The notes under the pieces: generated by a model | What the model was told of the DNA's origin: nothing | The model's input: the letters and a program-made list of their open reading frames with translations, nothing else | Databases searched by the model: none | Assembly (NCBI RefSeq): GCF_030813915.1 | Contig: NZ_JAUSUJ010000038.1 | Span: 1 to 44,622 of the forward strand | Length of the DNA: 44,622 bases | From: Rhodoplanes tepidamans | Lineage (GTDB): Bacteria; Pseudomonadota; Alphaproteobacteria; Rhizobiales; Xanthobacteraceae | Reading direction: 5' to 3' | Program-made: the position numbers and the translations under genes | Shown here: piece by piece, positions 1-44,622 of the stretch | How the letters are laid out: each line of letters opens with the position of its first letter | Numbering within the stretch: the first letter of the stretch is position 1

Positions 1-1
1 C

Positions 2-70
2 GTCGCCAGAAAGATCCTCGTCATCGCCAACGGCCTCGTCAAAGCCGACGTCGCATACTCGCACGCTTGA
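2..70 (+). mobile_element. 3' end of a probable IS110-family transposase (cut by window edge)
   Basis: The first 22 codons of the window form an open frame ending in TGA at 68-70. The peptide contains ARKILVIANGLVK, which resembles the extreme C-terminus of IS110/IS1111-family (DEDD) transposases, where a helix of the form RKLLVIxNAxV is common. Everything upstream lies outside the window, so the gene may be intact. The short gap to the half palindrome at 85-120 fits an IS110 end, because these elements lack long terminal inverted repeats and have very short 3' non-coding ends. The family call rests on about 20 residues and is tentative. Confidence 0.45.
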
Positions 71-84
71 CATTCAAGACAGTC

Positions 85-120
85 GCCGGGTTCGCGCTTT
101 CAGCGCGCCCCGGGGGTGAC
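85..120. repeat. Right half of a GTCATTCCGGGG-type intergenic palindrome
   Basis: The segment reads CGGGTTCGCG, then a CTTTCAG turn, then CGCGCCCCGGGGGTGAC. It matches the right arm of the complete elements at 11350-11492, 24529-24632 and 25338-25475. The left arm is absent: the putative transposase tail occupies its place. Confidence 0.6.
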
Positions 121-125
121 CGGGA

Positions 126-956
126 CTACTCCTCCACCCCCACGGCGTCCGGGGTCTGCCAGGCGAGGCGCTGGCCGCCGTCGACCGCGATGGTCTCGCC
201 GGTCACGCTGCGGGCCCGGGCGAGGTAGAGAACCGCGTCGGCGATCTCCTCCGGCGACGGCCCGCGGCCGAGCGGCACGGCGCCGGCCTGGCGGGCGAAG
301 CTCTCGGCGTCCTGGCGCGGGCTCGGCAGGGTCGGGCCGGGCGCCACCGCGTTGACCCGCACGGCCGGCGCCAGCGCCTGGGCGAGCGTGGTGGTCGCGG
401 CGTGCAGCGCGCTCTTGCTCAGGCCGTAGGAGATGAAGCGCGGCGTCGGCTTGTAGACCCGCTGGTCGACGATGTTGACGACCGAGGCGTCGGCCCCGGC
501 CGGCACCTGCGCCGCGAAGGCCTCGGCCAGGAACACCGGGGCGCGCAGGTTGACGGCCATGTGCAGGTCGAACAGCGCGCCGTCGAGCGCCCCGATCTCG
601 TCGCGCTCGAAGGCGGAGGCATTGTTGACCAGCAGCGCCAGCGGGCCGACCGCCGCCGCCGCCGCCCCCACCAGCCGTTGCACCTGCGCGTGGTCGGCGA
701 GATCGGCCGTGACGGTGCGGGCGACGCCGCCGGCGGCCGTGATCGCGGCGCACAGCGCGTCGGCCTCGGCGGCCGAGGCGCGGGCGTGCACGGCCACGGC
801 CCAGCCGTCGCGCGCCAGCGCCGCGACGATCGCCCGGCCGATGCGCTGCGCCCCGCCGGTGACCAGGGCGGCGCGGACCGGCGGGGACGGCGCCTCGCGA
901 GTTTGCGCGGGCTCGGATGCGGGCACGGAGCTGAGCACGGAACTGGGCACGGCCAT
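126..956 (-). CDS. SDR oxidoreductase, pteridine reductase / FolM-like
   Basis: This 276-residue short-chain dehydrogenase probably uses NADPH to reduce a pterin or a related carbonyl substrate in the cytoplasm. The Rossmann motif is TGGAQRIG (residues 33-40), with Arg replacing the usual second Gly, as in PTR1 and FolM. NNASAF (111-116) also fits that branch. The catalytic set is Asp164, Tyr177 and Lys181: the classical SDR Ser is Asp, 13 residues before Tyr, the PTR1 arrangement. The C-terminus has the usual VTGETIAVDGGQ. The first 27 residues are low-complexity, no clear Shine-Dalgarno precedes the ATG, and a start nearer residue 28 is possible. It is divergent from the omp gene. The family is sure; the pterin substrate is inferred. 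Confidence 0.85.
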   Translation of the reverse strand: MAVPSSVLSSVPASEPAQTREAPSPPVRAALVTGGAQRIGRAIVAALARDGWAVAVHARASAAEADALCAAITAAGGVARTVTADLADHAQVQRLVGAAAAAVGPLALLVNNASAFERDEIGALDGALFDLHMAVNLRAPVFLAEAFAAQVPAGADASVVNIVDQRVYKPTPRFISYGLSKSALHAATTTLAQALAPAVRVNAVAPGPTLPSPRQDAESFARQAGAVPLGRGPSPEEIADAVLYLARARSVTGETIAVDGGQRLAWQTPDAVGVEE

Positions 957-1359
957 GGGCTGATCGGGGTCTCGGGCGGCGCGGCGACACCGGCATGGTG
1001 GACACCGGCGCCGTGGACGCCGGAACTGTGGACGCCGGCACTGTGGTGGCTCGCCCGGAGCTTGGCAACGGCGGCGGCGCCCGGCCCCGCACGCCCCGGC
1101 AGCGGCGCCCCCCGGCTCTCCGCCCGATCCGTTAACGTCCCGATAGCAGGAGTAAACGCCCGGTTAAGCTTAACGGGGGGTGGAGGCCGCCCGGTAAGGA
1201 AAGGTTTACTCGAAGGCCGCGATAAATCGAAACACGAAATTATCCATTTTTCGCCTTCGGCCGGTCCTCGCGGACCCACGATGGCGGGCGACAAGCGGCC
1301 CGAGAACGGGGCGTCGCCCGCCCGGACCGAAAGCCGGGATGGACGACGTGGAGGCAACG
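957..1359. other. Divergent intergenic region between the SDR and omp genes
   Basis: No gene is supported in these 403 bases. It holds four 15-bp tandem units (991-1050), a perfect 12-bp palindrome GTTAAGCTTAAC at 1163-1174, and a relatively AT-rich stretch around 1200-1250 that probably contains the omp promoter. I could not assign a convincing -35/-10 pair. The palindrome may be a regulator site. A CtrA-type TTAA-N7-TTAA spacing is not present. Confidence 0.4.
991..1050. repeat. 15-bp tandem repeat, four units
   Basis: Four consecutive 15-bp units begin at 991, 1006, 1021 and 1036, with consensus CGGNACTGTGGACGC. They lie upstream of the SDR start and are not in a believable reading frame. 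The same near-15-bp period recurs at several other places in the window. Confidence 0.8.
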
Positions 1360-1977
1360 ATGAAGAACACGACGATCGCGGCCGGGCTGGTCGCCGCCGC
1401 CCTGCTGGCGTCCCCGACCGGCGCCGCCGACCTCCGCTACGGCGCCCCCTACCAGGCGCCGCCGCCCTATGCGGTGCCGCAGACCTGGACCGGCCCCTAT
1501 GTGGGCGCCAACATCGGCTATCAGTTCGGCTCGGCGGCGCTGAGCATGAGCCCGAGCGGCTTCGTCGGCGGCCTGCAGGCGGGCTACAACTACCAGATCA
1601 ACCAGTTCGTCATCGGCGCGGAGACCGACTTCCAGGTCTCGGGCGCCGACGACACCTTCGCGGCCTACAAGTTCTCCAACCCGTGGTTCGGCACGCTGCG
1701 CGGCCGCGTCGGCTGGGCCATGAACAACGTGCTGATCTATGGCACCGGCGGCTTCGCCTATGGCCGCGGCGAGGTGGAGTGGCTCGGCTGGTCGCAGACC
1801 AAGACCCACACCGGCTGGGCCGCCGGCGCCGGCATCGAGGTGGCGTTCTCGCCCAACTGGAGCGCCCGCGCCGAGTATCTCTATGTCGACCTCGCCAAGG
1901 AGAACTACACGATGATCGGTCTCAACACCGACATCGAATCGAGCATCGTCCGGTTCGGGTTGAACTACCGGTTCTGA
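1360..1977 (+). CDS. Omp25/31-like outer-membrane beta-barrel protein
   Basis: This is a 205-residue small outer-membrane barrel. A Sec signal peptide (residues 1 to about 22, MKNTTIAAGLVAAALLASPT then GA) precedes a short proline-rich stretch. TWTGPYVGANIGY opens the barrel, and GGLQAGYNYQ, VIGAETDFQ, RGRVGW and RAEYLYVDL are typical strands of the rhizobial Omp25/31 family. The protein ends NYRF, with the terminal Phe favoured by the BAM machinery. I chose the ATG at 1360 because GGAGG lies 5 bases upstream; an in-frame ATG at 1339 lacks this and would spoil the signal peptide. A strong terminator follows at 2039. The role is structural or porin-like, and the substrate is unknown. Confidence 0.92.
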   Translation: MKNTTIAAGLVAAALLASPTGAADLRYGAPYQAPPPYAVPQTWTGPYVGANIGYQFGSAALSMSPSGFVGGLQAGYNYQINQFVIGAETDFQVSGADDTFAAYKFSNPWFGTLRGRVGWAMNNVLIYGTGGFAYGRGEVEWLGWSQTKTHTGWAAGAGIEVAFSPNWSARAEYLYVDLAKENYTMIGLNTDIESSIVRFGLNYRF

Positions 1978-2038
1978 CGACCTCCGGTTCCGACCGCCGC
2001 GCGCCGCCCCTCCGCCCGGCTCCCGATCGACGATGAAG

Positions 2039-2074
2039 CGCTCCGACGCCCCGGCGTCGGAGCGTTTCTCGTTT
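2039..2074 (+). terminator. Rho-independent terminator after the omp gene
   Basis: A perfect 12-bp stem, CGCTCCGACGCC (2039-2050) against GGCGTCGGAGCG (2053-2064), has a two-base gap between the arms and is followed by TTTCTCGTTT. It lies 61 bases after the omp stop codon. Confidence 0.85.
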
Positions 2075-2425
2075 CGGCCGCCGCATCCGCGCCGCCGCTG
2101 CGGGCGCGGAGCGGTCGAGCGGGCGGGAGACCGGCTGGCGAACGGGGCCGTCGCCCCGGGAGCGCGGCGGCACCGCGGACCTGCGCCGGGACGGGCCTCC
2201 TGTCCCGGGTCGCGGCGCACCGCGCCGCGACCCGGGCCCAGGGCGGCGGACGAGGCAGTCCAGAGGCCTCTTGCCGAGCCGCCCCCGAGGCCCCGGCTCT
2301 GCGGCGCATCGTACGGGTTCCGGTTGATCAGCTCGGGTTCAGACCCTCTCCCCTCGTGGGCTCGCTTGGGCACACGAGTGTGGTGTGGAACGAGGAGTCT
2401 GCGCCATCCCCGGTCCTGACCGGCT

Positions 2426-2520
2426 ACATGGGTGACAGTTTAGACCGACGACATGGGTGACAGGTCTAGAGATCGGCGGGGAGGGCCTTGCCGATGGGCT
2501 GGAAGGAGACCTGCGCCGTG
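2426..2520 (+). mobile_element. IS481-family element remnant (end sequence plus first codons)
   Basis: ACATGGGTGACAG occurs twice (2426-2438 and 2451-2463), resembling the doubled TGTCACCCATGT motif at IS481-family ends. About 30 bases on, the ATG at 2494 opens MGWKETCAV, close to the MPWKETC(A/P)M start of many IS481 transposases. After codon 9 the similarity stops and no helix-turn-helix or DDE domain follows. I read this as a 5' scar. The match is from memory of the family. Confidence 0.5.
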
Positions 2521-2591
2521 CCCGCCGCATGGCCAGAGGACGCCCGCACCACCGGCCGCATGCGCGCGACCCATTCGTTGTCTCGACAGCT

Positions 2592-2655
2592 GCGCTCGGG
2601 ACGGGTTGTGCTCGGGACAGGCCGCGCTTCGGACAGGCTGCGGTTCGGGCGAGCC
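2592..2655. repeat. 16-bp tandem repeat, four units
   Basis: Units start at 2592, 2608, 2624 and 2640, with consensus GCGCTCGGGACAGGCC and one to five differences per unit. They sit in non-coding DNA just after the IS481 scar, so the period is free to depart from a multiple of three. Confidence 0.75.
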
Positions 2656-3111
2656 GCGGGCTCGCCGTCGGCCGGCTCGGTCCGGCCTCGATCGGTCGGC
2701 GCGGGGGATCCGGGACCGCGGCGGGTCGAGGAACGGGACCTGATCAGATCAAGGCCTGATCACGTCTCAGTCGGCCCTCGTGAACGCGCCACGTCGTCCG
2801 CTCGATGTCGTCCAGCCCGACGCGTCTAGCCCGAGTGGTCCAGGCTCGTCGTCCTCCAGGCTCGTCGTCCGGCCTCGTCGTCTCCCTCCGGGGGGTCGCT
2901 TCGGCGATTCCGCTCCGGGAGAGTCCGCTCCGGGAGACGTCGTGTCGACGTCGTCGTCTCGGCCTGCTTTCCATCTTCTCGCGGGGCGCTTCCACGCCCC
3001 GACTTTCACGTCACGGTTTCCGCATCACGGCTTCACGTCGCGACGCCCCGCGACCCGCGTCCCCGCCGCCTTCTCCGCCGGGGCGACCCGGCCGGGGCGG
3101 CGCGGCGCCCC

Positions 3112-3324
3112 TCACGAGATCACGAGATTGACCGCCTTCGGACCCTTGCCCTTCTTGTCGGGCTCGACATCGAAGCTGATCCGCTGACCCTCGTTGAGCG
3201 ACTTCAATCCCGCCCGCTCGACCGCGGTGATGTGCACGAACACGTCGCGTCCACCGTCGTCCGGCTTGATGAAGCCGTAGCCACGCTCGCTGTTGAAGAA
3301 CTTGACGGTACCTGCCATTGCCAT
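3112..3324 (-). CDS. cspA: Cold-shock protein, CspA family
   Basis: This 70-residue single-domain cold-shock protein binds single-stranded RNA and DNA in the cytoplasm. The RNP1 motif is RGYGFI and the RNP2 motif is DVFVH. GTVKFFN near the start and AVNLVIS at the end complete the five-stranded OB fold. I placed the start at 3324 because AGGAG lies 8 bases upstream; an ATG six bases further in (3318) and an extended one at 3345 are less well placed. The upstream region to rlmJ is relatively AT-rich and could give a long leader, as is usual for csp genes. Several csp paralogues are normal in this order, so the symbol is generic. Confidence 0.95.
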   Translation of the reverse strand: MAMAGTVKFFNSERGYGFIKPDDGGRDVFVHITAVERAGLKSLNEGQRISFDVEPDKKGKGPKAVNLVIS

Positions 3325-3577
3325 CGAGGACACTCCTATCCCCATGCTGCTTCGCCGTCGGCCCTCGCGGCACGACGGCGTGGCCGGACATTCACGTTTC
3401 GGAAGACGTCGGCATCCCGCTCACCGGCGGTCCCGCCCGTCGGCAGTCCCGCACATCGGCATCGCGCCTCGGCCACCCTCTGCTCCCGACGGGAGACGGA
3501 ACGTCAGAGCCCCGAAAAACTTTAACATAGAGGTGACGACCCAAAAAGAGAAACAAACCTGATCTGTGAGAACCGCG
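3325..3577 (-). promoter_or_regulatory. Probable cspA promoter and long 5' leader
   Basis: On the minus strand this 253-base gap begins AT-rich (about 3510-3565, including TTTGTTTCTC and CTATGTTAAAG) and becomes GC-rich towards the gene. A small hairpin, CTCCCG against CGGGAG, lies at about 3484-3496. A promoter in the AT-rich part would give a leader of roughly 190 bases. I cannot name the exact hexamers: the spacing of the candidates is poor. Confidence 0.3.
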
Positions 3578-4417
3578 TCACGTCGCGGCGATCCGATCGA
3601 GTCGAGATCCCGCACCGCCACCACGTGACAGAACCGGAACCAGCCAGTTGAGCAGAACCGCGAGCTCGTCGGCGAGACGCCACGGCGGATTGATCAGAAC
3701 GAGGCCGGTGGCGCGCAGCCCGTCGTCGCGTCCGCCGACGTCCAGCTCCACCCGCAGGAGCTTCGGAATGCCCGCCGACACGAGCGTTTCGACGAGGCCG
3801 GCCGGCCCGCGCCGCTCCTTCACCGGGTACCAGATCAGATAGACGCCGGTCGGCCACTTGCGCACCGCGTTCACGATGCCGTGTGCCAGACGTGAGAACT
3901 CGTCCGGCTGCTCGAACGGCGGATCGATCACCACGAGACCGCGGCGCTCCTTCGGCGGGATATAGGCCTTCAGTGCTAGCCAACCGTCGATCGCCACCGC
4001 CTTCGCACGCGCATCACGTCCGAGTGCATGTGCGAGCGCCGCCGCGGCGGCGGGCTCGAGCTCGCAGGCGACCAGACGATCCTGCGGTCTCATCAGCTCG
4101 AGGGCGAGCCGCGGCGATCCGGGATAACGAAGCGCACCGGGGTGCGACAGCGCCGTCACGACGTCGAGATAGGGCGCGAGCAGCGCGGCGACGGCGGGCG
4201 GCATCGCCGCATCGCGCAGCCGGCCGATACCGTCGCGCCACTCGCCGGTGCGGCTCGCCTCGGGACCGTCGAGATCGTAGAGCGCCGCCCCGGCATGGGT
4301 GTCGAGGACCCGGTACGGCGCCGGCTTGTCGCCGAGGTGATGGAGGATGCGGGCCAGCACCGCGTGCTTGAGCACATCGGCGAAGTTGCCGGCGTGGAAG
4401 GCGTGACGATAGTTCAT
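3578..4417 (-). CDS. rlmJ: 23S rRNA (adenine2030-N6)-methyltransferase RlmJ
   Basis: RlmJ transfers a methyl group from SAM to N6 of A2030 in 23S rRNA. The protein is 279 residues, matching E. coli RlmJ (280). The start MNYRHAFHAGNFADVLKH is the family signature, so I used the ATG at 4417 rather than the longer open frame to 4510. VLDTHAGAALYDL is the SAM-binding motif I region and VVIDPPFEQ is the catalytic DPPF motif. YRHAFHAGN is also known to lie near the SAM site in this family. The gene stands alone, with its 3' end facing cspA on the same strand across 253 bases. Confidence 0.96.
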   Translation of the reverse strand: MNYRHAFHAGNFADVLKHAVLARILHHLGDKPAPYRVLDTHAGAALYDLDGPEASRTGEWRDGIGRLRDAAMPPAVAALLAPYLDVVTALSHPGALRYPGSPRLALELMRPQDRLVACELEPAAAAALAHALGRDARAKAVAIDGWLALKAYIPPKERRGLVVIDPPFEQPDEFSRLAHGIVNAVRKWPTGVYLIWYPVKERRGPAGLVETLVSAGIPKLLRVELDVGGRDDGLRATGLVLINPPWRLADELAVLLNWLVPVLSRGGGAGSRLDRIAAT

Positions 4418-4675
4418 GAACGAGAGCGCACTGGGCGGCGATGACCGGCTCGGGCCGCGACACACGAGGAGCGCCGCGCGGACCGGCGGCGCCTGCGTCC
4501 GTTCTCGCATATTCGTGCCGCCGCTGCCCAGCGCGCGGAGCCGCGGCGACGGACCCGGACGGTCACGCGCCGACTGCCGCGACCGGCACGCGTGGCGTGC
4601 GGCGAAGCATGGCCGGCGAAGCGTGGCCGCGAAGGGCGGACCGGCGAGGCGACGCGGCGATGCGGCGGCTGCGGG

Positions 4676-5485
4676 TCAGCGCGGGACCGCCTGGCGCAGA
4701 CCGAAGGTGGCGCGCGGCGTCGGCGGCACGCGCTTCGCCCGGACCGGTGGCGCGGCGGCGCGGCGGGTCGCCGGCCCGCTCCTCGAGGCGCGGGCGGCCG
4801 GAGCCGCGTCGCCGGCCGGCGTCCGCCGGGCGATGCGATCGCACAGCCGCGCCCCGAACCGGATGGCGAGCAGCAGTGCCGCCGGCAGCCCGACGAGATG
4901 CAGCGCGATCACCACGGCCGCCGCGAGCCGCACCTCCGGCTGGACGGCCGCCGCCATCACGACGGCCGGCGCCCACACGGTGCTGGCCAGCACGCCGTTG
5001 ACGAGATCGGCGACCATGTGGACGGACGCCGCGTCCGTGCAGCGCCACAGGACCAGATCCGACAGGCGCTGGAGCCGGCAGCCGCTGCCCGACCCGAGCA
5101 CGGCGGCGCCGTGGCCCAGCACCCACCAGGTGATCAGCCACAGGAGCATGTAGGCGAGCCCGACGAGCCGGACCGCCAGCTGCGCGTCGCGCTCCAGCCG
5201 CCGCCGGAGCGTGACGTCTCCGGTGTCGGGCGTATCGGGGCCGGACGTATCGGGGCCGGACGTGACGGGGCCGGGCATATCGGGGCCGGCCGCTGCGAGG
5301 CCCGGCGCTGCCAGGCCCGGCACTGCGAGGCCGGGTGCCGAGAGGCCCGGCGCTCCGTGGCCGGCCGCCGCGAGGGCGCCGGCCGCGGGGCCGCCCGCTG
5401 CGACGGCTGCCCGGGCGGTGTCGCCCCGGGGGGTGTCGTCCCGGGGAGTGCCGCCCCTGACGAGGTCGATGGTGTGGTGCCGCAT
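4676..5485 (-). CDS. Membrane protein with pentapeptide-repeat N-terminus, function unknown
   Basis: This 269-residue protein has two parts. Residues 1 to about 85 are low-complexity, built of five-residue repeats such as APGLA, SGPDT and AGPDM, encoded by the 15-bp array at 5231-5410. Residues about 95 onward contain three to four likely membrane segments: VGLAYMLLWLITWWVLG, a pair around VADLVNGVLASTVWAPAVVM, and VVIALHLVGLPAALLLAI. The tail is Arg/Ala/Pro-rich and basic. The ATG at 5485 has GGAGAC just upstream. The membrane half has codon-level sense and is convincing; I do not recognise the family. The repeat half should vary in length between strains. Confidence 0.7.
   Translation of the reverse strand: MRHHTIDLVRGGTPRDDTPRGDTARAAVAAGGPAAGALAAAGHGAPGLSAPGLAVPGLAAPGLAAAGPDMPGPVTSGPDTSGPDTPDTGDVTLRRRLERDAQLAVRLVGLAYMLLWLITWWVLGHGAAVLGSGSGCRLQRLSDLVLWRCTDAASVHMVADLVNGVLASTVWAPAVVMAAAVQPEVRLAAAVVIALHLVGLPAALLLAIRFGARLCDRIARRTPAGDAAPAARASRSGPATRRAAAPPVRAKRVPPTPRATFGLRQAVPR
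5231..5410. repeat. 15-bp tandem array, about 12 units, in-frame in the membrane protein gene
   Basis: The best-preserved units read GTATCGGGGCCGGAC; later ones drift to types such as GCTGCGAGGCCCGGC. Each unit adds five codons, encoding the xGPDT and PGLAx pentapeptides near residues 26-85. Drift is graded along the array, with near-identical copies at the 5231 end. Confidence 0.85.
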
Positions 5486-5668
5486 GTCTCCGTCTCCCGG
5501 AGGCATCCTGGTCCGCCATCGCTCACCTGCCGGTATGCGAAAGGTTGCAGAAGCCACACGTTCCGATCGGACGAACTGGGCCGATCGCGTTCACGCTCCG
5601 TTGACCATCACCTCGCCGGGGCAGGCCACCGAGGTGGGTCGCGCGGAGCTGCGGCGTCCTCGTTTCAC

Positions 5669-5721
5669 CTCTCCCCGGCGGGGGACAGGTCGGATCTCTC
5701 CCCGGCGGGGAGAGGTCGGAT
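5669..5721. repeat. Direct duplication of a CTCTCCCCGGCGGGG palindrome
   Basis: Unit 1 (5669-5695) and unit 2 (5696-5721) both read CTCTCCCCGGCGGGG, then A(C/G)AGGTCGGAT, differing by one insertion and one substitution. Each contains a CCCCGGCGGGG dyad. The same CTCCCC...GGGGAG motif appears at 10190-10207. It lies between the membrane-protein and RNase T2 genes and may form transcript hairpins. Confidence 0.7.
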
Positions 5722-5823
5722 CGCGCGCGAACCCGCGACATCCGGACGAGGGGTGCCACCCTCTCGACGACCCGACCGGCGGCGCGGCCCTCGCCGCGGC
5801 AGGCGATGGCCGTCGCCGGCGCC

Positions 5824-6699
5824 TCAGCCGCCGCGCACCGGCGGCATCGACAGCCGGTCGCGCCGGCAGGCGCGGCGGTCGACCTCGGGGCAGGCCCGGA
5901 AGCCGAGCTCGCGGGTGAGGCAGATGCGCACCTCGGTCAGCCGGTTACGGTTGCAGGCGACCGCGACGGCCTCGCGGTCGAGGCCCGGATTGGCCTTGAC
6001 GAAGGCCTCCTCCACCTCGTCCGGGGTGACCAGCAGGGTTCTCTCCGGCTCCAGATAGGCGTCCGGGATCTTCACCACGGCGCGCGCCTTGCGCACCGCC
6101 TCGAAGTAGCCGCGCGCGCCGAGCCCCGAGCAGATGCCGTGCTTGTCCCACTGGTTGAAGACGAGCCGCGGGCTGGGCATCAGGTCGAGCATCCCCGACA
6201 CGATCTCGCGATTGAGCCGCGGCGCCGGCACCTGGCAGTATTCCGGAAAGCCGCGCTCGTATTGCGGCCACAGCCCGTGCACGACGAACGAGAAGGGCCG
6301 CTCGCCGCACTGCGGGTCGGGCCGGCCCTCGCTCTCGCGGCCGACACGCCGCTCCGCCGCCGCCTCGCAGTACGACGGCGACCACGACAGGGCGAGGACG
6401 TAGAAGTCGAACTGGCCCGGCTCGTTCTGGCGGCGGTCCTGGCCGGCCGTCTGGCCGGCCACGGGCCCGGACTGGTCGGCCATCGGGCCGGCCGTCGGGC
6501 CGGACTGGGCGGCGGCCGGGCCGGCCGCGAAGAGCCCGCCGCCGACCATCCCGACGCCCGCCACCCCGACGCCCGCCGTTCCGACGCCCACCACCAGCGC
6601 CATCGCCGCCACTGACGTCACGGCCACTGACGTCACGACGGACGTGACGAACGACCTCACCGCGGCCGCCGCCGCGACCCGACTCTCGCGCGTGATCAT
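5824..6699 (-). CDS. Exported ribonuclease T2 family protein
   Basis: RNase T2 enzymes cleave single-stranded RNA through a 2',3'-cyclic phosphate in the periplasm or outside the cell. This 291-residue protein has a long hydrophobic leader (to about residue 64, ending AAGPAAAQ) and a repetitive linker (65-90). The CAS I motif is VVHGLWPQ with His141. The CAS II motif reads NQWDKHG with His187, whereas the family norm is HEWxKHG, so the catalytic Glu is Gln. Six or more Cys suggest disulfides. I used the ATG at 6699, which gives a compact n-region; an upstream GTG start is possible. A good promoter with an SOS-type box lies 55-86 bases upstream. Confidence 0.88.
   Translation of the reverse strand: MITRESRVAAAAAVRSFVTSVVTSVAVTSVAAMALVVGVGTAGVGVAGVGMVGGGLFAAGPAAAQSGPTAGPMADQSGPVAGQTAGQDRRQNEPGQFDFYVLALSWSPSYCEAAAERRVGRESEGRPDPQCGERPFSFVVHGLWPQYERGFPEYCQVPAPRLNREIVSGMLDLMPSPRLVFNQWDKHGICSGLGARGYFEAVRKARAVVKIPDAYLEPERTLLVTPDEVEEAFVKANPGLDREAVAVACNRNRLTEVRICLTRELGFRACPEVDRRACRRDRLSMPPVRGG
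6551..6637. repeat. Two 15-bp tandem repeats inside the RNase T2 leader peptide
   Basis: Three units of CCGACGCCC(G/A)CCNNN start at 6551, 6566 and 6581 and encode the VGVAG/VGTAG repeats. A separate exact duplication of GCCACTGACGTCACG occupies 6608-6622 and 6623-6637 and encodes VTSVA twice. Both keep frame and lie in the hydrophobic export leader. Confidence 0.85.
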
Positions 6700-6753
6700 G
6701 ATCCGCCCCGTTTCCCGCACGCACACTCTTTCAGCACGACGGAAGCCACGACC

Positions 6754-6785
6754 ACAATACCAGAGTTGCAGAACATTTCAAGAAC
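6754..6785 (-). promoter_or_regulatory. RNase T2 promoter overlapped by an SOS-type GAAC-N7-GAAC box
   Basis: On the plus strand GAACATTTCAAGAAC (6771-6785) is a perfect direct repeat of the alphaproteobacterial LexA type. Read on the minus strand it contains TTGAAA (-35), followed after 16 bases by TATTGT (-10, at 6754-6759). The predicted transcription start is about 50 bases before the RNase T2 ATG. LexA binding is inferred from the consensus. Confidence 0.55.
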
Positions 6786-6950
6786 GATCATCGTTGCGCA
6801 GGCGCCGGCCCCGTCACGGCGGGCTCCTGCCGAACCGCACCTGGACCGCCCCCTGGGGGGCCCGGCTCGGCGGCGCACCGGGCCGGCGGCCCGACGCGCC
6901 TCGTCCGGGGCACGCGGCGTCCGGGGCGTCCCAAGCGTCCCTTCGCCGCC

Positions 6951-8303
6951 TCACCCCATGGCGAACTTGGCGGCGAAGATCAGGGCCAGCACGATCACGG
7001 CCGGCGAGGCGTCGCGGAAGCGGCCCGAGACGATCTTGGCGGCCGTGTAGGTGATGAAGCCCAGCCCGATGCCGGTGGCGATCGAGTAGGTGAGCGGCAT
7101 GGTGACGGCCGCCACCACGGCGGGCGCGTATTCGGTGACGTCGTCCCAGGAGATCTCGGCCAGGCCGCGGGTCATCAGACAGGCGACGTAGAGCAGCGCC
7201 GCCGCCGAGGCGTAGGCCGGGATCATGCCGGCGAGCGGGGCGAAGAACAGCGCCAGCAGGAACAGGAGCGCCACCACCACGGCCATCAGCCCGGTGCGGC
7301 CGCCGGCCGAGACGCCGGCGGCGCTCTCGATGTAGCTCGTCGTCGTCGAGGTGCCGATCAGGGCGCCGAACATGGCGGCGAAGCTGTCCGAGATCAGCGC
7401 CTGCTTCATCCGCGGCAGATGGCCGTTCTCGTCGAGCAGGCCGGCCCGGTGGGTGACGCCGATCAGGGTGCCGGCGTTGTCGAACACGTCGATGAACAGG
7501 AAGCTGAACACCACGATCAGGAAGGTCTGCTCGTGGATGGCCGAGAAGTCGAGCTGCAGGAAGGTCGGGGCGAGCGACGGCGGCAGGTCGACGATGCCGC
7601 CCCAGGTGGCGTGGCCGAACGGCAGGCCGATCAGGGTGACGATCAGGATGCCGATCAGCGTGCCGCCGAGGATGTTGCGCGAGTTGAGGGCGGCGATCAG
7701 CACGAAGCCGACGAGGCACAGGATGGCCGGCAGGTGGCGCAGGTCGCCGAGCGTCACCAGCGTCACCGGATGGGCGACGACGATCTTCGACTGCTCCAGC
7801 GCGATGATGCCGAGGAACAGCCCGACGCCGGCCGAGATGGCGAGCTTGAGGGTCTTCGGAATGGCGTTGATGACGTATTCGCGCAGCCGGAAGATCGACA
7901 GGAGGAAGAACAGCACGCCCGAGCAGAACACCGCGGCGAGCGCCTGCTGCCACGAGTACTTGTACGTCAGCACCACGGTGAAGGCGAAGAAGGCGTTGAG
8001 GCCCATGCCGGGGGCGAGCGCCACCGGATAGTTGGCGTAGAGCGCCATCACCAGGGTCGACACCGCCGCGGCGATGCAGGTGGCGACGAACACGGCGCCC
8101 TTGTCCATCCCGGCATTGGCCAGGATCGTCGGGTTGACGAAGACGATGTAGACCATCGTCAGGAAGGTGGTGACGCCGGCGATCACCTCGGTGCGAACCG
8201 TGGTGCCGCTCGCGGTGAGGCCGAAATAGCGGTCGAGGACCCCCTTCGGCTCGCCCGGCACGGGCTTGTGGGCTGCTGCGGCGTCGGTCGCAGTCGTGGT
8301 CAT
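6951..8303 (-). CDS. Adenine/guanine/hypoxanthine permease, AzgA-type NCS2 family
   Basis: This 450-residue inner-membrane protein is a proton-coupled purine base importer of the AzgA/GhxP branch. It begins LDRYFGLTASGTTVRTEV, the family opening. VNPTILANAGMD, APGMGLNAFFAF, VFDNAGTLIGV and IGTSTTTSYIESAAGV are the conserved substrate and re-entrant segments. About 12-14 hydrophobic helices are visible. The ATG at 8303 (MTTTATDAAAAHK) has a GGGGGA stretch just upstream. Members of this family transport adenine, guanine and hypoxanthine; I cannot say which is preferred here. No purine riboswitch was recognised upstream. The gene is divergent from cytochrome bd across 453 bases. Confidence 0.94.
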   Translation of the reverse strand: MTTTATDAAAAHKPVPGEPKGVLDRYFGLTASGTTVRTEVIAGVTTFLTMVYIVFVNPTILANAGMDKGAVFVATCIAAAVSTLVMALYANYPVALAPGMGLNAFFAFTVVLTYKYSWQQALAAVFCSGVLFFLLSIFRLREYVINAIPKTLKLAISAGVGLFLGIIALEQSKIVVAHPVTLVTLGDLRHLPAILCLVGFVLIAALNSRNILGGTLIGILIVTLIGLPFGHATWGGIVDLPPSLAPTFLQLDFSAIHEQTFLIVVFSFLFIDVFDNAGTLIGVTHRAGLLDENGHLPRMKQALISDSFAAMFGALIGTSTTTSYIESAAGVSAGGRTGLMAVVVALLFLLALFFAPLAGMIPAYASAAALLYVACLMTRGLAEISWDDVTEYAPAVVAAVTMPLTYSIATGIGLGFITYTAAKIVSGRFRDASPAVIVLALIFAAKFAMG

Positions 8304-8756
8304 GGCGCGTCCCCCATCGGGCCGGCGCGGCGACGGGCGACGCCCTGCCCCCGCTTCGGTTCTAGCCGTCGGTCGTACGGTTCGCAATTCGGAGCAAGCG
8401 GCGTGCCGCGACGCGGCTGTGGACCGCACGGGCCGGCTGCGACCGTCTCGCCCTTGTGCCGCCGGGGAACAAGAGAGTACCGTCCGGCGTTGTTCGCACG
8501 CCCGGCCGGGACCCGGCGCCGTGACCCGGCGCCCTCGGTTCCCGCGCGTCGCGGCGCGACGGCTGCGCCCCGGCGCCCGCGCTTCGGTGCCCGCACCTCG
8601 GGTGCCGGCACTTCGGTGTCCGCACTCCGGTGCCCGCACTTCGGTGCCGGCATCCCGGTGGTCGCCTCCGGCGACCGCAGCGCTGCACACGACCACGGCC
8701 CGCGACCACGCCCCCGGCCGCGCGCCTCGCCGAGATCTCCGCCGAGGTAGGACGTG
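8304..8756. other. Divergent intergenic region, purine permease / cytochrome bd
   Basis: No gene is supported in these 453 bases. It must hold two divergent promoters. The permease side includes a less GC-rich patch (8370-8400, around GTACGGTTCGCAATTCGG), and the cydA side holds the mini-hairpin array at 8578-8662. I found no FNR-type TTGAT-N4-ATCAA site and no riboswitch-like fold. Confidence 0.4.
8578..8662. repeat. Array of six 14-15-bp mini-hairpin units upstream of cytochrome bd
   Basis: Units begin at 8578, 8592, 8607, 8621, 8635 and 8649. The best form is GGCACTTCGGTGCC (consensus): five base pairs closing a TTCG loop on a C-G pair, which in RNA is the very stable cUUCGg tetraloop. 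Several units carry compensated or near-compensated changes, such as GCACCTCGGGTGC. The array ends 94 bases before the cydA start. Confidence 0.75.
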
Positions 8757-10148
8757 ATGGACTTCGATCCGCTGCTGCTCGCCCGCGTGCAATTCGCCTT
8801 CACCATCACGTTCCACATCATTTTTCCCAGCTTCACGATCGGCCTGTCGGCCTACATCGCGACGCTGCTGGTGATCCGGCTGCGCACCGGCGACGAGCGC
8901 TACGCCCGCCTCGCCCAGTTCTGGACCAAGATCTTCGCCGTGTCGTTCGCGCTCGGCGTCGTCTCCGGCATCGTCCTGTCCTACCAGTTCGGCACCAACT
9001 GGAGCCGCTTCTCGGTCGTCGTCGGCAACGTGATCGGGCCGATGCTCGGCTACGAGGTCCTGACCGCCTTCTTCCTGGAGGCCTCGTTCCTCGGCATCAT
9101 GCTGTTCGGCGGCGGCGGCCGGGTGCCGCCCGTCCTGCACGCGCTCGCGGCCGTGATCGTCGCGATCGGCACCGCCACCTCGGCGTTCTGGATCCTGTCG
9201 GCCAACTCGTGGATGCAGACGCCGGCCGGCCACGTGATGATCGACGGCGTCGCCCATCCGCAGGACTGGTGGGCCATCATCTTCAACCCGAGCTTCCCCT
9301 ACCGGCTCGCCCACATGGTGACGGCCGCCTATCTCACCACCGCCTTCGTGGTGCTCGCCGTCGGCGCCCGCTGGGTGCTGCGCGAGCGCCACTACGACGA
9401 GGCGCGCATCATGGTGAAGATGGCGGTCGGCATGATCGTCGTGCTGGCGCCCCTGCAGGTATTCATCGGCGACCAGCACGGGCTGAACACGCTGAAGCAC
9501 CAGCCGGCCAAGATCGCCGCCATGGAGGGCCACTGGGACGGCTCGAAGCCGGGCGACTTCGAGATCTTCGCCTGGCCGGACGAGAAGGCGGAGACCAACC
9601 GCTTCTCGATCGCCATCCCCAAGGCGTCGTCGCTGATCCTCACCCACGATCCGAACGGCCTGTTCCCCGGGCTCAAGGACTTCGCCCCGCAGGACCGGCC
9701 GCCGGTGAAGAACGTGTTCTTCGCCTTCCGCATCATGCTGGCGATCGGCTTCTCGATGGTCGGCATCGCGATCGCCGGGGCGATCCTGTGGTGGCGCGGC
9801 AGCCTTTTCACCACCGGCTGGTTCCTCAAGCTCGTGTCCTACACGTGGTGGTTCGGCTTCGTCGCCATCGTGGCCGGCTGGATCGTCACCGAGAGCGGCC
9901 GCCAGCCGTGGATCGCCTACGGCATCCTGCGCACCGCCGACGCCGCCTCGCCGGTGCCGGGCGGCAGCGTCGCGGCGACGCTGGCGCTGTTCGTCCTGGT
10001 CTACGGCCTCGTCTTCTCGATGGGCATCTACATCATAAACCGCATGCTGGCGCACGGGCTCGCCCACGGCGCCGGCGAGCCGCCGGTCGGCGGCACGCCG
10101 CTGCGCCCGCACTCGGCCGCCCGCGACGTCAGCCGGAGGGCGATGTGA
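8757..10148 (+). CDS. cydA: Cytochrome bd-type quinol oxidase subunit I (CIO type)
   Basis: Subunit I carries haems b558, b595 and d and oxidises quinol while reducing oxygen to water in the inner membrane. The 463-residue protein has His20 (E. coli His19), His186 and Met327 within FRIM as haem ligands, and the conserved GRQPW motif in the quinol loop region. TESGRQPWIAYGILRTADA is typical of the short-Q-loop, cyanide-insensitive CioA branch. About nine helices are visible. GTG at 8754 directly precedes ATG 8757; I used the ATG, with GAGGTAGGA upstream. It forms an operon with subunit II (112-base gap). CioA would be an alternative symbol. A role in low-oxygen or stress respiration is inferred. 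Confidence 0.96.
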   Translation: MDFDPLLLARVQFAFTITFHIIFPSFTIGLSAYIATLLVIRLRTGDERYARLAQFWTKIFAVSFALGVVSGIVLSYQFGTNWSRFSVVVGNVIGPMLGYEVLTAFFLEASFLGIMLFGGGGRVPPVLHALAAVIVAIGTATSAFWILSANSWMQTPAGHVMIDGVAHPQDWWAIIFNPSFPYRLAHMVTAAYLTTAFVVLAVGARWVLRERHYDEARIMVKMAVGMIVVLAPLQVFIGDQHGLNTLKHQPAKIAAMEGHWDGSKPGDFEIFAWPDEKAETNRFSIAIPKASSLILTHDPNGLFPGLKDFAPQDRPPVKNVFFAFRIMLAIGFSMVGIAIAGAILWWRGSLFTTGWFLKLVSYTWWFGFVAIVAGWIVTESGRQPWIAYGILRTADAASPVPGGSVAATLALFVLVYGLVFSMGIYIINRMLAHGLAHGAGEPPVGGTPLRPHSAARDVSRRAM

Positions 10149-10189
10149 GGCGAGCGGTACTGGCCCGGGCACCGGGCGCCCCTGCCCTT

Positions 10190-10207
10190 CTCCCCGCGTG
10201 CGGGGAG
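10190..10207. repeat. CTCCCCGC / GCGGGGAG palindrome within the cyd operon
   Basis: A perfect 8-bp stem with a GT centre lies between the two oxidase genes, followed by AGGTGGGAGCCGG. This is a common short intergenic motif in rhizobial genomes. It has no T-run, so it is more likely an mRNA hairpin or a REP-like sequence than a terminator. Confidence 0.6.
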
Positions 10208-10260
10208 AGGTGGGAGCCGGAACGTGACCGGAACGACGTGACAAGGACGGAGTGCTGACG

Positions 10261-11262
10261 ATGGACCTCGACCTGCCGATGATCTGGGCCGTCGTGCTGG
10301 CGATCGCGGTCGCCCTCTACGTGGTGATGGACGGCTTCGACCTCGGCATCGGCATCCTGTTCCCGTTCGCCGAGACCGAGCGCCAGCGCGATCAGATGAT
10401 GTCGTCGATCGCGCCGTTCTGGGACGGCAACGAGACCTGGCTGGTGCTCGGCGGCGGCGGCCTGCTGGTCGCCTTCCCGCGCGCCTATTCGATCATCATG
10501 CCGGCCCTCTACCTGCCGGTGATCTTCATGCTGCTGGCGCTGGTGCTGCGCGGCGTCTCGTTCGAGTTCCGCAACCCGCACGGCAACACCACGGCACTGT
10601 GGAGCGTCGGCTTCTTCGTCGGCTCGGCGCTCGCCGCGTTCTTCCAGGGCATCATCCTGGGCGGCTTCATCCAGGGGCTGACGGTCGTCAACGGCGAGTT
10701 CGCCGGCGGCCCGTTCGAATGGGCGACGCCGTTCGCGGCGCTGTGTGGCCTCGGCGTGATGGCCGGCTACGCGCTGCTCGGCGCCACCTGGCTGATCATG
10801 AAGACCGAGGGGCCGGTCGCCGAGCGGGCGCGCGAGCAGGCCCGCGGCCTCCTCCTCCTGGTGATGGCGTTCATGGCGGCCGTGTCGCTGTGGACGCCGC
10901 TCGCCTTCGAGCGCATCGCCACGCGCTGGTTCTCGGCGCCGAACATCTACGTGCTGTGGATCGTGCCGGTGGTGACGGCGGGCGTCGCGCTGACCGTGTG
11001 GCGCACCACCGACCGCCACGACTTCGTGCCGTTCGTCGGCACCATCGCGCTCTTCCTGCTCGGCTTCCTCGGGCTCGCCATCTCGACCTTCCCGTACGCC
11101 GTGCCGCCGGTGCTGACCATCTGGGACGCCGCCGCGGCGCCGTCGAGCCAGGCCTTCATGCTCGTCGGCACCGTGATCCTCCTGCCCATCATCCTCGGCT
11201 ACGTCGCCTTCGTGTACTGGCTGTTCCGCGGCAAGGTCCGCGAGGGCGACAGCTATCATTGA
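10261..11262 (+). CDS. cydB: Cytochrome bd-type quinol oxidase subunit II (CIO type)
   Basis: Subunit II is the haem-free partner needed to assemble the bd oxidase. The 333-residue protein begins MDLDLPMIWAVVLAIAVAL and shows the family segments VVMDGFDLGIGILFPF, WDGNETWLVLGGGGLLVAFP and RGVSFEFR. Eight to nine helices are visible, and the last ends VYWLFRGKVREG as in CioB/CydB proteins. The ATG at 10261 follows GGACGGAG. Its length matches the short CioB branch (about 335) rather than E. coli CydB (379). No small CydX/CydH-like frame is evident directly downstream. The 3' end converges on the amidase gene across a large palindromic region. Confidence 0.95.
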   Translation: MDLDLPMIWAVVLAIAVALYVVMDGFDLGIGILFPFAETERQRDQMMSSIAPFWDGNETWLVLGGGGLLVAFPRAYSIIMPALYLPVIFMLLALVLRGVSFEFRNPHGNTTALWSVGFFVGSALAAFFQGIILGGFIQGLTVVNGEFAGGPFEWATPFAALCGLGVMAGYALLGATWLIMKTEGPVAERAREQARGLLLLVMAFMAAVSLWTPLAFERIATRWFSAPNIYVLWIVPVVTAGVALTVWRTTDRHDFVPFVGTIALFLLGFLGLAISTFPYAVPPVLTIWDAAAAPSSQAFMLVGTVILLPIILGYVAFVYWLFRGKVREGDSYH

Positions 11263-11349
11263 GTCTCTCACCGTCATGGCCGCGCTCGTCCCGATAGGCG
11301 CTGACCCGAGCTCGACGGGACGGCCTCTCGGTCGTCGTCGTCCGCGCAG

Positions 11350-11492
11350 GCGAGGGCTTTGCATAATTCGTCATTCCGGGACGACGCGGAGCGTCGGACC
11401 CGGAATCCAGCCCAGAATGCCGAGTTTGGAGCTGGATTCCGGGTTCGCGCCTTCGGCGCGCCCCGGAATGACGGAGTCTGCAAAGCCCTCGC
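11350..11492. repeat. Complete intergenic palindromic element between convergent cydB and amidase genes
   Basis: The whole 11263-11655 gap is gene-less. Its core is a 143-bp imperfect palindrome: GCGAGGGCTTTGCA (11350-11363) pairs with TGCAAAGCCCTCGC (11479-11492), GTCATTCCGGG pairs with CCCCGGAATGAC, and ACCCGGAATCCAGC pairs with GCTGGATTCCGGGTT. A still wider arm pair, ATAGGCGCTGAC (about 11293) and GTCAGCGCCTAT (about 11604), encloses it. It may end transcription in both directions. Confidence 0.8.
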
Positions 11493-11655
11493 GCAGGCGG
11501 ACGACCCAGTATCCACAGAGCTCCATTGTTTCAGTCGAGACGCGGCGGCGCATTGGGGGCTCCGCCTTCGCGGAGCACGACGGGGGAGAAGCTTCGGCCT
11601 CGAGTCAGCGCCTATGGGTCTCGTCCCGGCCCTGAGGAGGCAGAGAGACGCTCGC

Positions 11656-12435
11656 TCACCGCCCCGCCTGCAGCTCACAGAACGCCTGCACGGCGGTCAG
11701 CACCGCTCCGGCGATCGCGTCCTGGCGCTCGCGGCCGGCGAGGGCGATCTCCTCGGCGCGGTTGACGATGACGCCGGCCTCGAAGAGCACGGCGGGCGCA
11801 TCGGCCCCCTTCAGCACGACGAGGCCGTCGTAGCCGAAGACGCCGCGCGCGTCGTCGAGCACCGGGCGGCCCTCGCCCGGGATCGGCGCGGCGTGGTGGC
11901 GCGTGAACGGCAGGCCCTTGGCCAGCAGCGCCGCGCCGAGCGCCTGGGCGAAGGCGAGGCTCGCGTCGTAGCGCCGGTTCTCCCGCGACACGAACAGCGA
12001 CCATCCGGCGAAGCGGTCGCTGTAGTCGCGGGTCCGGCCGTCGACCACCCACTGCGCATGGAACTGCGGCTGGACGTCGTCGTGATGGATCGACAGGACC
12101 AGATCGGGCGGCCGGCGGTTCGCCGCCCTCACCCGGGCGTCGAGCTGCCTTCGCCCGGTGCCGCGGGGGATCACCAGCAGCGCGGTGCGCACGAAGCCGC
12201 CGTCGCGCAGCCGCTCCTCGATGCGTTTCGCGAGCCGCAGGTTGAAGACGTGCTCGGTCACGCCGCGCGCGCTCGTCGCGCCGGGCTGGTCGACCGTGTG
12301 CCCGACGTCGAGCAGGACGCGGAAGTTTTCGGGGCGGCAGTCCGCGGCCGAGACGGCCGAAGGGCAAACGGATAACCAGATCCCACAGACTAAGAAGGTC
12401 ACAGGAACTATCGCTCGCTTGTGCCCTGACCGCAC
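11656..12435 (-). CDS. Periplasmic N-acetylmuramoyl-L-alanine amidase (Amidase_3)
   Basis: This zinc amidase cuts the bond between N-acetylmuramic acid and L-alanine in peptidoglycan. The 259-residue protein has a signal peptide (to about residue 30, PSAVSA). The zinc ligands are His46 (VGHT), Glu61 (GVTEHVFN) and His117 (SIHHDD), and the catalytic Glu is 219 (VLFEAGV), the complete Amidase_3 set. There is no AMIN or SPOR domain, so targeting must come from elsewhere. Translation probably begins at the GTG at 12435, with AGGG about 9 bases upstream; no in-frame ATG gives a good signal peptide. It lies downstream of the caspase-like gene on the same strand, 190 bases away. Confidence 0.9.
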   Translation of the reverse strand: MRSGHKRAIVPVTFLVCGIWLSVCPSAVSAADCRPENFRVLLDVGHTVDQPGATSARGVTEHVFNLRLAKRIEERLRDGGFVRTALLVIPRGTGRRQLDARVRAANRRPPDLVLSIHHDDVQPQFHAQWVVDGRTRDYSDRFAGWSLFVSRENRRYDASLAFAQALGAALLAKGLPFTRHHAAPIPGEGRPVLDDARGVFGYDGLVVLKGADAPAVLFEAGVIVNRAEEIALAGRERQDAIAGAVLTAVQAFCELQAGR

Positions 12436-12481
12436 CTTCTTTCACCCTAGAACGGTTTCCACTGACGTCGATCCACTCTCC

Positions 12482-12560
12482 GCTCATCCCCGCGCAAGCG
12501 GGGATCCAGGAGCCGCGTGCCGTGTCGCCCCTGGGTCCCCGCCTTCGCGGGGACGAGCGG
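12482..12560. repeat. Second-type intergenic palindrome (CATCCCCGCGCAAGCGGGGATCC)
   Basis: The left arm CCCCGCGCAAGCGGGGATCCA and the right arm CTGGGTCCCCGCCTTCGCGGGG each form their own hairpin and together form a larger inverted repeat. It lies between the caspase-like and amidase genes. It belongs to a different sequence family from the GTCATTCCGGGG elements. Confidence 0.75.
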
Positions 12561-12625
12561 AAGTCGGGGCCGATTCATCACAGCCGAAAGCTGCTTTAAG
12601 ATTCATGCGCAAGCAGAACGAATGG

Positions 12626-13948
12626 TCAGCATCCCCGGAGGGCCTTAATCCCTTCAATCAGGAGACTTCCGTTCCTGTTGATCACCGTGACGATCGCGGA
12701 GCCTCGACACATCGTTCGCCGATTCTTGCTGTAACGGTACTCAACCAGAACTTGATCGCTCCCGATGGGACTCAAGCTCTCAATTCGTAGCGGCTCCGCA
12801 AGCGATGAATAAAATCGAGTGATCGCCTCTGCGTTAAAGGGACCCGACAGTCTCTTTTCTCCGACCACCAACCTCGACGCGGTCGCTCCGTCCGCATTTC
12901 CGAGAGCTTGATAGAAGGATCGAACGACATCGAGAGCGCCTAGGCCTGACAATGATTGCCGAGAGGTGTCGCGCCGCAGCTCGTCCAGCCGCGCCCGGGC
13001 CATGCTGGCGTAGGGCGTACCGCCGAACTGGCGGACGAAGTCCTCCAGCACGGCGATGCTCGTCGTGTCCTTGGTGACGGCCCAGGCGCGTTCGGCGTCG
13101 GCCGCGCCCGACGGCACGGCAGCGGACGGGGTCGAGGCCGACGGGGTCGGCCCCGGCCCGGGCGTCGCCGCCGCGGCGGGAACCAGCACGACGTCGCCGA
13201 TCAGCGAGGAGTGGTCCCACGGCACCTGGCGGGACTGGGTCGCCGCCACCACGTCGGAGCGGATGCGCCGCATCAGCACCGCCACGTCGAGCCCCGGCGT
13301 CGGCAGGTGCTTCAGCAGCGCCGCCGTGAACGGGCTGTTGCGGCCCTCGCCGTCGTACGCGACGTTGTCGGGCTGGGTCGCGTAGGCGATCATGGTGCCG
13401 ACCGCGCTCTGGATCGAGGCGAGCCCGGTGCCGACGCTGCCCGAGCGGGTGCCGAGCGAGCGGGCCAGGGTGCGGGCCAGCGGGTTGTCCCGGCAGGCGT
13501 CGAGGAACACGAGGTTCACCCGCGTGCCGGCCTCCATCTGGCCGAGCACCTGGCCGACCTCGACGGTCTCGAAGGAGAGGTCGCCGGGCCGCTCCAGCTT
13601 CGCGTCCACCGGCACGAGATAGTTCCTGCCGGCGACCTGCAGGCCGTGGCCGGCATAGAAGAACAGCGCCGTCGTGGCGCGGTCCAACGCCCGGCCGAAG
13701 GCGCGGATCTTGTCCTCCAGGCCGTGCTTGTCGAGGTCGCGGCCCTCGATCACCGTGAAGCCGATGCGGCGCAGCGCGCGGGCGAGGTCGGCGGCGTCGT
13801 TCGGCGGGTTGGGGAGCGGCGTCGCGTTTCGGTAGGCGCCGTTGCCGATCACCAGCGCGACCCGCTCCTGCGCATAAGCCGGCGCCGCGCCCGCGACCCA
13901 TGCCAGCCCGACCAGAACGGCGATCCACCGGCAGATCCGGTCACCCAT
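12626..13948 (-). CDS. Exported caspase-like (peptidase C14) protein with a C-terminal NTF2-like domain
   Basis: This 440-residue protein has a signal peptide (1 to about 26, ending AYA before QERVALVIGNGAY) and a caspase p20-like domain with the His101 (YAGHG) and Cys152 (FLDACRDNP) dyad. A Pro/Ala/Ser linker follows (about 265-300), then a segment containing AERAWAVTKDTTSIAVLEDFVRQFG-type helices. The last ~105 residues (VVRSFYQALGNAD to the end) look like a SnoaL/NTF2-like fold. I chose ATG 13948 because GGAGAGG lies just upstream. The final ~330 bases are markedly less GC-rich than their surroundings, suggesting a recently acquired or exchanged domain. Substrate specificity is unknown; exported caspase homologues are common in Rhizobiales. 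Confidence 0.88.
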   Translation of the reverse strand: MGDRICRWIAVLVGLAWVAGAAPAYAQERVALVIGNGAYRNATPLPNPPNDAADLARALRRIGFTVIEGRDLDKHGLEDKIRAFGRALDRATTALFFYAGHGLQVAGRNYLVPVDAKLERPGDLSFETVEVGQVLGQMEAGTRVNLVFLDACRDNPLARTLARSLGTRSGSVGTGLASIQSAVGTMIAYATQPDNVAYDGEGRNSPFTAALLKHLPTPGLDVAVLMRRIRSDVVAATQSRQVPWDHSSLIGDVVLVPAAAATPGPGPTPSASTPSAAVPSGAADAERAWAVTKDTTSIAVLEDFVRQFGGTPYASMARARLDELRRDTSRQSLSGLGALDVVRSFYQALGNADGATASRLVVGEKRLSGPFNAEAITRFYSSLAEPLRIESLSPIGSDQVLVEYRYSKNRRTMCRGSAIVTVINRNGSLLIEGIKALRGC

Positions 13949-14081
13949 GGACCTCTCCCGCCGCACGGCGTGCAGCCCCGCGCCGACGCGATCGGCACCG
14001 TGCGGCACGACCATCGAAGGCGGAGAACGGCCGGCCGTCAAGCGGACGATCGCGCCGCGCACGGCGTCGCGAGCGGCGGAC

Positions 14082-15575
14082 CTATTGCGGCCGCAGCATG
14101 CCCCAGCCGATGCGCATCAGCGGCAGGCGGCCCTGGATGGCGCGCGAGAAGGTCTGCGGCACCTCGGCGACGAGGTCGGGGAAGCGCGCCTTGATGTCCG
14201 GCGGCACCGTGGTCGAGGTGTCGGCGGTGGGCCACAGCACGATGGCGCCCTTCCGGCGCAGGTCCTCGCCCGTCACCCACGGGGTGCGGTCGGGCGCCGC
14301 GTCGAAATAGAAGCTCGGCCGCGACGGCGCCGCGATGGCGACCAGGCTGGCGAGCCGCGGCTCGCCGGCGACGATCGCCAGCGGCCGGCCGGTGCGGCGC
14401 TCGAAGGTGTCGCCGAAGAATTTTCCAATGGCGTTGGCCGGCTGGCCGATCGGCACGTCGGTGCCCGAGACGAAGGGCAGCACCGCGACGGCCGCGGCGG
14501 CGATCGCCGGCGGCGCGACCAGCAGGACGCTCCAGGCGACGGCCGTGAGACCCTGCCGCTGCAGCACGATGGTGTTGCCGGCCAGCACCACGATGGCGAG
14601 GCCGGACAGCACCACATAGGGCCCGAGCCCGCCGATGGGGCCGCGGTCGCCCAGGACGGCGCCGGCCAGGACGGCCGCCAGCGGCAGCGCGGCGGCGAAG
14701 AACAGCACGAAGCGCCGCTCCAGCCCGGTGACGGGCTTTCGCGCGAAGGTCGGCGCCTTCTCCTTCGGCGGCCTGAGGCCGACCGCGATCAGGCACAGGA
14801 GACCGACGCCGAGATGGGCGAGCAGCAGCGCGCCGAGCAGCCGGCCGAGCTTCTCCAGCGGGTCGGCCACCGACCCGGCGCCGCCCGTCCACACGCCCCA
14901 GGCGCCCGAGATGTCGACCCACAGGAGATGCGGAAACACGATCACGCCGATCAGGAACAGCGCGATCCACGGCTCCGGCCCGAGCAGCATCTCGCGGCCG
15001 CGCCGGCTCGCCGCCGTGAACGCCGCGATGGCGGCGAGCAGGATCAGGCCCGCATACATGGTGAGCAGCAGCAGCGCGAGGCCGATCGCCATCACGTACC
15101 AGGCGCTGCGCCGCCCCTCGCCGATCACCCGCCAGTAGTGGCGCAGCACGAAGACGGTGAGCGGCATGGCGAGGATCGGCGGGCCGAAGTCGGGCGTCGG
15201 CACGGTCAGCACCGCGATGCCGACCATCAGCAGCACCGCCATGGCGGCGTGCCGGGCGCCGACGATGGCGCGGCCGAGCGTGAAGACGCCCCAGTAGGTC
15301 GCCACCACGCAGGCCTGGGAGAGCAGGTACACACCGGGCGTGCCGCCGATCGCGAAGGCGATCTCGGCGAGCCAGCTCGCCAGCGGCGGGCCCCAGTAGG
15401 AGCCGAGCTGGAACTCGTGGCCGACCGCGATGATCAGCGGCAGATTGCCGGGCGGCGCCGAGTAGAACAGAGTCGGCACCAGCCACCACAGCGTCGCCTG
15501 GACGAGCGCGGCCGCCCACACCACGAGGCGCGGATGCGCCCGCACGAGTTCGACGAACAGGGAGACGTGGAGCAT
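14082..15575 (-). CDS. GT-C (family 39 / ArnT-like) membrane glycosyltransferase
   Basis: This 497-residue protein has about 11-12 membrane segments and a C-terminal soluble region of about 120 residues, the layout of PMT/ArnT/RgtA-type enzymes that use polyprenyl-phosphate sugars on the periplasmic face. The first periplasmic loop reads YSAPPGNLPLIIAVGHEF, then GSYWGPPLASWLAEI, typical of this rhizobial subfamily. The usual acidic pair of GT-C loops is not obvious in it. The start MLHVSLF at 15575 gives a clean first helix; the open frame to 15701 adds only a basic low-complexity tail. The acceptor (lipid A, O-antigen or protein) cannot be told. It precedes the caspase-like gene on the same strand. 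Confidence 0.85.
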   Translation of the reverse strand: MLHVSLFVELVRAHPRLVVWAAALVQATLWWLVPTLFYSAPPGNLPLIIAVGHEFQLGSYWGPPLASWLAEIAFAIGGTPGVYLLSQACVVATYWGVFTLGRAIVGARHAAMAVLLMVGIAVLTVPTPDFGPPILAMPLTVFVLRHYWRVIGEGRRSAWYVMAIGLALLLLTMYAGLILLAAIAAFTAASRRGREMLLGPEPWIALFLIGVIVFPHLLWVDISGAWGVWTGGAGSVADPLEKLGRLLGALLLAHLGVGLLCLIAVGLRPPKEKAPTFARKPVTGLERRFVLFFAAALPLAAVLAGAVLGDRGPIGGLGPYVVLSGLAIVVLAGNTIVLQRQGLTAVAWSVLLVAPPAIAAAAVAVLPFVSGTDVPIGQPANAIGKFFGDTFERRTGRPLAIVAGEPRLASLVAIAAPSRPSFYFDAAPDRTPWVTGEDLRRKGAIVLWPTADTSTTVPPDIKARFPDLVAEVPQTFSRAIQGRLPLMRIGWGMLRPQ

Positions 15576-15713
15576 CGGCGGCGGCTTGGTCGCGGTTCGG
15601 GACTGACGGTCGGGAGCGAGAGGCGGCGGTCTGCCGGCACCGCCCCGCACGGCGCCGCGACGGCCGCCCAGGGGCCGCGGCCGTTCCGACCGTGGTAGCA
15701 AACCCGGCTGCGA

Positions 15714-16532
15714 CTAGGAAGCGATCCGGCGACGCCCCGGCGCGACCGCCGCGGCCTGTACGGCGTCGACCACCTGGACGGCCTCGACGGTCCCGGCGAC
15801 CGCGACGGCCTCGGCGGCCGTGAGGGCGTCGGCGGCCGTGAGGGCCGCCGGCACGCCGCCGCAGACCGCCCGCACCGGGGCGAAGGAGCGGCGGTGGTGC
15901 GGGGTGGCGCCGAGCGTCGCCAGGGCGCGCTGGTGCTCCGGCACGCCGTAGCCCATGTGGCGCTCGAAGCCGTAGCCGGGATGGGCGGCGCCGACCCGCT
16001 CCATCAGCCGGTCGCGCGTCACCTTGGCGACGATCGAGGCGGCCGCGATCGACAGCACCAGGGCGTCGCCCGACACCACGGCCTCGCAGTCGCAGGCGAC
16101 GTCGATGCGGTCGCAGCCGTCGACGAAGACCAGCCGGGGCGCCACCGGCAGCGCCCGAACCGCGCGCGAGAGCGCCCACAGCGAGGCCTTGCGGATGTTG
16201 TCGCGGTCGATGCGGGCCGGCGACGCCATCGCGACGCCGACCTCGGCGACGGCGCAGATGCGCTCGAACAGCACGGCGCGGCGCTCCGCCGTCAGCTTCT
16301 TGGAGTCGTCGAGCCCGCGCGGGATGCGCTTCGGGTCGAGGATCACGGCGGCGGCCACCACCGGGCCGGCGAGCGGGCCGCGCCCGGCCTCGTCGCAGCC
16401 GGCGACCGGCCACAGGCCACGCCGGTGGGCGCGGCGCTCACGCTCGAAGGTCGGCCGCACCGGCTCCTCGACGAGCGGCAGGCGCGGCGTGGCGGCAGGA
16501 GCGGCGGAACGGGGCTCGGCGCGGCGACTCAT
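15714..16532 (-). CDS. rnhB: Ribonuclease HII
   Basis: RNase HII removes ribonucleotides from DNA and RNA primers from RNA-DNA hybrids. The 272-residue protein has the motif [16 protein letters not shown] with Asp47 and Glu48, VFVDG with Asp138, and Asp174 in VTRDRLM, completing the DEDD active site. [11 protein letters not shown] and [18 protein letters not shown] are further family blocks. The usual core ends near residue 220. The final ~50 residues form an Ala/Val-rich low-complexity tail ([16 protein letters not shown] and on) encoded by 18-bp repeats, not present in typical homologues. In many Rhizobiales rnhB lies next to ccrM; here about 10.6 kb separates them. Confidence 0.95.
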
Positions 16533-16684
16533 GGCGCGAGGCTGCCGGACGGCGCCGGCCGGCGCAAGTGCACCTCCGGCACTGTCCCCACTCGGCGGGA
16601 ACTCCGGCGCGACCTGCCTCGCGGAACGACTTACCCCCGTGAGCGTTGCCGAACGACCGCCCGACGACCTCGCCCGGATTGTCC

Positions 16685-17221
16685 ATGAAGACCGACACCA
16701 CGACCGGCACGGCCGAGCGCGCCGCCCGGCTGTTCGCCGGCGTCTCGCGCCTCGTGTTCACGGCCATCGCCGTGATCCTGTTGGTGCTCGCCGTGGTGCT
16801 CGCCCTCGACGCGGTGGTCGGCTGCGTCGTCGCGGTCCGGAACGGCGACGATCTCGGCGCCGCGACGCTGGCCGGCATCGGCTACGTCGTGGTCGCGGTC
16901 GCCACCTTCGAGATCGCCAAGTACCTGTTCGAGGAGGAGGTGCTGCGCGGCAGCGAGAAGCGGGTCGCCGCCGAGGCGCGGCGCAGCCTGACCCGCTTCA
17001 TCTCCACCATCGCCATCGCGATCTTCCTGGAGGCGCTGGTGATCGTCTTCCAGGTCGGCAAGGACCACGTGCCGCACCTGATCTATCCGACCCTGCTGCT
17101 CGTCGCCGGCATCGTGGTGGTGATCGGCCTCGGCGTCTATCAGCGCCTCAGCGCCGACGTCGAGGACGCCGTGGAGGCGCGCGACGCGGCCGAGGAGGAG
17201 GAGACCGAGACGGGCCCCTGA
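16685..17221 (+). CDS. Conserved membrane protein with four predicted helices
   Basis: This 178-residue protein has four hydrophobic segments (about residues 17-45, 56-76, 101-122 and 128-148). A conserved-looking stretch, [27 protein letters not shown], lies between the second and third, and an acidic tail ([15 protein letters not shown]) ends it. The charged stretch and tail are probably cytoplasmic. I used the ATG at 16685; a TTG at 16646 would lengthen it with unlikely sequence. It is divergent from rnhB and convergent with the VOC gene. I do not recognise a named family and assign no function. Confidence 0.72.
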
Positions 17222-17242
17222 CGCGCCCGGCTCCGCGTCCGC

Positions 17243-17680
17243 TCAACCGGCGAAGACGACCCGCCCGTCCGCCGAGACGGCCAGCCCCGGCGCGGTGACG
17301 ACCTCCCACAGATGGCCGTCGGGATCGGCGAAATAGCCCGACCAGCCGCCGTAATGGGTCTCGACGGCGGGCTTCACCCGGGTGCCGCCGCAGGCGAGCG
17401 CATGCGACAGGGCGGCGTCGACCTCCTCGCGGGTGTTGCAGTTCCAGGCCAGCGTCGTGCCGCGAAAGCCGGCCGGCCGCGGCGTCACCGAGACGCCGGC
17501 GTCATCCGCCAGCGCCTCCCACGGATAGAGCGCCAGGACGCTGCCGCCGGTGGCGAAGAACGCCACCGCCTCGCCGGTCTCCGGCATGTGGCGCGCGAAG
17601 CCGAGCGCCGTGTAGAAGGCGATGCTGGCGCGCATGTCGGACACGCCGAGCGTGATCACGGTGAGGCGGGCGGACGGCAT
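17243..17680 (-). CDS. VOC (glyoxalase/bleomycin resistance) superfamily protein
   Basis: This 145-residue single-chain protein has two beta-alpha-beta-beta-beta modules. LTVITLGVSDMRASIAFYTALGF is the classical first strand and helix. GGSVLALYPW and GYFADPDGHLWEV provide the strand positions where metal ligands usually lie; Glu in HLWEV is the typical last ligand, while the first module shows no clear His ligand. It may therefore be a binding protein or an isomerase-type enzyme. The ATG at 17680 lies 30 bases after the radical SAM stop, so the two genes are probably co-transcribed, which would put it under the same SOS-type promoter. Confidence 0.85.
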   Translation of the reverse strand: MPSARLTVITLGVSDMRASIAFYTALGFARHMPETGEAVAFFATGGSVLALYPWEALADDAGVSVTPRPAGFRGTTLAWNCNTREEVDAALSHALACGGTRVKPAVETHYGGWSGYFADPDGHLWEVVTAPGLAVSADGRVVFAG

Positions 17681-17709
17681 GAAGCGCTCCGGTGACGGAC
17701 GGATCGTGA

Positions 17710-18879
17710 TCAGAACAGCTCGAGCTGCGCCGACGGCTTCGGCGGCGGCACGAAATGCTCGACGGTGAGCGCGGTGCGGCGGAGATTGAGGCCGAGCCGG
17801 TCGCAGGCCTTCTCGAAGCGGCGGCCGAGCATCCAGGCATAGGGGCCGGAGCCGCTCATCCGCTCGCCGAACCGCGCGTCGTAGTCCTTGCCGCCGCGCA
17901 TCTGGCGGATCAGCGTGAAGACGTGGCGCTCGCGGTCGGGGAAATGCGTGACCAGCCATTCGCGGAACAGGTCGCGCACCTCGAGCGGCAGCCGCAGCAG
18001 CACGTAGCCGGCGCTCTCGACGCCCGCCGCCGCGGCGGCGTCGAGGATGCGCTCGATCTCGGCGTCGTTGATGGCCGGCACCACCGGCGCCACCATCACG
18101 GTCGTCGGCACGCCCGCCTCGGCGAGGCCGCGCAGCGCCGCGAGCCGGCGCGACGGCGTCGGCGCCCGCGGCTCCATCAGCCGCGACAGCTTTGCATCCA
18201 GCGTCGTGACCGACAGGCCGACGCGCACCAGCTTTCGGTCGGCCATCCGGGACAGGATGTCGAGGTCTCGCAGGATCAGGTCCGACTTGGTGACGATGCC
18301 GACCGGGTGGCCGGCCTTCTCCAGCACCTCCAGGATGCGCCGCATCAGGCCGGTCTTGCGCTCGATGGGCTGATAGGGATCCGTGTTGGTGCCGATCGCG
18401 ATCGTCTTCGGCACGTAGCCCTTGGCGGCGAGCTCGCGTGCCAGCAGCTCCGGCGCGTCCGGCTTCACGAACAGCTTCGATTCGAAGTCGAGGCCGGGCG
18501 ACAGGCCCAGATAGGCGTGGGTCGGCCGGGCGAAGCAGTAGACGCAGCCGTGCTCGCAGCCGCGATACGGGTTGATCGACCGGTCGAACGGAATGTCGGG
18601 CGACTCGTTGCGGGTGATCACCTTGCGGGCCGTGTCGGTGGTCACCGTGGTGGTGAACGGCGGCAGGTCCTCGAGGCTCTGCCAGCCGTCGTCGAAGGCG
18701 ACGCGGGCGAGCGGCTCGAACCGGCCGGTCGCGTTGGAGACGGCGCCGCGGCCGCGCCGGCGGTCCGGCGCGACGGCATGATGGGCGTAGGGGGCGGCCT
18801 CGCCGACCGCCCGCGGCTCGAGGCGGGCGTCGATGCGGGCCGGATCCGGCAGGCGTCGGAAGGCGGGGGCTGCGCTCAT
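17710..18879 (-). CDS. PA0069-family radical SAM protein, spore-photoproduct-lyase-like, with a clamp-binding-like C-terminus
   Basis: This 389-residue radical SAM enzyme has the CxxxCxxC cluster motif GCEHGCVYC (Cys108, Cys112, Cys115). The preceding RGRGAVSNATGRFE and SINPYRG blocks mark the PA0069/Rv2578c family, distantly related to spore photoproduct lyase (SplB). YVPKTIAIGTNTDPYQPIE and SVTTLDAKLSRLMEPRAPTPSRRL form the SAM barrel. The last five residues are QLELF, close to the QL(S/D)LF consensus that binds the DNA sliding clamp. The promoter at 18887-18919 holds a perfect SOS-type box and a -10 so close to the ATG that the mRNA may be leaderless. A role in DNA repair is inferred; the family has no established reaction that I know of. 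Confidence 0.9.
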   Translation of the reverse strand: MSAAPAFRRLPDPARIDARLEPRAVGEAAPYAHHAVAPDRRRGRGAVSNATGRFEPLARVAFDDGWQSLEDLPPFTTTVTTDTARKVITRNESPDIPFDRSINPYRGCEHGCVYCFARPTHAYLGLSPGLDFESKLFVKPDAPELLARELAAKGYVPKTIAIGTNTDPYQPIERKTGLMRRILEVLEKAGHPVGIVTKSDLILRDLDILSRMADRKLVRVGLSVTTLDAKLSRLMEPRAPTPSRRLAALRGLAEAGVPTTVMVAPVVPAINDAEIERILDAAAAAGVESAGYVLLRLPLEVRDLFREWLVTHFPDRERHVFTLIRQMRGGKDYDARFGERMSGSGPYAWMLGRRFEKACDRLGLNLRRTALTVEHFVPPPKPSAQLELF

Positions 18880-18886
18880 GCCCAGG

Positions 18887-18919
18887 ACTATAGGCGCAGA
18901 ACGTGAACATAACAAGAAC
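18887..18919 (-). promoter_or_regulatory. SOS-type promoter of the radical SAM gene
   Basis: GAACATAACAAGAAC (plus strand 18905-18919) is a perfect GAAC-N7-GAAC direct repeat, the alphaproteobacterial LexA-box form. On the minus strand it contains TTGTTA (-35); after exactly 17 bases comes TATAGT (-10, at 18887-18892). The -10 ends 7 bases before the ATG at 18879, so transcription should begin at or next to the start codon. Confidence 0.7.
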
Positions 18920-19026
18920 AATTAACCGTGACCGGGCGCCGCAGGGCCGCCGGACGACGTCGCTATGGAATCGAGTTTTCGGTGGCGGGTCAGTATAGTG
19001 GCGCCGGGGAACCGAGCACGAGGGCC

Positions 19027-19611
19027 ATGCTGAGCGTCGTCATCCCGACCCGCGACCACGAGCGGGCGCTGGTCCGCACCCTGGCGGTGCTGGTCGGCGC
19101 GGCCGTCGCCGGCGCGGTGCGCGAGGTGATCGTCGCCGAGGGCGGCTCGTCCGACGAGACCGCCAAGGTGGCCGAGATCGCCGGCTGCACCGTGCTGGTG
19201 TCCGACGCCCCGCTGGGGGTGCGGCTGCGCGCGGCCGCGGCGGCGGCCCGGGCCTCCTGGCTCCTGTTCCTGCGCCCCGGGACGATGCCCGAGACCGCCT
19301 GGGTCGAGGAGGCGACGCGCTTCGTCGAGGACGCCGAGCGCCGCGGCACGCTGGAGCTCGCGGCCGTGTTCCGGGCCGAGACGCTGGGCGCCGTCCCGTC
19401 GCTCGGCGGCCAGGCGATGGCGCTGCTGCGCGAGGCGGTGCGCCGCCGGCCCTCGCCGGACCAGGGCCTGCTGATCAGCCGGCGGCTCTACGACAGCGTC
19501 GGCGGCCATCCCGATTCCGACGATCCGGAGACCGGTCTGCTGGCGCGGGTCGGTCCGCGGCGGCTGGTGCGGCTGCGCAGCGGCGTGTCGGGGGCGGAGC
19601 CGCCCGGCTGA
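19027..19611 (+). CDS. Small GT-A-fold glycosyltransferase-like protein
   Basis: This 194-residue protein begins MLSVVIPTRDHERALVRTL, the family 2 nucleotide-sugar fold opening, with VIVAEGGSSDET in place of the usual VADGGSxDxT. Where TIGR04283-type relatives have LHADT (the metal-binding DxD region), this protein has LFLRPGTMP, so the canonical acidic metal ligands seem absent. LLISRRLYDSVGG follows the family pattern. GAGGG precedes the ATG by 2-3 bases. It is divergent from the radical SAM gene across 147 bases. It could be a non-canonical transferase or a nucleotide-sugar-binding relative; the substrate is unknown. Confidence 0.75.
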   Translation: MLSVVIPTRDHERALVRTLAVLVGAAVAGAVREVIVAEGGSSDETAKVAEIAGCTVLVSDAPLGVRLRAAAAAARASWLLFLRPGTMPETAWVEEATRFVEDAERRGTLELAAVFRAETLGAVPSLGGQAMALLREAVRRRPSPDQGLLISRRLYDSVGGHPDSDDPETGLLARVGPRRLVRLRSGVSGAEPPG

Positions 19612-19631
19612 TATTTGACTCGGTCAAGTAT
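19611..19631. promoter_or_regulatory. Probable MarR-type operator
   Basis: A 21-bp imperfect palindrome is centred on position 19621: TTTGACT and GGTCAAG flank the centre, and the outer ATA/TAT pairs extend it, with 8 of 10 positions symmetric. It lies 40 bases before the MarR-GNAT gene and overlaps the last base of the preceding stop codon. Size and position fit an autoregulatory MarR site. Confidence 0.6.
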
Positions 19632-19670
19632 TTATGGAACGGTCGGCCTCGTCCCGCCGAGAGATCCGCC

Positions 19671-20702
19671 ATGCCGCAGCCCCGTCCCGCCGCCTCCGCC
19701 GTCCATGATCCCGACACCGCGACCCTGCGCGCGCCCGAAAGCCCGGCGGCGCAGCGCCCTCCGGCGGCGCGCCTCGACGCGGTGCGGCGGTTCAACCGCG
19801 CCTACACGCGCCGCATCGGCCTGCTGCAGGACGGCCTCGTCGACACGCCCTTCTCGCTCACCGAGGCGCGGGTGATCTACGAGATCGCCCAGATCGCCGA
19901 GACGGCGCCCGGCACCACGGCGACCGCGATCGCCACCGAGCTCGGCCTCGACCACGGCTATCTGAGCCGCATCCTGAAGCGGTTCGAGAAGGCCGGCCTC
20001 GTCGCCCGGCGCCCGTCGCCCCAGGACGGCCGGCAGAGCCTGCTCGCCCTCACCCCCGACGGAACGAAGACGTTCGCCGAGCTGGTCCGCCGCTCGCGGG
20101 ACCAGGTCGCCGCGATGCTGGCCGGCCTGCCCGAGGCGTCGCAGCAGCGCCTCGTCGCGGCGATGCGGACGATCGAGACCCTGCTGGCGCCTGACGGCGC
20201 GGCGCCGGACGACACGGCCCCCGCCGTGGTGCTGCGGCCGCACCGACCGGGCGACATGGGCTTCGTGCTGGCCAGCCACGGCGCCGTCTACGCCGCCGAG
20301 CAGGGCTGGGGCGCCGGCTTCGAGGCGCTGGTCGCCGACATCCTCGCCGACTTCCTGCGGACCTTCGATCCGGCACGGGAGGGCTGCTGGATCGCCGAGC
20401 GCGGCGGCGTGCCGGTCGGCAGCGTGTTCCTGGTCGACGGCGGCGACGGCGTCGCCAAGCTGCGGCTGCTGCTGGTCACGCCGGAGGCGCGCGGCCTCGG
20501 CGTCGGCCGGCGCCTCGTCGAGGCCTGCATCGCCTTCGCCCGCGCCCACGGATACCGCGCGATCTCGCTGTGGACGCAGAGCATCCTGGTCGAGGCGCGC
20601 GGCCTCTACGCCTCGCTCGGCTTCACGCTGGTCGAGCAGGCGCCGCACTGCAGCTTCGGCCACGACCTTCTCGGCGAGACCTGGCGCCTCGAGCTCGGCT
20701 GA
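19671..20702 (+). CDS. MarR-type regulator fused to a GNAT acetyltransferase
   Basis: This 343-residue protein joins a winged-helix MarR domain (about 35-165; ATELGLDHGYLSRILKRFEKAGLVARRPSPQDGR has the recognition helix and the DxR wing) to a GNAT domain (about 185-343). The acetyl-CoA loop is VTPEARGLGVGRRLVE. VFLVDGGDGVAKLRLLLV and FTLVEQAPHCSFGHDLLGETW are typical of this fusion family, which is widespread in Rhizobiales. The acetyl acceptor and the inducer are unknown; a small amine or metabolite that both induces and is acetylated is a reasonable guess. The palindrome at 19611-19631 is its likely operator. The N-terminal 30 residues are low-complexity. Confidence 0.92.
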   Translation: MPQPRPAASAVHDPDTATLRAPESPAAQRPPAARLDAVRRFNRAYTRRIGLLQDGLVDTPFSLTEARVIYEIAQIAETAPGTTATAIATELGLDHGYLSRILKRFEKAGLVARRPSPQDGRQSLLALTPDGTKTFAELVRRSRDQVAAMLAGLPEASQQRLVAAMRTIETLLAPDGAAPDDTAPAVVLRPHRPGDMGFVLASHGAVYAAEQGWGAGFEALVADILADFLRTFDPAREGCWIAERGGVPVGSVFLVDGGDGVAKLRLLLVTPEARGLGVGRRLVEACIAFARAHGYRAISLWTQSILVEARGLYASLGFTLVEQAPHCSFGHDLLGETWRLELG

Positions 20703-20863
20703 CCGTACCGGCGAACCACCCTGCCAGACCTCTCGGACCGCCGAGCGGCAATCCGTCGCGCGGCGTTCGGGCGCTCCGTCTCCGCCGGCGCGGAACGCCG
20801 GCACCGGCCGTCGGTTTCTCGGCGGGAGCCGCCGCACGGGGGCTCGGGAGCAGGAGTGGCAGA

Positions 20864-21433
20864 ATGCTGCAATTCGTTCGTCCTCTCGTCCGCGCCTCGG
20901 CGGCGGCCGCCGTCACGGCGGCCATCACGGTCTCGGCCGCCGCCCAGACCACCACGGGCGCCCGGCCCGACGTCCACTACGTGCCGACCCCCGAGCCGGT
21001 CGTCGAACGGATGCTGGAGCTCGCCGATCCCAAGCCCGGCGAGCTCCTGATGGACCTCGGCTCCGGCGACGGCCGCATCCCGATCACGGCGGTGAAGAAA
21101 TACGGCGTCCGCGCCATCGGCATCGACATCGATCCGGTCCGCATCTCCGAAGCGAAGGCCAACGCCAGGGAGGCGGGCGTCGAGGACAAGGTCGAGTTCC
21201 GCCAGGAGAACCTGTTCGAGGCCGACATCGCCAAGGCCGACATCGTCACGCTCTACCTGCTCGAAAGCCTCAATCTCAGGCTCCGGCCGCGCCTGCTCGC
21301 CGAGCTGAAGCCGGGCACCCGCATCGTCTCGCACTCCTTCTCGATGGGCGACTGGGCCCCCGACCGCCGCGAGACCGTGGACGGCCGCCAGGTCTACTTC
21401 TGGACCGTCCCCGAGAAGCGGGCGCAGCAGTGA
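20864..21433 (+). CDS. FAM173-like SAM-dependent methyltransferase with a hydrophobic N-terminus
   Basis: This 189-residue class I methyltransferase has a motif I of LMDLGSGDGRIPI (near 61-73) and GIDIDPVRISEAKANA as motif II. HYVPTPEPVVERMLELA before motif I, and TLYLLESLNLRLRPRLLAELKPGTRIVSHSFSMG-type blocks after it, resemble the FAM173 lysine methyltransferases (ATPSCKMT and ANTKMT in animals), which act on membrane carriers. Residues 1-28 look like a Sec signal peptide or membrane anchor (VRASAAAAVTAAITVSAAAQ). SAM is cytoplasmic, so a non-cleaved anchor facing the cytoplasm is more sensible than periplasmic export. AGGAG precedes the ATG. The substrate is unknown; the FAM173 link is from memory of the family. 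Confidence 0.8.
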   Translation: MLQFVRPLVRASAAAAVTAAITVSAAAQTTTGARPDVHYVPTPEPVVERMLELADPKPGELLMDLGSGDGRIPITAVKKYGVRAIGIDIDPVRISEAKANAREAGVEDKVEFRQENLFEADIAKADIVTLYLLESLNLRLRPRLLAELKPGTRIVSHSFSMGDWAPDRRETVDGRQVYFWTVPEKRAQQ

Positions 21434-21500
21434 CCGGCGCGGGCCGGCGGCCCGATCCCGGGCCGTCGCCCCGCCGCTGCCGGAGCGCATGAGGGTCGCC

Positions 21501-22850
21501 ATGAGCGAGCAGGATCGCGCCGCGCCCCGTCCCACCCTGTCGGTGCTGGACGGCATCGGCCTCGTCGTCGGCGTGGTGGTCGGCATCGGCATCTTCAAGA
21601 CGCCGTCGCTGGTCGCCGCCAACGTGGACGGCGCCCTCGCCTTCATGGGGCTGTGGCTGCTCGGCGGCCTGATCACGCTGGCCGGCGCGCTCGTCTACGC
21701 CGAGCTCGCCGCCCGCCACCCCAGCGCCGGCGGCGAGTACACGTTCCTGTCGCGCGGCCTCGGCCGGCCGACGGCCCTGCTGTTCGCCTGGGCCCGCATC
21801 TCGGTGATCCAGACCGGCGCGATCGCCGCGGTCGCCTTCGTGTTCGGCGACTACGCCCAGGCCGTGCTGCCGCTCGGCCCGCATGGCGGGCCGATCTACG
21901 CCGCGGCGGTGCTCGCCGCCGTGACGGCCGTCAACCTGCGCGGCACCCTGCACGGCAAGATCGCCCAGAACCTCCTCAGCGCCCTCACCTTCGCGGCGAT
22001 CCTGGCGATCGTGGTGCTCGGTCTGGTGCTCGGCGCCCCGGCGGAGCCGCGCACCGCGGAGCCCTCCGCGGAGCCCTCGGCCGGCGGCGCGCCCGGCCTC
22101 GCCATGGTGTTCATCCTGCTCACCTACGGCGGCTGGAACGAGGCCGCCTACATCTCGGCCGACGTCCGCGACGGGCGGCGCACCATGCTGCGGGTGCTGA
22201 TGCTCGGAACCGTGCTGATCATGGCCGTCTATCTGCTCGCCAACCTCGCCTATCTGAGCGTGCTCGGGCTCGACGGCATGCGCGGGAGCAGCGTGGTGGC
22301 GGCCGACCTGATGGAGCGCACCGTCGGGCCGGCCGGCGCCGTCCTGATCAGCCTCGCCATCTGCGTCGCCGCGCTCAGCACCCTCAACGCCTCGATCTTC
22401 ACCGGCGCCCGCATCTATCACGCCCTCGGCGCCGACCTGCCGGCGCTGCGCGCCGTCGGCACCTGGGACGCCGACGGCAACAATCCCCGCCGGGCGATCC
22501 TGGTGCAGAGCGGCATCGCGCTGGCGCTGGTGCTGTTCGGCGCGCCGCAGCGCGACGGCTTCCAGGCGATCGTCGAGTACACGGCGCCGGTGTTCTGGTT
22601 CTTCATGCTGCTGGTCGGGATCTCGTATCTCGTCCTGCGCCGCCGCGACGACCACGCACCGCGGCTGCTGACGGCGCCGCTCCTCTATCCGGCCGTGCCG
22701 CTGGTGTTCTGCGCGGCCTGCGCCTGGCTCCTCTATGCCAGCCTCGTCCATACCGGGCTCGGCGGACTGGTCGGGGTCGCGGTGCTGGCCGCCGGCGTGC
22801 CGCTGATCCTGCTAGCCCACCGCCGCGGCCGGCTGGTCCCGGCCGAATAG
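21501..22850 (+). CDS. APC-superfamily amino acid permease
   Basis: This 449-residue transporter has about 12 hydrophobic helices. LSVLDGIGLVVGVVVGIGIFKTP contains the helix-1 unwound GIGIF motif, and LAGALVYAELAARHPSAGGEYTFLSRGLG is the conserved helix 2-3 block. YGGWNEAAYISADVRDGRR matches helix 6 of the family. A loop near residue 185-195 holds a short in-frame duplication (AEPSAEPSA). The ATG at 21501 follows GAGG by 8 bases; an ATG at 21489 adds four residues. Only 13 bases separate it from the next gene, so transporter and oxidoreductase are probably one operon and may serve one amine or amino-acid substrate. Confidence 0.88.
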   Translation: MSEQDRAAPRPTLSVLDGIGLVVGVVVGIGIFKTPSLVAANVDGALAFMGLWLLGGLITLAGALVYAELAARHPSAGGEYTFLSRGLGRPTALLFAWARISVIQTGAIAAVAFVFGDYAQAVLPLGPHGGPIYAAAVLAAVTAVNLRGTLHGKIAQNLLSALTFAAILAIVVLGLVLGAPAEPRTAEPSAEPSAGGAPGLAMVFILLTYGGWNEAAYISADVRDGRRTMLRVLMLGTVLIMAVYLLANLAYLSVLGLDGMRGSSVVAADLMERTVGPAGAVLISLAICVAALSTLNASIFTGARIYHALGADLPALRAVGTWDADGNNPRRAILVQSGIALALVLFGAPQRDGFQAIVEYTAPVFWFFMLLVGISYLVLRRRDDHAPRLLTAPLLYPAVPLVFCAACAWLLYASLVHTGLGGLVGVAVLAAGVPLILLAHRRGRLVPAE

Positions 22851-22863
22851 AAGGTCGCGCGAC

Positions 22864-24501
22864 ATGCCGGCGAGCTCCGGCGGACCGGTCGGCGATCCGC
22901 CCGACGACGTGCTGATCGTCGGCGGCGGCCACAACGGCCTCGTCTGCGCCGCCTATCTGGCCCGGGCGGGACTGCGGGTGCGGGTGCTCGAGCGCCGCGG
23001 CGTGCTCGGCGGCGCCACCGTGACGGAGGAGTTCCACCCGGGATTCCGCAACTCGACCGCCGCCTACACGCTGAGCCTGCTCGCCCCCAAGGTGATCCGC
23101 GACCTGGACCTGCACGGCCGGGGCCTGCGCATCGTCGAGCGGCGCGCCCAGAACTTCCTGCCGACCCTGGACGGCCGCTCCCTGCTCACCGGCGAGGGAC
23201 GGACCGTGGCGGAGATCGCCCGGTTCAGCCCGCGCGACGCCGAGCGCTATTCCGGCTACGCGGCGGAGCTCGGCGTCGTCGCCGGGGTGCTGCGCGACCT
23301 CGCCCTGCAGGCGCCGCCCAACCTGGTGCCGGCCTTCGACCGCCGCGCCCCCGGCGAGCTGCTGCGGCTGCTGCGCCTCGCCGCGACGCTGCGGCGGCTC
23401 GACCTGGCGCAGGCCCGCGCCTTCTACGACCTGTTCACCCGCTCGGCCGCCGACCACCTGGACGGCTGGTTCGACTCCGAGCCCGTGAAGGCGCTGTTCG
23501 GCTTCGACGCGGTGGTCGGCACCTATGCGAGCCCGGCGACGCCCGGCACCGCCTATGTGCTGCTCCACCACGCCTTCGGCGAGGTGAACGGCAAGCCCGG
23601 CCAGTGGGGCCACGCGATCGGCGGCATGGGGGCCGTGGCCGACGCGATCGCGGCGGCGGCGCGGGCGCACGGCGCCGTCCTCGAGACCGACGCCGACGTC
23701 GCCGAGATTCTGGTCGAGCAGGACCGCGTCGCCGGCGCCGTGCTGCGCGGCGGCCGGGTGCATCGCGCCCGCGCCGTGGCGGCGGCGATCGAGCCCAAGC
23801 GCTTCTACGCGATGGTGCCGCAGGAGGCGCTGCCGCCGGCCTTCGCGCGGCGCCTGCGCGGCTGGACCTGCGGCTCGGGCACGTTCCGCATGAACGTCGC
23901 GCTGTCGCGGCTGCCGAGCTTCACGGCCCTGCCCGGCCACGACCTGCAGGACCACCACACGGCCGGCATCGTCCTGGCGCCGAGCCTCGCCTACATGGAC
24001 CGCGCCTACCTGGACGCCCGCCGCTTCGGCTGGAGCCGGGAGCCGATCGTCGAGATGCTGATCCCCTCGACCCTCGACCCGACGCTGGCGCCGGAGGGCG
24101 CCCATGTGGCGAGCCTGTTCTGCCAGCACGTCGCCCCCGCACTGCCCGACGGGATGGTGTGGGCCGAGCATCGCGAGGCGGTCGCCGACCTGATGATCGA
24201 CACGGTGGAGCGCTTCGCGCCGGGCTTCCGCGCCAGCGTGATCGCCCGCACGGCGCTCGGCCCGCAGGACCTCGACTCGGTGTTCGGCCTGACCGGCGGC
24301 GACATCTTCCACGGCGCCATGACGCTCGACCAGATCGGCCCGGCCCGGCCGATGCTCGGCCATGCCGACTATCGCGGCCCGATCGCCGGGCTCTACCACT
24401 GCGGCGCCGGCGCCCATCCGGGCGGCGGCGTCACCGGCGCCCCCGGCCACAACGCCGCCCAGGCGATCCTGCGCGACCTTCGCAGACGCGGGAGGCGGTG
24501 A
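22864..24501 (+). CDS. FAD-dependent oxidoreductase, PYROXD2 / phytoene-dehydrogenase-like
   Basis: This 545-residue flavoprotein has an N-terminal dinucleotide fold DVLIVGGGHNGLVCAAYLA followed by the acidic LERRGVLGGATVTEEF. Middle blocks, such as GTYASPATPGTAYVLLHHAFGEV and GHAIGGMGAVADAIAAAA, fit the PYROXD2/CrtI-related family, and the C-terminal GLYHCGAGAHPGGGVTGAPGHNAA is its FAD-binding signature. No carotenoid genes are nearby, so it is not likely to be a phytoene desaturase. The upstream permease suggests oxidation of an imported amine or amino-acid derivative, but that is inference. AAGG precedes the ATG. Confidence 0.9.
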   Translation: MPASSGGPVGDPPDDVLIVGGGHNGLVCAAYLARAGLRVRVLERRGVLGGATVTEEFHPGFRNSTAAYTLSLLAPKVIRDLDLHGRGLRIVERRAQNFLPTLDGRSLLTGEGRTVAEIARFSPRDAERYSGYAAELGVVAGVLRDLALQAPPNLVPAFDRRAPGELLRLLRLAATLRRLDLAQARAFYDLFTRSAADHLDGWFDSEPVKALFGFDAVVGTYASPATPGTAYVLLHHAFGEVNGKPGQWGHAIGGMGAVADAIAAAARAHGAVLETDADVAEILVEQDRVAGAVLRGGRVHRARAVAAAIEPKRFYAMVPQEALPPAFARRLRGWTCGSGTFRMNVALSRLPSFTALPGHDLQDHHTAGIVLAPSLAYMDRAYLDARRFGWSREPIVEMLIPSTLDPTLAPEGAHVASLFCQHVAPALPDGMVWAEHREAVADLMIDTVERFAPGFRASVIARTALGPQDLDSVFGLTGGDIFHGAMTLDQIGPARPMLGHADYRGPIAGLYHCGAGAHPGGGVTGAPGHNAAQAILRDLRRRGRR

Positions 24502-24528
24502 GGCGGGAGTCCGACCGATCGGCTCCGG

Positions 24529-24632
24529 GTCATTCCGGGGCGCGCGCCAGCGCGCGAACCCGGAATCCAGCGGCGCGCACGAGATCGTGGGTCGATTCCG
24601 GATTCGCGGCTTCGCCGCGCCCCGGACTGACG
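24529..24632. repeat. GTCATTCCGGGG intergenic palindrome between convergent genes
   Basis: GTCATTCCGGGGCGCG (24529 on) pairs with CGCGCCCCGGACTGAC at the other end, and CGAACCCGGAATCCAGC pairs with the GATTCCGGATTCGCGG arm. It lies between the convergent oxidoreductase and moaB genes. Confidence 0.8.
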
Positions 24633-24658
24633 ACGGACGGATCACCCCCGCGCCGGGC

Positions 24659-25222
24659 TCACGCCGTCGCGCCCTTGGACTTGGGGCGGCGCAGGTGCTC
24701 GTCGAGGCGCGGCATGATCTCGACGAAGTTGCACGGGCGGTAGCGGTAGTCGAGCTGGTGGACCAGGATGTTGTCCCAGGCGTCCTTGCAGGCGCCGGGC
24801 GAGCCCGGCAGGCAGAACACGTAGGTGGCGCGGGCGACGCCGGCGGTCGCCCGGGTCTGGATCGCCGAGGTGCCGATCTTCTGGAAGCTGACCAGCAGGA
24901 ACAGGCTCGAGAACGCCTCCATGCGCTTCTCGAACAGCGGCTCCACCGCCTCCGGCGTCACGTCGCGGCCGGTGAAGCCGGTGCCGCCCGTGGTGATCAC
25001 CACGTCGATCTCCGGATCGGCGATCCAGGTCTCGACCCGGCTGCGGATCGCGGCGACGTCGTCGACCACGATGGCGCGCGCCGCCACCGTGTGGCCGGCC
25101 GCGGTGATCCGCTCGACGAGGGTCGCGCCGGACTTGTCGTCCTCGGGCGTGCGGGTGTCGGACACGGTCAGCACCGCGATCTTGAGCGGCACGAACTGGC
25201 GCGAGTCGTCGAGGCCGGGCAT
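24659..25222 (-). CDS. moaB: Molybdenum cofactor biosynthesis protein B
   Basis: MoaB-type proteins of the MogA/MoaB family bind molybdopterin; MogA adenylylates it, while the role of MoaB is less settled. The 187-residue protein has IAVLTVSDTRTPEDDKSG, the DVVITTGGTGFTGRDVTPEA motif that holds the cofactor-binding GGTG, and YVFCLPGSPGACKDAWDNIL. This is the normal length for alphaproteobacterial MoaB. The ATG at 25222 has GGAG 7-8 bases upstream. No other molybdenum-cofactor genes lie in the window. It is probably transcribed alone, with palindromic elements on both sides. Confidence 0.95.
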   Translation of the reverse strand: MPGLDDSRQFVPLKIAVLTVSDTRTPEDDKSGATLVERITAAGHTVAARAIVVDDVAAIRSRVETWIADPEIDVVITTGGTGFTGRDVTPEAVEPLFEKRMEAFSSLFLLVSFQKIGTSAIQTRATAGVARATYVFCLPGSPGACKDAWDNILVHQLDYRYRPCNFVEIMPRLDEHLRRPKSKGATA

Positions 25223-25337
25223 GCGAATCTCCGAATCGGGCCGGCCCGCGCACCCTGCGCGCGGCAGGCCCGGTGCCGCACGATGGCGTCCGCCCCGGCG
25301 GGCGTCAATCGCCCGTCGGGAGGCGGCGTCCTGGCCC

Positions 25338-25475
25338 GTCGTTCCGGGGCGGCGCACTCGGGTCGGCGCTTCGCGCCGCCCGAGCACAGGCTCCGCGCCG
25401 AACCCGGAACCCAGCCCAGGATGCCGATCGTGCCGTTGGATTCCGGGTTCGCGCCTGCGGCGCGCCCCGGAATGA
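25338..25475. repeat. GTCGTTCCGGGG intergenic palindrome
   Basis: The left arm GTCGTTCCGGGGCGGCGC and right arm GCGCGCCCCGGAATGAC enclose ACCCGGAACCCAGCCCAGGATGCC-type and GGATTCCGGGTTCGCGCC segments. The left arm is interrupted by about 45 bases with an extra hairpin (GGTCGGCGCTTCGCGCCG). It separates moaB from the YdhR-like gene. The remaining gene-less bases (25223-25337 and 25476-25514) show nothing further. Confidence 0.75.
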
Positions 25476-25514
25476 CGGAGGGATTCGCCCTCTATGGGCG
25501 GACAGAGAAACCGC

Positions 25515-25874
25515 TCACGCCGGGGTCGGCGTGCGGTCGTGCGGGGCGCCGGCCTCGTCCCAGGCGGTGACGCGGCCGTGCTCGTTGTCGATCAGCAGCA
25601 TCAGGTCGAAGTAGCGGATCGTCGGATAGCCGCCGGTGCGCCGCTTGATGCCCTCGCGCCAGGCGTCGTCGTGGGCCCGCTGCGCCGCCTCGATCGACGG
25701 CCAGACGTAGATGCCGCCGCCGGTCCCCGCGGCGTCGCCGAGGCCGAGCAGGAAGTGCTTGCGCAGGAGCTCCCGGTTGGCGCTCCACTTCGGGATGGTG
25801 GTCTCGGCGTCCGCGAGCACGCGGGCGCGATCCCAGCCCTCCGGCGATTCGAAGGTGACGAACTCGACGATCAT
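25515..25874 (-). CDS. YdhR-like dimeric alpha/beta-barrel protein (putative monooxygenase)
   Basis: This 119-residue protein starts MIVEFVTFESPEGWDRARVL and has the block GGGIYVWPSIEAAQRAHDDAW, resembling the YdhR / putative monooxygenase family of the dimeric ferredoxin-like barrel superfamily, where a GGIYLF-type strand and an acidic helix recur. FDLMLLIDNEHGRV closes the fold. No metal or flavin motif is visible, as is usual for such cofactor-less proteins. The physiological substrate is unknown. The gene lies 74 bases after the YpfJ-like protease on the same strand and may be co-transcribed with it. Confidence 0.7.
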   Translation of the reverse strand: MIVEFVTFESPEGWDRARVLADAETTIPKWSANRELLRKHFLLGLGDAAGTGGGIYVWPSIEAAQRAHDDAWREGIKRRTGGYPTIRYFDLMLLIDNEHGRVTAWDEAGAPHDRTPTPA

Positions 25875-25948
25875 GGCAGGCCCTCTGCAGAGGCGCGCCG
25901 GCACGGACCGTCCGGACGCGGCGCGCGAAAAAGCACGCCGCTCCCTTA

Positions 25949-26875
25949 TCACAGACTCTGGGCCTGGAACGTATTGCAGGCCGCAACCGAGCCCTGCTTG
26001 AGGCCGGTCTCGAACCAGCGCTGGCGCTGGGCCGACGAGCCGTGGGTGAAGCTGTCCGGCACCACGCGGCCGCGCGCCTGCATCTGCAGCTTGTCGTCGC
26101 CGATCGCCGCGGCGGTGCGCATCGCCGCCTCGACGTCGCCGGGCTCGATCAGGTTCCACTTCTGGTCGGAGAAGTGCGCCCACACGCCGGCGAAGCAGTC
26201 GGCCTGCAGCTCGACCCGGACCTGCAGCTTGTTGGCCTCGACCTTGCTCATGCCGCGCTGCATCTCCTGCACCTTGGGCAGGATGCCGAGCAGGTTCTGG
26301 ACGTGGTGGCCGACCTCGTGGGCGATCACGTAGGCCTGGGCGAACTGGCACGACTTCGAGCCGACGTCGCAGCCCTTGAAGCGGCGCTCGATCTCGCGGA
26401 AGAACGAGGTGTCGAGATAGATCTTCTTGTCGGCCGGGCAGTAGAACGGCCCCATCGACGCCTGGGCGACGCCGCCGCAGGGCTGGTTCGTCACCTCGTT
26501 GTAGAGCACCAGGACCGGCGCCCGGTAGGTCTTGCCGCTCTTGGAGAAGACCTCCCTCCACTGCACCTCGGTGCTGCCGAGGACGCGGGACACGAACTTG
26601 CCCATCTGGTCGTCGGGGCTGCCGGTCTGGCGCTGGCTCGACTGCGCCGGCGCCTCGCGATGGCTGCTCCCGCCCACCATCTCGGCGCCGCCGATGAGGA
26701 TGCGCGGATCGATGCCGAGCGCCCAGCCGATCAGGCCGAGCACGACGATGGTGCCGATGCCGAGCCCACCGCCGCCGCCCATGCCCATCGGCATGCCGAA
26801 GCCGCCGCGGCCGCCGCCGTCGTCGCCGCGCCGATCCTCGACGTTCTCGCTCTCAGGCAGGTTGTCCCAGCGCAT
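25949..26875 (-). CDS. Neutral zinc metallopeptidase, YpfJ family
   Basis: This 308-residue protein belongs to the putative neutral zinc metallopeptidase family (YpfJ, PF04228). The N-terminus MRWDNLPESENVEDRRG and the Gly/Met-rich stretch (19-39) are characteristic, followed by one membrane helix (about 38-60). The catalytic motif is HEVGHH (His186, Glu187, His190), and RVELQADCFAGVWAH provides the third ligand region. MGPFYCPADKKIYLD is another family block. The active domain is probably periplasmic. The ATG at 26875 has GGAG 10 bases upstream. It is divergent from ccrM. The natural substrate is unknown. Confidence 0.94.
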   Translation of the reverse strand: MRWDNLPESENVEDRRGDDGGGRGGFGMPMGMGGGGGLGIGTIVVLGLIGWALGIDPRILIGGAEMVGGSSHREAPAQSSQRQTGSPDDQMGKFVSRVLGSTEVQWREVFSKSGKTYRAPVLVLYNEVTNQPCGGVAQASMGPFYCPADKKIYLDTSFFREIERRFKGCDVGSKSCQFAQAYVIAHEVGHHVQNLLGILPKVQEMQRGMSKVEANKLQVRVELQADCFAGVWAHFSDQKWNLIEPGDVEAAMRTAAAIGDDKLQMQARGRVVPDSFTHGSSAQRQRWFETGLKQGSVAACNTFQAQSL

Positions 26876-27016
26876 CGGTTCTTGCTCCGTCGCCTCGCGC
26901 GGACGCCGCGCCACCTCGGGGACGCCCGGACGGACACGTCCGCCCGGAAGGGCTCGCCCGCGCGTCTGGCGAGAATATGGTCCATGACAATTTACGGCGC
27001 CAGCCCGCCTCCGGGA

Positions 27017-28248
<1,232 letters not shown>

Positions 28249-28293
28249 GCGAGTCGGCGATTACGCGCGGGCCAGTCGTCCCGACCCGAAACT

Positions 28294-28386
28294 CGTCATG
28301 GCCGGGCTCGTCCCGGCCATCCACGCTCTTCCGCACCGAGCGTCAGCGAAGACGTGGATGCCCGCGACGAGCGCGGGCATGACGAC
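28294..28386. repeat. Third-type intergenic palindrome (CGTCATGGCCGGGCTCGTCCC)
   Basis: The left hairpin CATGGCCGGGCTCGTCCCGGCCATCCACG-type arm and the right arm CGTGGATGCCCGCGACGAGC are inverted with respect to each other over about 30 bases each. It lies between the convergent ccrM and ridA genes. A GCCGCGCTCGTCCCG-type piece of the same family occurs near 11280. Confidence 0.75.
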
Positions 28387-28425
28387 TCGAACCATTGCAC
28401 CGCTCGGGGCTGGTCGCACGTCCGC

Positions 28426-28776
28426 TCACCGCGCCGCCGTCACCTGGATCTCGATCTTCAGGTCGGCGCCCTGCAGGAGCGCCTCGATGCAGGCGCGCAC
28501 CGGGGTCGCGCCCGGCACCACCCAGGCGTCCCACACGGCGTTCATCTCGTCGACGGTGCGGATGTCGCTGAGCCAGATCGTCGCGCTGATCAGCTTCGAC
28601 TTGTCGGTGCCGGCCTCGGCGAGCAGCCGGTCGATCTCGCCGAGAATCTCGGTCGTCTGCGCCGCGAGGCTCCGGCCGGCCGTCTCCTCGGCGGTGAGGC
28701 CGCGCAGATAGACGGTGTCGCCGTGGATCACGACCGCGCTCATGCGCGGGCCGACATGCAGACGCTGGAGAGTCAT
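28426..28776 (-). CDS. RidA family protein
   Basis: RidA-family proteins hydrolyse reactive enamine/imine intermediates released by PLP enzymes. This 116-residue protein has the trimer fold, with GDTVYLRGLTAEETAG, the LAEAGTDKSKLISATIWLSDI block and PVRACIEALLQGADLKIEIQVTA. The Arg of the RACIEA motif, equivalent to the deaminase Arg105 of E. coli RidA, is present. The N-terminal RLHVGPRMSAVVIHG suits the Rid4-7-type branch more than classical RidA, so I give no symbol. Its ATG overlaps the mutY stop in an ATGA arrangement, so it is translationally coupled to mutY. Confidence 0.9.
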   Translation of the reverse strand: MTLQRLHVGPRMSAVVIHGDTVYLRGLTAEETAGRSLAAQTTEILGEIDRLLAEAGTDKSKLISATIWLSDIRTVDEMNAVWDAWVVPGATPVRACIEALLQGADLKIEIQVTAAR

Positions 28777-29978
28777 CGGGGGCTCCGTTTCGGCTTGCTG
28801 ATTCGGGGGGACGGGTCCGGCGGCGCCGGCTTCGGGTCGATGCCGGCATGGGCCAGCACCTTGCGCATCACGTTGGGAAACGCCTCGCCGGCGATGTCGC
28901 CTTGCGCGACCCAGCGGGTCCCGGCGGGCGCATCGACACCGGCCGGAACGGCGGCGACGAAGACGAAGAGCTCGAGCGGGAAATGCGTGAAGACATGGGT
29001 GACGACGCCCGGCAGGCGCCGCCAGCCCGGCGCGACCGCGTCGAGACCGGGCGCGTGATCGAGCGCGTTCTGCGGCGAGAAATCCGCCGACCACGCGGTC
29101 GTCGGCACCTCGGTCATGCCGCCCAGGAGCCCCTTCTCCGGACGCGAGCGCACCAGCACGGCGCCGTCGCCGCGCACCGCCACGAAGGCGGCGCCGCGGC
29201 GCAGCGTCCCCTCCTTCTTCGGCGCCTTTCGCGGGAAGCCCTCCGGATCGCCGCGGCGGCGCGCCGCGCATGGCTCCGACCACGGGCACAGCACGCAGGC
29301 CGGCGACTTCGGGGTGCAGATCGTCGCGCCGAGATCCATCAGCGCCTGCGCGAAGTCGCCGGCGCGGCCGGCCGGCTCCAGCGCGTCGGCGAGCGCCCGC
29401 AGCCGCGGTTTTCCGCCCGGCAGTTCCTCCTCGAGCGCGTGCAGCCGTGTCAGCACCCGCTCGACATTGCCGTCGATCGGCACGACCGGCACGTCGAAGG
29501 CGATGGCGGCGATCGCGTTCGCCGTGTAGTCGCCGATGCCGGGCAGCGCCCGCAGGGCGTCCACGGTCCCGGGAAACACGCCGCCGTGACGCTCCGCCAC
29601 GGCCCGGGCGCAGGCGTGCAGGTTGCGGGCGCGGGCGTAGTAGCCGAGGCCGGCCCACAGCCGCAGCACCGAATCGAGCTCGGCGGCGGCGAGGTCCCGC
29701 ACGGTCGGGAACGCCGCCGTGAAGGTCCGGAAATACGGCACCACCGCCTTGACGGTGGTCTGCTGCAGCATGATCTCGGACAGCCAGACGGCATAGGGGT
29801 CGGCCCTCACGCCGGCCGGCGCCCGCCAGGGCAGCACCCGGCGGTGGCGGTCGTACCAGCCGAGCAGCGCGGCGGTCAGCGCGGCGGCGTCGGGCCGGCG
29901 CGCGGGGGCGAGGCGCGCGGCGGACGGCGTTCGCGGGAGGCGCGGCTTTCGCCCGGCGGGCGGCACTGCTACGGTCAT
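28773..29978 (-). CDS. mutY: A/G-specific adenine DNA glycosylase MutY
   Basis: MutY removes adenine mispaired with 8-oxoguanine. The 401-residue protein has the catalytic Glu68 in WLSEIMLQQTTV, the helix-hairpin-helix LPGIGDYTANAI (145-156) and the catalytic Asp169 in PIDGNVERVL. The 4Fe-4S ligands are Cys221, Cys228, Cys231 and Cys237, in C-x6-C-x2-C-x5-C spacing. The C-terminal NUDIX-like domain (about 255-385, with GGMTEVPTTAW and HVFTHFPLEL) recognises 8-oxoguanine. The first ~30 residues are basic and low-complexity. It is divergent from the DUF721 gene with 78 bases between the starts, and overlaps ridA by 4 bases. Confidence 0.97.
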   Translation of the reverse strand: MTVAVPPAGRKPRLPRTPSAARLAPARRPDAAALTAALLGWYDRHRRVLPWRAPAGVRADPYAVWLSEIMLQQTTVKAVVPYFRTFTAAFPTVRDLAAAELDSVLRLWAGLGYYARARNLHACARAVAERHGGVFPGTVDALRALPGIGDYTANAIAAIAFDVPVVPIDGNVERVLTRLHALEEELPGGKPRLRALADALEPAGRAGDFAQALMDLGATICTPKSPACVLCPWSEPCAARRRGDPEGFPRKAPKKEGTLRRGAAFVAVRGDGAVLVRSRPEKGLLGGMTEVPTTAWSADFSPQNALDHAPGLDAVAPGWRRLPGVVTHVFTHFPLELFVFVAAVPAGVDAPAGTRWVAQGDIAGEAFPNVMRKVLAHAGIDPKPAPPDPSPRISKPKRSPR

Positions 29979-30056
29979 GCCGCTCCTCTGACAGAGGCCG
30001 GCGCCGCGAACAAGCGCCGGCCAGACCCCGAACCGGAGCCCATCCGAGTCCCGCCC

Positions 30057-30539
30057 ATGCCGCCGCCGGTCCGGTCCCGCCCCCGCCCCCTCGCCGACCT
30101 GGTCGGCCCCGCGCTGACGCCGGCCTTCCGGCGGCAGGGCTTCGCGGCGACCGAGATCGTCACCCACTGGGACGACATCGTCGGGGCCGAGGTCGCCGGC
30201 ATCGCCGAGCCGATGAAGATCGAGTGGCCGCGCCGGCGCGAGGCGACCGACGCGCAGGAGCCCGCCACCCTGGTGCTGCGGGTGGAAGGGCCGGCGGCCA
30301 TCGAGGTGCAGCACATGGCCGGCGTCATCGTCGCCCGCATCAACCAGTATTTCGGCTGGCCGGCGGTCGGACGGCTGGCGATGCGACAGGCGCCGCTGCA
30401 GCGCCGCCGGCAGAAGAAGGCCCGGCGCGGCCCGGACTCCGAGGCCGTCGCGGCGGCCGCGGCGGCCCTGCCCCCGCTCGCCGACCAGGGGTTGCGCGAC
30501 GCGCTCGCCCGGCTCGGCGCGGCGGTGAAACGCCGCTGA
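30057..30539 (+). CDS. DUF721 (DciA-related) protein
   Basis: This 160-residue protein has the DUF721 core: PLADLVGPALTPAFRRQGF, then IVTHWDDIVGAEVAGIAEPMKIEWPR, then LVLRVEGPAAIEVQHMAGVIVARINQYFG, a fold related to KH-like domains. DUF721 includes DciA, which helps load the replicative helicase; alphaproteobacterial members with mutY and smc neighbours are plausible but untested candidates for that role. A basic linker (RRRQKKARRG) joins a short helical tail (GLRDALARLGAAVKRR). The ATG at 30057 has GGAGCC about 20 bases upstream and no close Shine-Dalgarno. It heads the probable DUF721-dsbA-smc strand. Confidence 0.88.
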   Translation: MPPPVRSRPRPLADLVGPALTPAFRRQGFAATEIVTHWDDIVGAEVAGIAEPMKIEWPRRREATDAQEPATLVLRVEGPAAIEVQHMAGVIVARINQYFGWPAVGRLAMRQAPLQRRRQKKARRGPDSEAVAAAAAALPPLADQGLRDALARLGAAVKRR

Positions 30540-30714
30540 CCGGCCCGCGGCCGGCTCCGTGGCCGGCCCGGCCGGCCGGGCCGTCGTTCAAGCGGACGTG
30601 AACGCGGCGCTGCCGCCACAAATCCGCGCCAGATTGCCCTTTTTGTGCAAACCCGCTAGCCAACCGCTCGCGCTTCCGGAGGAGCCGGACGCAGCGCAGC
30701 CGAAGAGGATCCCC

Positions 30715-31353
30715 GTGCCCGTCACTCGCCGCCAACTCGTCACCAGCGCCTCCTGCCTGGTCCTCGCCGCCGCGATCGGGGTTCCGGTGACGGCGCGCGC
30801 CGACACGGTCGACGTGGCGGAGCTGATGAAGCCGAGCCCGCTCGGCGAGATCACCATCGGCAAGGCGGACGCCCCGGTCACCATCGTCGAGTACCACTCG
30901 ATGACGTGCTCGCACTGCGCCCATTTCTTCCGCGACGTGCTGCCCGCCATCAAGGAGCGCTACGTCGAGACCGGCAAGGTGCGCTTCGTGCTGCGCGAGT
31001 TCCCGCTCGACCCGCTCGCCGCCGGCGCCTTCATGCTGGCGCGCTGCGCCGGCGAGGGCAAGTACTACCCGATGGTCGAGACGCTGTTCACCCAGTTCAA
31101 CAAGTGGGTGGTGCAGAACCCGATCCCGCCGCTGCTCGGCATCGCCAAGCAGGCCGGCTTCACCCAGCAGAGCTTCGAGGCCTGCCTGCAGAACCAGAAG
31201 CTGCTCGACGGCATCGACGAGGTGCGCAAGCGCGGCTCGCAGACCTTCAACGTGCAGTCGACCCCGACCTTCTTCGTCAACGGCGAGCGCGTCGTCGGCG
31301 CCCTGCCGCTGGACGAGTTCGTCAAGGTGATCGAGAAGCATCTCAAGGCCTGA
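30715..31353 (+). CDS. DsbA-family thiol:disulfide oxidoreductase, possibly Tat-exported
   Basis: This 212-residue periplasmic thioredoxin-fold protein has the active site CSHC (Cys65, Cys68) in VEYHSMTCSHCAHF and the cis-Pro motif STPTFFVNG. It probably introduces or shuffles disulfides; the fold is of the BdbD/DsbG-like rhizobial branch. I used the GTG at 30715 with AAGAGG upstream, because the longer frame to 30559 adds an unrelated low-complexity segment and buries the signal. The signal peptide begins TRRQLVTSASCLVLAAAIG: two Arg followed by a polar and a hydrophobic residue resemble a twin-arginine signal, with cleavage after ARA (about residue 29). Confidence 0.92.
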   Translation: MPVTRRQLVTSASCLVLAAAIGVPVTARADTVDVAELMKPSPLGEITIGKADAPVTIVEYHSMTCSHCAHFFRDVLPAIKERYVETGKVRFVLREFPLDPLAAGAFMLARCAGEGKYYPMVETLFTQFNKWVVQNPIPPLLGIAKQAGFTQQSFEACLQNQKLLDGIDEVRKRGSQTFNVQSTPTFFVNGERVVGALPLDEFVKVIEKHLKA

Positions 31354-31628
31354 TCCTTCAGCAGTAGCAAGGACTTGAGCCGGACCGCGGCGGCGCGGCG
31401 GCGCCGCTCCGCGGGCCCCGGGAGGGGCCGCGCCGGGGCGGCGGCACGGCCGGCGGCGGTGGACAAGCCGGCCGCCCCTGTTGCGTTCGCGGCCGCGATC
31501 GATTCATTCTCCGCCGCGATGCGGCAGACCTCGACCTTTCAGGGCCCGGGCCCTTTCCTCGCGTGCGCGACGGCGATCCCGTCCCGCGCGGCCGAAGCCA
31601 TGCGTCCTGCGGGGGGAGCACTCCTGTC

Positions 31629-34600
31629 ATGAAGTTCAAGCGGCTGCGCCTGATCGGCTTCAAGTCCTTCGTGGAGCCGACCGATTTCGTCATCGAGCCG
31701 GGCCTCACCGGGGTCGTCGGCCCGAACGGCTGCGGCAAGTCGAACCTCGTCGAGGCGCTGCGCTGGGTGATGGGCGAGGCGTCGCACAAGGCGATGCGCG
31801 CCGCCGACATGAACGACGTGATCTTCTCCGGCAATCACAAGCGCCCGGCCCGCAACACCGCCGAAGTCCAGATCCTGATCGACAACGCCACCCGCACGGC
31901 GCCGGCCCAGTTCAACGGCGACGACACGCTGGAGGTGTCGCGCCGCATCGAGCGCGAGCAGGGCTCGGTGTACCGGGTCAACGGCCGCGAGGTGCGGGCC
32001 CGCGACGTCCAGATCCTGTTCGCCGACGCGTCGTCGGGCTCGCGCTCGCCGGCGCTCGTCCACCAGGGCCGCATCGGCGAGATCATCCAGGCCAAGCCCG
32101 AGCAGCGCCGCCGCGTGCTGGAGGAGGCCGCCGGCATCTCCGGCCTGCACGCCCGCCGCCACGAGGCCGAGCTGCGGCTGCGCGCCGCCGAGCAGAACCT
32201 GACCCGGCTGGAAGACGTCATCGGCCAGCTCGCCCAGCAGATGGAGTCGCTCAAGCGCCAGGCCCGCCAGGCGGTGCGCTACCGGGCGCTGTCCGGCCAT
32301 GTGCGCAAGGCCGAGGCGACGCTGTTCCACGTCCGCTGGAGCCAGGCGACCGCCGAGGTCGCGGCCGCCGAGGCCGCCAAGGACGAGAGCTCGCGCGCGG
32401 TGGTCGAGTTCACGGCGGCGCAGGGCGAGACCGCCACGGCCCAGGCGCTCGCCGCCGCGGCCCTGCCGGCCCTGCGCAACGCCGAGGCCGAGGCGGCCGC
32501 CGCCCTGCAGCGCCTCGTCTCGGCCCGCGACGCCCTGGAGCGCGAGGAGGCCCGCGCCAACGAGCGCATGGCCGAGCTGATCCGGCGCGCCGAGCAGATC
32601 GCCCGCGACCGCGATCGCGAGGCCCAGATGCTGGCCGACGCCGACGGCACCATCGAGCGCCTGGAGGCCGAGCGCGAGACGCTGCAGGGCGATCTCGAGG
32701 CCGCCGCCGAGCGCCGTGCCGAGATCGACGAGCGGGTCGCCGTCGCCGACGAGTCGGTCGGCGCGACCGAGAAGCGGCTCGCCGAGCTGACCGCGGCGCT
32801 CGCCGACGTGGCGGCGCGCCGGCGCCAGCTCGAAAGCGCGATGCGGGCCCAGAGCGAGCGGGCGAGCCGCACCGAGAGCGAGCTCGCGAGCGTCACGGCC
32901 GACCTCGACCGGATGATGGCCGAGGCGAACAGCGCGGTCGATCTCGACGCGCTCGCCGAGGCGGTCGAGGCCGCCAACGAGGCCGCCGCCGAGGCGGAGG
33001 CCGCGTCGGTGCGGGCCGAGGCGGCGCATTCCGCGGCCCGGCAGGCCCTCGACGTCGCCCGCCAGCCGCTCGCCGAGGCGGAGCGCCGCGCCAACCGGCT
33101 GGAGACCGAGGCGAAGACGCTGGCCAAGGTGCTGCATGTCGACGCCAAGCAGATGTGGCCGCCGGTCATCGACGCGCTCAAGGTCGACAAGGGCTACGAG
33201 ACGGCGCTCGGCGCCGCGCTCGGCGACGATCTCGACGCGCCGGTCGAGCCGAGCGCGCCGATCCGCTGGACGCTGGCGGAGGGCGACGGCACCGACCCGG
33301 CCCTGCCCGACGGACTGGAATCGCTCGGCGCCCACGTCTCGCAGGCGCCGGCGGAGCTGAAGCGCCGCCTCGCCCAGATCGGCGTCGTCGCCCGCGCCGA
33401 CGGCCCGCGCCTCGCCGCGCAGCTGAAGCCCGGACAGCGCCTCGTCTCGCTCGACGGCGACCTCTGGCGCTGGGACGGCTTCGCGGTGGCGGCGCATGCG
33501 CCGACCGGCGCCGCCCGCCGGCTCGCCGAGCGCAACCGGCTGGCCGACATCGAGCAGGAGCTGGCGGTCGCCCGCGCCGAGGTGGAGACCCGCCGGGCCG
33601 CCGTCGAGGCCGCCCAGGCCGAGGTGCGCGAGGCGGCCGAGCAGGAGCAGGCGAGCCGCGGCGCCCGCCGCGACCTGCAGCGCGCCGCCGACGCCGCGCG
33701 CGACCGCCATGCCGCCGCCGAGCGCGAGCTCGGCCGGCTGACCGCCCGCCGGGCCGGCCTGGTCGAGGCGCAGTCGCGCCTCGCCGCCACCCGCGACGAG
33801 GCCCGCGCCGCCGCCGAGGAGGCCGCCGCCGCCCTGGAGGAGCTGGAGCCGACCGACCGGCTGGAGGCCGATCTCGCCGAGGTCCGCACCCGCGCCGGCG
33901 TCGAGCGCGCCGCCCAGGCCGAGGCCCGCGCCGCCGCCCAGGCGCTCGCCCGCGAGATCGATCTGACCACCCGCCGGCTCACCACCGTGGCAGGCGACAT
34001 CGAGGCGTGGCGGAACCGCAAGCAGAACGCCGGCGGCCAGATCGAGACGCTGGCGGCGCGCCTCGCCGAGACCGAGGCCGAGCGCGAGGAGCTGTCCGAC
34101 GCGCCCGCCCACTTCGCCCTCAAGCGCCGCGCCCTGATCGGCGAGGTCGAGACCGCCGAGGCCGCCCGCCGCGAGGCCGGCGACCGGCTCGCCGCCGCCG
34201 AGACGGCCCAGCGCAACGCCGACAAGGCCGCCAACGTGGCGCGCGACGCCATGGCGACGGCGCGCGAGCAGGCGGTGCGCGCCGAGGAGCGCTTCGAGGC
34301 GGCCAAGCGCCGGCTCGCCGACGTCGCCCGCGAGATCAACGACGTGCTGGAGGTCGAGCCGGCCGCGCTGCTGGCGATCGCCGAGCTCGCCCCGGAGGCC
34401 GCCCTGCCCGAGCTGTCGGCCGTGGAGGAGAAGCTCGACCGGCTGCGCCGCGAGCGCGAGCGGCTCGGCGCCGTGAACCTGCGGGCCGACGAGGAGCTGC
34501 GCGAGATCGAGCAGCAGCACACCACCCTGACCACCGAGCGCGAGGACCTGGTCGCCGCCATCAAGCGGCTGCGCCAGGGCATCCAGAGCCTCAACAAGGA

Positions 34601-35096
34601 GGCGCGCGACCGCCTGGTCGCCTCGTTCCAGGTCGTCAACGAGCACTTCAAGCGGCTGTTCGCCAGCCTGTTCGGCGGCGGCACGGCGGAGCTGCAGCTC
34701 ACCGAGAGCGAGGACCCGCTGGAGGCCGGCCTGGACATCCTCGCCAAGCCGCCCGGCAAGAAGCCGGCGACGCTGTCGCTCCTCTCGGGCGGCGAGCAGG
34801 CGCTCACCGCGATGGCGCTGATCTTCGCCGTGTTCCTCACCAATCCGGCGCCGATCTGCGTGCTGGACGAGGTCGACGCGCCGCTCGACGACCACAATGT
34901 CGACCGCTTCTGCGACCTGCTCGACGAGATGATCAAGTCGACCGACACCCGCTTCGTGGTGATCACCCACAATCCGATCACCATGGCGCGGATGAACCGG
35001 CTGTTCGGCGTGACCATGGCGGAGCGCGGCGTGTCGCAGCTCGTCTCGGTCGATCTCGAGGCGGCCGAGAAGATCATCGAGCAGGCGGTCGCCTGA
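31629..35096 (+). CDS. smc: Chromosome segregation protein SMC
   Basis: SMC is the ATPase that, with ScpA and ScpB, condenses and organises the chromosome. The 1155-residue protein has the Walker A GPNGCGKSN (near 34-42) and the Q-loop region GEASHKAMRAADMNDVIF. A first coiled coil is followed by the hinge (about 499-638, VLHVDAKQMWPPVIDALKV to HAPTGAARRLAERNRL), a second coiled coil, the ABC signature LLSGGEQAL (near 1054) and Walker B VLDEVDAPLDDHNV (near 1077). The coils are very rich in Ala, Glu and Arg. The ATG at 31629 follows GGGGGAG by about 12 bases. The dsbA-smc gap is 275 bases. ScpAB are not in the window. Confidence 0.98.
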   Translation: MKFKRLRLIGFKSFVEPTDFVIEPGLTGVVGPNGCGKSNLVEALRWVMGEASHKAMRAADMNDVIFSGNHKRPARNTAEVQILIDNATRTAPAQFNGDDTLEVSRRIEREQGSVYRVNGREVRARDVQILFADASSGSRSPALVHQGRIGEIIQAKPEQRRRVLEEAAGISGLHARRHEAELRLRAAEQNLTRLEDVIGQLAQQMESLKRQARQAVRYRALSGHVRKAEATLFHVRWSQATAEVAAAEAAKDESSRAVVEFTAAQGETATAQALAAAALPALRNAEAEAAAALQRLVSARDALEREEARANERMAELIRRAEQIARDRDREAQMLADADGTIERLEAERETLQGDLEAAAERRAEIDERVAVADESVGATEKRLAELTAALADVAARRRQLESAMRAQSERASRTESELASVTADLDRMMAEANSAVDLDALAEAVEAANEAAAEAEAASVRAEAAHSAARQALDVARQPLAEAERRANRLETEAKTLAKVLHVDAKQMWPPVIDALKVDKGYETALGAALGDDLDAPVEPSAPIRWTLAEGDGTDPALPDGLESLGAHVSQAPAELKRRLAQIGVVARADGPRLAAQLKPGQRLVSLDGDLWRWDGFAVAAHAPTGAARRLAERNRLADIEQELAVARAEVETRRAAVEAAQAEVREAAEQEQASRGARRDLQRAADAARDRHAAAERELGRLTARRAGLVEAQSRLAATRDEARAAAEEAAAALEELEPTDRLEADLAEVRTRAGVERAAQAEARAAAQALAREIDLTTRRLTTVAGDIEAWRNRKQNAGGQIETLAARLAETEAEREELSDAPAHFALKRRALIGEVETAEAARREAGDRLAAAETAQRNADKAANVARDAMATAREQAVRAEERFEAAKRRLADVAREINDVLEVEPAALLAIAELAPEAALPELSAVEEKLDRLRRERERLGAVNLRADEELREIEQQHTTLTTEREDLVAAIKRLRQGIQSLNKEARDRLVASFQVVNEHFKRLFASLFGGGTAELQLTESEDPLEAGLDILAKPPGKKPATLSLLSGGEQALTAMALIFAVFLTNPAPICVLDEVDAPLDDHNVDRFCDLLDEMIKSTDTRFVVITHNPITMARMNRLFGVTMAERGVSQLVSVDLEAAEKIIEQAVA

Positions 35097-35360
35097 GCCG
35101 GCGGGCGGCGGCTCCGCTACCGCCCGGCCCTGCCCTCCGGCCCGCGCGCATCGTCCGGCGCCGTCCCGACCCGACATCCCGAAGAATTGTCCGGCGCGCC
35201 GCCCCGCGGCCGCCGGCCGTCCGGAATCGTGCCGAGATCCCGGTGTAAGTTGTTGGTCCGCGCGGGAACTGCGACGTTCAGTGGCGGTTCACCTGGACGT
35301 GCGACCATGTCGCGCGACAAAGCGGGCGAGGCGACAAGACCCTTCGGAGAACAACGGACC

Positions 35361-35945
35361 ATGCGTTTCTGGACAAAAGGGTTGCGAGGCGGCCTGGTGA
35401 GCGCGCTGGCCATCGGGGCGACGGTGATGTTCTTCGGCGCGACCACCACGGCGGACGCCCAGCGCGGCGGCTTCCGGGGCGGCGGCGGCGGCTTCCACGG
35501 CGGTGGTGGAATGCGGATGGGCGGCGGCGGCTTCGCCGGCCCGCGCATGGGTGGCGGCGGCTTCCGGGGCGGCTTCGCCGGGCCCCGGATGGGCGGGCCG
35601 CGCTTCGTCGGAGGCGGCGGTCCGCGCTTCGTCGGACGGCCCGGCTTCGTGAGAGGCCCGCGGTTCTATGGCGGCGGCGCGCGGTTCGTCGGCGGCCCGC
35701 GCTATGTCGGGCGCCCGATCTATCGCGGCGGCTATCCGGGCTGGCGGCGCGCCTACTGGGGCGGCCGGCCCTACCGCTGGCGGCGTCCGTGGATCGCGCC
35801 GGTCGTGGTGGGTGCCGGCTTCTACGGCGCCGGCTACTACGGCTCGTGCTGGCGCTGGCGCTTCACCCCGTGGGGCTGGCGCCGCGTGAACGTGTGCGGC
35901 TGGGGCGGCCCGTACTGGGGCGCCGCCTATCCGTGGGGCTGGTGA
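35361..35945 (+). CDS. Secreted glycine/arginine/aromatic-rich protein
   Basis: This 194-residue protein has a signal peptide (MRFWTKGLRGGLVSALAIGA..., cleavage near ADA-QRGG) and a mature part made almost wholly of GGGGF, GPRM, GPRFVGG and GRPYRWRRP-type repeats ending in a Trp/Tyr/Gly-rich tail (WGGPYWGAAYPWGW). Two Cys flank the last tryptophan block. Such proteins are common in Rhizobiales and are often annotated only as hypothetical or sulfur-globule-like; no function is assigned. GGAG lies 13 bases before the ATG. A strong terminator follows at 36004. The gene-less 264 bases upstream contain no recognised promoter. Confidence 0.85.
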   Translation: MRFWTKGLRGGLVSALAIGATVMFFGATTTADAQRGGFRGGGGGFHGGGGMRMGGGGFAGPRMGGGGFRGGFAGPRMGGPRFVGGGGPRFVGRPGFVRGPRFYGGGARFVGGPRYVGRPIYRGGYPGWRRAYWGGRPYRWRRPWIAPVVVGAGFYGAGYYGSCWRWRFTPWGWRRVNVCGWGGPYWGAAYPWGW

Positions 35946-36003
35946 GCCAGACGCTCGGCCGCGACGACGATCCGGCGGCGAGCGACCATCTGCGACGATC
36001 TGC

Positions 36004-36034
36004 AGGAGAGCCCTTCGGGGCTCTCCTTTCGTTT
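36004..36034 (+). terminator. Rho-independent terminator after the glycine-rich protein gene
   Basis: AGGAGAGCCC (36004-36013) pairs perfectly with GGGCTCTCCT (36018-36027) around a TTCG loop, followed by TTCGTTT. It begins 59 bases after the stop codon. Confidence 0.9.
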
Positions 36035-36215
36035 GGGGCTTGTCGTTCCGGCGCGCGTTGCGATGACGGTGCCGCCGGCATCGAACCGGACGGCGCCGCC
36101 GCGCGACCAAGGGGTGCGGCCGGCGGGGGGACGACGACGCCGCACGCCCCGCTCCGGCTTCCGCTATAGTGAGCGGCCGGCCATCGCCGGCCTGCGCCCG
36201 TCTCGGAGCCCCTCC

Positions 36216-36779
36216 ATGTCCACCACCGCCTGGATCGTCATCGGAGTGATCGTCGCGCTGATCCTCTGGGTGATCACGATCTACAACGGCCTGGTCGCGA
36301 TGCGTCAGCGCGTGAACCAGTCCTTCGCCGACGTCGACGTCCAGCTCAAGCAGCGCCACGACCTGATCCCCAATCTGGTCGAGACCGTGAAGGGCTACGC
36401 CGCGCACGAGCGCGGCACCCTCGAGGCGGTGGTCGCCGCCCGCAACCGCGCCATCTCGGCCCAGGGGCCGGACCAGCAGGTCGCCGCCGAGAACCAGCTC
36501 ACCGGCGCGCTGCGCCAGCTGTTCGCGCTGTCCGAGGCCTATCCGGACCTCAAGGCCAACCAGAACTTCCAGCAGCTCCAGACCGAGCTCTCCGACATCG
36601 AGAACAAGCTCGCGGCGGCGCGGCGCTTCTTCAACAACGCGGTCAGCGAGTACAACACCGGCATCCAGCAGTTCCCGGCGGCCCTGTTCGCCGCCTCCTT
36701 CGGCTTCCACCCGCAGACCTTCTTCGACGTCGGCGAGGAGCGGAAGACGCTGGAGCAGGCGCCGGCCGTGAAGTTCTGA
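36216..36779 (+). CDS. lemA: LemA family protein
   Basis: LemA proteins are membrane-anchored helical proteins of unclear role, often paired with HtpX-like proteases. The 187-residue protein has one N-terminal helix (STTAWIVIGVIVALILWVITIYN) and the family blocks VNQSFADVDVQLKQRHDLIPNLVETVKGYA, RNRAISAQG, QLFALSEAYPDLKANQNFQQLQ and NNAVSEYNTGIQQFP. The bulk probably lies outside the cytoplasm. GGAG is 9 bases before the ATG. The downstream htpX-like gene in the same direction supports a functional pair, with a long GC-rich inverted repeat between them. Confidence 0.96.
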   Translation: MSTTAWIVIGVIVALILWVITIYNGLVAMRQRVNQSFADVDVQLKQRHDLIPNLVETVKGYAAHERGTLEAVVAARNRAISAQGPDQQVAAENQLTGALRQLFALSEAYPDLKANQNFQQLQTELSDIENKLAAARRFFNNAVSEYNTGIQQFPAALFAASFGFHPQTFFDVGEERKTLEQAPAVKF

Positions 36780-36819
36780 GCCGCGACCGGTGTCGCCGGA
36801 GTTGTCATGAAGTGAAGTA

Positions 36820-36975
36820 CCCCCCACCCCCGACCCCTCCCCACCACGCGCTTCGCGCGCGGGCGGGAGGGGTGGGAAAGCGCTTCGCCCCCCTCACGTA
36901 AGGGACGCCGAGCGCATCGACTCCCCTCCTCCGAATTGCGTCAGCAATTGGCGGGGAGGGGTCGGGGGTGGGGGG
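36820..36975. repeat. Perfect 23-bp inverted repeat between lemA and htpX
   Basis: The arm at 36820-36842 (C6-A-C5-G-A-C4-T-C4) is exactly complementary to 36953-36975. The 110-base interior carries smaller hairpins (CGCGCTTCGCGCG, and AATTGC-GTCA-GCAATT). The structure would lie inside a lemA-htpX transcript and could lower expression of the second gene. Confidence 0.85.
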
Positions 36976-37008
36976 CTCTTCCTCTCGATCACGTCCCTCG
37001 GAAGCGCC

Positions 37009-38244
37009 ATGGCCTACGGGCTCTACACCCACATCCAGTCGAACCGGCGGCGCTCGGTCGTCCTGCTGATCGGGCTGTTCGGTCTCGTCTACGTGATGGT
37101 CTACGCCGGCGCGCTCGCCGGCGAGGCGCTGACCACCGACGCGTCGCTGCCCTGGCTGCTCATGAAGGCGCGGCAGGACTTCGTCGTCGCCTTCCCGTTC
37201 GCCACCGTCGGCACCGGCCTGTGGATCGCGATCGCCTGGCGCTTCCACCAGGCGATGATCGACGCCGTGACGGGCGGCCGCGACGTCACCCGCAAGGACC
37301 AGCCGCGACTGTACAATCTGCTGGAGAACCTGTGCATCTCGCGCGGCATCCCGATGCCGAAGCTGAAGATCGTCGAGAGCGACGCGCTCAACGCCTTCGC
37401 CACCGGGCTGAACGAGAAGCAGTACGCCGTGTCGGTGACGACCGGGCTCCTGGAGCGGCTCGACGACGCCGAGATCGAGGCCGTGCTCGGCCACGAGCTG
37501 ACCCACATCCGCAACGGCGACGTCCGCCTGATGGTGATCGCCGTGATCATCGCCGGCGTCATCTCGTTCGTGGCCGAGCTGGTCTTCCGCATGGGCCTGC
37601 GGGTGCGCTGGAGCGGCGGCTCGCGCAGCTCCGGCGGCGGCGACCGCGGCAAGGGCGGGGCCGGCGCCGCCCTGCTGATCGCCGTCGTGCTGGTGGCGGT
37701 GGCCTGGCTGCTCTCCTCGGTGATCCGCTTCGCGCTGTCGCGCTCGCGCGAGTTCCTGGCCGACGCCGGCGCCGTCGAGCTCACCAAGAATCCCGACGCG
37801 ATGATCTCGGCGCTGCGCAAGATCGAGGGGCGCGGCGAGCTCGAGGGCGCCACCTCGGCCGTGATGGAGCTGTGCGTCGACAACCCGCGCCAGGGCTTTT
37901 CCGACCTGTTCGCCACCCACCCCTCGGTCGACAGCCGGGTGGCGGCGCTGGTGAAGTTCGCCGGCGGCCACGATCCCGGGCCGATCGCCCTGCCCCCGCC
38001 CGGCGAGCCGTTTCCCCCGGAGGAGACCGGCGAGGCCGAAGCCCCGCGGCACGGCCCCTGGGGCGACGTCCCCGACCCGGCCGGCACGCCCGGCACGGCC
38101 GGCACGACCGGCACCGCCACACCTCCGGCGGCGCCGGACCCCTCGTCCGGAGACGGCCAGGGGCGCAGCCCGCTGCCCGGCCAGGGGCCCGGCGGGGTGC
38201 CGAATCCGTTCCCGATTCCGGGTCCGTGGGGCCCGCGACGCTAG
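37009..38244 (+). CDS. M48 family membrane zinc protease, HtpX-like
   Basis: This 411-residue inner-membrane protease has helices near 17-37 and 57-78, then the zinc motif HELTH (His162, Glu163, His166) in VLGHELTHIRNGDV. A second helix pair flanks a Gly/Ser loop, and the third ligand region is SRSREFLADAGAVEL. FATHPSVDSRVAAL is the usual late M48 block. The C-terminal ~80 residues are a Pro/Gly-rich disordered tail with GT repeats (AGTPGTAGTTGTA) and end PIPGPWGPRR. The pairing with lemA suggests membrane-protein quality control. No good ribosome-binding site is seen: the ATG lies 33 bases after the big inverted repeat. Confidence 0.93.
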   Translation: MAYGLYTHIQSNRRRSVVLLIGLFGLVYVMVYAGALAGEALTTDASLPWLLMKARQDFVVAFPFATVGTGLWIAIAWRFHQAMIDAVTGGRDVTRKDQPRLYNLLENLCISRGIPMPKLKIVESDALNAFATGLNEKQYAVSVTTGLLERLDDAEIEAVLGHELTHIRNGDVRLMVIAVIIAGVISFVAELVFRMGLRVRWSGGSRSSGGGDRGKGGAGAALLIAVVLVAVAWLLSSVIRFALSRSREFLADAGAVELTKNPDAMISALRKIEGRGELEGATSAVMELCVDNPRQGFSDLFATHPSVDSRVAALVKFAGGHDPGPIALPPPGEPFPPEETGEAEAPRHGPWGDVPDPAGTPGTAGTTGTATPPAAPDPSSGDGQGRSPLPGQGPGGVPNPFPIPGPWGPRR

Positions 38245-38357
38245 GTCCGCCCCCGCCGCCGTGGATTCCGGCGGTTTCGCGGCCCTTCCGACATGCGCGC
38301 GCGATCGGGCTGGCGTAACCTGCCGGCAGTGATTCGCTCTCTTTCGGAAGGATCGTC

Positions 38358-39113
38358 ATGGCGAGCCCAGCCGTCGTGCTGGTGGGGGCAGACAAGGGCG
38401 GCGTGGGCAAGACGACGGTCGCCCGAACGCTGCTCGACTACCTGCTGGCCCGCAAGCTGCCGACCCGCGCCTTCGACACCGAGTCCCCGAAGGGGACCCT
38501 GAAGCGCTTCCATCCCGACATCACCGAGATCGTCGACATCACGACGGTGGCGGACCAGATGCGCATCTTCGACTCGCTCACCGACGCGCAGGTGACCGTG
38601 ATCGACGTGCGGGCCGGGCTGCTCACCCCGACGCTGCGGGCGCTGCGCGACATCGGCTTCACCGACGCCGCCCGCAAGGGGCAGATCAGCCTGACCCTGT
38701 TCCACATTCTCGGGCCGTCGATCTCGTCGCTGGAGGAGATCGCCGAGACGTCCGAGCACGTCAGCGGCACCAAGTACCACCTGGTGAAGAACTTCATCAA
38801 CAACACCTCGTTCTTCGAGTGGGACCAGGCCACCTACGACAACTACTTCAAGCGGCTGCAGGGCGTCTCCGAGATCACCATCCCGAAGCTCAACGAGATG
38901 GCGGCCGAGCAGGTCGAGCTCGCCTCGGTGCCGTTCCTCACCTTCGTGGCCAACAAGACCGCCAAGGCCGAGACCGCCAACTACTCCTTCGTGCTGCGCG
39001 GCTATGTCCGCTACTGGCTGAGCCACGTCTGGGCCGAGTACGACCGCATCAAGCTGTCCGAGCATCTCGGCCCCCGCGACGTCGTCCCGCTGCGGGCCGG
39101 GCAGACGGGGTGA
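38358..39113 (+). CDS. ParA/MinD-like P-loop ATPase, orphan
   Basis: This 251-residue protein has the deviant Walker A KGGVGKTT (13-20) with the signature lysine, switch I-like RAFDTESPKGTLKRF, and a Walker B-like VTVIDVRAGLLTP. It is cytoplasmic. Unlike ParA, the middle carries an unusual block (LVKNFINNTSFFEWDQATYDNYFK) and no ParB partner lies nearby; unlike MinD or MipZ, no amphipathic tail is evident. The protein has been stable enough to keep good codon use. GGAAGG precedes the ATG by 8-9 bases. It may position or segregate some cargo, or be a TraL-like relative; no function is assigned. Confidence 0.82.
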   Translation: MASPAVVLVGADKGGVGKTTVARTLLDYLLARKLPTRAFDTESPKGTLKRFHPDITEIVDITTVADQMRIFDSLTDAQVTVIDVRAGLLTPTLRALRDIGFTDAARKGQISLTLFHILGPSISSLEEIAETSEHVSGTKYHLVKNFINNTSFFEWDQATYDNYFKRLQGVSEITIPKLNEMAAEQVELASVPFLTFVANKTAKAETANYSFVLRGYVRYWLSHVWAEYDRIKLSEHLGPRDVVPLRAGQTG

Positions 39114-39123
39114 GGCCTCCTGC

Positions 39124-39165
39124 CGTCGTTCCGGGGCGCCGCGCGGCGGCGAACCCGGACTGACC
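39124..39165. repeat. Left half of a GTCGTTCCGGGG-type palindrome
   Basis: GTCGTTCCGGGGCGCC is followed by a GCGCGGCGGC hairpin and GAACCCGGAC, then the element stops. The rest of the 39114-39414 gap (301 bases) holds no gene and no other recognised site; GGGAGG and GAGGAACGAGG near its end belong to the coxG translation start. Confidence 0.55.
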
Positions 39166-39414
39166 AGACAGGGGCGCGGCCCTTTCGCGGCCCCCCTCCC
39201 GCTTCCCGGTGGAGAACCGGCCCCGCCGCCCCGCCCCGCGCCTGCACCGCTTGCATCGGCAAAACTCCGCCGCGATAACAGCCGCCGTCCGTCCCGCGGC
39301 GCCCGAGGGCGCGGCGGGCGAAGCCATGCCCCGATGCCCGCACGGTCGTCCCGCTGCCGACATCGACCGGTGCCGTCCCGGCCGGGAGGGCGCGCCGGCA
39401 GCCGAGGAACGAGG

Positions 39415-40101
39415 ATGGAATTCGACAATGCGTTCGAGGTGCCGCTGCCGCCCGAGCAGGCGTGGCCGCTGCTTCTCGACATCGAGCGGATCGCCCCCTG
39501 CATGCCGGGGGCCGAGCTGACCGAGGTGGTGGACGACCGGACCTACAAGGGCCGCACCCATGTGCGGCTCGGGCCGGTGGCGCTGTCGTTCGGCGGCGTG
39601 GTGACGTTCGAGGAGATCGACGCGGCCGCCCGCGCCTGCAAGGTGACGGCCCAGGGCACCGACAGCAAGGGCCGCGGCGGCGCCAACGCCACGGTGGCGT
39701 TCCGCATCGAGCCGTCGGCGGGCGGTTCGACCGTGAAGGTCCACACCAGCCTGGCGCTCACCGGCACGGTCGCCCAGTACGGGCGCAGCACCGCCATCGT
39801 GCAGGCGACCGCCGCCCAGCTGATCAAGCAGTTCGCCGAGGCCCTGCGGGCCGAGCTGGCCGCGAACCCGCCGGCCGCGGCGGCGGCCCCGGCGGAGACC
39901 GCATCGGCGGCCCCGGCCGCGGCGGCGGCCCCGACGGAGACCGCATCGGCGGCCCCGGCCGCGGCGGCCACGGATGCGCCGCCCCCGCCCCGGCCGGCCG
40001 CGCAGCCCGCCGCCCGGCCCGCGGCGAAGCCGATCTCCGGCTTCGCGCTGGTGACGGCCGTGATCCGCGCATGGATCCGGCGCCTGTTCGGCCGGAGCTG
40101 A
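39415..40101 (+). CDS. CoxG family (SRPBCC) protein with a C-terminal membrane tail
   Basis: CoxG-type proteins help mature or anchor aerobic CO dehydrogenase-like molybdenum hydroxylases. The first ~145 residues are the SRPBCC domain: MEFDNAFEVPLPPEQAWPLL, DIERIAPCMPGAELTEV, YKGRTHVRLGPVALSFGG, and QYGRSTAIVQATAAQLIKQFAE. A 42-bp duplication then encodes an Ala/Pro linker (about 155-195), and the last ~22 residues (FALVTAVIRAWIRRLFGRS) form a short helix with a basic end that could attach to the membrane. No coxMSL genes lie nearby, so its partner is unknown. GAGG abuts the ATG and GAGGAACGAGG offers a better-spaced site. It is 6 bases from pyrD. Confidence 0.88.
   Translation: MEFDNAFEVPLPPEQAWPLLLDIERIAPCMPGAELTEVVDDRTYKGRTHVRLGPVALSFGGVVTFEEIDAAARACKVTAQGTDSKGRGGANATVAFRIEPSAGGSTVKVHTSLALTGTVAQYGRSTAIVQATAAQLIKQFAEALRAELAANPPAAAAAPAETASAAPAAAAAPTETASAAPAAAATDAPPPPRPAAQPAARPAAKPISGFALVTAVIRAWIRRLFGRS
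39877..39960. repeat. 42-bp tandem duplication inside the CoxG-like gene
   Basis: Units 39877-39918 and 39919-39960 differ at one base (GGCG versus GACG), giving AETAS versus TETAS. Each encodes 14 residues of the Ala/Pro linker. Near-identity implies a recent event. Confidence 0.9.
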
Positions 40102-40107
40102 CGGCCG

Positions 40108-41205
40108 ATGCACGACCTCCTCTACCGCCTCGCCTGGCCGGCCCTGAAGCGGCTCGATCCCGAGCAGGTGCACCGGCTCGCCGTGGTGTCGCTCAAGCGC
40201 GGGCTGATGCGCCCGACCGCCGCGGCCGACGACCCGATCCTCGCCACCCGCGTGTTCGGCCTCGACTTCGCCAACCCGATCGGCCTCGGCGCCGGCTTCG
40301 ACAAGCACGCCGAGGTGATCGACGCGATGTTCGGCTTCGGCTTCGGCTTCGTCGAGGCCGGAACCGTGACGCCGAAGCCGCAGCCCGGCAATTCCGGCCA
40401 GCGCCTGTTCCGGCTCGACGAGGACGAGGCGGTGATCAACCGCTTCGGCTTCAACAGCGAGGGGCTGGAGCCGTTCGTCGAACGGCTGAAGGCGCGGCGC
40501 GCGAAGGGCGCGCGCGGCGGCATCGTCGGCGCCAACATCGGCAAGAACCGCAGCACCGAGGACGCCGCCGCCGACTACGAGACCTGCATCGCCGCGGTGG
40601 CGCCGCTGGTCGACTACGTGGTCGTCAACGTCTCCTCGCCCAACACGCCGGGCCTGCGCGGGCTGCAGGCGCGGGCGCCCATCGAGGCGCTGGTCGGCCG
40701 CGTGCTCGCCGCGCGCGACCGCGTCGGCGCGGCCGGGGCCGAACCCGCGCCGAAGCGGCCGCCGATCCTGCTCAAGGTCGGGCCCGATCTCGACGAGGAC
40801 CAGGTGCGCGACATCGCCGAGGTGGTTCTCGACACCGGCGTCGACGGCCTGATCGTCGGCAACACCACGGTGACGCGGCCGCCCACCCTGCGCAGCCGCT
40901 GGCGCGACGCCGAGGGCGGGCTCTCGGGCCGGCCCCTGATGGGGCTGGCGACCGAGTGCCTGCGCTCGATGTACCGCCACACCCAGGGCCGGGTGCCGAT
41001 CATCGGCTGCGGCGGCGTGTCGAGCGGCGAGGACGCCTACGTGAAGATCCGCGCCGGCGCCTCGCTGGTGCAGCTCTACTCGGCGCTGGTCTACAACGGC
41101 CCGGGCTTCGCCGTGACCATCAAGCGCGACCTCGCCGCCCTGCTCCGCCGCGACGGCTTTGCGACCATCGCTGCCGCCGTGGGCGCGGATCACCGGCCCC
41201 TGTGA
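40108..41205 (+). CDS. pyrD: Dihydroorotate dehydrogenase (quinone), class 2
   Basis: PyrD oxidises dihydroorotate to orotate in pyrimidine synthesis, passing electrons to membrane quinone. The 365-residue protein has the membrane-associating helix MHDLLYRLAWPALKRLDPEQVHRL, the FMN-binding NPIGLGAGFDKHAEVIDAM, the class 2 catalytic Ser in VNVSSPNTPGLRGLQ, Lys in LLKVGPDL, VGNTTVTRP and the phosphate-binding GCGGVSSGEDAYVKIRAGASLVQLYSALVYNGPG. The length matches class 2 enzymes. The ATG lies 6 bases after the CoxG-like stop, so the two are co-transcribed; pyrD is commonly linked to such short genes in this order. Its 3' end converges on the GT2 gene. Confidence 0.97.
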   Translation: MHDLLYRLAWPALKRLDPEQVHRLAVVSLKRGLMRPTAAADDPILATRVFGLDFANPIGLGAGFDKHAEVIDAMFGFGFGFVEAGTVTPKPQPGNSGQRLFRLDEDEAVINRFGFNSEGLEPFVERLKARRAKGARGGIVGANIGKNRSTEDAAADYETCIAAVAPLVDYVVVNVSSPNTPGLRGLQARAPIEALVGRVLAARDRVGAAGAEPAPKRPPILLKVGPDLDEDQVRDIAEVVLDTGVDGLIVGNTTVTRPPTLRSRWRDAEGGLSGRPLMGLATECLRSMYRHTQGRVPIIGCGGVSSGEDAYVKIRAGASLVQLYSALVYNGPGFAVTIKRDLAALLRRDGFATIAAAVGADHRPL

Positions 41206-41248
41206 CCTCTCCCGCGAGGGGCGAGGGCGTCGCCGCCGCCGCCCGACC

Positions 41249-42676
41249 TCACGCGCGGGAGATCGTGATGCGGTCGAGCGTGATGCCGGCGGCGGGCTCG
41301 CGGCGCAGGCCGAGCGGCCAGGCCGCGACGGTCTCGGGCACCGTGAAGCGGACGGCCGCGTCCCCGCGCCCGTCCACCACGGCCTCGACGCGGCTCTCCA
41401 CCCGGCCGGCGATGTCCCACTCCAGCGCCGCGGGCGCTCCGGCGTCGATCGCGATCGACACGGTGCCGCGGCGGCGCGCCCCGCTCGGCAGGCCCGCGAA
41501 GACGACGCGCCACGACCCGGTCTCGGGCAGCGGCAGCGTCAGGGCGGCGCTGCGGCCCTGCATCGGTGCCCCCGCCGCATCCGGCGCGGCCCAGCCGTGC
41601 TCCAGCAGCGCGCGGCCGGCAGCGGCGCCGGCCGCGAACCCGAGCTCGACCGTGCCGGTGTCCTCGAGCATGCGCCGAACCGCGGCGCTCGCCGCCAGGC
41701 GCTGCACGGCGCGATCGAGCAGGTCGCCGCCGCAGCCGCCGGCGAAGCGCGGTGCGGTGTCCCCCGACGCGATCGCCGCCGCGACGGCGGGCAACGCGAA
41801 CCGCGTGCACGCCTGCGCCACCACCGCGGCCGCGAAGGCGACCGGCTCGGCCGCGGGATCGTAGAACAGGAAGCGGCCCTCGCGCGGCCGGCACAGGCGG
41901 TCGAGCACCACGCCGAGCGCGACCTCGCGCTCCGCCTCGGCGACCAGCGGCCACAGCGTCTCCAGCATGCCGAGGCCGTACTCGATCCACACGGCGCGCT
42001 TCCACGCCGGCTCGCGCCTGTGCCACCTGGTCGAGACGCTGCCGGCGTGCTTGCGCTTGTAGTAGAGCGGGCCCGGCACGCGCAGGAGATCGCCCTCGCG
42101 CGCCAGCTTCGCGAGCCAGACGAACTCCTCGTGGGCGCTCTCGAACGGCGTCCGCCGGATCGGCCCGGTGCGGGCGATCGCCGCCGTCCTGATCAGGCCG
42201 CGGAACGGCACGCCATTCATGCTCTCCAGCACCGCGAGGGCACGGTCGCGGGCGAAGCCGGTGACCGACGGACAGACCGCCAGCGCGGTCTCGCCCTCGG
42301 TCCATTGCAGGTCGCTGTAGAGACAGACGGCCGCCGGATTCGCGTCGGCGGCGGCGAGCAGCGCGGCCAGATAGTCGGGCGTGACGACGTCGTCCTGCTG
42401 CCAGTAGCAGAAGAACGCGCCGCGCGCCTGCGCCATCAGCCAGTTGATGTTGCCGTCCCAGCCGAGCCGCTCCTCCTGCATCACGCGCACGACGCGCGGC
42501 TCGTCGAGGAACGGCGCGCAGGCCGCGGCGGTGTCGCGGTCGCCGCCGTCGACCGAGATCAGCACCCGAAAATCCCGGCAGGTCTGTGCCGCGATCGAGC
42601 GCAGCGTCTCGCCGATGTGGGCGGCGCCGGCGAAGGCCGGAACCCCGATCAGGATGCGTGCGTCGGTCTCGATCAT
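41249..42676 (-). CDS. Family 2 glycosyltransferase with a C-terminal extension
   Basis: This 475-residue protein begins MIETDARILIGVPAFAGA, then SIAAQTCRDFRVLISVDGGD with the nucleotide-binding Asp43. QARGAFFCYWQQDDVVTPDYL has the DxD-like metal site (QQDD) of family 2 enzymes. SAHEEFVWLAKLAREGDLL is the usual catalytic-base region (the E/D of HEE). The last ~130 residues, rich in beta-like segments (LTLPLPETGSWRVVFAGL and on), look like a carbohydrate-recognition or beta-sandwich module. It is divergent from the FdtA-like gene by 137 bases, which suggests a shared glycan pathway. The donor and acceptor are unknown. AGGA is 2-6 bases before the ATG. Confidence 0.85.
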   Translation of the reverse strand: MIETDARILIGVPAFAGAAHIGETLRSIAAQTCRDFRVLISVDGGDRDTAAACAPFLDEPRVVRVMQEERLGWDGNINWLMAQARGAFFCYWQQDDVVTPDYLAALLAAADANPAAVCLYSDLQWTEGETALAVCPSVTGFARDRALAVLESMNGVPFRGLIRTAAIARTGPIRRTPFESAHEEFVWLAKLAREGDLLRVPGPLYYKRKHAGSVSTRWHRREPAWKRAVWIEYGLGMLETLWPLVAEAEREVALGVVLDRLCRPREGRFLFYDPAAEPVAFAAAVVAQACTRFALPAVAAAIASGDTAPRFAGGCGGDLLDRAVQRLAASAAVRRMLEDTGTVELGFAAGAAAGRALLEHGWAAPDAAGAPMQGRSAALTLPLPETGSWRVVFAGLPSGARRRGTVSIAIDAGAPAALEWDIAGRVESRVEAVVDGRGDAAVRFTVPETVAAWPLGLRREPAAGITLDRITISRA

Positions 42677-42813
42677 GTCCTGGTTCCGTCCGGCGTCGGC
42701 GGTCGGGCCGGCCGGCGTCGTGCGCGCGTCATGCCGGCGGGTTGCGAGCCTGCGGCCCTGTCGATAAGTTGTTCGCCTCTGACATTGCAAGGCCACCTTG
42801 TCTCGATGACGAC

Positions 42814-43242
42814 ATGACGGGTTTCGAGTCTCTGACGGCGTTCGGCGGCGTGGTACGGCCGATCCGGATCGCCTCGCGCCGGGATGCCCGGGGCGCGCTG
42901 CATCCCTTCGACTATGCCGACCTGCCCTTCGTGCCGCGGCGCGTGTTCGTGGTCGAGCCGTCGGCGGCCGGCACGGTGCGGGGCGGCCACGCCAACACGA
43001 AGGCGCGCCAGCTCCTGGTCCGGCTCGCCGGCACGATCGACGTCGCGCTCTGCCACGCGGGCCGCGAGGCGCGGGTCCGGCTCGACGCCACCGAGACGGC
43101 GCTGCTGCTGGAGCCACTGGTGTGGGCGGAGCAGACCTACGTCACGCCGGACGCACTGCTGATGGTGCTGGCCAGCGAGCCGTTCGATCCCGGCAGCTAC
43201 ATCGGCGAGCGGCCGGCGGCCGGCGGGCGCGGCGACGGATGA
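42814..43242 (+). CDS. FdtA/QdtA-like (WxcM C-terminal) sugar-isomerase cupin
   Basis: This 142-residue cupin resembles FdtA/QdtA, the ketoisomerases that act on dTDP-4-keto-6-deoxyglucose. The blocks YADLPFVPRRVFVVEPSAAG, VRGGHANTKARQLLVRLAGTIDV, LLLEPLVWAEQTYVTPDALLMVLASEPFDPGSYI match the WxcM-like domain. The canonical second histidine of RGGHAHR is Asn (RGGHANTK), so the catalytic His pair is incomplete, and the usual VWHE is VWAE. It may therefore have a changed activity or only bind a sugar nucleotide. Its stop overlaps the next ATG (ATGA). No close Shine-Dalgarno is seen. Confidence 0.8.
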   Translation: MTGFESLTAFGGVVRPIRIASRRDARGALHPFDYADLPFVPRRVFVVEPSAAGTVRGGHANTKARQLLVRLAGTIDVALCHAGREARVRLDATETALLLEPLVWAEQTYVTPDALLMVLASEPFDPGSYIGERPAAGGRGDG

Positions 43243-44444
43243 CGCGGCATCGCGCGCGGCGCATCGGCATTCTCGGCGCCGGCATCATGGGGTGCAGCCT
43301 CGCCCTGCTCCTCGCCCGACGCGGCCTGCACGTCACCCTGATCGACGCCGCGGCGGAGCCGTTCGCCGCCGCCAGCCGCTGGAACGAGGGCAAGATCCAT
43401 CTCGGCTGCCTCTACGCCGCCGACCCGTCGCTCGCCACCGCCCGCAAGGTGCTGCCCGGCGGGCTGGCGTTCCGCCGCATCGTCGAGGATCTGATCGGCC
43501 GCTCGATCGCCCCGGCGATCTCCAAGGACGACGACCTGTTCGTCACCCACCGCGACTCGGTCGTCGATGCCGATGCGATGGGGCGCTATCACGACGCCGT
43601 CGCGGCGCTGGTGCGCGAGCATCCGGACGCCGCGCACTATCTGCACGACGTGCGCGACGCGCGGGCCCGGCGCCTCGCCGAGGACGAGCTGCGGGCCGTC
43701 ACGCCGTCGGACGCGATCGTCGCCGGCTTCCGGGTGCCGGAGCGCTCGGTCGACACGCTGTGGATCGCCGACCGCTTCGCCGCGGCGATCGCGGCGGAGC
43801 GCGGCGTCGCCTTCGTCCCCGCCACGACGGTGCGCGCCGTCGCGGCGCAGAACGACGGCCGCTGGCGGATCGTCGCCGAGCCGGCCGTCGACGCGACGTT
43901 CGACGTGATCGTCAACGCGCTGTGGGACGGCCGCGCCGCGGTCGACGCGTCGGTCGGGCTGCGGCCCGACGGGCCGGTCTCCTACCGCTGGCGGCTGTCG
44001 CTGTTCGCACGGCTCGCCGCGCCCTGCGACCTGCCGAGCCTGGTGATCGCCACCGGCCCGTTCGGCGACGTGAAGAACTACGACGGCCGCACGCTGTATC
44101 TCTCCTGGTACCCGGCCGGCCTGGTGGTCGACGCCGCCGCGTGGCGCCCGCCGCCGGCGCTCGACACGGCCGGCCGCGACCGCGTCGCCGCCGCGATCCT
44201 GGACGGGCTCGCGCCCTATGTGCCGGAGCTGGTCGCCCGGGTGCGCGCCGCCGCGACGGTCACGGTGGGCGGCGGCTGGGTGGTGGCGCAGGGCGAGGGC
44301 TCGATCGGCGATCCGGCCTCGTCGCTCCACCGCCGCGACCGCTACGGCGTCACCCGCAGCGGCACCTATGTCTCGATCGACACCGGCAAGTACTCGACCG
44401 CCCCCTGGCTCGCGGCGCAGCTCGCGGCCGAGATCGCCGGGTGA
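43239..44444 (+). CDS. FAD-dependent oxidoreductase, D-amino-acid-oxidase (DAO) fold
   Basis: This 401-residue flavoprotein starts RRIGILGAGIMGCSLALLLARRG, an FAD-binding Rossmann motif, followed by VTLIDAAAEPFAAASRWNEGKIHLG, a DAO-type block. WIADRFAAAIAAERGVAFVPATTV and IVNALWDGRAAVDASVG match the central part, and the C-terminal VTVGGGWVVAQGEGSIGDPASSLHRRDRYGV is long for a FAD-binding end. The substrate is unknown. Overlap of the ATG with the stop of the FdtA-like gene shows coupled translation, so a role in modified-sugar or glycan metabolism is inferred. The coding region ends just before a palindromic element. Confidence 0.85.
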   Translation: MTRHRARRIGILGAGIMGCSLALLLARRGLHVTLIDAAAEPFAAASRWNEGKIHLGCLYAADPSLATARKVLPGGLAFRRIVEDLIGRSIAPAISKDDDLFVTHRDSVVDADAMGRYHDAVAALVREHPDAAHYLHDVRDARARRLAEDELRAVTPSDAIVAGFRVPERSVDTLWIADRFAAAIAAERGVAFVPATTVRAVAAQNDGRWRIVAEPAVDATFDVIVNALWDGRAAVDASVGLRPDGPVSYRWRLSLFARLAAPCDLPSLVIATGPFGDVKNYDGRTLYLSWYPAGLVVDAAAWRPPPALDTAGRDRVAAAILDGLAPYVPELVARVRAAATVTVGGGWVVAQGEGSIGDPASSLHRRDRYGVTRSGTYVSIDTGKYSTAPWLAAQLAAEIAG

Positions 44445-44470
44445 GCCTGCGTCCGGGTGATCCGTTCGCC

Positions 44471-44538
44471 GTCATTCCGGGGCGCGGCGAAGCCGCGAAC
44501 CCGAAATCCAGCGACAATTTCGGAGTCCTCGGCTGGAT
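44471..44538. repeat. GTCATTCCGGGG-type palindrome, right arm degraded
   Basis: GTCATTCCGGGGCGCGGCGAAGCCGCGAACCCGAAATCC forms the left half, with a GGCTGGATTCC piece of the right half at about 44529. A further degraded GTTGGATTCCCGG copy appears near 44593. No gene is seen in 44445-44622. Confidence 0.6.
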
Positions 44539-44622
44539 TCCTGTATCTGTCGGCTGTCACTGGCATAGTGACGAGCTGACGGAGACCGCTCGTTGGATTC
44601 CCGGCCCTGCGTGGCCGTAATC

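Follow-up and report, generated by a model that had tools for sequence, protein, structure and literature searches.

The window, by which we mean the whole stretch of 44,622 nucleotides of Rhodoplanes tepidamans DNA analysed here, encodes a radical SAM protein of the PA0069 family whose gene carries a LexA-type box over its promoter and whose product ends in a motif of the type that binds the beta clamp. The membership of this family, the promoter layout, the presence in relatives of LexA boxes that match the class of the organism, the near-universal C-terminal motif, the cluster ligands and the absence of a fourth invariant cysteine are all shown by the data. We think that the best explanation, and a likely one, is that the protein is a radical SAM enzyme of DNA repair, induced by the SOS response and brought to the beta clamp, bearing in mind that its control by LexA, its binding to the clamp and its role in repair are each inferred. 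SOS control of the gene had already been predicted; what appears to be new, within the open-licence literature that we searched, is the conserved clamp-type tail and the fact that it is common to a second SOS-boxed family.

The gene, its promoter and the boxes of its relatives

The gene lies at positions 17710 to 18879 of the window, on the minus strand and with the stop codon included, and codes for 389 amino acids. In a profile search the protein matches the model NF033668 (rSAM_PA0069) with 553.2 bits (E 2e-166, cut-off 360) over positions 1 to 348 of 348, the last one included, and is therefore a full-length member of the PA0069 family; Pfam Radical_SAM matches it with 75.9 bits. NF033668 is typed as a hypoth_equivalog, and its one-line description mentions neither a reaction, nor a LexA box, nor a clamp motif. 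The sequence-only reading, an earlier note on this window made without database searches, had placed the protein in this family and stated that it ends exactly in QLELF, and both claims held. Of 299 genomes sampled throughout the phylum, 111 have a match above the family cut-off, and within the same taxonomic family a homologue is present in 58 of 61 genomes. One relative (G027) harbours two PA0069 paralogues, L073 and L092, about 0.39 Mb apart, both of which have kept the box and end in a motif of the clamp type (QLSLF; QMEMF).

The sole promoter-like site between positions 17650 and 19050 is TTGTTA-17-TATAGT on the minus strand, with the -35 hexamer at 18910 to 18915 and the -10 hexamer at 18887 to 18892, 7 bases from the ATG at 18879. 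The -35 hexamer is inside the LexA-type box, which spans positions 18905 to 18919 (GAACATAACAAGAAC, GAAC-N7-GAAC on the plus strand) and reads GTTC-N7-GTTC on the minus strand, that of the gene (GTTCTTGTTATGTTC). The sequence-only reading had described the perfect repeat over the -35 hexamer, the 17-base spacer and the 7 bases between the -10 hexamer and the start codon, all of which held. The leaderless-looking layout that it had noticed turns out to be conserved in only about half of the boxed alphaproteobacterial loci and not in the rest, the distance from box to ATG being 23 to 25 bases in 98 of 193 (42 + 32 + 24). Its estimate that about one box or fewer should occur by chance per window was also correct (0.74 expected), yet taken on its own the box carries little weight: the window contains four exact boxes, a number reached in 2 of 100 shuffles, and the 6.86-Mb genome contains 94 exact boxes of the GAAC-N7-GAAC type. 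For this reason we reject rarity as an argument, and consider that the box is significant because it is conserved across relatives, not because it is rare. Another of the exact boxes, with an AT-rich spacer (GAACATTTCAAGAAC, positions 6771 to 6785), stands 44 bases ahead of an open frame on the minus strand (5824 to 6726) that matches ribonuclease T2.

Conservation was assessed in two sets of loci. The close-relative set comprises 139 loci, 59 from the same family and the best 80 of 586 named loci, mostly Hyphomicrobiales (a few of the named loci share a genome with family loci); the phylum set consists of the loci read from 110 of the 111 genomes over the cut-off (30 + 80 loci), which brings the total to 249 loci and 240 unique proteins. 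For the comparison of classes, boxes were counted over the 400 bases preceding the conserved domain. Among the close relatives GTTC-N7-GTTC is present upstream in 137 of 139 loci, the two exceptions being L087, which has no upstream sequence, and L044, which keeps 7 of the 8 fixed bases. Across all alphaproteobacterial loci this box is found in 193 of 202 and CTGT-N8-ACAG, which is the E. coli-type LexA box, in none of the 202. Elsewhere in the phylum, outside the Alphaproteobacteria, it is the E. coli-type box that is found (29 of 38 loci), and the alphaproteobacterial one is absent (0 of 38). Fifty shuffles gave the alphaproteobacterial box in 1.5 loci on average and 4 at most of 202, and the E. 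coli-type box in at most 1 of 38, while altered spacings of 6, 8 and 10 bases were met in 3, 5 and 6 of the 202 alphaproteobacterial loci, respectively. As examples, the Sinorhizobium meliloti locus has the box GTTCTTGATTTGTTC and the end QLSLL, and in Aeromonas caviae, a gammaproteobacterium, the gene is preceded by CTGTATATATAAACAG and its product ends in QLRLF. These loci are related to each other, so that the counts do not represent independent events. Because the type of box tracks the class of the organism, the copying of a single ancestral promoter does not explain the pattern, which we regard as strong evidence of selection on LexA control.

The exact expected box is missing within 400 bases in nine of the 202 alphaproteobacterial loci and nine of the 38 others, from which we conclude that SOS control, although frequent in the family, does not extend to all of its members. 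Among the nine alphaproteobacterial loci, a box is present at a greater distance in L125 and L222, L087 lacks upstream sequence as said above, L044, L214, L212, L213 and L216 retain 7 of the 8 fixed bases, and L228 has neither. Among the nine others, L260 carries TTAGTAATAATACTAA, which we take to be the Xanthomonas LexA form, and no LexA box of the forms tried was found at the remaining eight (L258, L262, L267, L271, L272, L280, L284 and L285). These eight keep a QxxLF-type end in the absence of a recognisable box, so tail and box can separate. The sequence-only reading would have been refuted by relatives lacking both box and tail; the opposite is observed, with boxes at 193 of 202 alphaproteobacterial loci and, as detailed below, tails in 234 of 239 proteins. 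Its inference of LexA control and clamp binding is thus supported by the relatives, induction and binding themselves remaining inferred. In our opinion, repression by LexA and induction by damage are very likely, even in the absence of expression or LexA-binding data.

The same genome contains a lexA match (G000:C19:39922-40623, minus strand, 179 bits for a cut-off of 111), itself preceded about 75 bases upstream by a box of the same form as that of the radical SAM gene (GAACACATATCGAAC, at 40698 to 40712). We inspected the genes adjoining 18 selected box loci, picked mostly for their AT-rich spacers, and found boxes upstream of recA (26 bases), uvrA (108 bases), imuA (14 bases; this match is below the cut-off of its model), ssb (some 240 bases from the matched start) and a comM-type gene, which together cover much of the SOS set expected in an alphaproteobacterium. 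The other boxes inspected precede genes without a known SOS role. Two further boxes deserve a mention in their own right: at G000:C35:48803-48828 (L093) two GAAC-N7-GAAC boxes overlap and have a GAAC in common, with no clear downstream gene identified at that locus, and at L012 (G000:C2:273267) an AT-rich LexA-type box is located 20 bases ahead of a DNA cytosine methyltransferase gene (TIGR00675).

The neighbouring genes are less informative, and we claim no functional link, by operon partnership, with either of the two considered here. A glyoxalase-type (VOC) gene (17243 to 17680) begins 29 bases past the stop codon of the radical SAM gene and may therefore be on the same transcript; a VOC homologue is near the radical SAM gene in only 16 of 80 named loci. 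An RNase HII gene (15714 to 16532) is on the same strand, and a homologue of it is present in the flanking sequence retrieved for 71 of the 80 named loci.

The C-terminal tail and its recurrence in other radical SAM families

The last five residues of the window protein, QLELF (residues 385 to 389; codons at 17713 to 17727, minus strand), correspond closely to the bacterial clamp motif, given in the literature as QL(S/D)LF (PMC9690074). QLELF itself is a rare variant, present in 2 of 201 alphaproteobacterial rows; what is conserved is the pattern. In the alignment the glutamine at position 385 is invariant (239/239), a leucine stands at position 388 in 235 proteins, an F or an L at position 389 in 232 of 238, and Qxx[LM][FLIMW] fits 234 of the 239 proteins. 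The five that do not fit end in QLSFF, QMALDL (two proteins), QMGLDF (one protein) and QLTLPG. Among the close-relative loci Q[LM]x[LM][FLMI] is found within the last 14 residues in 137 of 139; the two loci off the strict end are L165, which has QLSFF, and L147, in which a longer tail comes after QLNLF. In 195 of the 239 proteins nothing follows the motif, and the other 44 carry 1 to 24 additional residues (with the exception of L235, whose frame is still open where its locus stops, after 50 residues), indicating that the motif need not be at a free end.

The segment just before the motif (residues 377 to 384; codons at 17728 to 17751, minus strand) is a variable linker: over the 239 aligned proteins, seven of its eight columns have an entropy of 2.05 to 3.61 bits against a mean of 1.15 for the core, the remaining one, P379, being at 0.81. 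An AlphaFold model built on an alignment of the window protein with 51 relatives (mean pLDDT 72, pTM 0.72, with low confidence at residues 108 to 133, the cluster loop) has no secondary structure past residue 362, and pLDDT falls below 50 at residues 386 to 389. Taken together, the tail looks like a motif of the clamp-binding type in an accessible segment, conserved amid varying surroundings, the binding itself being an inference. A terminal motif alone is no proof of clamp binding, and docking on the beta clamp, for which we have no binding data, can only be called likely.

One could argue that the terminal QxxLF packs on the core of the enzyme itself, or serves a partner other than the clamp. 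In favour of this idea, F376 and P379, upstream of the motif, are conserved too, so that the tail may make other contacts. However, the motif follows a variable linker, is predicted with very low confidence, is not always terminal (44 of 239 extend beyond it), exists in both five- and six-residue forms and is met again in a radical SAM family other than PA0069, all of which makes this alternative unlikely in our view.

Docking on the clamp remains our preferred reading, and the recurrence in a separate family deserves to be described. When the genome was searched for terminal QLxLF at the codon level (CTN leucine codons and TAA or TGA stops only), three ends were found in 6.86 Mb: the PA0069 gene, another radical SAM gene with a box (QLSLF) and a UvrD-type helicase gene (QLDLF). 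The helicase (UvrD/Rep-type, G000:C7:180691, L308) has its frame cut by the end of the locus, and its promoter is outside the view.

The second radical SAM protein (G000:C5:176892-178170, L026) belongs to rSAM_link_UDG (TIGR03916; 509 bits, cut-off 343.5), a family different from PA0069. Its gene has a LexA-type box 13 bases ahead of the ATG, its product ends in QLSLF, and the open frame just after it reads like a uracil-DNA glycosylase, judging from the translation only. The pairing of box and tail pointed out by the sequence-only reading is therefore not unique to the PA0069 gene. The rSAM_link_UDG family exceeds its cut-off in 7 of 115 genomes of the class and 56 of 249 of the phylum, and we read the 36 best-scoring loci. 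The alphaproteobacterial box is present in 32 of 32 alphaproteobacterial loci (L303 and 31 others whose end can be read), and a clamp-type end in 31 of these 31, 25 of them in the five-residue form and 6 in a six-residue-like form (four of these six are QLGFGF, a looser fit). The four non-alphaproteobacterial loci all have the end, and only one of them has the E. coli-type box.

The Rv2578c family (NF038135), separate from PA0069 by cut-off, may be a third case: four of four actinobacterial loci end in QxxL[FL], and GAAC-N4-GTTC is upstream in two of the four. This sample is limited to four loci, one of which (L339) is just under the family cut-off as translated and another (L354) unscanned. 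A relative from Gemmatimonadota (L355) ends in QLSLGI, off the pattern.

Spore photoproduct lyase and the nature of the substrate

The sequence-only reading had called the protein distantly related to spore photoproduct lyase (SPL), and this is only partly correct, since the relationship concerns the fold, at a modest level, and the invariant cysteines are cluster ligands only. In a structure search with the model, the closest solved chain is the spore photoproduct lyase 4fhf (E 1.2e-6, TM 0.43/0.48), with SkfB, NifB, SuiB and lipoyl synthase, radical SAM enzymes with other substrates, close behind; the match to SPL is thus weak, and rests on a predicted structure. By sequence, whether a single sequence or a profile is used, no meaningful relative of solved structure was found. 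The best rows of the sequence search, fibronectin and globin sensor fragments, we take as chance matches, and the profile search of solved structures also returned SkfB and NifB as weak, partial matches. In the search against family models, none of those for SPL matches the window protein at E 0.001 or better, and a profile-profile comparison with five SPL-family (TIGR03886) proteins gave a probability of 33 percent (E 0.00045).

The only cysteines invariant across the 239 PA0069 proteins are C108, C112 and C115 of the CxxxCxxC motif (codons at 18535 to 18558, minus strand), the expected ligands of a [4Fe-4S] cluster and each present in 239 of 239; there is no fourth invariant cysteine of the SPL kind among these proteins. 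We compared by eye the window protein with L351, an SPL-like protein from a related genus whose genome also contains a PA0069 gene. L351 reads ASCYTDPLGIE where the window protein has IGTNTDPYQPIE (over a longer stretch, EASCYTDPLGIE and AIGTNTDPYQPIE, respectively), and two residues ahead of the shared TDP there is a cysteine in L351 and a threonine, T164, in the window protein. The catalytic hydrogen donor of SPL is a cysteine, and by this comparison a threonine takes its place in the window protein. As a control we took five genomes of a single genus that contain a PA0069 gene as well as SPL relatives, eight of the latter in all (5 pass the TIGR03886 cut-off and 3 fall below it): the alphaproteobacterial box was found in none of the eight (about 460 bases read) and a clamp-type end in none of the eight, indicating that box and tail are not general to SPL relatives.

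These results bear on a first rival hypothesis, according to which the protein is an SplB-type enzyme that reverses UV thymine lesions as spore photoproduct lyase does, an assumption made in a 2012 comparative study. It has in its favour that the closest solved fold is that of SPL, and that the same kind of gene was named splB and tied to photoreactivation (PMC3323433). We nevertheless consider it unlikely: only the three cluster cysteines are invariant, threonine 164 stands (by eye) where the cysteine should be, the eight SPL relatives from genomes with a PA0069 gene have neither box nor tail, and no SPL model matches at E 0.001 or better. PA0069 proteins probably use a chemistry other than that of spore photoproduct lyase, a conclusion inferred from sequence alone.

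Another possibility is that the enzyme is indeed SOS-induced and uses the clamp for location only, its substrate being an RNA, a peptide or a molecule of the nucleotide pool. The other radical SAM folds matched (SkfB, NifB, SuiB and lipoyl synthase) do act on substrates of other kinds, which is compatible with this scenario. On the other hand, the LexA-type boxes in most relatives and the replisome-type tail point to DNA, and the second family with box and tail adjoins a uracil-DNA glycosylase-like frame and was named for that link. We think that this hypothesis is unlikely too, and that a DNA repair enzyme remains the better reading, even if DNA as the substrate is unproven.

Earlier reports, a possible mechanism and known clamp-binding proteins

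The SOS part of this scenario is not new. SOS control of 'splB' was predicted in alpha- and betaproteobacteria in 2012 and interpreted as photoreactivation (PMC3323433), so that the SOS reading is supported but had already been in print. It is very likely that this 'splB' is the same gene as the one studied here, because each listed alphaproteobacterial genome over the cut-off has one NF033668 match and because LexA sites of two kinds were reported in the two classes; the identity is only inferred, since five genomes of one genus hold SPL-family genes as well. Other reports point in the same direction: SplB (COG1533) is under SOS control in a number of species, and an operon COG1573-COG4277 (we take COG4277 to be the rSAM_link_UDG family) was placed in the SOS network of Bacteroidetes (PMC8565304); the core SOS regulon of Gram-positive bacteria includes a radical SAM protein (PMC7739468); and SplB-like proteins adjoin SOS genes (PMC3765255). 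The passages cited here from these three papers mention no clamp motif. A 'radical SAM protein' of Streptomyces venezuelae, whose family we did not check, is tabled among LexA-bound, mitomycin-responsive genes (PMC9380542), and PA0069 itself reportedly belongs to the LexA regulon of Pseudomonas aeruginosa (Cirz and colleagues 2006). Elsewhere PA0069 is mentioned in a tetO-PA0069 strain construct and as a microarray probe in an overlap table beside PA0669 and PA0670, the latter of which mentions we do not count as evidence. We found no paper linking a radical SAM protein to the sliding clamp in the open-licence literature searched, and an earlier report in a subscription journal is possible.

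We propose the following mechanism. LexA would normally sit over the -35 region and keep the gene repressed; upon DNA damage LexA would be inactivated, and RNA polymerase would make an mRNA starting at or near the ATG. The C-terminal tail of the protein, a putative flexible linker followed by a QLxLF-type beta-clamp-binding motif, would then hold the enzyme on DnaN at replication forks or at the gaps left behind them, where a SAM-derived radical would reverse or alter a damaged base, the reaction itself being unidentified. Of these steps, the action on damage within gapped or recently replicated DNA is the one that we call plausible. On a bolder reading, PA0069, rSAM_link_UDG and perhaps Rv2578c would form a clamp-tethered SOS branch that reverses or remodels lesions at forks or in post-replication gaps, a view that we find as easy to doubt as to defend at present.

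If the proposal is true, iron-sulphur radical enzymes would share the docking site of the beta clamp with translesion polymerases. A family with no reaction named in its model, and previously read as a photolyase, gains a probable time of action (after damage, in most lineages examined) and a probable place (the replication clamp), and an orphan enzyme becomes open to direct tests. That box and tail occur together in a second family suggests in addition a shared recruitment of radical enzymes to DNA repair.

How does this system compare with those already known? With spore photoproduct lyase (4fhf), its best solved-fold match, the PA0069 protein has in common the radical SAM CxxxCxxC cluster, but the TM-scores remain low and an equivalent of the catalytic cysteine is lacking. 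As for the 'splB' of the 2012 study, it was read as a photolyase, whereas PA0069 proteins have no fourth invariant cysteine, and its authors did not see the regulation in gammaproteobacteria, whereas the Aeromonas caviae gene has a box. The closest parallels for the tail are in our opinion UmuC, Pol II and RecB, in which clamp binding was measured, whereas that of the PA0069 tail is inferred. The motifs of UmuC and Pol II are QLNLF and QLGLF, with a glutamine described as highly conserved (PMC3716654), and both of these sequences occur within the PA0069 family; that of RecB was mapped to the six-residue QVEMEF (PMC13254535), which the exceptional PA0069 ends QMALDL and QMGLDF resemble. All three proteins serve repair or damage tolerance, and their motifs follow the same grammar, conserved glutamine included, as the tail of PA0069.
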